A stretch of DNA of 39,668 nucleotides, from positions 1 to 39,668 of the IMG/VR virus record IMGVR_UViG_3300010413_000081, one strand, 5' to 3'. Source of the stretch: a virus. Both the position numbers and the translations under genes were made by a program. How positions within the stretch are numbered: the first letter of the stretch is position 1; each line of letters begins with the position of its first letter. This document shows positions 1-39,668 of the stretch, piece by piece. The notes below the pieces were generated by a model that worked only from the letters and a program-made list of their open reading frames with translations, made no database searches and was not told where the DNA came from.

Positions 1-135
1 GTCGACCTTAACGTAAACCTTATTCGCGGCCCAGCCGAAAACGGACATTAGAAGACCAAACATCGTGGCTATTAGCGCCAGCGCGATGACGAAGAGCCAC
101 GTAGGCGGGATCATGGTAGCGGTGCCGGGTTCCAT
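1..135 (-). CDS. Small membrane protein, partial (runs off left edge)
   Basis: The open frame starts at an ATG preceded by a strong ribosome binding site (GGAGGGG, about 5 bases upstream) and gives 45 codons before the window ends. The first residues are polar. A hydrophobic stretch of about 20 residues follows (roughly residues 13-33, WLFVIALALIATMFGLLM), then a short basic stretch. This suggests one N-terminal membrane anchor. It lies just downstream of the tail-fibre genes, where lysis genes (holin or inner-membrane spanin) often sit, but the family cannot be told from this fragment. The start is 14 bases past the stop of the preceding gene. Confidence 0.6.
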   Translation of the reverse strand, partial: MEPGTATMIPPTWLFVIALALIATMFGLLMSVFGWAANKVYVKVD

Positions 136-148
136 CTTTACCCCTCCG

Positions 149-562
149 TTACGGCGCTATAGGCCAAAAGATAGCCGGAAATTCTGCGATTAATTCGGCC
201 TCCGTCGGAAGCGGCCTCACTGAAGCGAGTACGTCCGCCTGTACCTGGTAGCAATAAACCCAACAAGCGTCCATCCATTCCCCGAAAGCTTGTCCTTCGG
301 CTTGCCAAGGGCCCGGGTATCCCGCGCGTAACGCGCATGTCTTACGGTCGTCGTATCCCTTCGACGCGGCCACGGTGTCCATATGCAACTCGACGGCTCG
401 CTCTAGTCGCTTAGCCGCTTCCTCGGGCGTCTCCGGGGGAGGTGCGCGCCATGCGTCCGCCTCGGCGTCGGTTATTAAGATGCTGCCCACGGGTAGCAAG
501 TGCGTGTATTCCTCAGATTCAAGCCAATGAAGGCTGTCTTGTGGGTCTAAGTAATGCGGCAT
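149..562 (-). CDS. Putative tail fibre assembly (chaperone-like) protein
   Basis: A 137-residue acidic, Trp-rich protein directly downstream of the tail fibre gene, with GAGG 9 bases before its ATG. The N-terminal half (HYLDPQDSLHWL, then TDAEADAWRAPPPETPEEAA) resembles the N-terminal region of phage tail fibre assembly proteins. The middle (TVAASKGYDD, then EGQAFGEWMDACWVYCYQ) resembles a segment common in proteins encoded next to fibre tips. Such proteins help the fibre trimerise or fold. Assignment rests on position plus these resemblances, and no catalytic motif is expected. It could also be a fibre-associated structural protein. Confidence 0.6.
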   Translation of the reverse strand: MPHYLDPQDSLHWLESEEYTHLLPVGSILITDAEADAWRAPPPETPEEAAKRLERAVELHMDTVAASKGYDDRKTCALRAGYPGPWQAEGQAFGEWMDACWVYCYQVQADVLASVRPLPTEAELIAEFPAIFWPIAP

Positions 563-576
563 TTTTCAATTCCTCG

Positions 577-1806
577 CTATCTCAGCTCAAACCAAGTATA
601 GGACGGGGTTCCCGTACTCCATGTGGCCGTAACGCTATAAGATTGACCCGGCGGAACGATAAACGCCACGCCGCCTCCGGATACCCCGCTGTTATTCATC
701 ATCCACCCACCGGCAACTTGCACCCCGCCAACGAAAGCATTCGCGGTTCCGGCTGCAGTGGTACTATTAGCGCCGCGAAACTCTATCAGGATCGGCTTCC
801 CGGCGGTGTTGTAGTAGGTGGTCCCCACTGAGCGCGAGCCGGTTAAGTTTTGGTAGGTCTGCCCGAACCCGATAGACTGTAAGGAGGTAAGGGCATTTCC
901 GCCGATCCCCTGGATTGTACTTGGCGCCGTGTCCCATGTTCCGGCGGTAGCTTGCGTAGATTCTACAAAACCCACCACCCTAAACGGCACATTAGCCCGC
1001 GCGGAGGTTGAATATATGACGGAAGCGCTATCCGCAGCGCCCGCTCCGCCTTCCGCGACTGTTGTAATTAAGGTAGTTTCATCTAGGTTATTACCGCCGG
1101 CCATGTTTACGACGGCTAGCTCTACCGTTCCGGAATTGTCGATCGCGAGTACGGCAAGACGATTCTGGACGCCGTTTACGGTCCCTAGGGTAGACCCTGC
1201 GGAAACTACTACGGAAATCGGCGATACTAGATCCCGAGTATTAACCGCCCCTGACCCCAGGACAGAAGACCGAAAGTCTAGCGTAGTCGGGTTAAGAGTA
1301 ATCGTAAGGGCACTAGCCCCCACGGATGCGCTTATCGGTTGGATCTTATCGGTTATTAAAATTTGAGGAACCACTATCTCGAACCAGTCATTAGCCAGGT
1401 CATATGACAGAGTTACCAGTTTACTGGCGAGTAAGGTACTCGCCGCAGGGTCCACCCCGGAGGAGGTCTTTATGGACTTAACCCCTAGGCCCGCTACGTT
1501 AACCGTACAAGCTCCGGTATTTGCGTTCCCCGGCCGAAATACGGCGGTGAACCCATCAGTGTACGCGGTGGGGGATTTTTTGAGCCCGATAGTCGTAAGG
1601 ACGTAAGCATCTGCCACACCGGAATCGGTGTAGAAGGTGCCGTTCGCCACGTACCCGGCTATCGCTTTCGCTAGCTGCGCCAGGTCCGCCCCGCTTAGAG
1701 CAATCCCTAAGGACTCAATTACGGCTTGTATCTCGCTCGGAACTTGATTCCACTCGGACGCCTGAAGCGACTGCCCCGTTAGTTTATCGTTTAGGTCTTG
1801 CATCAT
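577..1806 (-). CDS. Tail fibre protein
   Basis: A 409-residue Thr/Ser/Gly/Ala-rich protein at the end of the baseplate cluster, the Mu gene S position. The N-terminus (LNDKLTGQSLQASEWNQ) looks like a baseplate-attachment region. The middle is beta-rich and repetitive. The C-terminus (IVPPGQSYSVTA, ending YTWFELR) is typical of fibre tips that contact the host surface. There are two adjacent ATG codons: the first overlaps the upstream stop, and the second, at 1803, is better spaced from AGGTGA. Fibre tips diverge quickly, so receptor specificity cannot be inferred. Confidence 0.8.
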   Translation of the reverse strand: MMQDLNDKLTGQSLQASEWNQVPSEIQAVIESLGIALSGADLAQLAKAIAGYVANGTFYTDSGVADAYVLTTIGLKKSPTAYTDGFTAVFRPGNANTGACTVNVAGLGVKSIKTSSGVDPAASTLLASKLVTLSYDLANDWFEIVVPQILITDKIQPISASVGASALTITLNPTTLDFRSSVLGSGAVNTRDLVSPISVVVSAGSTLGTVNGVQNRLAVLAIDNSGTVELAVVNMAGGNNLDETTLITTVAEGGAGAADSASVIYSTSARANVPFRVVGFVESTQATAGTWDTAPSTIQGIGGNALTSLQSIGFGQTYQNLTGSRSVGTTYYNTAGKPILIEFRGANSTTAAGTANAFVGGVQVAGGWMMNNSGVSGGGVAFIVPPGQSYSVTATWSTGTPSYTWFELR

Positions 1807-2408
1807 GTCACCTGTCTAAAAATTAGGTCGCAATTAGCGGGTTTTAGCCTGTTAAAAAGACACTCGAACCGCCCCAATGCGGAGCTACCAAAGACAATCG
1901 GAAAGACGAGGGGGAAAACGCTAACCGAGTCCTGCGGGTATTCTACGACTATCGTAAATCGTGCCGTCTTCGCCGAGTCTAGCAATAGGACGGGAAAAGT
2001 CATAGGGAAAATAGCGTAAGGGACCGCCGACGTAACCGTTATCGATAGCCCTAGCACGGTCCCCAGCTCCTCGAAATCTTCTACCGTTTGAACCCCGAGA
2101 GAAGCCAGCTTTATTAGTACGTCTTGGCGCCGTTCGTCTATCGTACCGGCCCCGGAGAAACACCCATCCGGAATACCTAGCGCCGTTTCCCATTCGTCTA
2201 GCAATCGGTATGTTTGGTCTGGGATAACCTCCGCCGTGTATTCCCGGAGTACCCCATTTGTACGGTATAGCTCCCAGGCCATGCCGCGGAGTAGATTACG
2301 GAAATTAGTATCCTTTACCCATGCGGCGCCGAACAGCTCCCCGCCGGGCAGATACGCCGCGAGACTGTCGGCGTATTGATCAACGTCGCGTCTTAGGAAA
2401 GTCGCCAT
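1803..2408 (-). CDS. Baseplate protein, Mu gp48 family (DUF2313)
   Basis: A 201-residue protein between the baseplate J-like protein and the fibre, matching the Mu gp48/YmfQ slot. Recognisable segments are RDVDQYADSLAAYLPGG near the N-terminus, a central WETALGIPDG followed by RRQDVLIKL, and a C-terminal CLFNRLKPAN that resembles the usual end of this family. It probably joins the baseplate wedge to the fibre. Its start overlaps the upstream stop as TAATG, indicating translational coupling. The length matches the family. Confidence 0.85.
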   Translation of the reverse strand: MATFLRRDVDQYADSLAAYLPGGELFGAAWVKDTNFRNLLRGMAWELYRTNGVLREYTAEVIPDQTYRLLDEWETALGIPDGCFSGAGTIDERRQDVLIKLASLGVQTVEDFEELGTVLGLSITVTSAVPYAIFPMTFPVLLLDSAKTARFTIVVEYPQDSVSVFPLVFPIVFGSSALGRFECLFNRLKPANCDLIFRQVT

Positions 2409-3718
2409 TATGGGAAGGCCACGCTACCGAGAACGCCAATCTCTCCCGCGGCTACGGCTACGGTTCCAATAGGCGCGGACAAAGTGAACGCCGAGACCTT
2501 AGCCCCCGTCACGGTATCAACAGTATTAAATATCACGGACCGGTAAGCGTCTTCGCCGATGCTTACCCCGGGTTCGGTTAACTCGTCGAAAAACTGCCGC
2601 AAATTCGCGAGAACCGCGTCCTGCATCGTCGAGGTATTTGGGGACAACGCTACGAAAGTGAAGTTTACCGGAACCGCCACCGGGGCCGCGACGATTACGT
2701 CCGCGTCGTCCGTATTCGCCGGCTTGATAGTTAAAATCCTTGCTTTAACAGCGGCGACTTCCGACGCGGTGGGGATCGGATTTGGGTCATTATCCCGCAT
2801 AAAGTAAACGGTAACCTGCCCCACTAAGGGGGTTATTTCGTAAACGAAAACGCGAGTAACGCCGGCGATCTCCTTAGCCTTTTCTACGATTGCGGATACG
2901 TTAAAATGCGCGACAGGATTCTGTATCCGGTCTAATAGCCTCGCGCGTAACGAGTCTTCGGTTTCCGCGTCTGTCCCGCCGCCAACCGCGCCGAAATCCA
3001 CGGTTAGCGTATCCGCGACGCCGATAATCGGGCTTTGCAGCTTTAGTGAGGCCCCCGCGTCGAGGTTTACCGCCTCCCCGAACTCCTCGGATTCTACCGG
3101 CACACTAGCCGTTATCGCGGTGACCATCGCGGACGTCGCAGGCTCATCCGCCGGGCTTCCGATTATTTCGTACTGAAATTCGTCGACCGCCGTTACGGAG
3201 ATCGGAAAAGTCCCGTTATATTCTGGCGCAGTTGCTAGAGCTATAGTTACCGTTATTCCGTCGGCTAGTAGATGCGGGGACGTCGTTTTCGCGGTTACCG
3301 TCGTCCCGACTCTGGAGAGGCTCACTAGCGATAAGGTGCTAGAGCTTATTACCGCCGCAGACGTAGACAAGAAAACCCCAGCCCCGTTCGCGGCCATCGC
3401 CGTCCCCGCGGGGATTAACGACCCGGGGGTACCGGTAGCGACCGCCCGTCCGGAGGATTTTGTAGCGGGGAGGGCTTGCTTACCCCACACGGCGGCCCAG
3501 CGTCGTAACGCGTCACCGGTGGCAGTGTCGGGGAAATTATCCCGGATCGCGGCTTTTAACTGCAGATAAAAATCGTATACCCGATTAGCCGCCGCCGTGA
3601 CTATAGCCCCGAGCCAGTGATTTTTACCGAACGGGTTAGACGTAGCTAGCTCGCGTTGAACGTCCGCCTTTGACCGGGCGGCTATACTGGCGGCGGATTC
3701 TGGCAGGTTAAGCGGCAC
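2408..3718 (-). CDS. Baseplate J-like protein (Mu gp47 family)
   Basis: A wedge-forming baseplate protein of about 436 residues. I choose the GTG at 3718 because GGGAGA lies 9 bases upstream and because an upstream ATG at 3787 would overlap gp46 by 80 bases. The N-terminal helical region (ADVQRELATS) is followed by the family's typical FPDTATGDALRRWAAVWG. The C-terminal half has EDSLRARLLDRIQNP and GVTRVFVYE, as in gp47. Residues about 130-202 form an inserted Ig-like module (SLSRVGTTVTA through FQYEI) also present in the gene at 11236-12321. The inserted module is unusual for a plain gp47. Confidence 0.9.
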   Translation of the reverse strand: MPLNLPESAASIAARSKADVQRELATSNPFGKNHWLGAIVTAAANRVYDFYLQLKAAIRDNFPDTATGDALRRWAAVWGKQALPATKSSGRAVATGTPGSLIPAGTAMAANGAGVFLSTSAAVISSSTLSLVSLSRVGTTVTAKTTSPHLLADGITVTIALATAPEYNGTFPISVTAVDEFQYEIIGSPADEPATSAMVTAITASVPVESEEFGEAVNLDAGASLKLQSPIIGVADTLTVDFGAVGGGTDAETEDSLRARLLDRIQNPVAHFNVSAIVEKAKEIAGVTRVFVYEITPLVGQVTVYFMRDNDPNPIPTASEVAAVKARILTIKPANTDDADVIVAAPVAVPVNFTFVALSPNTSTMQDAVLANLRQFFDELTEPGVSIGEDAYRSVIFNTVDTVTGAKVSAFTLSAPIGTVAVAAGEIGVLGSVAFP

Positions 3719-4151
3719 GGCCGGTATTCTCCCAAATGTCAAACGAGTTACGGGATACTTTATCACGACTCCGGCGGATTGTAACATCGAGGAACGGCCG
3801 CCCCCCGGATACGTAGGCGTCCACTTCGTCGATTGCTACGGCGAAACCGTCGTCGACGAGCCATTGCAGGGCCTTAGCGGCTTCGTCGGCGATGCGGTTA
3901 AGATTGGTCCGGGTTAGCCGCGCCTGAGTGAATAGCCATAGCTTAGACCCGTTCTCGAAATTCGCGTCATTTCCGATCCAGCCGCGCCGGAGCTGTGGGG
4001 GCTGAACCTCAGTAGCGGAGGCCCGGCGCTCGCCGAACAGGCTATAGAGAATCGCCGTATCAAACGACTCGGCGGTTAAAATGTCGCCTTTGGCATCGAT
4101 GGCGAAATCGTATAACCCGTTTTGACCTTTCGTTAGTACCGCGTCGCGCAT
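3708..4151 (-). CDS. Baseplate protein, Mu gp46 / gpW-like
   Basis: A 147-residue protein in the gp46 slot between the spike and the J-like wedge protein. The pattern FAIDAKGDILTAESFDTAI, then RRGWIGNDA (W..GND), and a C-terminal LDVTIRRSRDK is the usual layout of GP46/gp25-like sheath-initiator proteins. These nucleate sheath polymerisation at the baseplate. The ATG overlaps the upstream stop as TAATG. The 3' end overlaps the start of the next gene by 11 bases. Confidence 0.85.
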   Translation of the reverse strand: MRDAVLTKGQNGLYDFAIDAKGDILTAESFDTAILYSLFGERRASATEVQPPQLRRGWIGNDANFENGSKLWLFTQARLTRTNLNRIADEAAKALQWLVDDGFAVAIDEVDAYVSGGRPFLDVTIRRSRDKVSRNSFDIWENTGRAA

Positions 4152-4765
4152 TATGTAACCCCGCTGATCGGTTGCTCAGTACTGCCGCCCGAGTCGTTGC
4201 CCTGCACGTGGCCGTGCGTCGAGTCGATAACCTTACCGTTATGCGTAATCGTACCGGTTCCCATATCGGCGGTTCCGCCGCCTGCCATAGAAAGCCCGCC
4301 CTGTATAACCACGTTACCGGCGAGAGTGATCGTCGGGGCTGTTATGGTGGCAAGCGTCGCCGTTACTTCGGCGTTGCCCCCCGCGGTAATAGATACGTTG
4401 CCCGAAGCCTCCGCCGTAAGATTACCGCACGATGCCGAAATATCCGCAGTTGTGATGATCTCCAGGTTTCCACTATTCCGCCACACGACGAGGCCGCCGG
4501 ATGCGGGATGATAAAACGCTACTTCCCCCTCTTCCAGCGTCGGGCGAACCTTGGCGTCCCATGCTATCGCCGCGCGGTTATCTGGGTTTCCCTGGATAGA
4601 GAAAAGGAGCGCTAGCGCCTCGGCGGGTACGTTGGCGTGAAGCCCGTAGGGGAATACCATCAGGGTATCTGCGGCTTTCCCCATATAGCTAGTTTGCTGG
4701 ACCGCAAACTGCCCCGCCTTAGCCCCGCTGGTTATTCGGCCCCACCTTAACAACTTACGCAACAT
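4151..4765 (-). CDS. Baseplate spike / assembly protein V (Mu gp45 family)
   Basis: A 204-residue central spike protein. The N-terminal OB-like part contains MVFPYGLHANVP and LFSIQGNPDNR. The C-terminal half is Thr/Ile/Ala-rich and regular, as expected for an intertwined beta-helix. Near the end is STHGHVQ, an HxH motif of the type that binds iron at the tip of P2 and Mu spikes. The ATG at 4765 is chosen because GAAGG lies 9 bases upstream; a TTG three codons earlier is less likely. It overlaps the hub gene by 11 bases. Confidence 0.9.
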   Translation of the reverse strand: MLRKLLRWGRITSGAKAGQFAVQQTSYMGKAADTLMVFPYGLHANVPAEALALLFSIQGNPDNRAAIAWDAKVRPTLEEGEVAFYHPASGGLVVWRNSGNLEIITTADISASCGNLTAEASGNVSITAGGNAEVTATLATITAPTITLAGNVVIQGGLSMAGGGTADMGTGTITHNGKVIDSTHGHVQGNDSGGSTEQPISGVT

Positions 4766-5846
4766 TGTCAGCAACCTTCGCTAATGGGTCGTTTGATAGG
4801 TCTAGGGTATAGGCGTTTTTACGCACGAAACCGAGCGAGGTTTCGCTACCGCTTTTCGAATCATAGGAAAACGATACTTGATTGCATAGCATCGGATCGA
4901 CCTTGCCGACGTACTCGTCGACGATCTGATAAATCCTATTTACCCGCCACAAGTCGCCGGTAGCCCCGGCCACTCGAAAACCCGGAACCGTAGCCGAGTA
5001 GGACAGCCCGCGAGCCTTGCGTATATCAGCCTCCCATCTTGCGCGCTCCCGGCAATTTTCGTCTCCGAATGGGGCCTCCGATATCAAGATCATCTGCCGC
5101 CCGTTGCGGATCTCAAAATCGAAGACCCCGCCGCCCTGGCTTACCAACGACGCGAGGTCAGTATCGCCGGCATTATTCAGGGCGACGGGGTTCATTCCGG
5201 ACGCTACGCGGTAACTCCTGTACCGCCCGGATATATCGTATGAAAAATTCGACCGCAGGACGTTATTATCCGCGGCGCCTATAATGTGTTGAACGGCTCC
5301 GGCGGCTCTTACGCCCGAGTTCGTGGCGATCACGATATCGCCGTCCGCGTTTTCGGACAGTAGAACTTGACGCTTACGCGAATACTTCTCGATGAACTCG
5401 AACGCGTTGTCGCCGGCTTCAGCCGCCGCCAAGTCTTCCGCCGGGTTAAACGCTTTTGGGCGGGCCTCGTCGATTACCTTAATCGAAAGCCCTAGCGATG
5501 CGATAACTACCTCGATAAGCCGCTTTAACGTAAAACTATCAGCCCGCAAGTCATCAATTACCCCGAGAGTACTATCGAGAAGGTCGGAGGCTTTGCCCCG
5601 GCCTTGGACCGTGATCGTATTATCGCCGGCGTCGTAACTTACCTGGACGACCTCAATAAATCCGGTAAGGACTTTCTCCCCGTCTACTATTACCTCGCAG
5701 GCTTCGCCACCCTTGAACGGTAGGGCCTGCCCTTTCGGAGCGGCGGCGGTAAAGCTGAAGGCGCGGCATAGGGCATCGAGACGAATATCGCAAGAGGCCG
5801 ACAGAAAATTCTCATACTCCACGCCGTTAACTTTGAGCCGCATCAT
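4755..5846 (-). CDS. Baseplate hub protein (Mu gp44/P, P2 gpD-like)
   Basis: A 363-residue hub protein. The N-terminus (MRLKVNGVEYENFLSASC), VIVDGEKVLTGFIE and a later GRGKASDLLDSTL are characteristic of phage late-control/gpD-like hubs built from two beta-barrel domains. GEKV...GFI is the conserved turn in the first barrel. It connects the tail tube to the spike encoded next. ATGATG overlaps the upstream TGA. The length matches Mu P. Confidence 0.9.
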   Translation of the reverse strand: MMRLKVNGVEYENFLSASCDIRLDALCRAFSFTAAAPKGQALPFKGGEACEVIVDGEKVLTGFIEVVQVSYDAGDNTITVQGRGKASDLLDSTLGVIDDLRADSFTLKRLIEVVIASLGLSIKVIDEARPKAFNPAEDLAAAEAGDNAFEFIEKYSRKRQVLLSENADGDIVIATNSGVRAAGAVQHIIGAADNNVLRSNFSYDISGRYRSYRVASGMNPVALNNAGDTDLASLVSQGGGVFDFEIRNGRQMILISEAPFGDENCRERARWEADIRKARGLSYSATVPGFRVAGATGDLWRVNRIYQIVDEYVGKVDPMLCNQVSFSYDSKSGSETSLGFVRKNAYTLDLSNDPLAKVADNVA

Positions 5847-7045
5847 AGCGTAAGAATCTCCACCTCGCCCGAAACGAACGACACATCGTCGAGGCCGTTA
5901 AGGTTGGCGATAACCTCGCCCAGCTCGTCAGAGCCGTAATAGGAAAAAGCCAATAGGCGCGCGGAAGTCGTTGGGGTTTCTATCGTTATGATCTGGCTAG
6001 TGCTTAGTCGTATCTCGTCCAATGCTTGCAGCACTTTAACCCGAAGCTCGGTAATCGCGTCCTTGGCTTCTTGGCTAATGGCGCTATTTATTACCAGCCG
6101 ATACTGAGCATCGAGAGAACGGCTAACCGTGTCTATGTCTCGCGTGGTATTGAACTCGATACTCGGCGCGGCGACGTAAGCGTAGCCCAGCGCGTAGGTA
6201 TTAACCGCCGCGGCTAAAACGTCCGCGTTACGTTTGCGCTCTATCCGCTTTGCCGTATCTACCTGGGTCTCGCTACTACTCCCGCCGTCGAAGCTGAACA
6301 TAGCGAGGTAAGCGTCGAAACGTGCCCGCGCGGAGGTATATAGCGTATCGATACCCGAAACCGTCGTTTCGTAAGACTCCGCCAACTTCTGAGAATTCGA
6401 GACTATCTCGTTAACTTTAGACTTAGTTGTTTCTAACTTCGCCGCGTACTCTTCGAACTTTTCCTTAACTACTTCGCCACGATAGGAAACCGCTTTAGTT
6501 GCCGAGCTAATAGCCGCGGTAACATTTGCGACGGCCGCCGCAAAATTTTCGGGAAACCCCGGCGTCACGCGTACATTTTCTGATATGTCCGCGGTGCAAG
6601 TCTCGCGGACGGTATCATTAGCCGCGGATAGCTCGGTTACGACATTGGTAGAGCGGACCGGAATACCCGTCGAGCTGTCAAGCTCAAACTGTACCGACAG
6701 GACCGTCGCCCCGAACTCCGAAAACGTCTCGTTAAGGGAGTACGAGACGGCGACGATATTATCGACCCGACCATAGAGCGGGTGGATCAACTCCCCTGGG
6801 CCGCCCTCTTCGATTACGGCGATCAGTGCGTCGCGGTACGCGAAATAGTCCTGCCCGGGCTTGTCCGTAACAATAATATCCAGCGAATAGGCGCGCGGGC
6901 GCTGGCCCAAGTCCTCGACAGATTGAGTATCCCGGCCCGGAAATTCCTTAACCGCTACCTTACGGCCGCCGGTAAGCGCCCCACCTTCGATAGTGAACGG
7001 AACGCCCTTAAATGAGCCGCTAAGGATTTTTGTCGGGTCCGCCAC
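5843..7045 (-). CDS. Tail/DNA circularisation protein N (Mu gp43 family)
   Basis: A 400-residue protein with the conserved DNA_circ_N start: GSFKGVPFTIEGGALTGGRK, then VKEFPGRDTQSVEDLGQRPR, about residues 10-50. The remainder is helical and Lys/Glu-rich. Despite the historical name, Mu N is a structural baseplate or tail-tip component. The start is GTG, with GAGG 7 bases upstream. It lies just after the tape measure gene and its 3' end overlaps the hub gene, as in Mu. Confidence 0.88.
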   Translation of the reverse strand: MADPTKILSGSFKGVPFTIEGGALTGGRKVAVKEFPGRDTQSVEDLGQRPRAYSLDIIVTDKPGQDYFAYRDALIAVIEEGGPGELIHPLYGRVDNIVAVSYSLNETFSEFGATVLSVQFELDSSTGIPVRSTNVVTELSAANDTVRETCTADISENVRVTPGFPENFAAAVANVTAAISSATKAVSYRGEVVKEKFEEYAAKLETTKSKVNEIVSNSQKLAESYETTVSGIDTLYTSARARFDAYLAMFSFDGGSSSETQVDTAKRIERKRNADVLAAAVNTYALGYAYVAAPSIEFNTTRDIDTVSRSLDAQYRLVINSAISQEAKDAITELRVKVLQALDEIRLSTSQIITIETPTTSARLLAFSYYGSDELGEVIANLNGLDDVSFVSGEVEILTL

Positions 7046-7049
7046 GTGG

Positions 7050-8471
7050 TTACCTCGCCATCGCCATGTTAACGCCCATATTAAGTCCAGACCCTGCCGT
7101 TTTCGACTTAGTAGATACCACCGACGCGCCGGGCGCCGCCGATACTACGATCTGGCCTTGAATGGTCCCGGTCGCTGCGGATACGGGCGACGTCGGGGTC
7201 GCTACACTTGGGATCTGGAGACTACCCAGCCCCATAGCTTCGCTAACCATGCTGAGCGGGGCGATCAGCGAGTTAATGGCGCTTATAACAAAGTCCGCCA
7301 TCCCCAGCGCCCCGGCCTTGATGAAGTCCCAGGCGGACCCGAATTTTTCGCCAATCCATGCCGCCGCATCGGTGGCCATCATTTTAAGCCCCTCCCACGC
7401 TCCGGAAAGGCTGGCGGTTATGTCATCCCATTTAGCTATGAGTAGCGTACCGATAGCGATCAACGCGAGGACTGCAGCGCTTACCGCCATCACGGGGAGA
7501 GTTATCACGGTGAACGCTGTCGCTACGCCTGCAAGCAATAAGAGGATGGGCCCCGCTATCGCCGCCAGGCCCCCGAGGATTAATACAAACTTTTTCATCC
7601 CTGGGGACAAATTGTTAAGCCAGTTTGTAACCTTGATCCCGACCTTCAGGAGCTCGGTAGCGAGTGGGAGCAACAGTCGGCCGAACGATTCGGATAGGGC
7701 TTTGGTCGCCTCCTCGTTGGCGCGGGAAACGTTAGCGTAGGAATCCGCCGTTCTCGCTAAGTCTCCGATCGCGTCCTTATTACGCTCGGTAACAATCGCG
7801 AGGGTGGCTAGGGCCCGGGCTTGCTTATCGGTAAGCGCGCGGTCTTTCATTCGCATGATGGCGGCGCGTTTCTTAACATCCTCCTCCATTACCGCGGTCT
7901 TAAACGTCTCCTTCAGGCTGTCACGTTCGCCAAGTAGCGCCTTGGTCAGCGAGTCAGCGGCGCGGGCGGTTCCGCCCTCGACATTCTTAAACGACGCGAC
8001 GTCGGCGGATAGTTTAACGACGTCGGCGGATAGTGCGAGCGATTCCTCTCGAGTCATCCCGAGACCGACGAGGAGATCGCCGGTATTCGACAGGAGCTCT
8101 TGAGCGCTCGACGTGGCCAGGTTATAGCCGCCGGTTAGCTGCTGAACCGTGGCGGCGGACTGCGCCCCTATCCCTTTGAATACCTCGTTAAACTTGTTCG
8201 CCGTTTCCTCGGCATCGCTCGCCGCGTTAATCATACTGCGGGCGGCAAGTGTGGCCGGGACCGTGACGGAGGCGGTAAGAGCCGCCCCGCCTATGGCGAA
8301 GGTATTGCGCATCCCGACGAACGAGTCCTTAGTTCGTTTGGCCATTTGAGCGATTGACGCGCCGACGCTATCGGCCTTCATTTTCATTTGGTCGAACTGC
8401 CGGTTAACCTGTCGCGCCGTCGCGGCGAACTGGTCCTTTAGCTGAATAATGAAGGTTATATTATTGGCCAC
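7050..8471 (-). CDS. Tail tape measure protein
   Basis: A 473-residue protein that sets tail length. Residues 1-60 are a helical start (IIQLKDQFAATARQVNRQF). Residues about 75-260 resemble the TP901-type tape measure core (ARSMINAASDAEE, QQLTGGYNLA). Residues about 290-350 form a strongly hydrophobic segment (FVLILGGLAAIAGPILLLLA) that likely inserts into the host membrane. The GTG start (GAGGG 6 bases upstream) overlaps the end of the frameshifted chaperone. It is short for a tape measure, which predicts a short tail. Confidence 0.88.
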   Translation of the reverse strand: MANNITFIIQLKDQFAATARQVNRQFDQMKMKADSVGASIAQMAKRTKDSFVGMRNTFAIGGAALTASVTVPATLAARSMINAASDAEETANKFNEVFKGIGAQSAATVQQLTGGYNLATSSAQELLSNTGDLLVGLGMTREESLALSADVVKLSADVASFKNVEGGTARAADSLTKALLGERDSLKETFKTAVMEEDVKKRAAIMRMKDRALTDKQARALATLAIVTERNKDAIGDLARTADSYANVSRANEEATKALSESFGRLLLPLATELLKVGIKVTNWLNNLSPGMKKFVLILGGLAAIAGPILLLLAGVATAFTVITLPVMAVSAAVLALIAIGTLLIAKWDDITASLSGAWEGLKMMATDAAAWIGEKFGSAWDFIKAGALGMADFVISAINSLIAPLSMVSEAMGLGSLQIPSVATPTSPVSAATGTIQGQIVVSAAPGASVVSTKSKTAGSGLNMGVNMAMAR

Positions 8472-9077
8472 GTTTCGCCCTCTCTATCTCTACCCGCTGG
8501 GCTTCGTTTATTGCGTTAGCCTCGGCGATAACCGCTAAAAACTCCCGCATAGGCATATCCGCTAGATCACTCCACGGAATACCCCCCTCGAAGAATTTAG
8601 CCAATTTGCACATTTCGGCGCGATGCCGTTCTACGCTCCAGCCTTCAGGGAGGTGACTATAAAATTTGCCATGTACGCCCCGAGGACTTGCTCGAAGTCG
8701 TGCCCGCTCATCTTGTCGATCATCGGCTGAGTGGCGCGGATCTCCCCGTCGATAAGGATAGCCCCGGCCTTGAACAATTCAGCGGCGTGAACCATTACCT
8801 TAGACATATCGCCGGGCCCAGAGTAAAGGAGCTGGATCGCGGCATCCGGCGAAATATCCTCGTCGGGGCGCTCTTCCTTCTTAGCCGCTTCGCGCTGCTC
8901 GTCGGTTACCTGGATCGACGTGAGGGCCGCCATAAACGCCTGTTTAATTGGGGCCACATGCTGAAGATGCCGGTAGGTCGGGGGGAAAAGGGTAACGAAC
9001 TGAGCCGTTACCATTTCCCCGCCTTTCGGCGCTGCGTAATCGAAAGGATCACGCAGATTGTGAGTAATATCGCCCAT
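8461..9077 (-). CDS. Tail assembly chaperone, long form by -1 frameshift (gpGT-like)
   Basis: The 148-codon frame ending at 8631 can be extended by a -1 shift at the perfect slippery heptamer A AAT TTT (8667-8661). Translation then continues in a frame that stays open for 66 codons (from YSHLPEGWSVERHR to ERAKRGQ) and stops at 8463-8461, overlapping the tape measure start. The fusion is about 205 residues. The extension is Trp-containing and helical, like the T part of lambda G-GT. It explains the otherwise empty 8472-8630 gap. The heptamer and open frame are seen; the shift itself is inferred from the conserved mechanism. Confidence 0.85.
8631..9077 (-). CDS. Tail assembly chaperone, short form (Mu gp41-like)
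   Basis: A 148-residue protein (MGDITHNLRDPFDYAAPKGG) between the tube and tape measure genes, the fixed position of tail assembly chaperones. These coat the tape measure protein before tube assembly and are absent from virions. HLQHVAPIKQAFMAA and AAIQLLYSGPGDMSKVMVHA resemble Mu gp41-type chaperones. The last nine codons of this frame lie downstream of the slippery site and are present only in unshifted product. Confidence 0.88.
   Translation of the reverse strand: MGDITHNLRDPFDYAAPKGGEMVTAQFVTLFPPTYRHLQHVAPIKQAFMAALTSIQVTDEQREAAKKEERPDEDISPDAAIQLLYSGPGDMSKVMVHAAELFKAGAILIDGEIRATQPMIDKMSGHDFEQVLGAYMANFIVTSLKAGA
8661..8667 (-). promoter_or_regulatory. -1 ribosomal frameshift slippery site
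   Basis: The heptamer reads AAATTTT on the minus strand. In the zero frame it is phased A AAT TTT, exactly the X XXY YYZ pattern that lets both tRNAs re-pair one base back. The -1 frame downstream is open for 66 codons. No strong hairpin or pseudoknot was identified downstream by eye. Confidence 0.8.
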
Positions 9078-9103
9078 TGCTTGACCTCGCTAGGGTTTGT
9101 TGT

Positions 9104-9493
9104 TTACTGAGCCGGGTTCGACTGGAATTCGATCTCGATTGTCCCGTCGGTCGCGGCGCTGGTTTCCGGGTCCCCGATAATGGCGGCCTGGGTGAAAATC
9201 TTAGTAAAGCCGGAGCCTGGGGGCCCGATCAGTTCCACGACGTTGTTATTAAGGCTACCTTTCCAAGCGCGCTTATTCGCCTCGTTTTCCGCAGTCGATG
9301 GGAGAGCAAATTTAACCATCCCGAACTTGGTAGAGAGATCCTGGCTAAAAATCTGTTCCGTCTGGCCCGCGCCAGCGACCGCGTTACGGATGGAATAATC
9401 GCCGAATCCATCCTTCCACGAGAGCGAGTCTGCTTCGTAAGCGATCTGCTGGTTGTTAACCAAGATCGTAATATCATTCAATTGGCTAGCCAT
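9104..9493 (-). CDS. Tail tube protein (Mu gpM family)
   Basis: A 129-residue tube protein immediately downstream of the sheath. It begins with LNDITILVNNQQIAYEADSL and has KDGFGDYSIRNA and a C-terminal DGTIEIEFQSN, consistent with the beta-barrel tube subunits of Mu-like phages. It polymerises around the tape measure protein. Its length is close to Mu M. The spacing to the sheath gene is 13 bases. Confidence 0.88.
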   Translation of the reverse strand: MASQLNDITILVNNQQIAYEADSLSWKDGFGDYSIRNAVAGAGQTEQIFSQDLSTKFGMVKFALPSTAENEANKRAWKGSLNNNVVELIGPPGSGFTKIFTQAAIIGDPETSAATDGTIEIEFQSNPAQ

Positions 9494-9506
9494 TGCTTAG
9501 CGCTCC

Positions 9507-11057
9507 TTATGGTCTGGTGTCAAAGGCGATCTTCATCGTCGCCGCAATCTCGCGGAGCTGCGTGACAATCGGGACAGTCATCTGTATCGATACCTTACCG
9601 AGCGCCTTATCGATAGCGATGATCAGGTTTGTGTCGAAGAAATTAAGCGCTTCTTCCCCGGCCTCGAACAATACGAAATCGACGCCGCTAAGGTCCTGGT
9701 AAAGCCGCTTCGAATATGAGCGGATAACCTCAGAGTTCGCCATATCGCGGCCTTTCAGGGTCGCGCCGGTGGTGAGGCGCGATTGCGCGAAACGCTTGCG
9801 GTAATTATTGTAAAGATACTCGCGGCCCTGGCTGGCGGTGTCGACGTAGTTCAGGAACTTAAACGTAATATCCGCGTTACCGGCGAAGTCCGTTTTATAG
9901 GTCGTGGCGATCTCGCCGCTAATTACCGCATTTGCCGCGACGTTGTTACCCAATACCGAAACCCCGGCGGTAAGCAAGCTCTCGATCTCGGCGTCGTCGA
10001 AGCCGCGGCCGGCCTTAATCGGGAAGAGCTGCGAAAAAGGCGTGTTAAAGTAAGGCTTCGACGCCAGGGCCGGACCCCCGAAGGCGTCTAGCGGGCCGTT
10101 TGCAGTAATCACGAGATCGGCCACGCTATAGCCGTTCACGTCAAGACGCAGCGCGCGGAAACCGGCGAACATTGCGGCCTTCAGAATCGGGATCTCTACG
10201 ATATCGCCGCCCTTGTAATTGGTCTCGCTTTCCTGTTTGCCGCCGATAATTACGAGCGATTGGCTATTAAGCGGCGTAGCCAGGGCGGAGAGATTGGCAA
10301 GGGTGTCGTTTACCGCCGTGACCGCCACGCCGTCGAGGACCTTACCGTCTGCGTTAAATCGCGCGTCGAGTAGAGTAGTAACCTCGGTCGTGGCCGCGGG
10401 ATAGGGCCATACGATAGCCTGATAACGGCGGTCGACGATAACGTCGAAAATCCCGGTAAGGGTTGGGTCTACCGCGCCGCCGGTCATGCCGGTAACGCTT
10501 GTCGTGAGGCCCGCAACCTGGCCGCGGATCTCCAGGGGGATCGAGTTGCCATAGGTGCCACCCTGGATGGCGGTAGTAGCGACGGAACCGGCAGTATTTA
10601 CGGCGTTAACCTGTCGGTTTGCTACGGCATTGATAGCCGCGGCCACGGCGTCGCCGACGACCGTAGCGGTATCGCCGGAGGCTACGGCGATATCGACCTT
10701 ATAGTTACGCTCGGAGCCGAAAATAACGGTATATGTGCCGGCCTCGGTGGCGGTACCTACCCAAACAAGGGCGCCGGTAGCATCAACCGCGCCGCCGGCA
10801 TCGGCCAGGGGGATAGCGTCGACCTGGATCGACTGGTTGCGTACCTTATTAGCGCGCACCATAGCCGCGATCATGGACTGAGCGCCGAACAGTGCGTCCT
10901 CGGCCCCGCCATTGGCGATATTCTCCACGAGGGAGCCGGCGACAGCCGTACCGGCGAGCATTTGCCCGACGATCAAGATCCGCTGTCCGGTATTCTGCGC
11001 CTCTTCCGACGAGGGAACGATTAGTACGTTCGTTTTCGGTTGTAGGATCTTGGTCAT
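9507..11057 (-). CDS. Contractile tail sheath protein (Mu gpL family)
   Basis: A 516-residue sheath subunit. The N-terminus (NVLIVPSSEEAQNTGQRILI, then GSLVENIANG) and the C-terminal conserved block (NSEVIRSYSKRLYQDL, EEALNFFDTNLIIAIDKALG) match Mu-like sheath proteins. Its presence defines the phage as a myovirus. The outward-facing middle (about residues 85-190) is Ala/Gly/Thr-rich and probably variable. The ATG overlaps the upstream stop as ATGA. Confidence 0.93.
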   Translation of the reverse strand: MTKILQPKTNVLIVPSSEEAQNTGQRILIVGQMLAGTAVAGSLVENIANGGAEDALFGAQSMIAAMVRANKVRNQSIQVDAIPLADAGGAVDATGALVWVGTATEAGTYTVIFGSERNYKVDIAVASGDTATVVGDAVAAAINAVANRQVNAVNTAGSVATTAIQGGTYGNSIPLEIRGQVAGLTTSVTGMTGGAVDPTLTGIFDVIVDRRYQAIVWPYPAATTEVTTLLDARFNADGKVLDGVAVTAVNDTLANLSALATPLNSQSLVIIGGKQESETNYKGGDIVEIPILKAAMFAGFRALRLDVNGYSVADLVITANGPLDAFGGPALASKPYFNTPFSQLFPIKAGRGFDDAEIESLLTAGVSVLGNNVAANAVISGEIATTYKTDFAGNADITFKFLNYVDTASQGREYLYNNYRKRFAQSRLTTGATLKGRDMANSEVIRSYSKRLYQDLSGVDFVLFEAGEEALNFFDTNLIIAIDKALGKVSIQMTVPIVTQLREIAATMKIAFDTRP

Positions 11058-11239
11058 TCTGCTAACTCCTTACGGCTTGTTGAGCGGGACGGCTTTACCA
11101 CCTCCACGCAATGATCTGTCTCGGCGTCCTTTAGCCGGCGCCGCCATCTTGCATCCGTCGGGATTCCTTCGGCGTCCGTTTTTACCCGGATTATCGCGCC
11201 GGGGGCGTAGCCCGGGAGATTCAGTATTCGAATTTTCAT
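11054..11239 (-). CDS. DUF2635 family protein
   Basis: A 61-residue protein between gp37-like and sheath genes, the usual Mu gp38 position. KIRILNLPGYAPGAIIRVKT followed by ARWRRRLKDAET is the signature of DUF2635 (a short beta segment, then W.RR..D). Its function is unknown, but it always travels with sheath genes and may be a small tail-terminator or assembly factor. Start and stop overlap both neighbours (TGA/ATG), so it is translationally coupled. Confidence 0.8.
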   Translation of the reverse strand: MKIRILNLPGYAPGAIIRVKTDAEGIPTDARWRRRLKDAETDHCVEVVKPSRSTSRKELAE

Positions 11240-12321
11240 GGGGTCGGCTCATCGTCCAAGTTTATCAGAGTGTTAAACGTTTCGATCCCTACGTCAAGGC
11301 CCATAGTTAGGGCGATATCCCGGAACGCTACGTCGTCGTCCGGCGTATAGATATCGGTCGGGCCGAGCTGGATCGTAGCCTCGAAGTTGTATTGATGGAC
11401 GTAAAACGCGGCGGTGTACGCCTGGAGCCCGTGCCCGACTAACATCAGGGGGTTATTATCGTTTTCCACCAATGACGGGAACCGAACCCCGGCCACACTT
11501 TGGCAAATAGGGCGTAATAGCTCCTCGCAGCGGTCCCGCGCCCCGCTCCCGGCTATCTGCGCCGAGGTAGGGAGAAAAACATAGAGGGAAACGTTTTGGA
11601 TCAATCGCTGATTGAAATAATGCCCCGATTGTATGTTATCCACGGCGTCGGTATTGACCGCCCGGCTCTTGCTGGCCACGGCGTCGCCTACGACGGCGAA
11701 TAGCCAGGCGGCGCCGTCCGCTTGTTTCGTATAGGCCGCCTCGGCGCGTTCGTAGGTAACGCTTGAGCTAATACGCGGAGCCGCTTTAACGGTAATTGAC
11801 CCCAGCGCCGGGGTTGGGAGTGTGGCGTCTGTTACTTCATATTGGAACGAGGTAGCCGAAGGGACGGCGGTAACCGCCCGCAAGCCGTTATATTGCTGAA
11901 GCGGACTAGCCCCGTTCAACAGGACCGGCGCACCGGCGGCCACGAGTGCGCCGGCGTCGGACATAAGGAAAGTGATGGTTCGACGATTCAGGACCCGCAA
12001 TAGCTGGAATGTCCCATTAAACTCCGGCTCTGTCGCCCCGGAAATCTGGACGTCGAATCCCGCGTTTTCGGTAATGTCGTGGTCCTGCGTCGTTACCAAC
12101 GTCCCCACGGTTCCGGAGCGGGTAACTCCGCAGGGCAGGGGCGTAAGGGCGCCGACGATATTAACCGCCCGGCCGGCGGTCAGGCCATGCGCCGCGGCCG
12201 TTTCTACGGTTACCGTCGTTCCGGAGCGGGTCAGACTGACAACCGCTATTTGGGTCGTAAAGTCGTCGACGAACCTCGGCAGAACGGCGGCGAGCTGGAG
12301 AACAACGTCGGAAGACCTCAT
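11236..12321 (-). CDS. Mu gp37-like tail-terminator-region protein with inserted Ig-like modules
   Basis: A 361-residue protein. Residues 1-24 and about 185-361 (YERAEAAYTKQADGAAWLFA, then RDRCEELLRPICQ) correspond to the DUF1834/gp37-type protein at the head-tail junction or tail terminator, normally about half this size. Residues about 25-184 are an insertion of beta-rich modules: SLTRSGTTVTVET near the start, EFNGTFQLLRV, and a second half ending FQYEV. A related module sits in gp47 (3119-3331). Insertions like this in Mu-like tail proteins are likely surface decorations. Family assignment comes mainly from gene order. Confidence 0.7.
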   Translation of the reverse strand: MRSSDVVLQLAAVLPRFVDDFTTQIAVVSLTRSGTTVTVETAAAHGLTAGRAVNIVGALTPLPCGVTRSGTVGTLVTTQDHDITENAGFDVQISGATEPEFNGTFQLLRVLNRRTITFLMSDAGALVAAGAPVLLNGASPLQQYNGLRAVTAVPSATSFQYEVTDATLPTPALGSITVKAAPRISSSVTYERAEAAYTKQADGAAWLFAVVGDAVASKSRAVNTDAVDNIQSGHYFNQRLIQNVSLYVFLPTSAQIAGSGARDRCEELLRPICQSVAGVRFPSLVENDNNPLMLVGHGLQAYTAAFYVHQYNFEATIQLGPTDIYTPDDDVAFRDIALTMGLDVGIETFNTLINLDDEPTP

Positions 12322-12764
12322 TATTTTAGCTTCCTTTTGATCTCGTTCTGGATGGCTACAACTATATCTCGTTGGGCCGCTTTAATATTGTTCTGCAGCG
12401 ACGGGCGGGCCTCCATTCGGCGCGTGCCCTCTTCGACCCACTTACCATAGGGGGGAGGGTTGAAATAGCCGAATTCTAGCTCGCTACCGGACACGCTGAA
12501 ATTAAGCGACCGACGGAGCGTTCCGGATAGGTTCGCGTGGGTTTCGCCGGGGGCGGAGGCCGCATGGCGACGTTTCCGCCCCGCCTTGTCCCGTAAAACA
12601 TACGTCCGGCCGCCCTTGGGTTTGCGCAAAATATCGGCGTTCGTGTTCTTTTTGAGTAGCCGTCCGGCTTGCCACGCGCCGAGTTCTAGCCCCTCTTGGG
12701 TCAAACGCCCCAGATTCTCCAGGACGGCGCGGCGGCTGGCGGGGTCTAATGTAATGCCGCTCAT
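12321..12764 (-). CDS. HK97 gp10-like neck / tail completion protein
   Basis: A 147-residue basic protein starting at ATG 12764, which overlaps the upstream TGA (ATGA). An upstream extension of the frame to 12923 lies wholly within the preceding gene and is not used. The helical N-terminus (AVLENLGRLTQEGLELGAW) and the block SGTLRRSLNFSVSGSE then PPYGKWVEEGTRRM are the standard pattern of gp10-like tail-completion proteins: a Y...VE.GT...A.P motif. It acts at the head-tail interface. Confidence 0.8.
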   Translation of the reverse strand: MSGITLDPASRRAVLENLGRLTQEGLELGAWQAGRLLKKNTNADILRKPKGGRTYVLRDKAGRKRRHAASAPGETHANLSGTLRRSLNFSVSGSELEFGYFNPPPYGKWVEEGTRRMEARPSLQNNIKAAQRDIVVAIQNEIKRKLK

Positions 12765-13132
12765 AGCCTGGTAGCCTCGAGCGACGAGTCGCCCGTCTCG
12801 GTGCAAGAAAGACGGAGAACGACGTCCTCCTCCCCGCAGTTTTCGACGTCGAGGATATCGAAGCGACGCCCGCCAAACTCTACCCACGTCTCGGCAGTAA
12901 CGCCGGCCAGGTAGGCGATACAAAACTTGTGCGTTATGGGGCGGTCAGTCGCCACGCCATCGAACAGCGTTTTCCCCCGCGTGGTATCGATAAGCGCCAA
13001 AACCGGAGCCGCCCCACTGAACGACTCGGTAAAGTCCGCCGACCCCGCCACCGGGGCCACGATGGCCCGGTTATACAGGGTTATCGTTTTCCCGTGCCGG
13101 GCTAACTGGCGGAGAAATAGCGCGGCGCTCAT
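12761..13132 (-). CDS. Head-closure / head-tail joining-like protein
   Basis: A 123-residue protein starting at ATG 13132 (TGATG overlap with the upstream stop); the longer frame to 13279 is a shadow of the neighbour. It begins with a short helix (ALFLRQLARHGKTITLYNRA). A beta-rich part follows, with ALIDTTRGKTLFDG and WVEFGGRRFDILDVENCGEE. This is the layout of small SPP1 gp16/HK97 gp9-type stoppers, where FGGRRFDI is a typical beta hairpin. The exact family is inferred from position between the adaptor and gp10-like protein. Confidence 0.6.
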   Translation of the reverse strand: MSAALFLRQLARHGKTITLYNRAIVAPVAGSADFTESFSGAAPVLALIDTTRGKTLFDGVATDRPITHKFCIAYLAGVTAETWVEFGGRRFDILDVENCGEEDVVLRLSCTETGDSSLEATRL

Positions 13133-13515
13133 CAGTGCGTCCCGATAGAGAAGAGCTGCGCGGGTCTGGCGTCCGCCTCGGCCAAGCAACCGCCGGACAA
13201 GGTGTTCGCCATCTGCCCAAATGAAGTCCCGCGGTAGCCCTCCCCGAACGTAAATCCATACGTCGCCGAACCGCCGCAAGTGCCGCTCTCCGACTTGATG
13301 GTAAGCGTGTTCTCGGTAACCGCCGCGAAATGCGCGGATAGGTACGTCTCGACCTGCAGCAATTCGGCGTCCGACAAGTCCGAGCCGCAGCCCGCGGCTA
13401 TCCGGTCAGTTACGACGGTCGCCGCGTCAATGGCCGCCTGGATCTGGGCGTCGGTTAGGGTCGTACCGGTCGGCAGGATCGCCCGGACTTTAGCTAGGGT
13501 TGTTCGCTGCGCCAT
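13132..13515 (-). CDS. Head-tail connector (adaptor) protein
   Basis: A 127-residue mostly helical protein: AKVRAILPTGTTLTDAQIQA, then AAIDAATVVTDRIA, and LLQVETYLSAHFAAV. The tail TYGFTFGEGYRGTSFG is Gly-rich, followed by a short end. Helical adaptors of HK97 gp6/DUF4054 type have this shape and sit next to the portal ring. It starts with a TAATG overlap with the 493-residue structural gene. Confidence 0.7.
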   Translation of the reverse strand: MAQRTTLAKVRAILPTGTTLTDAQIQAAIDAATVVTDRIAAGCGSDLSDAELLQVETYLSAHFAAVTENTLTIKSESGTCGGSATYGFTFGEGYRGTSFGQMANTLSGGCLAEADARPAQLFSIGTH

Positions 13516-14996
13516 TAGACCTCATCTCCCCACTCGATGGTTATATCGATAGCCGCAATCGCTGCATTCGAACAGTACAAAACAATATAGTCCCCGTGAA
13601 CGATATCAAACTCCACGGTTGCCGGGTCGGGGTTCGACCGCGAGATAGTTCCCCCGGCGGGTATCTCAAAAGTCGAGAATTTCTCCATCAGCGCCAAATT
13701 ATACGCCGCGAAGGTCGTAGCCGCCTCTAAAAAACTGGTAGAAATCGTAGGCCCCCAGTTGCCGCCCGTAAGTGCCGCCGGGTTCCGCGTTCTATACGCG
13801 ACCATAGTAGCTTTTTTATCGGAGGATATTGTTATCCGAAAGAGCTCAACGTCTCGAGTATTAATCCCGCCGCTCGGGGCCAGCTCGGGCGAGCGTATCG
13901 CGGCGACTACCTGCGGGGAACTTACCGCGGCGGCGGATACGTTAAAAGACCCGTATTGCCTAGGGACCTGACTACCCCCCTCGGCGGTGACGTCAATACA
14001 CCCCGCCCACATGGATACCTCTTTGGTAACATTCCGCGCGTATACGCTGGCGCTGAGCGCCGGATTGGCGATAGATAGCGCTTGGTCGAGCGTGTTTAAA
14101 AACTCGATTCTGTGGACTAGCTCTAGCTTTCCGGTGGCGGGGTTACCGGCGAAATACCGGATCTCCCCGACCCCGCGCCATTGCATTTGAATGTCGTAGA
14201 TATTGCCGAGAGTAATATCGATGGCGAATGGAAAGATAATAAGCTCTTCGTGAGTCTCGACGCTAAGGCTACGAATGCAGGCGTATAGATTACCGTCGCC
14301 CTTTGTTTTGAAATACGCCCCGTTCTCGTCGTCGACAAATAGCCCCGCCCTTAGCTCTCCGTCAAGGTTTGCGCCCTTAAAGCCGAGCGACGCGGAGAAT
14401 ACTAGCCCACGGTTGGGCTGATAACGTGGATGCCGCCTGCTCTCCAATAATGCCCGATTTCCGGCGGCCGCCCCCGAGGTAATATTTAGGCGCCCGTTAA
14501 CCGACGTAACCCGCGTCGAAGTGCTGGGCGGTATGTCGGTTCCGTCTTCTTCGACAAGCCATAGCGCGGGGCTTACGTCAAACGTAAACATTCCGCTAAA
14601 TAGGCTGTAATCGTTAGATACTTTCTGAGTCCCCCACGCTGTCGTGGTTACCCCTGCGCCGATGCCCTCCGGAGCGCGCATGTTAAGGACTGGGTTAAAG
14701 CCCTCGTTCCGGACCGTTGAAACCTGTAGTAAGCCCCGGGCCGCGTTGCAATATGCCCACGCCCCGGGGGAGCCCGGCGCATTTGCCAGGCGGATGGGAT
14801 CGCCGCGCCGTATAACGTTATACGCGGTATGGTCCTTCGCCGGCTCGGTAGCCTGCGAGGCGAGATAAACGTCACTAGAGCCGATATTCTCTACAAACAG
14901 CCGATCGCCGACGAATACCCCATAAGGAGCCAGCGCCGCGTAAAGGTCTGTCCAGGTATTTACCGGGATTACAACTTGTTCGAGATTGTCAGCCAT
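13515..14996 (-). CDS. Uncharacterised virion-like protein, possible head fibre or decoration
   Basis: A 493-residue, beta-rich protein I do not recognise. The first 90 residues (VNTWTDLYAALAPYGVFVGD, then FVENIGSSDVYLAS) look like a small beta-sandwich that could anchor to a capsid. Residues about 150-340 (NGRLNITSG, RGLVFSASLGF, YFKTKGDGNLYACIRS, IDITLGNIYDIQMQWRG) resemble a concanavalin/LamG-like lectin fold, with FS and W..V strands. The C-terminus repeats short beta strands. It lies between the small coiled-coil protein and the head-tail adaptor, an odd place for a large protein. A role in capsid-surface binding is an inference. Confidence 0.55.
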   Translation of the reverse strand: MADNLEQVVIPVNTWTDLYAALAPYGVFVGDRLFVENIGSSDVYLASQATEPAKDHTAYNVIRRGDPIRLANAPGSPGAWAYCNAARGLLQVSTVRNEGFNPVLNMRAPEGIGAGVTTTAWGTQKVSNDYSLFSGMFTFDVSPALWLVEEDGTDIPPSTSTRVTSVNGRLNITSGAAAGNRALLESRRHPRYQPNRGLVFSASLGFKGANLDGELRAGLFVDDENGAYFKTKGDGNLYACIRSLSVETHEELIIFPFAIDITLGNIYDIQMQWRGVGEIRYFAGNPATGKLELVHRIEFLNTLDQALSIANPALSASVYARNVTKEVSMWAGCIDVTAEGGSQVPRQYGSFNVSAAAVSSPQVVAAIRSPELAPSGGINTRDVELFRITISSDKKATMVAYRTRNPAALTGGNWGPTISTSFLEAATTFAAYNLALMEKFSTFEIPAGGTISRSNPDPATVEFDIVHGDYIVLYCSNAAIAAIDITIEWGDEV

Positions 14997-15037
14997 GATG
15001 AAAAAGAGGGGCCGTTAAGCCCCTCCTATCGGTTCGC

Positions 15038-15367
15038 TTACTTGGTAGCCGGCGGGGCCGGTACTTTGCCTGCGGCCTTCGCTTCCGCCTCGGCGATGAT
15101 CGCGGCGGCCCGTTCCTCGGCCTCCTTAACCTTCGCGTCGGCGTCGGCGATGGCTTTAGCCGCCTTCGCTTCGGCGGCCTTAACCTTTTCGTCGGCTTCG
15201 TTGGTAACTACCGCCTTGAGGTCTTCGGCCATCCCCTGATCCTGCAGCTTCTTACCGATTTCCGGGCCTACCAGAGTCCCGTAAGGGACCAACTGGAGAA
15301 CGCCGTCCTTACCGGTAAGGTAGAGGCTCTTATGGGTAACGCGGTGGGTGTGTTTCTCGTCCATCAT
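15038..15367 (-). CDS. Small protein with C-terminal coiled coil, capsid-adjacent
   Basis: A 109-residue protein next to the major capsid gene. Residues 1-50 (HRVTHKSLYLTGKDGVLQLV) may form a small beta domain. Residues about 52-100 are an Ala/Lys/Glu repeat (KVKAAEAKAAKAIADADAKV) predicted as a long charged helix or coiled coil. It ends Pro/Ala-rich. No family is recognised. A minor head component or assembly factor is plausible from position. Two adjacent ATG codons are possible starts. Confidence 0.65.
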   Translation of the reverse strand: MMDEKHTHRVTHKSLYLTGKDGVLQLVPYGTLVGPEIGKKLQDQGMAEDLKAVVTNEADEKVKAAEAKAAKAIADADAKVKEAEERAAAIIAEAEAKAAGKVPAPPATK

Positions 15368-15376
15368 AACCCCCTA

Positions 15377-16444
15377 TTAAACGATTACTTTGGCGAAGAG
15401 CGCACACTTACGCGAGGCGTAGTCGGTACGGACTTCGAAGCCGATCGCGCCCCAAACAGCAAAGTCGTAATTGCTGTTATAGACCGGGCGCGGCATCGGA
15501 ACGGTATTGATCGCCATGCCGGTGATCGGACGAACGCTCATACCGTCCAGCGGGAACGCCATAAACTCGTTACCGGACAGCTTGGAAGACGCCTTAATCG
15601 CCGCTACGCCCATGAGCTGAGCCAGGCGGTTAAGGATCTTCTCGCTACTGTACGACTCGGAGCTATTGCGCTCGAAGTTGGACGCAATCTCGCGGCTCAC
15701 GTAGTAAACCGCGTCTTTCTGGCAGTTATTGGTGATCCAGAGAACATTACGGACAACCTTAAACGCGGCCTCGATTTCGGGGTAGGTCTTGGTGGTGTCG
15801 GTAAAGTCGAAGTTAACGCCAGCGGCGCCGAGATTGACTTGGGCGACGCGGGAATCGTTACGCATACCCGCCCAACTCAAGCCGTCGACGACGATAAGGT
15901 TACCGTCCGCGTCCTTGTGGCCATCGAGGAAGTTATCGGCCAGGCGAACGCGCAGGGTAGCCACGCTCTCGCGCTGGTCGTCGATGAGGGCGTCGAAGCC
16001 TTCAGACGATTGGGCGTTCCATTCGCGCCAGTTACGGCCGAACCCGGTATCGTGGACCGGAACGATGGTACCGTCGTAGTTGTATTCCACTTGGTCCAGC
16101 TTTACGCCGATCTGGCCGCTCATAGAGGTCTGAGCGTGGCCAGCGTCGGAAGCGCGGCGGAACTTGTGCACCAACTTGCCGATATTCACCGGACGGGACA
16201 GAGGCAACAGGTCGTTGAGGAAGGTATCGCCGTCGTCGGAGCGGAAACGCTCGACGGTAACGTTATCGAATTCCTGGTAGACCTCCTGCGGGATGATGCC
16301 GGCGTTAACCTTGAAACCGGCCGCCAGCAATGCGGGGGCGTGGCGCTCCTCGTTCGCCGCATAGGCGAGACGAGCCGCGACAACGCTATCCCACTGCTCG
16401 ACGCCGGCCCGGCTATTACCGATCAATTTCTTTTGAAACAGCAT
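15377..16444 (-). CDS. Major capsid protein
   Basis: A 355-residue protein in the major-capsid slot, after the protease/scaffold and decoration genes. FLNDLLPLSRPVNIGKLVHK near the N-terminus resembles an HK97-fold N-arm and E-loop region. The C-terminal part (GIAINTVPMPRPVYNSNYDF has the near form GMAINTVPMPR here) leads into VWGAIGFEVRTDYASRKCAL, a beta-strand end typical of major capsid proteins. I cannot assign a Pfam family with certainty. Gene order makes the call firm. Confidence 0.85.
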   Translation of the reverse strand: MLFQKKLIGNSRAGVEQWDSVVAARLAYAANEERHAPALLAAGFKVNAGIIPQEVYQEFDNVTVERFRSDDGDTFLNDLLPLSRPVNIGKLVHKFRRASDAGHAQTSMSGQIGVKLDQVEYNYDGTIVPVHDTGFGRNWREWNAQSSEGFDALIDDQRESVATLRVRLADNFLDGHKDADGNLIVVDGLSWAGMRNDSRVAQVNLGAAGVNFDFTDTTKTYPEIEAAFKVVRNVLWITNNCQKDAVYYVSREIASNFERNSSESYSSEKILNRLAQLMGVAAIKASSKLSGNEFMAFPLDGMSVRPITGMAINTVPMPRPVYNSNYDFAVWGAIGFEVRTDYASRKCALFAKVIV

Positions 16445-16456
16445 GATCAGGGCTCC

Positions 16457-16894
16457 TTATTTGACGAGAACGCGAACGAGCTGCGTCGCGGTGGTGGTTA
16501 CAACCTCGTCCGAATAGCAAACCGCGTTCGCCTCGGTGCCGATGGCCAGGGGGCCGCCTGCAACCGGAACAGTGAGCGGAGTGCCGCGGACGAGAGCCTG
16601 CGCGGTAACGACGAGAACGTTAACGAACTCGCCGGAACGGGGCTTGAGGGCGACCATATTTTCGTTAATGGTCCAAGCATCGTCTACCGACTTGCTGCGC
16701 ATTTGGTCCTTATCGGCGACGAGGAGGAGGTTATCCCCCTGGGCGGCCGCCTCGAGACCGAGCGAAGTAGCCGACAGGGCGAGCGGAGTACCGGGCAAAT
16801 GCGCGGCGACTGCGACACCTTCGACGTTCAGCGGTTTTGCGTTGGAGCCGTCCGCAGGGCCGACCCAGATAACGCGTTTTCCTTTGGTGCTCAT
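16457..16894 (-). CDS. Capsid decoration-like protein
   Basis: A 145-residue protein rich in Val/Ala/Gly. It lies between scaffold and major capsid genes, the usual place for a decoration (lambda gpD-like) or head-stabilising protein. KGKRVIWVGPADGSNAKPLN at the start, AAAQGDNLLLVADKDQM in the middle and TATQLVRVLVK at the end suggest an all-beta fold. There is no sequence motif that proves it; the call is positional. Confidence 0.55.
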   Translation of the reverse strand: MSTKGKRVIWVGPADGSNAKPLNVEGVAVAAHLPGTPLALSATSLGLEAAAQGDNLLLVADKDQMRSKSVDDAWTINENMVALKPRSGEFVNVLVVTAQALVRGTPLTVPVAGGPLAIGTEANAVCYSDEVVTTTATQLVRVLVK

Positions 16895-16907
16895 TGGTCA
16901 GCCCTCC

Positions 16908-17330
16908 TTATTCCGGCATGTCGACGGGTACGCCGCTGGACTTACCACCCATATTGGTAGTCAGCGGGACGCCGTGAGCGATACCGACATTAGCGGCCAT
17001 CGTGCGCAGCTTCTCCAGGGGGAGCAACTTCGCCGAGTCCTCGTCGAGACCGGGGAAACGGCCGCTATTCGCCACGGTGGCGGCGAGGGCGTTGTGTTCC
17101 TCGGTAGTCTTCTGGTTAATCGAATTCTCGATCCCATCCAGGCGAGCGACAAGCGGCTGCAGGGCACTAGCCACGGCGGCGGAAATATCCGCGCCCTGGG
17201 CGTTACCGTGGCCGTTACCGCCGCCCGAATTGGTCGAGAGCTTGGAGAATTCCGCCAAGAGCTGCGCGTCGTCCAGACCTTCAGTCGGAACGCCGGCGGC
17301 TTTCAGCGCATTAAGGATCGTCTCCTTCAT
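16908..17330 (-). CDS. Nested scaffold protein (internal in-frame start)
   Basis: An in-frame ATG at 17330 (residue 406 of the protease gene) is preceded by GAGGTG 8 bases upstream, as good as any RBS in the window. It would give a 140-residue protein beginning MKETILNALKAAGVPTEGLD, with a Gly-rich linker and a helical end. This mirrors lambda C/Nu3, where the scaffold is translated from inside the protease gene. The RBS and frame are seen; independent translation is inferred. Confidence 0.7.
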   Translation of the reverse strand: MKETILNALKAAGVPTEGLDDAQLLAEFSKLSTNSGGGNGHGNAQGADISAAVASALQPLVARLDGIENSINQKTTEEHNALAATVANSGRFPGLDEDSAKLLPLEKLRTMAANVGIAHGVPLTTNMGGKSSGVPVDMPE

Positions 17331-18545
17331 AGCTTCGTCACCTCTTCGGTTGGTTTTAGGCGTCCAGGTAGTAACCCGTTCCACTGGGACCGGAATACCT
17401 GTAACGGTTGCTCTCCCTTGCGGGTCGAGACTGTAGGGGACGTCGAAATAATCATCGCCCGCCCCGAAAATTACGTGGTCGTCGTAGAGTTCGGCGATCC
17501 AGCTATTCATCCCCGCGCGCTCCAAGGCTTCGCGCACGGCGTCGGCCTTCTCGCTTACGGATTGATTGTTCTGCAGCTTTGAAAGATAACCATCGATAAT
17601 CGAGCGAATGCGGGTTTTATCTGCATCGCTTGGGCCTTGGGTCTGCCCCAATCGAGCCGCGGCGTTACGCAGGGCCGCCGGGATGGCGTGGGGATCGCCG
17701 TCGACGATATCGACAAACGGCAGCTTATACCCCCCGAACTGGTCGGAGTTTTCCGGGTCGACCCAAAGGAAAAAGCGGGCATAACGGGCATTGGGGGCAT
17801 CTTCAGCGCCGACCGCAGAACGAAGCCGGCCAACGGCTGAGGCGCTATCCCACGTCCGGCCAGAATCCGCCAGCGGGAGCCCGGTAGCGGCTCGGACGGC
17901 GTTATCTGCGAAAACGAACCGGTCCAGTTCAATCTGTTCGCCGGCGGAATTTACCGCCATCCCTACGCCCTGGTGCGGTTGCGCTGCCCCTACCGAGTCC
18001 AGGAGGATCGCGTCGTGGTCGAATACCATATTCCGGGCGATCCACGAGTACTCGAGCCCTTCGGCGTTTGTTTTCGGGGCGGGGATTGGCTCAACCTCGA
18101 GGAAAATACCGGTCGAGGTGTGAATAGGGCGGGGGTTATCGCTGGTCTCGAGCTCATTAACTCGGTCGAGAAGACGACGACCGCGATCAGACTTTAGCGC
18201 CTCCTGCACGTTGATCCATTTCTCCAGGTGGACGCGCCCGTCCTTGCGCGTAACGTTACGGTTAAACGCGCCCGCATGGAAATTATGAATCGCTACGGGG
18301 TCATTCGCTGAGAGGAACGCGCCGTTCTCATCGTGGGGGTGTTCCACCGGGGCGAGAGTGCGTTCGAGAGTCTTGTAGCTATTGGCGATTTCATCGGACG
18401 TGTAGAGGCCGCCGTTCATTACCACGTCATCGGGCAGGGTGTACGAGCTAACGACGATATGTTCGACGCCGTTCAGCATTTCGCGGCGTACCGCGTCGCG
18501 TCGAACCGGTGCCGAGCATGTGAGGAATTTACGTTTTAGTCCCAT
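16908..18545 (-). CDS. Prohead protease fused to scaffold (DUF2213 family)
   Basis: A 545-residue protein. Residues about 1-200 are the DUF2213 protease part: EHIVVSSYTLPDDVVMNGGL, then APVEHPHDENG with the conserved EHP His, and HTSTGIFLEVEP whose Ser is a likely nucleophile. A linker with a second conserved region follows to about residue 400. The last 140 residues are helical and Ala/Gly-rich with a GGGNGHGNAQG linker, like a scaffold. An in-frame ATG at 17330 with a strong RBS can make the scaffold alone. Seventy bases separate it from the MuF gene. Confidence 0.85.
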   Translation of the reverse strand: MGLKRKFLTCSAPVRRDAVRREMLNGVEHIVVSSYTLPDDVVMNGGLYTSDEIANSYKTLERTLAPVEHPHDENGAFLSANDPVAIHNFHAGAFNRNVTRKDGRVHLEKWINVQEALKSDRGRRLLDRVNELETSDNPRPIHTSTGIFLEVEPIPAPKTNAEGLEYSWIARNMVFDHDAILLDSVGAAQPHQGVGMAVNSAGEQIELDRFVFADNAVRAATGLPLADSGRTWDSASAVGRLRSAVGAEDAPNARYARFFLWVDPENSDQFGGYKLPFVDIVDGDPHAIPAALRNAAARLGQTQGPSDADKTRIRSIIDGYLSKLQNNQSVSEKADAVREALERAGMNSWIAELYDDHVIFGAGDDYFDVPYSLDPQGRATVTGIPVPVERVTTWTPKTNRRGDEAMKETILNALKAAGVPTEGLDDAQLLAEFSKLSTNSGGGNGHGNAQGADISAAVASALQPLVARLDGIENSINQKTTEEHNALAATVANSGRFPGLDEDSAKLLPLEKLRTMAANVGIAHGVPLTTNMGGKSSGVPVDMPE

Positions 18546-18615
18546 AGCCTAAATCTCCCAGCTTTGGGGGCATCATAGCCCCAAATTTCGGCGAACGCTA
18601 CACATTAGCGGATAA
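18546..18615. promoter_or_regulatory. Intergenic control segment with hairpin and operator-like 17-mer
   Basis: This 70-base gap splits the late unit between the MuF and protease genes. It holds an inverted repeat (TTTGGGG at 18563 with CCCCAAA at 18579-18585) without a T run. It also holds TACACATTAGCGGATAA (18599-18615, plus strand), identical over 17 bases to the minus-strand motif in the helicase promoter. No good -35 is placed with it here. It may be an operator, an antisense promoter or an RNA-processing site. Confidence 0.5.
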
Positions 18616-19524
18616 CTAGCGGGCTTCGCGTTCGATTATCTTTCCGGAACTGTCAACGAGAACGGCCCGGGTAGTGCAGTGGCAATTTATCCGGTTGGAA
18701 CCCTCGGCCCACCAAGCGGCTTGATCCTCGGGGGTGTAGGCTTTCCCATGCCGGGCCGCGTGTTCGTCTCGAGTCGTCGGCAATAGCGCGGAAATATGGA
18801 TAACCCCGCCGATTAGCCCCGTTTGTTGCTCAACTCGGGACGCGGCGCGTAACCGAGCGTCGTTATACGCGGCGTTTATGCTGGTATCGGCGATAGTCTT
18901 CGCCCGGGACCGTGAAACGTTGAAACGCTCGCTAATATCCTTCGCTATTTCCGTCGGACTCTTGCCGGCGCGCATCCCGCGGCGGATGCGGTCGATAACC
19001 TGGCCGCTAGTCTGCTCCCCGAGCCCCTTGATCGTCGCGTAGTTCCCCGCGTAGGCCCGGGAAAGGTCGTCTATATACGCCTTCGACGTGAGTATCGCCC
19101 CGGGCGGGATATCTTGCGGTGGCAGTCCGGACGGTCCGACCACGCCGAGCGCCCGGGCCATCGCGACGAGTTGGTTAAATTCCGTCTCCGACTCTAGGGT
19201 CCCGCGTCGTGTCGGGATTTCAATATCCCGGCGCCAAAACCAATCCGGAGGCGGCGTATCTTCCGGAGTCGTCCCCAGCTCGTCGGCGATAGCGCTACGG
19301 ATCTGGGCGAATAGGGCATTTTCGAGAATGGGCGCCAGGTCATAGATAAACGTAACGTTTTTCTCGTTCTGGATGGGGGTAATAGTTTTCGTTTGGCGGG
19401 GGACGGCCATAAACAACCGCTTAACCTCGCGCTCCGCCGCGGATAACCGATTCTGTAGACGCTTGGTCGACTTGGCTCGGTCGACGCGTAAACCGGTTGG
19501 GTCTTGTGGCGTTTTGCGCGCCAC
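18616..19524 (-). CDS. MuF-like / SPP1 gp7 head morphogenesis protein
   Basis: A 302-residue protein after the portal. The helical N-terminal half is followed by DRIRRGMRAGKSPTEIAKDI, then SRSRAKTIADTSINAAYNDA and HAARHGKAYTPEDQA. The C-terminus NRINCHCTTRAVLVD is the Cys-His end diagnostic of the MuF domain (phage_Mu_F). Such minor head proteins bind the portal and may affect early DNA entry. The start is GTG overlapping the portal stop, with GAGAGG 7 bases upstream. No toxin domain is fused. Confidence 0.88.
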   Translation of the reverse strand: MARKTPQDPTGLRVDRAKSTKRLQNRLSAAEREVKRLFMAVPRQTKTITPIQNEKNVTFIYDLAPILENALFAQIRSAIADELGTTPEDTPPPDWFWRRDIEIPTRRGTLESETEFNQLVAMARALGVVGPSGLPPQDIPPGAILTSKAYIDDLSRAYAGNYATIKGLGEQTSGQVIDRIRRGMRAGKSPTEIAKDISERFNVSRSRAKTIADTSINAAYNDARLRAASRVEQQTGLIGGVIHISALLPTTRDEHAARHGKAYTPEDQAAWWAEGSNRINCHCTTRAVLVDSSGKIIEREAR

Positions 19525-20966
19525 TATTCAACCTCTCCAGCGGGGCCGCCCATGTCTTCATCTTCGGCGGGTGGCGCCTCGCTCGGAATTTCCCCCTCGG
19601 GCATTTCCTCCGGATCGAAGCCCGCCGCCTCGCGCACCTCTTCGGGCGTGAAGGGCAAACTCTCGCCGGCCTGAAACATAACTTGATTGATCTTGGCCAT
19701 CGTCTCGGCGTTGCCGAGTTTTTCATCGTCGGAGCGGGCGAGTAGATCGGGCCATTCGATCTCGTAGTTATCGCTTCTCAAAACGCCCCATTTAATCATC
19801 CAGTCGAAAACGTCGCGCACTAGCTCGGACTGAAAGTTAGCGCGTCGACTGTTCGCCATACTGAGGAAGTGGCGGGAATCTTCGCCCGACGCGAGACGGC
19901 CCGTTTGCTGGCCGATAAGGATCGTCGCCGGGATTTTGCAAGCCGCCGCGACGTCGTTTAACGCATTGTCGAAAAATTCTTTAGGGTTGGCGAGCGAGCT
20001 CTCCAGGACTTTAGGATCAAGGCCCGGCGTCCACATTGCGCGCCGCATTCTGTTATGCGCGAAATCGTCGAACGACTCGTTAAATTTAGCGAGGCGCGTT
20101 TCGTTCGCTTTCGCTGCGGCGGGGTCCGTGAGTTTGAAAACAACCGATTGCGCGGCGTTTTTGTAAAAGCCCTCGCCCCCTGCGCCGATAATCTTGCGCA
20201 GGTCCATAAGGCTGTTATAGGGGGCCTCGAGCGCGGGGATTCCGTAGATATCGCCCGTATCGGCCCCCTCGGCGGCGATAATTATTCGGTCCGGGTGGAT
20301 ATCGAACGCCGCCGCGCTCTTCTCATTCCTGCCGCCTACGCCGCTACTGTTATACCGGTACATTTTTGGGAGGCCGAAATTATCCTTAGTCGCGTCCTGC
20401 TCGACCTCCACGACTTCGAGTTGCCCCTCGTGTAACGGGACCATCTGGACTAGGGCCGCGGGACCGCCGAGTTTCCCGGCGATAGGCTGATTTGGGGGGC
20501 GGCTATCTCGAACGCGCATAAACATTCCGGCGTACCGGCCCACTCGTTGCCGTGTGTCGAGCCCTTTAAGGCGGTTCCATAGGAACAGGCGTTTAGTAAT
20601 GTCCTCGAACTCGCGGAGAAACGCCGCGCCCGCCTTGACCTCCGGGACGTCCATCCAGCCGGTATCTACCGGCAACTCTACGACGTTCTGGGCGATGCCG
20701 AATCGGCGATACATATTCCAGAAATGGGAGAAAGTGAGCGTTTGCGGGTAGCCGTAATCGAGATAAACATTGTGGAGCGTATCGGCGAAATCGTAGCCGC
20801 CGGAAATCGCCGCCGCGAGCCGGCTCCGTGTCGCCTGGGCCTCCTCGAAACTGGCGTTAACCCGCAACATAGCCACCGCGTCGGCGATATTGGCTAGGGT
20901 GCCCGAGTCTGCCCCGTTTTCTACGAGTTGCATCATTTCCGCTACGAGCTGCGCCCGATTGTTCAT
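19524..20966 (-). CDS. Portal protein (DUF1073 family)
   Basis: A 480-residue portal. Conserved blocks are FADTLHNVYLDYGYPQ, FGIAQNVVELPVDTGW, HPDRIIIAAEGADTG, YGIPALEAPYNSLMDL and AAACKIPATILIGQQTGRLA, then an acidic Pro/Glu-rich tail. These match DUF1073/phage_portal_3. That Pfam entry is also labelled as relating to the Acb1 anti-CBASS N-terminal region, but nothing here suggests immune evasion. It forms the dodecameric DNA channel. It is followed directly by MuF. Confidence 0.9.
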   Translation of the reverse strand: MNNRAQLVAEMMQLVENGADSGTLANIADAVAMLRVNASFEEAQATRSRLAAAISGGYDFADTLHNVYLDYGYPQTLTFSHFWNMYRRFGIAQNVVELPVDTGWMDVPEVKAGAAFLREFEDITKRLFLWNRLKGLDTRQRVGRYAGMFMRVRDSRPPNQPIAGKLGGPAALVQMVPLHEGQLEVVEVEQDATKDNFGLPKMYRYNSSGVGGRNEKSAAAFDIHPDRIIIAAEGADTGDIYGIPALEAPYNSLMDLRKIIGAGGEGFYKNAAQSVVFKLTDPAAAKANETRLAKFNESFDDFAHNRMRRAMWTPGLDPKVLESSLANPKEFFDNALNDVAAACKIPATILIGQQTGRLASGEDSRHFLSMANSRRANFQSELVRDVFDWMIKWGVLRSDNYEIEWPDLLARSDDEKLGNAETMAKINQVMFQAGESLPFTPEEVREAAGFDPEEMPEGEIPSEAPPAEDEDMGGPAGEVE

Positions 20967-20970
20967 AGTC

Positions 20971-22575
20971 TCACCCTATCGCCAAGTCCAGCAGGTCGCC
21001 AAAGTCTACCGCCGCAACCGGTCGCGGTGCAAACGCCATGACAAGCCCGTCCGCCAGGTTAGGCGAGGGGAGCCCGCGCCGCTTCATTGATTTTTTAGAC
21101 TCGACCCGAATTCGTCCGGCCTCGTCATATTCCAATTTTGGCCGGGATAGCTCGGACGTCAATTCTTCCCGGTACGGTAATTCCTGGGGGATGCTAATAA
21201 TCCGTTCTTCGGGGATCTCCCGGCCATGAACGACCGCGAGGTAAGTATCGTGGCAGCGGTCGCGCAATATCCACCACGCTTGGGCCTTCGCATTGGCGAA
21301 CATATCCCGGTTCGTTTTCTCCTCGATGTATTCCTCGTCCGGGTTGGCTACTTTCGCCCCTGCGTTAAAGCCCCAGACGTCGATCCCCCGGCCCGCATTC
21401 TGGGGGAGCGCCGCGAGTTCGGACGTTTTGGCCTTTACCCCCGCGCCTACGCCTACCGAGTCGTAGACGAGCTCCGGGTAGCGATTATCGACGCAATAGT
21501 TCCATGCCTTTAGGGCCGTTTGTCCGGTATCACCCTCGCCCCACTGGTCCGCATCCGTTACGACTTGGCCGGCGACGGCTATAAGGGTATTTTTGTCCCC
21601 GCCTTCGTCCGCTACGTCCAAGCCGATGCGGCGCCGGCCGGACGGCTCGATTCCTAGAACCTTGTGGGCGTCGATGGTGGCCCGTACCCATTCGGCCGGG
21701 ATAAATACCCCCTCGACAGCCGCCGCGTAATTACGGTCGACCTCTTGGGCGAAGAGGTGTAATAACCCCTGCGCCTCGGCCTTCTCTCGTCGAGCCCTAT
21801 ACCATTCCTCGCTTTTGCCCGGGTGGTCGCGCCAGTCCATAATGAAAACGTCGACGGTACCGGAGAAGCGTTTCCGATGAAAAACCGTACCCTCGCCGCA
21901 CACTGAGGAGATATCGACCTGGACGTTAGTATTATCCCCGAGCGCCGCCTCGATGAGCTCGGGCCGCTCGTAGTGTGCGCTTTCGTCCTTGAGGTAGATA
22001 CTTTTACGGCCGCCGCGGCCGATATTGTCGCCGGCCTCGCCCGTTATTGTCGCCCCGTTCTCGGGGTTAACGCACTTCATGTATGCCAGATGATCCTTTT
22101 CGGAGAATCCCGTCGGCTGGCAATACCAGGGCAAGCTACGTATAACCATTCGGATCTTTTCGAATATCGAATCCGGGTCGCCTATCTTGTCGACGAGCTG
22201 TTCCTTACGCGAACCCCAACCGACCGCCGAACCTGGGTGATATACCCACAGCCAAACGGAAACCGAAACGCCGATCCAGGTGGCCCCCATATCGCGCGAC
22301 TTTTCGACGAGTCCATCGCGTTCCTGGCGGAGCAAGCCGATAAGGAAGTCGATCAGGTCGTCTTGTTTCTGGAAAGGTATAAACGGCATTCGAGCCGGGA
22401 GTCCGCGGGAGGGGTTACGCGGGTCGTAGGTTATGCAACAGTCGCGGACGAAGCGTTTGCAGTCGTTAGCGTATAGCTTACGGGCGGTTTCTCGCGGGTC
22501 CGGCGTAGAGCGGATTATCTGAGAGACGAGCGATCGGCGGGTCCATTCGCCATCGAAATCAGGGGGCCACGCCAT
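20971..22575 (-). CDS. terL: Terminase large subunit
   Basis: A 534-residue packaging motor. Residues 92-100 (KSRDMGATW) are an atypical Walker A of the kind seen in phage terminases. Residues 193-199 (YLKDESA) are Walker B with D-E. The nuclease domain starts at about residue 316 (IGLDVADEGGDK, first catalytic Asp 319) and has a second acidic site near VYDSVGVGAGVK. The N-terminal QKQDDLIDFLIGLLRQ is the usual adenine-binding region. It overlaps the small-subunit stop by 17 bases and lies next to the portal. Confidence 0.93.
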   Translation of the reverse strand: MAWPPDFDGEWTRRSLVSQIIRSTPDPRETARKLYANDCKRFVRDCCITYDPRNPSRGLPARMPFIPFQKQDDLIDFLIGLLRQERDGLVEKSRDMGATWIGVSVSVWLWVYHPGSAVGWGSRKEQLVDKIGDPDSIFEKIRMVIRSLPWYCQPTGFSEKDHLAYMKCVNPENGATITGEAGDNIGRGGRKSIYLKDESAHYERPELIEAALGDNTNVQVDISSVCGEGTVFHRKRFSGTVDVFIMDWRDHPGKSEEWYRARREKAEAQGLLHLFAQEVDRNYAAAVEGVFIPAEWVRATIDAHKVLGIEPSGRRRIGLDVADEGGDKNTLIAVAGQVVTDADQWGEGDTGQTALKAWNYCVDNRYPELVYDSVGVGAGVKAKTSELAALPQNAGRGIDVWGFNAGAKVANPDEEYIEEKTNRDMFANAKAQAWWILRDRCHDTYLAVVHGREIPEERIISIPQELPYREELTSELSRPKLEYDEAGRIRVESKKSMKRRGLPSPNLADGLVMAFAPRPVAAVDFGDLLDLAIG

Positions 22576-23116
22576 GCTTGCCTAGCAGCTCGAGGGCTTG
22601 CTCTTCGGTTAGGGTCGGCTCTTTCGGGCTCATAGACCCGTCTGAGCTGGTATGGTCGATTTTCTCACGGAACGCAGCGACGTTAATATGTTTGCCCATC
22701 AGTTCCAAGTTTTTAACCTTGTCTGGCCATTTTATTTTCTTCAGGTCGCCGATCTTCTTGCGGTTCATCCCCTGGCCGTCGAATAGCTCCGAAACGTCCA
22801 TTCCGGAAATGTAGGTTCGCCACGCTTTCGGCCATTGCTTGAGCGGGAGGATATACCCCTCGTCGTCGGTAATGTCCGCCGCGTCGAGTTGATCAATTTC
22901 GATCAACCGCTGCAGCACATAGTCGGCGTTAATTTGCAGCCGCTCGAGCCGCCCCTCCGCCGCCGCCGCGATAGCTTCCAAAATTTCAATATTTTTCAAT
23001 AGTTCATGGCCGACCGCCCCGGCCGACCGTTCCGAATAGCCTGCACGGATCGCCGCCTTCGTGGCGTTGAAGTCCACGAGGTATTCGAACACGAATTGGT
23101 TTTGGCGGTAATTCAT
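22559..23116 (-). CDS. terS: Terminase small subunit (Terminase_2 family)
   Basis: A 185-residue DNA-recognition subunit. NQFVFEYLVDFNATKAAIRA then GYSERSAGAVGHELLKN (residues about 6-43) is the HTH domain of the Terminase_2 family. A central coiled segment (ILEAIAAAAEGRLERL) and a C-terminal Lys/Asp region (VKNLELMGKHINVAAF) follow. The ATG lies 7 bases from a TAATAT -10 box and has no Shine-Dalgarno sequence, so the transcript may be leaderless. It is the first gene of the late unit. Confidence 0.92.
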   Translation of the reverse strand: MNYRQNQFVFEYLVDFNATKAAIRAGYSERSAGAVGHELLKNIEILEAIAAAAEGRLERLQINADYVLQRLIEIDQLDAADITDDEGYILPLKQWPKAWRTYISGMDVSELFDGQGMNRKKIGDLKKIKWPDKVKNLELMGKHINVAAFREKIDHTSSDGSMSPKEPTLTEEQALELLGKHGVAP

Positions 23117-23122
23117 GCCCCG

Positions 23123-23151
23123 ATATTAGCCACAAGGTTAGCCCGTCGCAA
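23123..23151 (-). promoter_or_regulatory. Late (terminase) promoter, candidate
   Basis: On the minus strand TTGCGA (23146-23151) is followed by a 17-base spacer and TAATAT (23123-23128). Transcription would start at or next to the A of the terS ATG. Two copies of TTCGGGG spaced by 10 bases (23155-23161 and 23165-23171) lie just upstream of the -35 box, where a transcription activator could bind. Confidence 0.55.
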
Positions 23152-23212
23152 TATCCCCGAACCGCCCCGAATATACCCCGCCATTCGGTGTATTCGTAAC
23201 TACTTGTTTTCT

Positions 23213-23267
23213 TTACTATTACTATTATTTACCCCTAATACCCCTAATAAAATAATATTAGTAGTAA
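23213..23267. repeat. Imperfect inverted repeat with tandem 9-mers in the loop
   Basis: Left arm TTACTATTACTATTATT (23213-23229) pairs with right arm AATAATATTAGTAGTAA (23251-23267) at 15 of 17 positions. The loop contains ACCCCTAAT twice (23231-23239 and 23240-23248). It lies about 100 bases upstream of terS and 195 bases upstream of the rightward gene. Confidence 0.7.
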
Positions 23268-23372
23268 TATATAGAGGGGGGCATATAGTAGATATGTATG
23301 GGGAAACGCACGGGAGAGATCCGCGGGGAGTAGAAGACTTCGCGGGGTGGACCGGGTTAACACGATAAACTC

Positions 23373-23401
23373 TTGCAACTTATTGTTTTCGGTAGTATAA
23401 A
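23373..23401 (+). promoter_or_regulatory. Promoter of the rightward gene at 23463, candidate
   Basis: TTGCAA (23373-23378), a 17-base spacer and TATAAA (23396-23401) give a plausible sigma-70 promoter. The start codon is about 62 bases downstream, with GAGG before it. Confidence 0.5.
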
Positions 23402-23462
23402 GTTACCAACACAACTTACCCCCGGCTATTGGGTGCGGCGGGGTATTTGAGGTAAATAAATT

Positions 23463-23714
23463 ATGGCGAGTATGGCGGACGTTATTTATATTTTGGGAAA
23501 AGCCAAAAAACCCGGCCGGACCATCGCCCAGGCGCGGCTTTATCATACCGCCTATACTTTCGCTAAGCGATGTCGTGCGGCTAATGCTGAGAATGCGGCA
23601 GAGCTGGCAAGAAAAAGGGCCGTCGAAAAAGCTAAGACGGCCCTTATAGTTTCGACATCGCTGAAGGATATCGACGACGCTAAGAAAATTATTAGCGAAT
23701 TAACCACCGGATAA
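23463..23714 (+). CDS. Small hypothetical protein, rightward
   Basis: An 83-residue basic, helical protein (ADVIYILGKAKKPGRTIAQA; ELARKRAVEKAKTALI; KDIDDAKKIISELT). GAGG lies 10 bases before the ATG, and a second ATG is three codons later. It is the only gene on this strand in the left two thirds of the window, with its own promoter. Its Lys/Arg/Ala content could fit a nucleic-acid or host-protein binder, but no family is recognised. Its end converges on and overlaps a small minus-strand gene. Confidence 0.65.
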   Translation: MASMADVIYILGKAKKPGRTIAQARLYHTAYTFAKRCRAANAENAAELARKRAVEKAKTALIVSTSLKDIDDAKKIISELTTG

Positions 23715-23817
23715 ACGCTCGAAGCGTCCCGAACTCTCGGGAGATTGCAATCCCCAGCGACACAGCCGCCAGGATAATAAGGAACTGAATCACTACTATG
23801 GCGATAGCTATAAGCAT
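23692..23817 (-). CDS. 41-residue single-span membrane protein
   Basis: An ATG at 23817 overlaps the upstream stop (TAATG), and GGAGG lies 10 bases upstream. The protein begins MLIAIAIVVIQFLIILAAVS, a continuous hydrophobic helix over residues 1-25. It ends in a short basic tail (REFGTLRAFIRWLIR), the pattern of an N-out, C-in single-span protein. Its function is unknown; small phage membrane proteins of this size include holin-like and superinfection-exclusion proteins. Its end overlaps the convergent gene by 23 bases. Confidence 0.6.
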   Translation of the reverse strand: MLIAIAIVVIQFLIILAAVSLGIAISREFGTLRAFIRWLIR

Positions 23818-24056
23818 TATTTCCACTCCTCCCCCACCTCCGGCGGGGTCTCTCCGTTAAGTACGCGCTCCAGGTCCGTAGCGAACCGCCCGGCCACTTT
23901 GGCCCCCGAGTCTGCCCTTGCCGCGGCTACCAAGTCGAAAACGGCCCGTCGTTCGATTGCCGTAGCCGTTAGGGTCTGTTCGGTCCGTCTGAACCGGGCG
24001 ATCAGCCGTTTAATGTTCTGTTCCACATTTCGTGATCCTCCGCACTTATCACACAT
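23817..24056 (-). CDS. Small protein with N-terminal Cys motif
   Basis: I favour the ATG at 24056, giving 79 residues that begin MCDKCGGSRNVEQNIKRLIA, with GGTGG 6 bases upstream. The same frame is open up to an ATG at 24128, but the bases between read more convincingly in another frame. The CDKCGG pair could be half a zinc site. The rest is helical and Arg-rich (RRAVFDLVAAARADSG), ending acidic. Its function is unknown. It is coupled by TAATG overlap to the membrane protein downstream. Confidence 0.55.
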   Translation of the reverse strand: MCDKCGGSRNVEQNIKRLIARFRRTEQTLTATAIERRAVFDLVAAARADSGAKVAGRFATDLERVLNGETPPEVGEEWK

Positions 24057-24221
24057 CCTCAACCACCAACCACTCAGGAAACCCAAGCGCCTTCTCAGCG
24101 GCGCGGAGGGATTCGATTTCTTGCTCATATTCCTCTAACTTGCGATTTTTAGCGCTTATTTAATCATCATAAAATACCATCACTCTTTCCCCTTCATTCG
24201 CTTGGCGTTGGTAAGGCTCAT
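24049..24221 (-). pseudogene. Probable broken small gene
   Basis: On the minus strand, codons 24159-24049 read KLEEYEQEIESLRAAEKALG then FPEWLVVEDV, a protein-like sequence that ends overlapping the next start. It has no usable start codon: an in-frame ATG at 24180 is cut off after six codons by TAA at 24162. A separate ATG at 24221 reads only 13 codons (MSLTNAKRMKGKE). Together they look like one coding region broken by a stop or small indel. An unusual start is also possible. Confidence 0.35.
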
Positions 24222-24235
24222 TTGTTATTTACTCT

Positions 24236-24275
24236 TTAAAAAACGGGGCCGCTAAAAATGCGCGCCGCCCGAACG
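24236..24275 (-). terminator. Possible intrinsic terminator after the pentapeptide unit
   Basis: Read leftward, a GC-rich stretch (GGGCGGCGCGC, then GCGGCCCCG) is followed by six T. It lies about 30 bases after the stop of the last gene of this unit. Base pairing of the arms is imperfect, so this is a weak call. Confidence 0.3.
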
Positions 24276-24302
24276 AGACGGGAAATAGGCGACGTGCCCC
24301 TC

Positions 24303-24482
24303 TCACTCTTTAACCAACTCGGCCGAAGTCTCGATCTCAAAAACGGCAAATGCTTTCTGCACGTCCTGGATCTCTGTCTCGGGGAATTGTTTAGCCCGGC
24401 ATAACTCGAAAGTAAAAACAGTCTCGTCGTGGATCATATTCTCGACGTACCCGTGTTTAGTCTTGATAATAAAGTATCTCAT
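24303..24482 (-). CDS. Small acidic hypothetical protein
   Basis: A 59-residue protein from ATG 24482, which overlaps the upstream stop as ATGA and has GAGG 8 bases upstream. The frame continues upstream to 24620 but that part belongs to the neighbour. Sequence starts MRYFIIKTKHGYVENMIHDE and ends with Glu/Lys. A beta hairpin followed by a helix is plausible. No family is recognised. It is the last gene of its unit. Confidence 0.6.
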   Translation of the reverse strand: MRYFIIKTKHGYVENMIHDETVFTFELCRAKQFPETEIQDVQKAFAVFEIETSAELVKE

Positions 24483-24655
24483 TGCTTTAGCCTCGTTTTG
24501 ATCTCTTCGATTGCTTGTTGCCCAACCTGGAGCCGTTCGGCCCTTGTCGGCTTGCTCCCGCACTTTGGCGGGTTGGCGTCGTTTATATCCCACACTAGCC
24601 CGCATTTCGAGCAATACCACTGATCGCCCTGTCGTTTCTTTCTACAGATAGACAT
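24479..24655 (-). CDS. Small zinc-ribbon-like protein
   Basis: A 58-residue protein from ATG 24655 with GAGGG 7 bases upstream. It contains YCSKCGLVWDINDANPPKCG (about residues 15-34): CxxC followed by a single C, an incomplete zinc ribbon as often seen in small phage proteins. The C-terminus is a helix (RAERLQVGQQAIEEIKTRLK). Longer upstream translation to 24739 is a shadow. The function is unknown; a nucleic-acid or protein adapter is possible. Confidence 0.6.
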   Translation of the reverse strand: MSICRKKRQGDQWYCSKCGLVWDINDANPPKCGSKPTRAERLQVGQQAIEEIKTRLKQ

Positions 24656-24752
24656 ACCATAGCCCTCGCGTCCAGTAACATCGCCTAACCACGTCGACTC
24701 GCTCGAACGCTTCGCGCAGCAACTCGCCGAGGTTGTCACCCGTGATCATCAT
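24642..24752 (-). CDS. 36-residue hypothetical protein
   Basis: The ATG at 24752 shares bases with the upstream TGA (TGATG), and AGGAG lies upstream. The product begins MMITGDNLGELLREAFERVD and ends in an aromatic stretch (WTRGLWYVYL). The NLGELLREAFERVDVV helix is amphipathic. Its 3' end overlaps the zinc-ribbon gene by 14 bases. It fits the local string of overlapping small genes; no function can be given. Confidence 0.5.
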   Translation of the reverse strand: MMITGDNLGELLREAFERVDVVRRCYWTRGLWYVYL

Positions 24753-24925
24753 CACGGCCTACGCTCCTCGCATTCTTTACGGTTTTTGCACTCGCAGCAT
24801 CCAAGATGCCCACGCGTCATAGGGTCCGCCGGATAGTACCCGTAACAGCATCGCGAACGTTTCGCCCCGTGTACGAAGAACAGGACAGCCGCCACGATTG
24901 CGGCCCATACCAACAGCCAAACCAT
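24752..24925 (-). CDS. Small membrane-anchored Cys-rich protein
   Basis: A 57-residue protein missed by longer-frame searches. Residues 3-19 (WLLVWAAIVAAVLFFVH) form one membrane span. After a basic AKRSR come six Cys (CCYGYY; GCCECKNRKEC), possibly a metal site or disulfide knot on the far side. GGAGGG precedes the ATG. It starts one base after the upstream stop and overlaps the next gene. The function is unknown; membrane or envelope targeting is inferred. Confidence 0.6.
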   Translation of the reverse strand: MVWLLVWAAIVAAVLFFVHGAKRSRCCYGYYPADPMTRGHLGCCECKNRKECEERRP

Positions 24926-24926
24926 G

Positions 24927-25205
24927 TTACTTACCCTCCGCTATGTCTAGGATGATTTGCACGAGCCCCCTAATATGCGACTCCGCAGCTACCGGGGCGG
25001 TTTTAACGCTCCCGCTCTCTACGAATTGCTTAGCGTACCGCGCGGCCTCGATGAACGCCGGAGAGACGACGAACGGCTCGATATTGTCGACGCTGAACGC
25101 CCGTAACGCCCCGTTTTGTAATTTCACGGTTCCGGTGTCCGCGTTAGCGTCTACGAGCTGCCCTCGGATCACTACCGGCTTGCATATATCGTTATGGGTA
25201 ATCAC
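24927..25205 (-). CDS. Hypothetical protein, GTG start
   Basis: A 92-residue protein. GTG at 25205 overlaps the pentapeptide stop (GTGA). The N-terminal half is beta-rich ([20 protein letters not shown], then [20 protein letters not shown]), like a small barrel. The rest is helical ([30 protein letters not shown]). No known family is recognised. It is coupled with the pentapeptide gene and may act with it. Confidence 0.6.
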
Positions 25206-25786
25206 AGCATTTCCTCCGCGTCCGCGAATACAAATACCGCTTGTTTATACTTCGCCCACCAGGCGACAGCCCCGACGTCCATAGCGCGTATAGCTATCTC
25301 GTCGAATTCGGCCCATTCGTGCAGTCTGTGCCCTTGGCATCCTATCTGCAGCCAATCGTCGCAAACCACCACGTGGTAATGATCGAATTGCGCCGACCTA
25401 ATTATTTTTCCGTCCCCAATCGCCCCGTGCAGATCCGCCCCGTCCAGATTCGCCCCGCGCAGATCCGCCCAGCGCAGATCCGCCCAGCGCAGATTCGCCC
25501 CGTGCAGATTCGCCCCGTGCAGATCCGCCCCGTGCAGATTCGCCCCGTGCAGATTCGCCCCGTGCAGATTCGCCCCGCGCAGATCCGCCAAGCGCAGATC
25601 CGCCCAGCGCAGATTCGCCCCGTGCAGATTCGCCCCGTGCAGATTCGCCTCGCGCAGATTCGCCTCGCGCAGATCCGCCTCGCGCAGATCCGCCCCGCGC
25701 AGATCCGCCCCGCGCAGATCCGCCCCGTGCAGATTATCCGCCACGACTGAGTGAATAACCGCGCCGCTAAGGCTAATTATATCCAT
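25202..25786 (-). CDS. Pentapeptide-repeat protein with C-terminal domain
   Basis: A 194-residue protein. Residues 18-127 are 22 uninterrupted pentapeptides of the type A(D/N)LxG, e.g. [18 protein letters not shown], predicted to fold as a right-handed quadrilateral beta-helix. Residues 128-194 ([20 protein letters not shown], then [20 protein letters not shown]) form a separate domain. Known relatives (MfpA, Qnr) mimic DNA and bind gyrase, but that role is not shown here. GGAG lies 8 bases before the ATG. It is the first gene of a leftward unit with its own promoter. Confidence 0.85.
25406..25735 (-). repeat. 22 tandem 15-bp repeats coding pentapeptides
   Basis: The 330-base stretch is built from 22 consecutive 15-base units such as CGCAGATCCGCCC or TGCAGATTCGCCC on the plus strand. 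Many units are nearly identical at the DNA level, so copy number can change by slippage or recombination without breaking the frame. Confidence 0.85.
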
Positions 25787-25820
25787 TTCGTTTTCTCCGC
25801 TTCGTTTAAGGTAGGACTTA

Positions 25821-25848
25821 TTATTATCCGATAATGTAAACGAGTCAA
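25821..25848 (-). promoter_or_regulatory. Promoter of the pentapeptide unit with operator-like motif
   Basis: On the minus strand TTGACT (25843-25848), a 16-base spacer and TAATAA (25821-25826). The spacer and -10 contain ACATTATCGGATAA (25824-25837), the motif shared with two other leftward promoters; ATTATCGGATAAT is a perfect palindrome around its central G. Leader length is about 28 bases with a good RBS. Confidence 0.7.
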
Positions 25849-25858
25849 GCCCCCGACG

Positions 25859-25886
25859 AAAAAAAAATCCGCCCTAGTGGCGGATT
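25859..25886 (-). terminator. Intrinsic terminator of the leftward early unit
   Basis: Read leftward: AATCCGCC, a 5-base loop, GGCGGATT (a perfect 8-base-pair stem, 25866-25873 with 25879-25886), then nine T. The TAG of the 90-residue gene at 25874 lies inside the hairpin. Confidence 0.85.
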
Positions 25887-26146
25887 CTCATTTCGAACAG
25901 CCGGCAGTTGTTCCCCGCCTCGATTATTACCCCTAGGTAAAGCACTCCGCGGCCAACCCCCTCCCTGGCTTTGGTGTCCTCAACGTCGCCGGGGTATCGG
26001 TCTGAGTAAAAGTAGCCCTCGAATAGCCGCTCGGTTACCTCCCACGGGTTGATATCGCCAACCGCGATACGGCGGCATCCTACGACGTCTTGGCGGCTCT
26101 TATCGCCAACCTGGCGGGCGGACTTACAGTTTGCGCAAGTACTCAT
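25874..26146 (-). CDS. Small Cys-containing hypothetical protein
   Basis: A 90-residue protein, last in the leftward early unit. It begins MSTCANCKSARQVGDKSRQD, with a CxxC and one further Cys (GCRRI), and contains Cys again near the end (NNCRLFEMRIRH), so one zinc site is possible. The middle (PWEVTERLFEGYFYSDRYPG) is aromatic. No family is recognised. Its stop lies in the terminator stem. It starts one base after the primase stop. Confidence 0.6.
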   Translation of the reverse strand: MSTCANCKSARQVGDKSRQDVVGCRRIAVGDINPWEVTERLFEGYFYSDRYPGDVEDTKAREGVGRGVLYLGVIIEAGNNCRLFEMRIRH

Positions 26147-28756
26147 TTAAACAGCTCCAAAGGTTTGCGCCGCTTCGCTCACCCCTTGGGTAGTTTGTGC
26201 GGCGTCGTAGGCTTTCACGATTTCGGAGGGACGGGTTAGATTCGCGAGAATATGCCCCGCCTTGATGAATAGCCGGGGTTTGCCTGCGTCCGATAACGTC
26301 GGGTTATTTACCCGTCCGTCCTTTAGCCCCGGATGCCAGTCATAGCCGAGCGATTGCAGTAGCTCGCGGCGCTTGTTGGGCGGGATGGCCCGGGCGGCTC
26401 GGTGCGATTGCAGTAGGCGGTCGACGGCGAACGATGAGACCCACCCCCCGGCGAATCCCGGGCGCCCTTCCTCCACGGCTTCCATAATTTCCTGTTCGAT
26501 TGACCCGAGCGAGGCCGTTACCGCTTCCCGGGTGCTACTTGTTTCCGGTGCGCGATGGCACGAGCCGGCCGGGTTGATCTCGGCGGGGATTTCATAGGTA
26601 GCCAGGAACTCGGCGACGATGGCGTAACCGTCCGCCTTCAGCCAGTTATACAACCTGGGGAAATAATCGCCGGTCATACCGTCGCGGGTTACGTCGTCGT
26701 AACTCTGCTGGGCGGTATAGAAGACAGCGAACCGGCGGTCGTTGCGGGTCTTGCGGATCGCGTCCTTGTGGTTACTGTTAAGCATGAAGTTAGCGCGGTT
26801 GTCGCCCATTATCTGCGACTGCTGCATCGCGCGCTTCGATAGCCGGTCGTTAGTTATCATCGGCTTGAGGGTTTCGATAATCTCGCGCTTATGGTCCGGA
26901 ACATAAACGTCTTCGATCCCGATAAATAACTTACCGAATAACCACTCGTTAAACTTCTCCGAGATTTCCGCCGCCGGCGGTAAGTGAACATAATCCTCGC
27001 CAATGGCTGCGGCGACGCAGCGCGTAAATAGTGTTTTACCGTTCCCCTCAGTCCCTTGCAACAATGGCGCCCATTGGAACTTTACGCCGGGATACTGAAC
27101 GCAAGCCGCCATATACGCCAATAGGATCGATTGGTCCCGCTCATGCGGTAGGACTTTTCGCAGATGGACGAGGAACGGCTCCGGGTCTCCCTGGAGGCGT
27201 CGAACCCGAACAGGGACGTAAGTGTTAACCATTTTTCGCCCTTCGCGCTCCAGTACCCCGCCCGGGGTTGCGTCAGGTCTAAAACAGGTCGTTTCTACCT
27301 TCGGAAACCTTACGAGCTGCGACTCGGTGAATGCCTCCCACGCTTTGCGGGTTGTCTTCTCGCGGCTGTCGTCGAGCTGGAAGACATAGCCCCCATAGGT
27401 TGCGTTAAATTGCCCTTCCTTCAGGATCGCGCCCGTCGGGGTGAATATGCGGTGTTGGTCCTGGATATAAACGCAACCCTTAAAATGCTCGATCTGTAGG
27501 TCCGCGGTAAGGAATTGGTAGCCGCTAATCGTCTCCGGCTCCGGCTTGGTACTAAACGGCGCGACCACGTGGTCGACCGGCTTTAGCATCGCCGCGAGTT
27601 GTTCCGGCGTCTGGTCCTTGTTGTCGATCCAGAATTTCGCCGTAGAGCCGTTAATCGCTAGCGTTTGCGCTACTTCGGTATTCGCTGAGCATTCGGCTAA
27701 CTTGGCGGCCCTTATGGACTCGGCAAAGGCGCGTTGTTCATCACTCGAGGCCCGCAGCTTGCCCGCCCCTAACGATTCGGCTACGCTGTTATCTGCGGCT
27801 TTAATAATGCGGCTATAGACCTCGGTCTGTAACGAAACGGCTCGGAGGATAGTTCGAGGCAAATAATCTTCTCGTTCCCACTTATCGCGGACCAGCGCCG
27901 ACCGCATCATTAGGCGCTGAATCCGTTCGCAGTCCTTACCCGTCCAGAAGGCCAAATGCTGCGCGAGAGCCATGTCGGTTTGCGATTCGTTATATGGGCG
28001 GCTCTTACCCCCCATTTCCGGATAGGTGCGCGCCAGGGCGTTAACGTCCCCGTGCCACAGCTCCGCGAACCCCGCCTTTTCCGAGAACGCCGCGCCCGCG
28101 CTCTTCTTGGCCTGCAGCGCCCGCTCGATTAACTCGTCGTCGTCTGCGGGCCCGTTCCATTCCGCGACGGGTCCGTCGGTCCATTCCATGCCGGGGGTAC
28201 CCGCGGCGGACGGCGGAAAGTAGGTATTAACGATAAACGGCAAGATGCCCGAGCAATCCGTAGCCGCCGAGCCTATCGCGTTCGTGCCGGTTAGCGCGAC
28301 GAACCGCTCCTCGTGGTAGAGCTCTAGCCCGAACTCGTCTCTACGGCAAGCGTGGGGCGGCGGCGTACCAGTCCCGATAATGTGGAGCCCCTTACCCGAT
28401 TGCGAGACCTCTATAGCGGCGCCGGCGAACTGCTGGCAGAGATACGTCGCGAGCTGGGACCACGTGTTCCCCGGCTGCAGCGCGTTATCTATGTCGAGAA
28501 AGAAAAAAGGATCTTCCGCACGAAACAGGAAACCGACGCCGTAGTCCCTACCGAGCGCGGCGGCTATCTGCGTCGCAGTATCCCCGTCGACCCACTTAGT
28601 CGGGTCTTGTTGCCAGTTATCACCCTTCGGGAATGGTTGTAGCGTATGCGGGTTAATTGGTAATTTCTTGGCCTTTACCCCGTCAGGAATGATTCGATAG
28701 AGGATAAATTGCCTATAGGCGGCCAAAGGGGCCAGCGCTTCCGGGATCTGGTGCAT
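26147..28756 (-). CDS. NrS-1-like primase-polymerase / superfamily 3-type helicase (DUF5906)
   Basis: An 869-residue replication protein. The N-terminal primase-polymerase part has FFFLDIDNAL (D88, D90) and VSQSGKGLHIIG (about 117-128), the DxD and sGxGxH motifs of archaeo-eukaryotic-type primases. About residues 340-470 form a linker. The helicase begins near residue 540: GTEGNGKT (Walker A, about 568-575), LFIGIEDVYVPDHKREIIET (Walker B region) and ANFMLNSNHKDAIR (sensor-like). The same arrangement occurs in phage NrS-1 polymerase, which can start and extend DNA chains. GAAGGGG lies before the ATG. Confidence 0.85.
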   Translation of the reverse strand: MHQIPEALAPLAAYRQFILYRIIPDGVKAKKLPINPHTLQPFPKGDNWQQDPTKWVDGDTATQIAAALGRDYGVGFLFRAEDPFFFLDIDNALQPGNTWSQLATYLCQQFAGAAIEVSQSGKGLHIIGTGTPPPHACRRDEFGLELYHEERFVALTGTNAIGSAATDCSGILPFIVNTYFPPSAAGTPGMEWTDGPVAEWNGPADDDELIERALQAKKSAGAAFSEKAGFAELWHGDVNALARTYPEMGGKSRPYNESQTDMALAQHLAFWTGKDCERIQRLMMRSALVRDKWEREDYLPRTILRAVSLQTEVYSRIIKAADNSVAESLGAGKLRASSDEQRAFAESIRAAKLAECSANTEVAQTLAINGSTAKFWIDNKDQTPEQLAAMLKPVDHVVAPFSTKPEPETISGYQFLTADLQIEHFKGCVYIQDQHRIFTPTGAILKEGQFNATYGGYVFQLDDSREKTTRKAWEAFTESQLVRFPKVETTCFRPDATPGGVLEREGRKMVNTYVPVRVRRLQGDPEPFLVHLRKVLPHERDQSILLAYMAACVQYPGVKFQWAPLLQGTEGNGKTLFTRCVAAAIGEDYVHLPPAAEISEKFNEWLFGKLFIGIEDVYVPDHKREIIETLKPMITNDRLSKRAMQQSQIMGDNRANFMLNSNHKDAIRKTRNDRRFAVFYTAQQSYDDVTRDGMTGDYFPRLYNWLKADGYAIVAEFLATYEIPAEINPAGSCHRAPETSSTREAVTASLGSIEQEIMEAVEEGRPGFAGGWVSSFAVDRLLQSHRAARAIPPNKRRELLQSLGYDWHPGLKDGRVNNPTLSDAGKPRLFIKAGHILANLTRPSEIVKAYDAAQTTQGVSEAAQTFGAV

Positions 28757-28766
28757 ATCGTCCCCT

Positions 28767-29189
28767 TCAGGATTGGGCGATCACGATTTTGTTATTCTCT
28801 TTTTTCGCCAGCCGCATAACGGCGCGCCGTAGCTGCGGCATGGTCGAAAAATACTTGGTAACCGTCCCTGTAGAAACGCCCGCCGCGTTAGCCACGTCGG
28901 CGCGGGTGAGCGTCTTTATATGCCCCGACTCGGCCAGGCGTAACGCCGTCGCGACTATGTGCGCGCTGCGTAGCTCCGGGTCCATGCGGCGCCGGGTCAC
29001 CTCTCCCGCCCCGGCGTGTCCCTCGCCCGCCAGGCTACGGATAAACGCCTTAAACGTCTGCCCGGTAACGTGGGCAAATGAGCCCGCAGGAATACCCGCG
29101 CGTTGGCATAACCCGTTTCGAGTGATGTTCTCGAGACCGTTTTCGGCGGCCATCTTGATCGCTGTCTTTCTAATGTGTTCCGGTGTCAT
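28767..29189 (-). CDS. TetR-like helix-turn-helix protein (two HTH-like repeats)
   Basis: A 140-residue protein with two TetR-N-like units. The first (TAIKMAAENGLENITRNGLC then QRAGIPAGSF) lies at about residues 9-33. The second (VATALRLAESGHIKTLTRAD then VANAAGVSTGTVTKYFS) lies at about 80-115. There is no ligand-binding domain. Duplicated HTH proteins of this size occur in phage early regions and may be transcription regulators. It could bind the operator motif shared by the leftward promoters, but that is not shown. It ends 10 bases before the primase. Confidence 0.7.
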   Translation of the reverse strand: MTPEHIRKTAIKMAAENGLENITRNGLCQRAGIPAGSFAHVTGQTFKAFIRSLAGEGHAGAGEVTRRRMDPELRSAHIVATALRLAESGHIKTLTRADVANAAGVSTGTVTKYFSTMPQLRRAVMRLAKKENNKIVIAQS

Positions 29190-29317
29190 ATATGGCCTAT
29201 TAATTGATACCCTATAGGTGCCCTAGTCTCTGCGCGCATAGCCGCGTAACAGTGGTCCCCACTTATCGCGCACAATAGCCGAGGCCCATCGTAGAAATAA
29301 ATTTTCCAAATGCTCAT
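29186..29317 (-). CDS. 43-residue hypothetical protein with candidate own promoter
   Basis: The ATG at 29317 overlaps the methyltransferase stop (ATGA), and the end overlaps the HTH gene start as ATGA. The product starts MSIWKIYFYDGPRLLCAISG and ends RAPIGYQLIGHI. No family is recognised; the beta-rich composition suggests a small barrel. A sigma-70-like promoter lies so close upstream that transcription would begin at the A of this ATG, and no Shine-Dalgarno is seen. Confidence 0.55.
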   Translation of the reverse strand: MSIWKIYFYDGPRLLCAISGDHCYAAMRAETRAPIGYQLIGHI

Positions 29318-30804
29318 TTATTTACCTTATCCGATAATGTGCGGACGGTCAAGGCGTCTAGTATTCTGGCGTTTGCGATATCGACCATCCGGCCCCCTTG
29401 GTCATCTGGGTCCCACTGAAAACCGAGGAAATTAAACCCCTCTAGCACCGCCCCGCGCCCCGTACTGCCTGAGCCGGTGAATGGGTCTAGGATGAGGCCG
29501 CCCGGCGGAGTAACTAGACGGCATAGGTAGCGCATTAACTCGGTAGGTTTAACGGTGGGGTGCGGGTTGCGATTGCCAACGGTGCGGCCCGTCCCAGCGC
29601 GTGGGTTGTTAAGCCCCGCTGACCCCTCGTCACGACCCCCGGTAGCATCCCCGGCCGATAGAATATCGAACGCCTCGAGCCCGGCGTTACGGTCCGCCTT
29701 GGACGCTTTCGCGCAATAGAAGTATCGCGCCCATTCTTCGCCGTCGAGCGCCCCGTCGTGTAGCACGTTAGCGGGCCAGCGACCTGAGTCGTCCGGGTTG
29801 TAAGCGACTCGTTCCCGGTGACCGCCTGTTACGCCGTTTCCTGCGAACGAGGGTTCGTCCCCGTTAACGCTGTATTCGGTGCGGTCGCCGTCGACCCGCG
29901 GTATCCTACAACCGCCGATATTGATCGCTCCCGTCCCGTACTGCAGCACATTGTCCGCCACGGTTCCGACAAGCGGCTTGCGGGCGATAATGACCGGCTC
30001 GTATGCGGGCTTAAGCGCGGTTCCCCATCCGTCCCACTGTTTCGCGGCGTCGGTGTGGGGGGCGGTGTAGTAATATTCCTCTTCCGCAAAGTCGCCATAA
30101 ACCCCAGCGCTTTTACCCTTCGGCGTTCCTGCCGCCACCACATTCCGCCGTTTCATATTCTCCAACTCTACCGTTCGCCATTGCATCAGCTCCATGATCT
30201 CGGGCGGGGGTGTCGGTACTAGATGGGCGAAGCTCGCATACATATCGAGCGTGGCTATAGCTGGTTGTTCCTTATCGGTCAAATAATGGTTGCCCATGTT
30301 TGATTTAGTGGCTTCGTTGATCTGTCGTGCTGTGATCCCAGTAGATCGCAGCCATGCGGTGAACTTTAACGCCCGTTCTCGACTTGCGCCTATGCCGTGC
30401 GTCTTCTCTACTGCCTTCGACACGTCCAGCGACTTAGGGAAGCCAGACCCGTATAGCCACATGGCCGTATCTCGGATCTCGAATCCCGCTAACCGTAGCG
30501 CCATCGACATCAGGTCTTGAGTCCGCGACCCGGCGAAAACAAGCGCATGGCCGCCAGGCTTCAGCACTCTGTACACCTCGCGCCATGTGGCCGGACCGGG
30601 GACGAAACTGTCCCACGTTTTGCCCATGAAACCGCGGCCCGTTTGTTTGTAATCGTCGCCGTTTAACCAATGGCGCAATACCTCGGCGGTGTCCGGCTCT
30701 TTACTCAGCCCATAAGGCGGGTCAGTAACTACCGCGTCGATAACGTTATCCTCGCGCAAGTGTTCAGCAATACCCGCGCGACATTCTTTGTTAATTACGA
30801 ACAT
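29314..30804 (-). CDS. DNA methyltransferase, DPPY type (adenine-N6 or cytosine-N4)
   Basis: A 496-residue methyltransferase. DAVVTDPPYGLS (DPPY at about residues 28-31) comes before the SAM-binding block LDPFTGSGSTGRGAVLEGFN (about 437-456), the class beta order. RVLKPGGHALVFAGSR follows DPPY. The long middle (about 110-410) carries the target-recognition region, with PAYEPVIIARKPLVGTVADN typical of this group. I take the ATG at 30804 with GGGG 9 bases upstream rather than the TTG before it. It overlaps the cytosine methyltransferase by 14 bases. Confidence 0.9.
   Translation of the reverse strand: MFVINKECRAGIAEHLREDNVIDAVVTDPPYGLSKEPDTAEVLRHWLNGDDYKQTGRGFMGKTWDSFVPGPATWREVYRVLKPGGHALVFAGSRTQDLMSMALRLAGFEIRDTAMWLYGSGFPKSLDVSKAVEKTHGIGASRERALKFTAWLRSTGITARQINEATKSNMGNHYLTDKEQPAIATLDMYASFAHLVPTPPPEIMELMQWRTVELENMKRRNVVAAGTPKGKSAGVYGDFAEEEYYYTAPHTDAAKQWDGWGTALKPAYEPVIIARKPLVGTVADNVLQYGTGAINIGGCRIPRVDGDRTEYSVNGDEPSFAGNGVTGGHRERVAYNPDDSGRWPANVLHDGALDGEEWARYFYCAKASKADRNAGLEAFDILSAGDATGGRDEGSAGLNNPRAGTGRTVGNRNPHPTVKPTELMRYLCRLVTPPGGLILDPFTGSGSTGRGAVLEGFNFLGFQWDPDDQGGRMVDIANARILDALTVRTLSDKVNK
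29324..29352 (-). promoter_or_regulatory. Internal leftward promoter with operator-like motif
   Basis: TTGACC (29347-29352), a 17-base spacer and TAAGGT (29324-29329) on the minus strand. It includes ACATTATCGGATAA (29327-29340), identical over 14 bases to the pentapeptide promoter. It sits inside the 3' end of the methyltransferase gene and would make a second transcript for the HTH and primase genes. Confidence 0.55.
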
Positions 30805-31966
30805 CAAGATACGCCCCTATAAATTGCGCCGTGACTTCGGCATTAATTGCATTGCCGTAACCGCGCAATCGTCCCACTCGGGCGGGAGCCCCATTAGCCA
30901 GCGGGAATGTTCCGGGTTCAACTGGCCGCCACTTTCCATCCCTGCAGTAGAGCCAATCAGCATCTTGCCAGAGGCCATTAGTCGGGCCGGCTGGTCGTGG
31001 CTCAGGTAAAACGGTGCCCAGTCCTTCAATTCCCCCCGGTAACTCCCCATCGAGTTCGGATCTCGGTTCCCGTCTTTCTTCAACCGCATCATTCTCGGTT
31101 TGCCATTGTTCGTCCCGTCGAAAGTCAGAGGTGTCGGCCATCCCGCCAGAGTCGCAACGTGTGGAAGAGCTACAGACACTTTGCGACCGTCCGGCGTCTT
31201 CCCCGTCGCGCTCAGTCCCTCGAAGCTCTGCGAGCCTTGACTGTTTCCTACAGTCGGCGTCGGCCATCCCGCCAGGCCCACCGCACCCGGCAATCGGTCC
31301 ACCCCCTGCCCCGGCCCACCCTTCGGCCCGTCCTGCTGGCATGGCGTCGGCCATCCCGCCAAATTCGCCTGTCTTGGTAGCTGATCGAACCGCTCCTTCC
31401 CTGTGTCCTTGCGTGGTGTGATATCCGCCCCGCTGTCCTTCCAGTCCCTCGCCGATGGGGTGACCCACGAAGAACAGTCGTTGCCGGATGTGCGGCGCAC
31501 CGACGCCCGCAGCGCAGAGATCAGTCGCCCCGAAGGCGTAGCCCGCTCCTTCCATGTCAGTTTGTACAAGGTCGAGCCAAGCGAGGCCGTCTTTGCTCGC
31601 AACCTGCTCGCCAAATATTGGGACAGCTCTTGGCTTTGCCGTAGTGATGAGGTGGAACCAGGCTGGCCATAGATGCCGCTCGTCAGTAAACCCGCCGCCT
31701 TTGCCTGCGCTGCTGAAAGGTTGGCAGGGGCAAGAGCCTGTCCAAACTGGTCTATCGTCAGCCCACCCAGCTCGGCGCAAGGCATAGGACCACACGCCGA
31801 TCCCGGCGAAAAAATGGCACTGTGTAAAACCGGCCAAGTCCGAAGGTAACACGTTTTCAATTGATCGTTCATCGACTACCCCAGGGGCGATTAACCCCGC
31901 TTTGATTAACTCACGCAGCCAGGCGGCGGCGTTTGGATCGAACTCGTTATAATACGCCCAGCCCAT
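30791..31966 (-). CDS. DNA cytosine-C5 methyltransferase
   Basis: A 391-residue enzyme transferring methyl from SAM to C5 of cytosine. Motif I is [18 protein letters not shown] (about 51-68), motif [13 protein letters not shown] with catalytic Cys 81, the ENV-equivalent FGEQV (118-122), motif [12 protein letters not shown] (about 161-168) and motif [16 protein letters not shown] near the end. Residues about 185-340 are a low-complexity target region with repeated GGMADA or GGMADT. I use ATG 31966 (GGGG 5 bases upstream), not a TTG at 31984. Most of the gene also encodes another frame. Confidence 0.9.
30817..31872 (-). CDS. Overlapping +1-frame ORF inside the cytosine methyltransferase gene
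   Basis: A 351-codon frame shifted +1 relative to the methyltransferase, with no stop. It starts at an ATG preceded by CCTGGGGTAG, nearly the same as the leader of the methyltransferase start. It reads like a protein: [20 protein letters not shown], three LAGWPTP motifs (DNA repeat GTCGGCCATCCCGCCA on the plus strand), and [20 protein letters not shown] near the end. Similar wording occurs in database proteins named phage DNA methylase. It may be a second protein or a domain reached by frameshifting. Translation is not proven. Confidence 0.55.
31133..31361 (-). repeat. Three dispersed copies of a 16-17-base motif in the methyltransferase target region
   Basis: GTCGGCCATCCCGCCA (plus-strand reading) occurs at 31133-31148, 31259-31274 and 31346-31361, with a following G in the first two. 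It codes GGMADA/T in the methyltransferase frame and LAGWPT in the overlapping frame. It is a shared-coding repeat rather than a mobile element. Confidence 0.75.
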
Positions 31967-31968
31967 AG

Positions 31969-32154
31969 CTACCCCAGGTACCAAGCAAGATACGAGAACA
32001 AGAGCCCACCCGGATATACCGCATAGCTCGGCGTTTCCCGGATTGATTCACCCATCGCCGCGCGGACCTCTTGAAGTGTCGAGAACCCAGAGTCCGCCGA
32101 ATGCGCTAGACATTCCTTAGTATCCGGGTCGAATGGTGTTAAATAGATAGTCAT
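31969..32154 (-). CDS. Hypothetical protein between nuclease cluster and methyltransferase
   Basis: A 61-residue protein starting MTIYLTPFDPDTKECLAHSA and ending VYPGGLLFSYLAWYLG. AAGGG lies 7 bases before the ATG. Its stop is three bases before the methyltransferase ATG, so the two are probably coupled. No domain is recognised. The C-terminal 15 residues are hydrophobic but too short and broken for a certain membrane span. Confidence 0.6.
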   Translation of the reverse strand: MTIYLTPFDPDTKECLAHSADSGFSTLQEVRAAMGESIRETPSYAVYPGGLLFSYLAWYLG

Positions 32155-32157
32155 GGT

Positions 32158-32508
32158 TTAGCCCTTTGTAAGTCCATAGGGGGCCCATACTGGAAGCCCC
32201 GCCCGTTTGCAACGTTTAACCATGTCGTCCGTTCCGCGCCCGCCAGGAAAAGCGACGCAATAGTCCGGGGCCTGCTCGTCTAGCATCTTTTGATTTCTCA
32301 AATGCCCGGCGACCTTGCCGAGAGACCAATCCGCCGGGACGCGCACCTCGTAGATCCCGCGGCATCTTGCCCACGTTCCTGCTAACGTATCCGCTCCACA
32401 CGCTCCACCGTGGATTATTACCGTCGGTTTTACCGGTAGCGCATCAAGCGCCGCGAATAGCCGCGACTTATCAGAATACCGCCGCCCACCGCAAACTAAT
32501 ACCCTCAC
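32158..32508 (-). CDS. SLOG-fold protein (DUF2493 family)
   Basis: A 116-residue protein with VLVCGGRRYSDKSRLFAALD (residues 3-22), IHGGACGADTLAGTWA (about 32-47) and FPGGRGTDDMVKRC (about 86-99). These are the nucleotide-binding loops of the SLOG superfamily, DUF2493 branch (YpsA/TIR-SLOG-related Rossmann-like fold). Possible roles are binding or processing a nucleotide or ADP-ribose derivative. Single-domain phage versions have no proven function. It overlaps the VRR-NUC gene by four bases. Confidence 0.85.
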   Translation of the reverse strand: MRVLVCGGRRYSDKSRLFAALDALPVKPTVIIHGGACGADTLAGTWARCRGIYEVRVPADWSLGKVAGHLRNQKMLDEQAPDYCVAFPGGRGTDDMVKRCKRAGLPVWAPYGLTKG

Positions 32509-32975
32509 AAGGTCCCCTCACTCGATGCGAACTCGGCATCGCCGCCCATGCTTAACACCAGCTCCATAAATCGAAGTTGCGCCACTTCTCGCGGCGTTCC
32601 TCGGTAGACCCAGCCCGCCGCCTTAATCTCACGTGCGACGAACTGCCCGAGAACGTGGCCGACGTGTTCCTCGCGAATCAATACCGGACGAATGCCGATA
32701 AGGTCCGACGATTTTATTTGCTTGTTCATTGCCTCCGACTCGTTGCATAGCCCCCAGCGTAGAAACGATCCATTGTTGAGCGTCCCGGCCCCTACATTGT
32801 TACGCCACAGTCGAACGCCCTTACGCGACGCCTCGAGACGGACCCGCGTTTGTACCGCTATTTCGCCCTCGCCAGGTGCGGACGTCGGCCCATCGAAAAC
32901 GCCTAACTCGTTTCGTAGGTCGATTAATGCCTCTTTAGGTATGCCCCATCGAGCGGCCCATAATGTTAATTGCAT
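32505..32975 (-). CDS. VRR-NUC nuclease
   Basis: A 156-residue protein from ATG 32975 (GGGG 8 bases upstream); a longer frame to 33041 belongs to the preceding small gene. LWRNNVGAG, then KSSDLIGIRPVL (catalytic-type Asp), FVAREIKAAGW (ExK), and QLRFMELVLSMGG (Q...GG) give the VRR-NUC version of the PD-(D/E)XK fold. In phages this is a structure-specific or Holliday-junction-type nuclease acting in replication or packaging. It lies between the helicase and SLOG genes. Confidence 0.85.
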   Translation of the reverse strand: MQLTLWAARWGIPKEALIDLRNELGVFDGPTSAPGEGEIAVQTRVRLEASRKGVRLWRNNVGAGTLNNGSFLRWGLCNESEAMNKQIKSSDLIGIRPVLIREEHVGHVLGQFVAREIKAAGWVYRGTPREVAQLRFMELVLSMGGDAEFASSEGTL

Positions 32976-33112
32976 AAAGTAAACCCCATTTTTTCCCATT
33001 CGTCGACGGAGTAAATACGCTCCTCGTCGACCACGTAGCAAACGCCCGGAACGATAGCCCGCAGCTCTACGACGGTTCCGTCGTTCGCGATATACGAAGC
33101 ACCTATTTTCAT
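32966..33112 (-). CDS. 48-residue hypothetical protein
   Basis: The ATG at 33112 overlaps the helicase stop (ATGA), and the stop lies 10 bases within the nuclease gene. The product begins MKIGASYIANDGTVVELRAI and continues with VPGVCYVVDEERIYSVDEWE, an alternating pattern suggesting a small SH3-like or OB-like barrel. No family is recognised. It was found by reading the helicase-nuclease gap. Confidence 0.6.
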   Translation of the reverse strand: MKIGASYIANDGTVVELRAIVPGVCYVVDEERIYSVDEWEKMGFTLCN

Positions 33113-34761
33113 TTCGAAATCTCCGCTAGTTTCAGGGTTACACGTTCAGCGAGTGCGATAGCCTCGCCCCTGTTCAATGTTTGCGCCGTCATAACGTCGA
33201 CGCCGAACATATAATAAAAACGTCTATAGCTTTCCGAATCGCTCCGGCCCTCTTGGCGCTGATAGGCGGCCCACCACGCGATGGCGGCGCGTAATGCTTC
33301 CTGGGCCTCTTGCCGTTGAACGTGGCGTTTTAAATGGGCCTTCTGTCCGATAGGGGGGACGCGCTTAGCTACCAACTCGGCCGCATATTGCGCGGGTGCC
33401 ATATCGACCCTAGCGATCTCCCCGCGCATCCTGGCCAAGACGTCGGCGTCTAGTTCGATAAGGTCCCCGTCGACAAACTCAGGGCCCCCGCGTTCGATAA
33501 TTGCGGGCACGTGCCCGCAAAATGGGCAAGCGTTATAAACGCGCTCATATACCGCCGTACATTTAGGGCATGAACGAACCGGGATGGCCTCGTCGTCTTT
33601 ATCCCTCGCGCGCTTCTCTCTTGCGTCCAAGGTCATTCGTCGCGAGGCATCCGGCAACCCGTGGCGGATAACATTACCCACGTGGTCGATAATAACCGCG
33701 ACGTCCTTACCGTCCAGGAGACGAAGCGCGCGGCCGAATTGTTGAACGTATAGCCCGAACGACTCCGTAGGACGCGCCATCGATACGACTTCGATAGCGG
33801 GAAGGTCAAAGCCCTCGCCGAATAAATCCACGTTAACGAGCTGCAGCAACTCACGACGACGGAAACGTCGGATTGTCTCTATGCGTTCGGCGTCTGGCGT
33901 TTCTGCACTCAGCGCCGCCGCGGGAATGCCCGCCGCGTTAAATGCCGCGGCTACGTCGTGAGCGGTAGCGACGTCCGGAACGAATGTAACGCCGAGTTTA
34001 CCGGGCGCGATTCTCAGATAATGCGCGACAATATCGCCAACGACTCGGGACTTGCGAATCGCGTCGACCATTGCCGCGTGTTTAAAATCTCCGGTCGTAT
34101 CGCTTACCGGCACGGCTTCGCGGTGGAAATCAGACGGCGGGGCGAATATGCGATAATCGGTTAGGTAACCGCCGTCGATCAATTCGCGCATAGATGGGCC
34201 GACGACCATAGTATCGAACAGCCCGTCCGCATGACGGCCTAGCCCTTTCCCGTCCGCTCTTTCCGGCGTAGCCGTAACGCCTAACCCGCGCGCCTTTTTA
34301 AATAACTTCGCGGCCTTGCCCCATTTGTTTCCAGCTAATACGTGGTGCGCCTCATCCTGGACCCATAGCGAGACATTATCCGACCATCGCGCATCGACTC
34401 GGCCCGGGCGGATGAGCGTATCGACCCCGGCCACGCCTACCCACGACTTAGGGTCGTAGTAGTTGCGCCCGACTTCCTCCATGTGGAGACGAACGGCGAG
34501 GCGAATTACATTAGTCGGCCCTATGATCCTATGCTTAACCTCATCACGAGCGAGCGCTAGCGATATTTGAGTAACTAGCTCCTGGCGGTGCGCAATAGCG
34601 CAAGCCGCCCCGTCGTGTTCCCGAATAACGTCGGAAAATATAACGGTCTTACCGCCGCCCGTAGGCAACACGCCTAAAACGTTTTCGCAACCGTTCGCCC
34701 ACTCGTTATAGATGCAGGTTTTTAGGTCTCGTTGGTAGGGTCTTAGATTTATGCTTGACAT
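33109..34761 (-). CDS. DEAH-box superfamily 2 DNA helicase
   Basis: A 550-residue helicase. Walker A TGGGKT (34-39), VQDEAHH (DEAH 136-139), TATPER (163-168) and QQFGRALR (340-347) are in the right order for a type III restriction enzyme/UvrB-like helicase. SCPKC...ACPFCGH (Cys 398, 401, 412, 415) is a zinc ribbon. A C-terminal region from about residue 430 is helical and basic. It probably unwinds DNA in replication or recombination. ATG 34761 has no Shine-Dalgarno and lies 7 bases from the -10 box, so the message may be leaderless. First gene of the leftward early unit. Confidence 0.9.
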   Translation of the reverse strand: MSSINLRPYQRDLKTCIYNEWANGCENVLGVLPTGGGKTVIFSDVIREHDGAACAIAHRQELVTQISLALARDEVKHRIIGPTNVIRLAVRLHMEEVGRNYYDPKSWVGVAGVDTLIRPGRVDARWSDNVSLWVQDEAHHVLAGNKWGKAAKLFKKARGLGVTATPERADGKGLGRHADGLFDTMVVGPSMRELIDGGYLTDYRIFAPPSDFHREAVPVSDTTGDFKHAAMVDAIRKSRVVGDIVAHYLRIAPGKLGVTFVPDVATAHDVAAAFNAAGIPAAALSAETPDAERIETIRRFRRRELLQLVNVDLFGEGFDLPAIEVVSMARPTESFGLYVQQFGRALRLLDGKDVAVIIDHVGNVIRHGLPDASRRMTLDAREKRARDKDDEAIPVRSCPKCTAVYERVYNACPFCGHVPAIIERGGPEFVDGDLIELDADVLARMRGEIARVDMAPAQYAAELVAKRVPPIGQKAHLKRHVQRQEAQEALRAAIAWWAAYQRQEGRSDSESYRRFYYMFGVDVMTAQTLNRGEAIALAERVTLKLAEISK

Positions 34762-34784
34762 GGGGTTATATTATCCGCTAATGT
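34755..34784 (+). promoter_or_regulatory. Rightward promoter facing the helicase promoter, candidate
   Basis: TTGACA (34755-34760), an 18-base spacer and TAATGT (34779-34784). It would drive the rightward replication genes. Its -10 falls within the spacer of the opposite promoter, so the two overlap and could exclude each other. Confidence 0.45.
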
Positions 34785-34796
34785 GTAAAGCGTCAA
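34768..34796 (-). promoter_or_regulatory. Helicase (leftward early) promoter with operator-like motif
   Basis: TTGACG (34791-34796), a 17-base spacer and TAATAT (34768-34773) on the minus strand. It contains TACACATTAGCGGATAA (34771-34787), matching the 17-mer at 18599. The start of transcription is expected at the A of ATG 34761. Confidence 0.7.
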
Positions 34797-34818
34797 CAAC
34801 AAACGAGGAATGTTCGAA

Positions 34819-35634
34819 ATGAGTAACACGATTTCTTTTAACGTCGACATGAGCGAGGAAGGCATCGCGCAGGCGATTAGCTACCTTACCCGCCTGTCGC
34901 TGAATTCTTCCGCCGCTGTTCTTACCGTCGCGGCTCCGGCCGTCACCGTCGCCGAAACCCCAGCGAACGCAAATACCGCCCCGGCAGGTGCAGACCCCGA
35001 GGAGGAGTTTAACCAAAACGCCCCCGCCGTCGATTCCGCCGGTACCCCGTGGGACGGTCGCATCCATAGCGAGAATAAGACGCTCAACAAGGATAAGACG
35101 TGGCGCAATAAGCGCGGCGTCGACCCGGCTATCGTTTCGCAGGTTATGGACGAATTGCGCGGAGTCTCCGCTACCGGCGTCCCCGAGGCGGCTCGTCAAA
35201 TCGTGTCCCAATCTCCCGACGTCCCCGCCCCGGCGGTATCCGCGCCTCCGGCTCCCCCGGCTCCCGTAGCTCCACCTCCGGCGCCCCCCGCCCCGGCGGC
35301 CGATGTGCGCTATAAGCACGGCGATCAGTTTTTCACATACGCCCAATTGAAATCCGCCGATTGGACCGACGAACAGATCAACAGCCTCGAGCGTGAGACC
35401 GCGGCCCCGGCTCCGGGCCCTGCCCCCACCCCGGCGGCGGCTATGACTTTCGCAGAGGTAATGTACAAGATTAACACCACCGGAATGTCTATCTCCGACG
35501 TCGTTAATCCGAAAGTGGCGGAGATCGCGGCCCGAATGGGTAAACCTGAGGTTACGAGTATCGCTCTCCTCGCGTCCCCGGCTAACGCGGCTATTCTTTC
35601 GGCCGTCGTTTCTGCCCTTTGGCCGAGTGCGTAG
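34819..35634 (+). CDS. Pro/Ala-rich phage protein upstream of DUF2800
   Basis: A 271-residue protein. The ATG at 34819 is favoured because GAGG lies about 10 bases upstream; an ATG at 34810 would sit on the RBS. VDSAGTPWDGRIHSENKT followed by WRNKRGVD (about residues 71-103) is a short motif common in phage replication regions. Two Pro/Ala linkers flank YKHGDQFFTYAQLKSADWTD (about 165-184), a module repeated at the end of the DUF2815 protein. The C-terminus is helical. It may be an accessory protein of the DNA replication machinery; the function is unknown. Confidence 0.75.
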   Translation: MSNTISFNVDMSEEGIAQAISYLTRLSLNSSAAVLTVAAPAVTVAETPANANTAPAGADPEEEFNQNAPAVDSAGTPWDGRIHSENKTLNKDKTWRNKRGVDPAIVSQVMDELRGVSATGVPEAARQIVSQSPDVPAPAVSAPPAPPAPVAPPPAPPAPAADVRYKHGDQFFTYAQLKSADWTDEQINSLERETAAPAPGPAPTPAAAMTFAEVMYKINTTGMSISDVVNPKVAEIAARMGKPEVTSIALLASPANAAILSAVVSALWPSA

Positions 35635-35635
35635 T

Positions 35636-36787
35636 ATGGCCGCGCACTCTCCAATAGGGGGCTCTAACGCTAACGCATGGTCCCGATGCGGGGACTACGT
35701 TATGCAAAACGCCGCGCTCCCCCCGGAAGAGCCCCGCCAAGACGCACGGGACGGAACCGCCGCCCACGAAATCGGCGCTGATTTGATACGCGCCGCCGCC
35801 GTGGGCCGGTTCCTAACCTGGTCGGACTTCGAGGGGAAGACCGCCGAGGATGGGACGCCATATACGGAGGAAATGTTCGAGGCGGCCCAGCTCTACGCCG
35901 AAGACGTGGGAGCAGTTATGCGGGAGTCGGGGATATTCGGCGGCCCTAACTTGTTGGTAGAGACCACGTTGCCGGCGGCCAGGATACACGAGGCCGCATT
36001 CGGTACGAGCGACGCGGCCCTCTATTGGCTAACTCAAGGCCGGCTGTATCTATGGGACTTCAAATTCGGGCATCGATACGTAGACCCGTTCGAGAATATG
36101 CAAGGCGTTTTTTATTTCGCCGCGCTATTCGACCATTTCGGAATAGACGGGTTAACCGATCAATACCTGGAGGTAGAGTTTCGAATCGTCCAGCCTCGTT
36201 CGTATCATCGAGACGGGCCGATCCGGATTTGGCGAACAACGGCGGCGGAACTGCGGCCTATGTTTAACCAACTCGAAGCCGCCGCGGCCGAACAATTCTC
36301 GGCGGACCCGCAGGCCCGCACGGGTAGCCACTGCGCCGACTGTCGGGCGCGGCTATCGTGCGCGGCGTCGTTGCAAGCAGGGGCGTCACTTTACGAAGTG
36401 GCAACCTCGGCGCAATCGTTCGACCTTAACCCGACGGCGCTCGGCCTCCAGGCGCAAATAATCAAGCGGGCGCTTGAGCATTTGACGGCGTTGGATACCG
36501 CGATCGATGAGCAACTGTTCGCCAGTATCCGAGGCGGTAAGAGTGTCCCGGGCTGGGGCGTGGAACAGACTTACGGCCGCTCCGCGTGGGTTTGTAGCGT
36601 CGAGGATGCTATCGCCGTCGGCGCGGCATTCGGTAAGGAGATCGGGAAACGGGGCGTTATGACCCCTAACCAAGCGATTAAGGCCGGAGTCCCGAAGGAA
36701 ATAATCGATTCGCTGAGCGTACGAAACGCCAGCGGTTTTAAAATCGTCCCCGAAGATGGGGCCAAAGTAGCGAGGATCTTTAAATGA
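35636..36787 (+). CDS. DUF2800 RecB-like nuclease
   Basis: A 383-residue protein from ATG 35636, one base after the upstream stop. GTAAHEIGADLI (about residues 40-51), LYLWDFKFGH (about 135-144, the DxK of the PD-(D/E)XK site) and MQGVFYFAAL give a RecB/Cas4-like nuclease. SHCADCRARLSC near 232-243 plus an N-terminal Cys (18) fit an iron-sulfur cluster. DUF2800 is the family name. It probably processes DNA ends with the DUF2815 protein that follows. Confidence 0.88.
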   Translation: MAAHSPIGGSNANAWSRCGDYVMQNAALPPEEPRQDARDGTAAHEIGADLIRAAAVGRFLTWSDFEGKTAEDGTPYTEEMFEAAQLYAEDVGAVMRESGIFGGPNLLVETTLPAARIHEAAFGTSDAALYWLTQGRLYLWDFKFGHRYVDPFENMQGVFYFAALFDHFGIDGLTDQYLEVEFRIVQPRSYHRDGPIRIWRTTAAELRPMFNQLEAAAAEQFSADPQARTGSHCADCRARLSCAASLQAGASLYEVATSAQSFDLNPTALGLQAQIIKRALEHLTALDTAIDEQLFASIRGGKSVPGWGVEQTYGRSAWVCSVEDAIAVGAAFGKEIGKRGVMTPNQAIKAGVPKEIIDSLSVRNASGFKIVPEDGAKVARIFK

Positions 36788-37620
36788 CCGACATTCTTAC
36801 ACCTGTCGCCCGCCTGGTTGGTGGCCATCCGATGCGCCAGAATCCGAAGACCGACGACGACGGTAACCCCCGTCTCGGCGCCGACGGAATGCCCATGACC
36901 GAGGCATACGTTGGGATCGCCATCCCGAAGAATGGGGAGGCCCATTGGAATCAAACCGCATGGGGCCGCCAGATTTGGGATCAAGCCCTGAAGGATTGGC
37001 CGAACGGCCAATATAACTCCCCCATGTTCGCGTGGAAGATTGTAGACGGGGACTCGGCGGTCCCTAATAAGCGCAACGTGGCGCCGAATACTCGAGAAGG
37101 CTATCCGGGCCACTGGATTATTAACGCGTCGACGTCGCTCCCCATCAAGTGCTACCACGTAGGCCGCTACGACCCGACCCAACAGATCCAAAACGAAAAA
37201 GAGATCAAGCCGGGCGACTATTGCCGCGTTCTGCTCCAGGTTCGCGGTAACGGTGCCACGGGCAACAACACCCCGGGGCTCTATATGAATCCTACGCTAT
37301 TCGAGCTCTCGAGAGCGGGGATCGAGATCGTCCTATCCTCGGGCCCGTCTGCGGCCGACGCGTTCGGCGCCGCCGCTCCGGTACTGCCCGCCGGGGCTCT
37401 CGTGGATACGGCTATCACGGCCCCGGCCCCAGTGTCGACGACGCCCACCCCGCCAGCGGTGGCACCCGCCGCTCCGGCTACGGATTTCCTCAACCCGGCG
37501 CCGCCCCCGCCCGCTGCAGCCGCCCCGAAGCTCTATAACGTGAACGGACAGCAATACACCGCCGCGCAGCTCTTGGCGGCGAAATGGACCCAGGCGCAGA
37601 TCGACGCGCTCGGGCAGTAA
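36784..37620 (+). CDS. DUF2815 ssDNA-binding-like protein
   Basis: A 278-residue protein starting at an ATG overlapping the DUF2800 stop (ATGA). Residues about 40-175 match DUF2815: PKNGEAHWNQTAWG, GHWIINASTSLPIKCYHV, EIKPGDYCRVLLQVRGN and NTPGLYMNPTLFELSR. The family is thought to bind single-stranded DNA and lies next to DUF2800 nucleases and polymerases. The last part is a Pro/Ala-rich linker and then YNVNGQQYTAAQLLAAKWTQ. That end may act like the protein-docking tail of SSB. Followed by a hairpin before the polymerase. Confidence 0.88.
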   Translation: MTDILTPVARLVGGHPMRQNPKTDDDGNPRLGADGMPMTEAYVGIAIPKNGEAHWNQTAWGRQIWDQALKDWPNGQYNSPMFAWKIVDGDSAVPNKRNVAPNTREGYPGHWIINASTSLPIKCYHVGRYDPTQQIQNEKEIKPGDYCRVLLQVRGNGATGNNTPGLYMNPTLFELSRAGIEIVLSSGPSAADAFGAAAPVLPAGALVDTAITAPAPVSTTPTPPAVAPAAPATDFLNPAPPPPAAAAPKLYNVNGQQYTAAQLLAAKWTQAQIDALGQ

Positions 37621-37631
37621 GAAATCAACCG

Positions 37632-37652
37632 GCGGGGCTTCGGCCCCGCTTT
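37632..37652 (+). terminator. UUCG-capped hairpin between DUF2815 and polymerase genes
   Basis: GCGGGGC (37632-37638), TTCG, GCCCCGC (37643-37649), then only three T. The perfect 7-base-pair stem with a very stable tetraloop may attenuate transcription or protect the upstream mRNA. The short T run and the RBS GGGGG just after it argue against full termination. Confidence 0.5.
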
Positions 37653-37661
37653 GGGGGATAT

Positions 37662-39668
37662 ATGAGAAGAATACCCGCCGGCGTCGGCTACGCTACCGAA
37701 CTCCCGGATATGGACTTCGAGACCTATAGCGAGGCCGGGCTCGTATGGGACGAAGAGGGCCAGAAGTGGACAAACCCGAAGGGCTCGACGAAGGGCAGCA
37801 TTTCTGCCGTTGGGGCTGCCGCATACGCCGCGCACCCGTCTACGGAGGTCCTATCCCTAGCATATGACTTGAAAGACGGCCTCGGCCCGCGTATGTGGGT
37901 CCCGTGGATGCCGCCGCCGGTGGAGTTATTCGAGCATTTCCAACGCGGGGGGCTAATCGAGGCGTGGAACTGTCAATTCGAATATTGGATATGGCACTTC
38001 GTCTGCAATCGCCGCATGGGCTGGCCGGCTATCCATATTCGTAGCCTACGCGACGCAATGGCCAAGAGCCGCGCCTTCGGGCTACCAGGGGCACTCGGCA
38101 AGGCTGCGGAGGTAACGGGCGCCTCGGTCAAGAAGGATAAAGACGGCGACCGCTTGATCAAAAAGTTCAGCATCCCCCGAAAGCCCACGAAAACGGACCC
38201 GAGCCGACGGATACGGCCCGAGGATGATTTCCCGGACTTCGGGAACTTCAACGGCTACAACATTACGGACATTCGAGCCGAGGCCGCCGTTTCGATGCTC
38301 TGTCCAGACCTCAACGAAGACGAGCAAGAATTCGAGATCCTAACCCGCGAGTGTAACGCCCGCGGCGTATGGGTAGACCTTGAGACGGTCCGCGCCGGCG
38401 TGGCCATACTCGACCAAGCCCTCGTTAAATATAGCGGCGAACTGTCGGTAATAACGGGCGGCGCGGTTAACAGCCCTTCAGAGATCGCCAAGTTAACCAC
38501 CTGGCTCCAGGGGCAGGGCGTCCCCGTTAAATCTCTCGACGCCGACGCGATCGAGCAACTATTAGCGCTCCCCCATATCGTCGGGCCGGTTCGTCGGGTT
38601 TTGGAGATCCGACAACTCGCGGGCTCGGCGAGCGTTAAAAAACTCTACGCGATGGAGCGCCAGGCGGTCGACAATCGCGTCCGGGACCTATTCATTTATC
38701 ATGGGGCCCGAACCGGTCGAGATACCGGCGCAGACGTCCAGCCGCAGAACCTACCCAAAGCCGGGCCTCGGCTCAAATGGTGCGACAAGGTTAATGGATG
38801 CGGCAAACCCTACGGCATCCACCGCGACACGTGCCCACACTGTGGAGCGCCCGAAGCCTTCAGCGAGGGGAAGGGCTGGAGCTGGGAGGCGGTGGAACAT
38901 GCGGTCGCGGCGATTCGTACCGGTTCGCTCGAAGATGTCGAGCGCGTATTCGGGGACGCCCTGTTAACTATCTCCGGATGCGTCCGCGGGTTGCTTACGG
39001 CCGCCCCTGGGTGCGATCTAATTTGTTCCGACTACTCGTCTATCGAGGCCGTCGTTACGGCTATGTTAGCCGGGGAACAATGGCGGGTCGATGCGTTCCG
39101 CCGGAAGGAGGATATCTACCTAGTATCCGCCGGACGTATGACGGGCAAGAGCCCCGAATTCTACCGGGAGTACCAAGCCGCCCACGGGTCGAAGCATCCA
39201 GACCGCCAGAAAATAGGTAAGCCCGCAGAGTTGGGCCTCGGTTTTGGCGGATGGGTAACTGCGTGGTATCAATTCGACAAATCCGGCACGTTCAGCGAGG
39301 AAGAGATCAAGCGCAATATAATCGCATGGCGCGAGGCTTCTCCTGCCATCGTAGAGCTATGGGGCGGCCAGGTACGCGGCAAGCCCTGGGCCCCGGAGAG
39401 AAACGAGCTCTATGGGCTCGAGGGCTCGGCTATTGCCGCCGTCCAGAACCCAGGTACTTGCTACGCATACCGCGGCATTACCTACGGCGTTAAAGACGAC
39501 GTTCTTTACTGCCGCCTATTGTCCGGCCGTTTCCTTGCGTACCACCGGCCCCGCTTAACGCCGTCGACACGATGGGAGGGGCAGTTATCCCTATCGTTTG
39601 AGGGGTGGAACAGCAACCCAAAAAGCGGCCCGGTCGGTTGGATCAGAATGGAGACCTACGGTGGGAAG
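37662..39668 (+). CDS. DNA polymerase, family A with proofreading domain (partial)
   Basis: Open for 669 codons to the window edge. Residues 17-23 (MDFETYS) are Exo I, and EAWNCQFEYWIWH (about 100-112) is Exo II of the 3'-5' proofreading domain. From about residue 340 the polymerase starts: FIYHGARTGRDTGADVQPQN, then motif A LICSDYSSIEAVV (about 453-465) and KIGKPAELGLGFGG (O-helix region). Between them is a zinc-ribbon-like insertion, WCDKVNGCGKPYGIHRDTCP then HCG. GGGGG lies 4 bases before the ATG. The C-terminus is not in the window. Confidence 0.93.
   Translation, partial: MRRIPAGVGYATELPDMDFETYSEAGLVWDEEGQKWTNPKGSTKGSISAVGAAAYAAHPSTEVLSLAYDLKDGLGPRMWVPWMPPPVELFEHFQRGGLIEAWNCQFEYWIWHFVCNRRMGWPAIHIRSLRDAMAKSRAFGLPGALGKAAEVTGASVKKDKDGDRLIKKFSIPRKPTKTDPSRRIRPEDDFPDFGNFNGYNITDIRAEAAVSMLCPDLNEDEQEFEILTRECNARGVWVDLETVRAGVAILDQALVKYSGELSVITGGAVNSPSEIAKLTTWLQGQGVPVKSLDADAIEQLLALPHIVGPVRRVLEIRQLAGSASVKKLYAMERQAVDNRVRDLFIYHGARTGRDTGADVQPQNLPKAGPRLKWCDKVNGCGKPYGIHRDTCPHCGAPEAFSEGKGWSWEAVEHAVAAIRTGSLEDVERVFGDALLTISGCVRGLLTAAPGCDLICSDYSSIEAVVTAMLAGEQWRVDAFRRKEDIYLVSAGRMTGKSPEFYREYQAAHGSKHPDRQKIGKPAELGLGFGGWVTAWYQFDKSGTFSEEEIKRNIIAWREASPAIVELWGGQVRGKPWAPERNELYGLEGSAIAAVQNPGTCYAYRGITYGVKDDVLYCRLLSGRFLAYHRPRLTPSTRWEGQLSLSFEGWNSNPKSGPVGWIRMETYGGK

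Follow-up and report, generated by a model that had tools for sequence, protein, structure and literature searches.

A repeated operator-like motif in promoters of a contractile-tail phage, and its possible reading by the phage's own TetR_N-type protein

Why should one 14-base word lie at the same place, from the middle of the spacer into the -10, in several promoters of a single phage? The question is raised by an IMG/VR virus record of 39,668 nt, which was scanned at full length and is termed the window here. It encodes a contractile-tail phage, with terminase, portal, sheath, baseplate, primase, helicase and two methyltransferases. A first-pass annotation had placed the motif ACATTAKCGGATAA in three leftward promoters, considered a chance match very unlikely, and suggested either one regulator, possibly a TetR-like protein, or an unusual extended promoter. 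All three copies were recovered as exact minus-strand matches, and a fourth was found on the plus strand (sites 1 to 4; Table 1).

These four exact matches compare with none in each of 300 dinucleotide shuffles, and the pattern TTGAC-N6..9-CATTANCGGATAA has three matches in the window against none in the 300 shuffles. Chance repetition of a promoter-like word would be in keeping with the further 13-mers that also occur three times in the window, and with the promoter-like sites of the region scanned, which at 8 show no excess over the shuffles (mean 9.4). Since other 13-mers are repeated thrice as well, the argument lies in the promoter position of the copies and not in repetition alone. In a scan of IMG/VR contigs, TTGAC-N{6,8}-ACATTANCGGATAA was matched once, against three copies with TTGAC in front in the window; none of the 11 window proteins compared had a counterpart in the contig concerned. 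With these counts and the matrix ranking given below, chance is disfavoured and is highly improbable as an explanation.

Table 1. Positions of the motif-bearing sites and neighbouring features in the window
Feature	Position	Strand	Basis or remark
Site 4: exact ACATTAGCGGATAA, without TTGAC in front	18602-18615	+	
Pentapeptide-repeat protein gene behind site 1	25202-25786	-	Pfam Pentapeptide, 2.2e-40
Site 1: promoter TTGACT-17-AATAAT, with ACATTATCGGATAA at 25824-25837	25820-25848	-	consensus scan
Terminator-like hairpin directly upstream of site 1	25863-25889	-	
TetR_N-type regulator, 140 aa	28767-29189	-	Pfam TetR_N, 4.9e-10
43-aa ORF	29186-29317	-	no Pfam match
Site 2: TTGACC, gap, ACATTATCGGATAA at 29327-29340	29327-29352	-	candidate promoter, weak -10
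Helicase gene, behind the leftward promoter of site 3	33109-34761	-	phrog_16, 6e-89
Site 3, rightward: TTGACA-18-TAATGT	34755-34784	+	towards the 34810-37620 genes
Site 3, leftward: TTGACG-17-TAATAT, with ACATTAGCGGATAA at 34771-34784	34768-34796	-	towards the helicase

The copies fall into two spellings. Sites 1 and 2 are identical over 14 bp, whereas the exact identity of sites 3 and 4 extends to 17 bp, TACACATTAGCGGATAA; CATTANCGGATAA is common to all four, and the KCGG middle is the same in each except at K. The core had been described as palindromic. The 13-bp palindrome ATTATC-G-GATAAT is indeed whole at site 1, but the other copies read ATTATC-G-GATAAG, ATTAGC-G-GATAAT and ATTAGC-G-GATAAC and are imperfect. 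A spacing of 5 or 6 bases behind TTGAC, likewise claimed, holds when counted from the six-base -35 (5, 6 and 6 at sites 1, 2 and 3), while the gap from TTGAC to ACATTA is 6, 7 and 7 bases. In a sigma70 consensus scan (TTGACA, TATAAT, 16-18 bp), 10 of 12 positions agree at site 1 and 9 at site 3, and both are called as promoters; site 2, with its poor -10, is not. Site 1 lies 62 bp upstream of the pentapeptide-repeat gene, and behind site 2 follow the 43-aa ORF, the TetR-like gene and the primase gene. An ATG lies exactly 35 bp past the start of TTGAC at both site 2 (29317) and site 3 (34761), and the TetR-like gene of one relative, G001 (14526, minus strand), has the same spacing. Given this distance, the helicase and 43-aa ORF messages may be leaderless.

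The annotation had taken absence of the motif from the promoters of relatives to speak against its proposal. Such absence was found for the exact word and not for the motif class. Within one mismatch the 14-mer was present in 1 of 30 relatives' records and missing from the other 29, and it was met in one unrelated IMG/VR contig, so that it was rejected as a family-wide operator; the word in G014 in the motif scan of the relatives was ACAATAGCGGATAA. Comparison of TTGAC sites instead revealed a long promoter common to the relatives, TTGAC-N6-GTCANTANNGNNTANNNT. At its core, TTGAC-N6-GTCA forms an inverted repeat that spans the -35. Across 22 relatives' records and the window, TTGAC-N6-GTCA was counted 93 times against 5 in the reversed sequence, and TTGAC-N8-CANTA 77 times against 5; copies of a coding stretch (IDEAVI...) that mimics the operator are retained in these counts, as they are in the counts of 29 sites and 312 matches and in the PD0307 scan below. 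Other spacings yielded only 3 to 12 matches (N9-GTCA, 12 against 1 reversed; N4-GTCA, 10 against 4). The palindrome also reaches past the -35: among the 87 distinct sites used for flank counts, 69 carry T at position -1, 77 a purine at position 0 and 70 an A at the mirror position. The relatives' operator can be written TR-TTGACG-N4-CGTCA-NTA. Four annotated isolates have 29 distinct TTGAC-N6-GTCA sites; 21 of these are followed, 45-90 bp on, by a CDS start in the matching orientation, where 1.8 would be expected, and 22 fall outside CDSs, where 3.1 would be.

The conserved IDEAVI... stretch belongs to a rightward operon and is spelled like the operator-promoter, for instance at G009:13476 (+) and at 32550 (-) in SppYZU01 (L144); this is either a codon coincidence or an internal promoter. 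Full palindromes, TTGAC-N6-GTCAA, provide a -35 on each strand and occur in MSW-3 (L147; 4287-4302 and 19858-19873) and several times in JD001 (L146), where several of them precede small blocks of unknown-function genes that run against the structural genes.

The window itself holds no TTGAC-N6-GTCA, i.e. its sites are without the GTCA arm, and the family operator is therefore present only in part. Sites 2 and 3 retain TTGAC and CATTA in register. A matrix built from 52 non-redundant promoters, with the window left out, ranked site 3 (34796, minus strand) first with 19.1 and site 2 (29352, minus strand) second with 17.9; the next best site of the window scored 10.1, and the reversed window at most 5.0. 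All training sites start with TTGAC and contain CANTA by selection, so that such sites are favoured in these scores, and the IDEAVI... copies had been removed, although at least two slipped through. The matrix missed site 1, whose gap is shorter by one base. As judged from sequence comparison, this phage has the exact 14-mer almost to itself and shares the promoter position of that word with the relatives.

The same data bear on the idea that a mobile piece of promoter was duplicated recently and gave rise to the copies, which would then have no regulator in common. Their exact identity over 14 bp (sites 1 and 2) and 17 bp (sites 3 and 4) would fit this, as would the place of site 4 in a spacer that is missing from the related gene block of the relative G017. 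The identity, however, ends at 14-17 bp, where the flanks become different, and sites 2 and 3 match the relatives' promoters at the same places and in register, which marks these two sites as old. Duplication is accordingly very unlikely to account for the motif.

Which protein might read such an element? The product of 28767-29189 matches Pfam TetR_N with 39.5 bits (cut-off 24) over residues 78-124, as do all 18 of its aligned homologues. The structure model (pLDDT 86.4, pTM 0.53) comprises two HTH units, at residues 3-54 and at 71-130, and ends in a single short helix. PDB matches were obtained for residues 67-140, with a TetR-family DNA-binding domain match over 73-140, the best being 3he0_B (Z 11.9, with 68 residues superposed at an rmsd of 1.4). 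With Foldseek on its own, nothing matched the model at an E value of 0.001 or below. As one domain fills the PDB match list, the first HTH unit is a prediction of the structure model. The protein ends 16 residues past the TetR_N match, and no ligand-binding or dimerisation domain follows the HTH. In a library of defence genes, the sole hit of the regulator was a weak one to mad1, spanning 21 residues. Homologues are found in phages of Klebsiella, Pectobacterium, Edwardsiella, Shewanella and others, while a short-peptide search of IMG/VR gave no close homologue.

The TetR-like gene is itself preceded by the shared type of promoter in all four annotated isolates. That of SppYZU01 has GGCA in place of GTCA and hence lies outside the count of 29 sites. 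Among 29 two-HTH loci besides the window, TTGAC-N8-CANTA stands before the TetR-like gene in 20, another TTGAC promoter in 7 and none in 2, in a tally made by eye that includes loci closely related to one another and covers a limited upstream stretch. Site 2 of the window fits the register of these promoters. A pairing of two-HTH proteins with the extra NTA after GTCA was also considered, with the IDEAVI... copies filtered. The element was present in 17 of 22 non-redundant two-HTH promoters, but also in 5 of 7 promoters of the single-HTH G018; owing to this mixed result the pairing is not claimed.

The occurrence of the operator follows that of the gene. In 57 records with a TetR-like gene, 312 TTGAC-N6-GTCA matches were counted against 22 in the control, full palindromes being counted twice, once per strand; in 12 records without the gene there were 6 against 7. 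At least three matches were present in 32 of the 57 positive records and in none of the 12 negative ones. The difference stays when seven Jedunavirus-like records are removed (total 175, control 19). The figure of 57 among 69 records, obtained by profile, is not a frequency, since many records were selected for a helicase or regulator relative. The link of the regulator to the operator is one of association and not proof, because the records include near relatives, 7 of the 12 negatives are other phage groups found via a methyltransferase or a distant helicase, and another, G007, may be a fragment. No match occurs in 13 of the 57 positive records; an operator that drifts would account for this, and so could a different function of the protein.

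These 13 records would also suit a motif that serves as the operator of a different phage or host protein, and the pairing of operator and protein rests on sequence for every candidate. Moreover, a second repeated palindrome, TAGATAAATWATTTATCTA, is found inside TTGAC promoters of the L055-L080 branch (L059:9904, L079:9887), beside TTGAC-N6-GTCA, so that a phage of the group may have more than one regulator. Against a different protein stands the fact that the family operator follows the TetR-like gene, which itself sits behind such promoters, and that roughly 40 ORFs of the window gave no other transcription-regulator match in PHROGs and Pfam. This explanation is considered quite unlikely. 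The second palindrome is probably the operator of another regulator; we take it to resemble Vibrio LuxR/HapR sites. The suggestion that this AT-rich palindrome replaces the GTCA operator in phages with an AEGLPSKYF helix was rejected, as both coexist there and the palindrome is found with other helices too.

Site 3 brings out a different alternative, namely that RNA polymerase alone, without any regulator, reads the motif as a strong, extended promoter sequence. Here a leftward and a rightward promoter overlap face to face in the stretch that separates the helicase from the oppositely directed operon. Within the motif, ACATTA complements the rightward -10 (TAATGT) and GGATAAT contains another -10; firing in both directions would thus explain the shape of the motif. 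Of 80 relatives (the best of 506), 50 have a TTGAC-N28..36-GTCAA frame in the 600 bp preceding the helicase, against 1 in the reversed control, and -10-like words stand on both strands of this frame in 30 of 37 distinct sequences. Symmetrical -10s with divergent transcription are, in addition, a described bacterial class (PMC12825309). The conserved family element, on the other hand, comprises a palindrome with flanks beyond the -35 and -10, and where the TetR-like gene is lacking its counts do not rise above background. The KCGG middle is not promoter consensus either, site 4 has no -35 and the -10 of site 2 is poor. A motif read by polymerase alone is therefore rated unlikely.

The explanation that we consider best, and on balance probable, is that the motif is this phage's own version of the operator, placed in sigma70 promoters and read by the TetR_N-type protein, which would repress its own and the early operons. 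One regulator, as first proposed, is favoured by the promoter before its own gene in relatives and by the background level of the core where the gene is lacking, while the unconserved 14-mer, the missing GTCA arm and the positive records without a match weigh on the other side. An extended promoter was also proposed: the relatives do share one, with an inverted repeat over the -35, though not with the exact word. The two readings look like two sides of one thing.

Mechanistically, host RNA polymerase would start from TTGAC and the following -10 early in infection. The regulator would be made from the operon behind site 2, accumulate, and bind over the -35, spacer and -10, blocking the polymerase. 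The operon of the regulator itself would thereby be limited, as would the pentapeptide gene and the two early replication operons. Repression is suggested by the overlap of operator and -35, though the protein may instead be an activator. In this phage the relatives' GTCA arm would have been lost and CATTANCGGATAA would be the conserved part, alongside a changed recognition helix. The C-terminal helix reads VSTGTVTKYF in the window and VSMGLVTRYF in most close relatives, which is no more than suggestive of a joint change of operator spelling and helix. L044 and L037 have a near helix, VSTGLVTKYF, yet keep GTCA; G001 has VSMGLVTRYF, yet no TTGAC-N6-GTCA.

More tentatively, and with a less than even chance of being right, tailed phages of several genera (Jedunavirus, Yokohamavirus, Peatvirus and further ones, one branch having two HTH units per chain) might share a self-limiting early regulon under a ligand-free TetR_N protein, in which operator and helix change together and each phage has a private code, that of the window being one which has switched. 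Should the explanation preferred above hold, the TetR-like gene of many phages would have a likely job as the phage's own switch, natural pairs of operator and recognition helix would become available for studying the drift of DNA specificity, and so would a compact face-to-face promoter module kept in many phages.

TetR-type operators, phage repressors with several operators and bidirectional promoters are known kinds. Lambda CI and the repressor of mycobacteriophage L5 are phage repressors with several operators. The present protein is likewise a phage-encoded DNA-binding protein with several putative operators on its own genome, but its HTH is of the TetR type and the helicase-primase phages are reported or presumed lytic; no lysogeny genes were found among the window ORFs scanned. 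PEAT2 is one phage so reported or presumed (PMC8472413). The operator of E. coli RutR reads TTGACCANNTGGTCAA. RutR binds a palindrome of about 16 bp upstream of its targets, including its own gene (PMC10891134). A TetR_N-type DNA-binding domain is shared with RutR-type repressors, and the relatives' TTGAC-N6-GTCAA is also 16 bp; the phage protein, however, is without a ligand-binding domain, has two HTH units per chain in one branch, and the left arm of its operator is the -35 itself. In E. coli bidirectional promoters, studied by the Grainger group, facing polymerase sites on the same DNA must compete; the class has a shared -10, with starts most often 18 bp apart and 10 and 23 also common (PMC12825309). 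The polymerase sites of site 3 similarly face each other over the same DNA, but its two -10s, as read from the sequence, are separate (34768-34773 and 34779-34784) and the predicted starts would be about 30 bp apart.

The TetR-like gene of Oceanospirillum phage vB_OsaM_PD0307 is a homologue of the regulator (8.5e-33), and no TTGAC-N6-GTCA was found in that genome. Its authors read the gene as an auxiliary metabolic or antibiotic-resistance gene (PMC10132091); this reading is not favoured here. No description of the regulon or operator was found in the searchable, mainly non-subscription literature.

Site 4, which could conceivably have a role, lies between the 16908-18545 gene and the head-morphogenesis gene (18616-19524). 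Read leftward, its -10 side is identical to that of the site 3 promoter which points rightward. A promoter at this junction in relatives was considered and set aside, G017 having the same block without the spacer. For the 16908-18545 gene, a short-peptide search of IMG/VR gave no relatives. In SppYZU01, a putative protease gene is preceded at 53 bp by a promoter, which may or may not lie at a junction corresponding to that of site 4. Beside site 4, a hairpin-like repeat, TTTGGGG...CCCCAAA, occurs in the 18546-18615 spacer that has no counterpart in G017. Elsewhere in the window, an AT-rich stretch with short TATTA/TAGTA repeats (23200-23330, minus strand) is found upstream of the terminase small-subunit gene.

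Follow-up and report, generated by a model that had tools for sequence, protein, structure and literature searches.

In the 39.7 kb virus record analysed here (the window), which has contractile-tailed phage genes, a C5-cytosine DNA methyltransferase gene carries two overlapping proteins on the same strand. Based on sequence comparisons, we consider it very likely (probability about 0.85) that the products of frame 1 and frame 2 are the alpha and beta chains of one heterodimeric methyltransferase of the M.EcoHK31I type. Motifs I-VIII and X are found on frame 1 only, and motif IX is found on frame 2 only. The alpha chain (30791..31984, minus strand, as are all features of the two chains given below) was recognized as an ORF matching PF00145 at residues 82-175 (E=1.3e-10) and phrog_363 (E=4e-81). 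It is 397 aa long when read from a TTG and 391 aa long when the ATG at 31966 is used, and the latter is probably the start. An earlier note on this DNA had pointed to a 351-codon frame inside the gene, and such a frame was found exactly at 30817..31872, in the +1 frame relative to alpha. The ORF begins with an ATG, and its product, beta (351 aa), matched phrog_31772 (E=2e-38) and phrog_1008 (E=1e-34), both labelled DNA methyltransferase; all of the 114 beta homologues matched both families as well. No family was assigned to beta by Pfam, NCBIfam or PADLOC naming. Note that PHROG 363 for alpha and 31772/1008 for beta are direct sequence family matches to the two frames, and that these entries carry the label 'DNA methyltransferase' only and do not mention their relation as two frames of one locus.

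We examined how far the open length of frame 2 exceeds what the methyltransferase sequence itself would give. The beta frame has 352 open codons, while in 200 synonymous-codon shuffles of the methyltransferase the mean was 148 and no shuffle was as long, in agreement with the earlier view that the frame is not ordinary noise. Relatives were then fetched by alpha alone, avoiding ascertainment by frame 2, and a beta homologue in the +1 frame was present in all 69 non-redundant loci so obtained. The longest open frame-2 stretch in these loci was 317 codons on average versus 165 after synonymous shuffling, and 61/69 loci were individually significant (p<0.05) against the shuffle null, versus 0/69 for the +2 frame. 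In the beta-ascertained set, the corresponding means were 334 and 167 codons. The +2 and antisense frames served as controls for the shuffles, which ruled out a chance ORF or an effect of composition.

The overlap is widespread. Searches of phage records by tblastn gave 213 records with beta as the query and 383 with alpha, and at least 597 relatives were found when viral contigs were scanned with beta. Profile HMMs were applied to 315 loci from viral contigs, GTDB genomes and annotated phages; both frames were found on the same strand with an offset of always +1 in 313 of them, alpha only was found in 2, and beta without alpha in none. The outcome that would have refuted the reading of the earlier note, stops breaking frame 2 in most close homologues, was not seen: frame 2 is intact in essentially all relatives. 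The range comprises phages and prophages of gamma-, alpha- and betaproteobacteria, Bacillota (including phages of Paenibacillus and Lacticaseibacillus) and cyanobacteria, as well as single contigs labelled planctomycete, acidobacterial and Kiritimatiellae. An ATG is located upstream of the conserved beta region in 120 of 129 homologues. The laboratory phages N15 (gene 58) and epsilon15 belong to this family. In N15 (1688-2413 of the locus), an upstream stop removes approximately the first 60 profile residues from the beta frame, which suggests that the beta N-terminus is dispensable.

Selection on frame 2 was evaluated in two ways. Using a codon alignment of 129 sequences, we calculated pairwise identity at four-fold-degenerate third positions of alpha, for which the random expectation is 0.26. 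The identity was 0.33 before the overlap (codons 9-37), 0.49, 0.70, 0.58 and 0.77 within it, and 0.31 past the beta stop. Strong third-position constraint starts approximately 43 codons past the beta ATG; there is little extra constraint in the overlap codons before that point, so that the exact beta start is uncertain. In overlap-aware substitution classes (111 close pairs, bootstrapped by pair), frame-2 dSN/dSS was 0.32 (0.27-0.37) in the catalytic region, 0.57 (0.47-0.73) in the variable region and 0.31 (0.25-0.41) in the C-terminal block, where the intervals are optimistic because the pairs share branches and are not phylogenetically independent. The values in the non-overlapped, single-coded ends were 1.27 and 1.42, and the +2 frame did not show the pattern of frame 2 in the same 111 pairs. 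For frame 1, constraint was strong in two of the regions (0.11 in the catalytic region, 0.23 in the C-terminal block), and the variable region was close to neutrality (dNN/dSN 0.97). Both the third-position profiles and the dSN/dSS values indicate constraint on frame 2 beyond what the methyltransferase frame predicts. Frame 2 is a real protein under purifying selection, and the original impression that two frames are coding over 1 kb of the methyltransferase gene holds, given the conservation and purifying selection in both. Plain identity in frame 2 did not discriminate, as the +2 frame also scored high; the third-position profiles and overlap-aware rates were used in its place for this reason.

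Alpha has the features of C5-methyltransferases, namely a Rossmann-type large domain bearing motifs I, IV (PCQ), VI, VIII and X. Motif I (FFAGIG, residues 58-63; 31796..31813) was identified from the sequence and is conserved in the alignment. Motif IV (SCPCQPFS, residues 84-91; 31712..31735), which contains the catalytic Cys, is supported by 124/129 homologues and by the HhaI alignment, and motif VIII (residues 162-173; 31466..31501) by the sequence together with the A3 and HhaI alignments. Motif X (residues 370-380; 30845..30877) was assigned from GNA[IVL] and from a C-terminal helix with pLDDT above 90; GNA[IVL] is in frame 1 in 119/129 homologues and in frame 2 in 0/129. The canonical motif IX pattern was found in frame 1 of none of the 129 homologues. 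In the AF2 model of alpha, residues 10-180 form a confident core and residues 382-396 a confident motif X helix, and its alignment with M.HhaI spans 164-194 of 327 residues, both ends included, with Z of approximately 14. As modelled, alpha is an M.HhaI-like large domain without the small domain. Between the core and motif X lies a linker (residues 181-336; 30977..31444) that is predicted to be disordered (pLDDT approximately 44 over residues 181-330) and is nearly unconstrained, as the dNN/dSN value of 0.97 given above indicates. The same stretch of DNA encodes the part of beta with the WPTP repeats, and it is frame 2 that is under constraint here.

Beta has a predicted recognition-type region with WxTP repeats, followed by motif IX, and has no motif X. 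The Trp motif described earlier as repeated three times is, in translation, LAGWPTP at beta residues 171-177 (31342..31362), 200-206 (31255..31275) and 242-248 (31129..31149). As had also been recognized, the repeats are the same DNA as GGMADA of the methyltransferase frame: the LAGWPTP DNA reads GGMADA or GGMADT in frame 1, the alpha codons overlapping residues 171-177 being GGMADA. Among beta homologues, the number of WxTP repeats varies from 0 to 5, and the conserved parts are one block, then the WxTP repeats, then the motif IX block. The latter (residues 316-334; 30871..30927) was located by hhalign, in which the beta profile aligned exactly to the LNAAFAEWMMGLPDGHV segment of single-chain actinophage methyltransferases (E=2e-5). 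In these single-chain enzymes, LNAAFAEWMMGLPDGHV stands between the variable region and motif X (GNGVCPQQA), which is the position of motif IX. Furthermore, when the actinophage IX-X segment was compared with PDB, the six best matches were DRM-type C5 methyltransferases at their own IX-X region, individually weak (E 0.2-0.7). The profile alignment and the DRM-type matches together lead to the assignment of motif IX to beta, and the resemblance of the C-terminal block to methyltransferase-associated phage proteins, suggested previously, can now be specified as an alignment to motif IX of actinophage methyltransferases. The alpha profile aligns to motifs IV-VIII of the same single-chain enzymes (E=1e-14). 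Alpha motif X adjoins the motif IX block of beta in the window, and the two have 7 bases in common. The AF2 model of beta was poor (mean pLDDT 60), with one confident helix-hairpin at residues 75-125, and Foldseek gave no significant match with this model; the small-domain assignment accordingly draws on sequence and selection. Since alpha is disordered and nearly free in the variable region where frame 2 is constrained, the target-recognition region is probably on frame 2.

From these features, we propose that alpha and beta would be made from one mRNA with separate starts, beta being translated from its own ATG within the alpha gene, as suggested by the ATG upstream of the conserved beta region in most homologues. 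In alpha, the large domain with motifs I-VIII would be the catalytic part, followed by a long linker, disordered for the most part, and then by the motif X helix. Motif IX would come from beta, most likely together with the target-recognition region, namely the small domain missing from alpha, and the two chains may thereby assemble into an active heterodimeric methyltransferase. Orphan methyltransferases of phages protect phage DNA from host restriction, and given this general knowledge, the enzyme presumably marks the phage DNA against host restriction.

Three other explanations were weighed against this heterodimer. A programmed frameshift from frame 1 to frame 2 could give one polypeptide, with or without a shift back for motif X. 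Such joining of the halves is suggested by actinophages in which the halves are in different frames as adjacent or overlapping ORFs (Mori gp6/gp5, DrYang gp77/gp78 and Nyxis gp78/gp77), and by Babsiella, whose LPTP repeats are in the methyltransferase frame. However, motif IX in frame 2 is followed by motif X in frame 1, and a complete enzyme would thus take two shifts, one shift being insufficient. Moreover, 120 of the 129 homologues have the upstream ATG, and selection acts on frame 2 throughout the overlap, even over the catalytic part (dSN/dSS 0.32), where a shift product would not use this frame. We regard a frameshift as very unlikely and prefer to view beta as a subunit that is translated separately. 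It is likewise very improbable that frame 2 encodes a separate protein (a regulator, an anti-restriction protein or a virion protein) unrelated to methyltransferase activity. Beta has neither a Pfam family nor a fold match, as might be expected for an unrelated protein, but it carries the very methyltransferase motif that is missing from the overlapping alpha, and there were no frame-2-only loci among the 315. Among the roles suggested in the earlier note for a second protein, a recognition partner or the other half of the enzyme therefore fits, a frameshifted half is less apt, and nothing that we found pointed to a virion or protective role.

The remaining explanation, extremely unlikely in our estimation, is that frame 2 is an untranslated by-product of frame-1 constraint or base composition. 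Few +1-frame stops (8.8) are indeed expected in this moderately GC-rich gene. On the other hand, shuffles keeping the protein and codon usage halve the open length, third-position conservation and dSN/dSS shift at the overlap boundaries, and the overlap is kept in phages of Paenibacillus and Lacticaseibacillus. The by-product explanation is already refuted by the selection test, unless some constraint at the nucleotide level imitates codon structure along 1 kb. Separately, the earlier note had remarked that beta has an ATG with the same leader as the methyltransferase. The two leaders are literally identical (CCTGGGGTAG at 31876-31885 and 31969-31978), but the identity looks coincidental. In the six nearest relatives, the GGGGGTAGTTGATG core of the beta leader is kept, and it also codes the conserved alpha residues P-G-x-V-D, and the alpha leader is a different sequence. 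The common leader was rejected as evidence for beta.

Lee, Kam and Shaw reportedly described in 1995 that M.EcoHK31I has its small polypeptide encoded in another frame of the same DNA; similarly, the second polypeptide here is in the +1 frame in 313/313 loci. The likeness extends to the published motif layout, by which the systems were compared: the larger subunit of M.EcoHK31I (YGGCCR) has motifs I-VIII and X, and its smaller polypeptide has motif IX only (PMC3404938). The differences are that M.EcoHK31I belongs to a restriction-modification system whereas the present gene is a phage gene, that beta is 351 aa, and that the TRD of M.EcoHK31I is predicted on the larger subunit (PMC3404938) whereas the selection data here favour beta. 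A search of E. coli genomes with N15 gene 58 gave prophage matches and no locus named EcoHK31I. M.AquI (CYCGRG) is also a C5-methyltransferase in two polypeptides split around the variable region. However, its small subunit has the distal variable region and motifs IX and X (PMC3404938), whereas motif X here is on the large chain, GNA[IVL] being absent from all 129 frame-2 proteins. In actinophages, proteins related to the two halves are either joined in one chain (Raleigh gp38, CheeseTouch gp88 and Babsiella gp54) or encoded by two ORFs that adjoin or overlap (Nyxis, Mori and DrYang), and the latter pairs are M.AquI-like in appearance. In Mycobacterium phage Babsiella (372-2219 and 910-1218 of the locus), LPTP repeats occur in the gp54 methyltransferase frame and in the gp55 +1 frame, an arrangement that would result if part of a beta-like sequence had been shifted into the main frame by an indel. 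The same overlap geometry, with both ORFs annotated, is seen in K1ind2 (ORF29/ORF28), K1H, Likha (51/52) and PhiXhv-28, whose records name both ORFs methyltransferase or 'Mte8-like' and state no mechanism.

The two-polypeptide type with motif IX on the second chain is already known; what stands out is the breadth and tight conservation of the overlap. The arrangement was known from few enzymes and is present here in hundreds of phages, and in the open-access papers searched we found neither a description of an overlap in phage C5-methyltransferases nor one of its breadth. We lean towards the view that the same-strand overlap of approximately 1 kb is old and has remained stable in a large family of phage C5-methyltransferases from phages and prophages of several bacterial phyla, in which the recognition subunit overprints a freely evolving linker, and that the single-chain, AquI-like split and overlapping forms are stages of one path. 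If so, specificity could diversify at little cost to catalysis. It is uncommon for a long overlap on one strand to show demonstrable selection on both of its proteins, and the two products in this case would be complementary parts of an enzyme. The family makes it testable where specificity sits in enzymes like M.EcoHK31I and by what route an overlapping pair arose from a single-chain methyltransferase. In practical terms, only one frame is annotated in many phages, leaving half an enzyme absent from gene lists, and codon-optimised cloning of the annotated gene would destroy the partner.

Several further observations were made. In Virus Rctr197k (939-1791 of the locus), the sole annotation is a frame-2-like ORF (1111-1791, conserved hypothetical), and the methyltransferase frame overlapping it (939-1769) is unannotated. 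In the window, an N6/N4-type DNA methyltransferase gene (29314-30807, minus strand; PF01555, E=3e-25, in two stretches with a long insert between them) lies directly downstream of alpha with a 17-base overlap, which places two unrelated methyltransferases in tandem. No endonuclease was recognized among the window ORFs viewed. A 542-codon antisense ORF at 15332-16960 (plus strand) lies opposite probable capsid genes. It was rejected as evidence of a gene, since synonymous-codon shuffling leaves it unchanged and it thus follows from codon usage, namely the absence of codons giving antisense stops. A pentapeptide-repeat protein (25202-25786, minus strand) was also seen in the ORF list.
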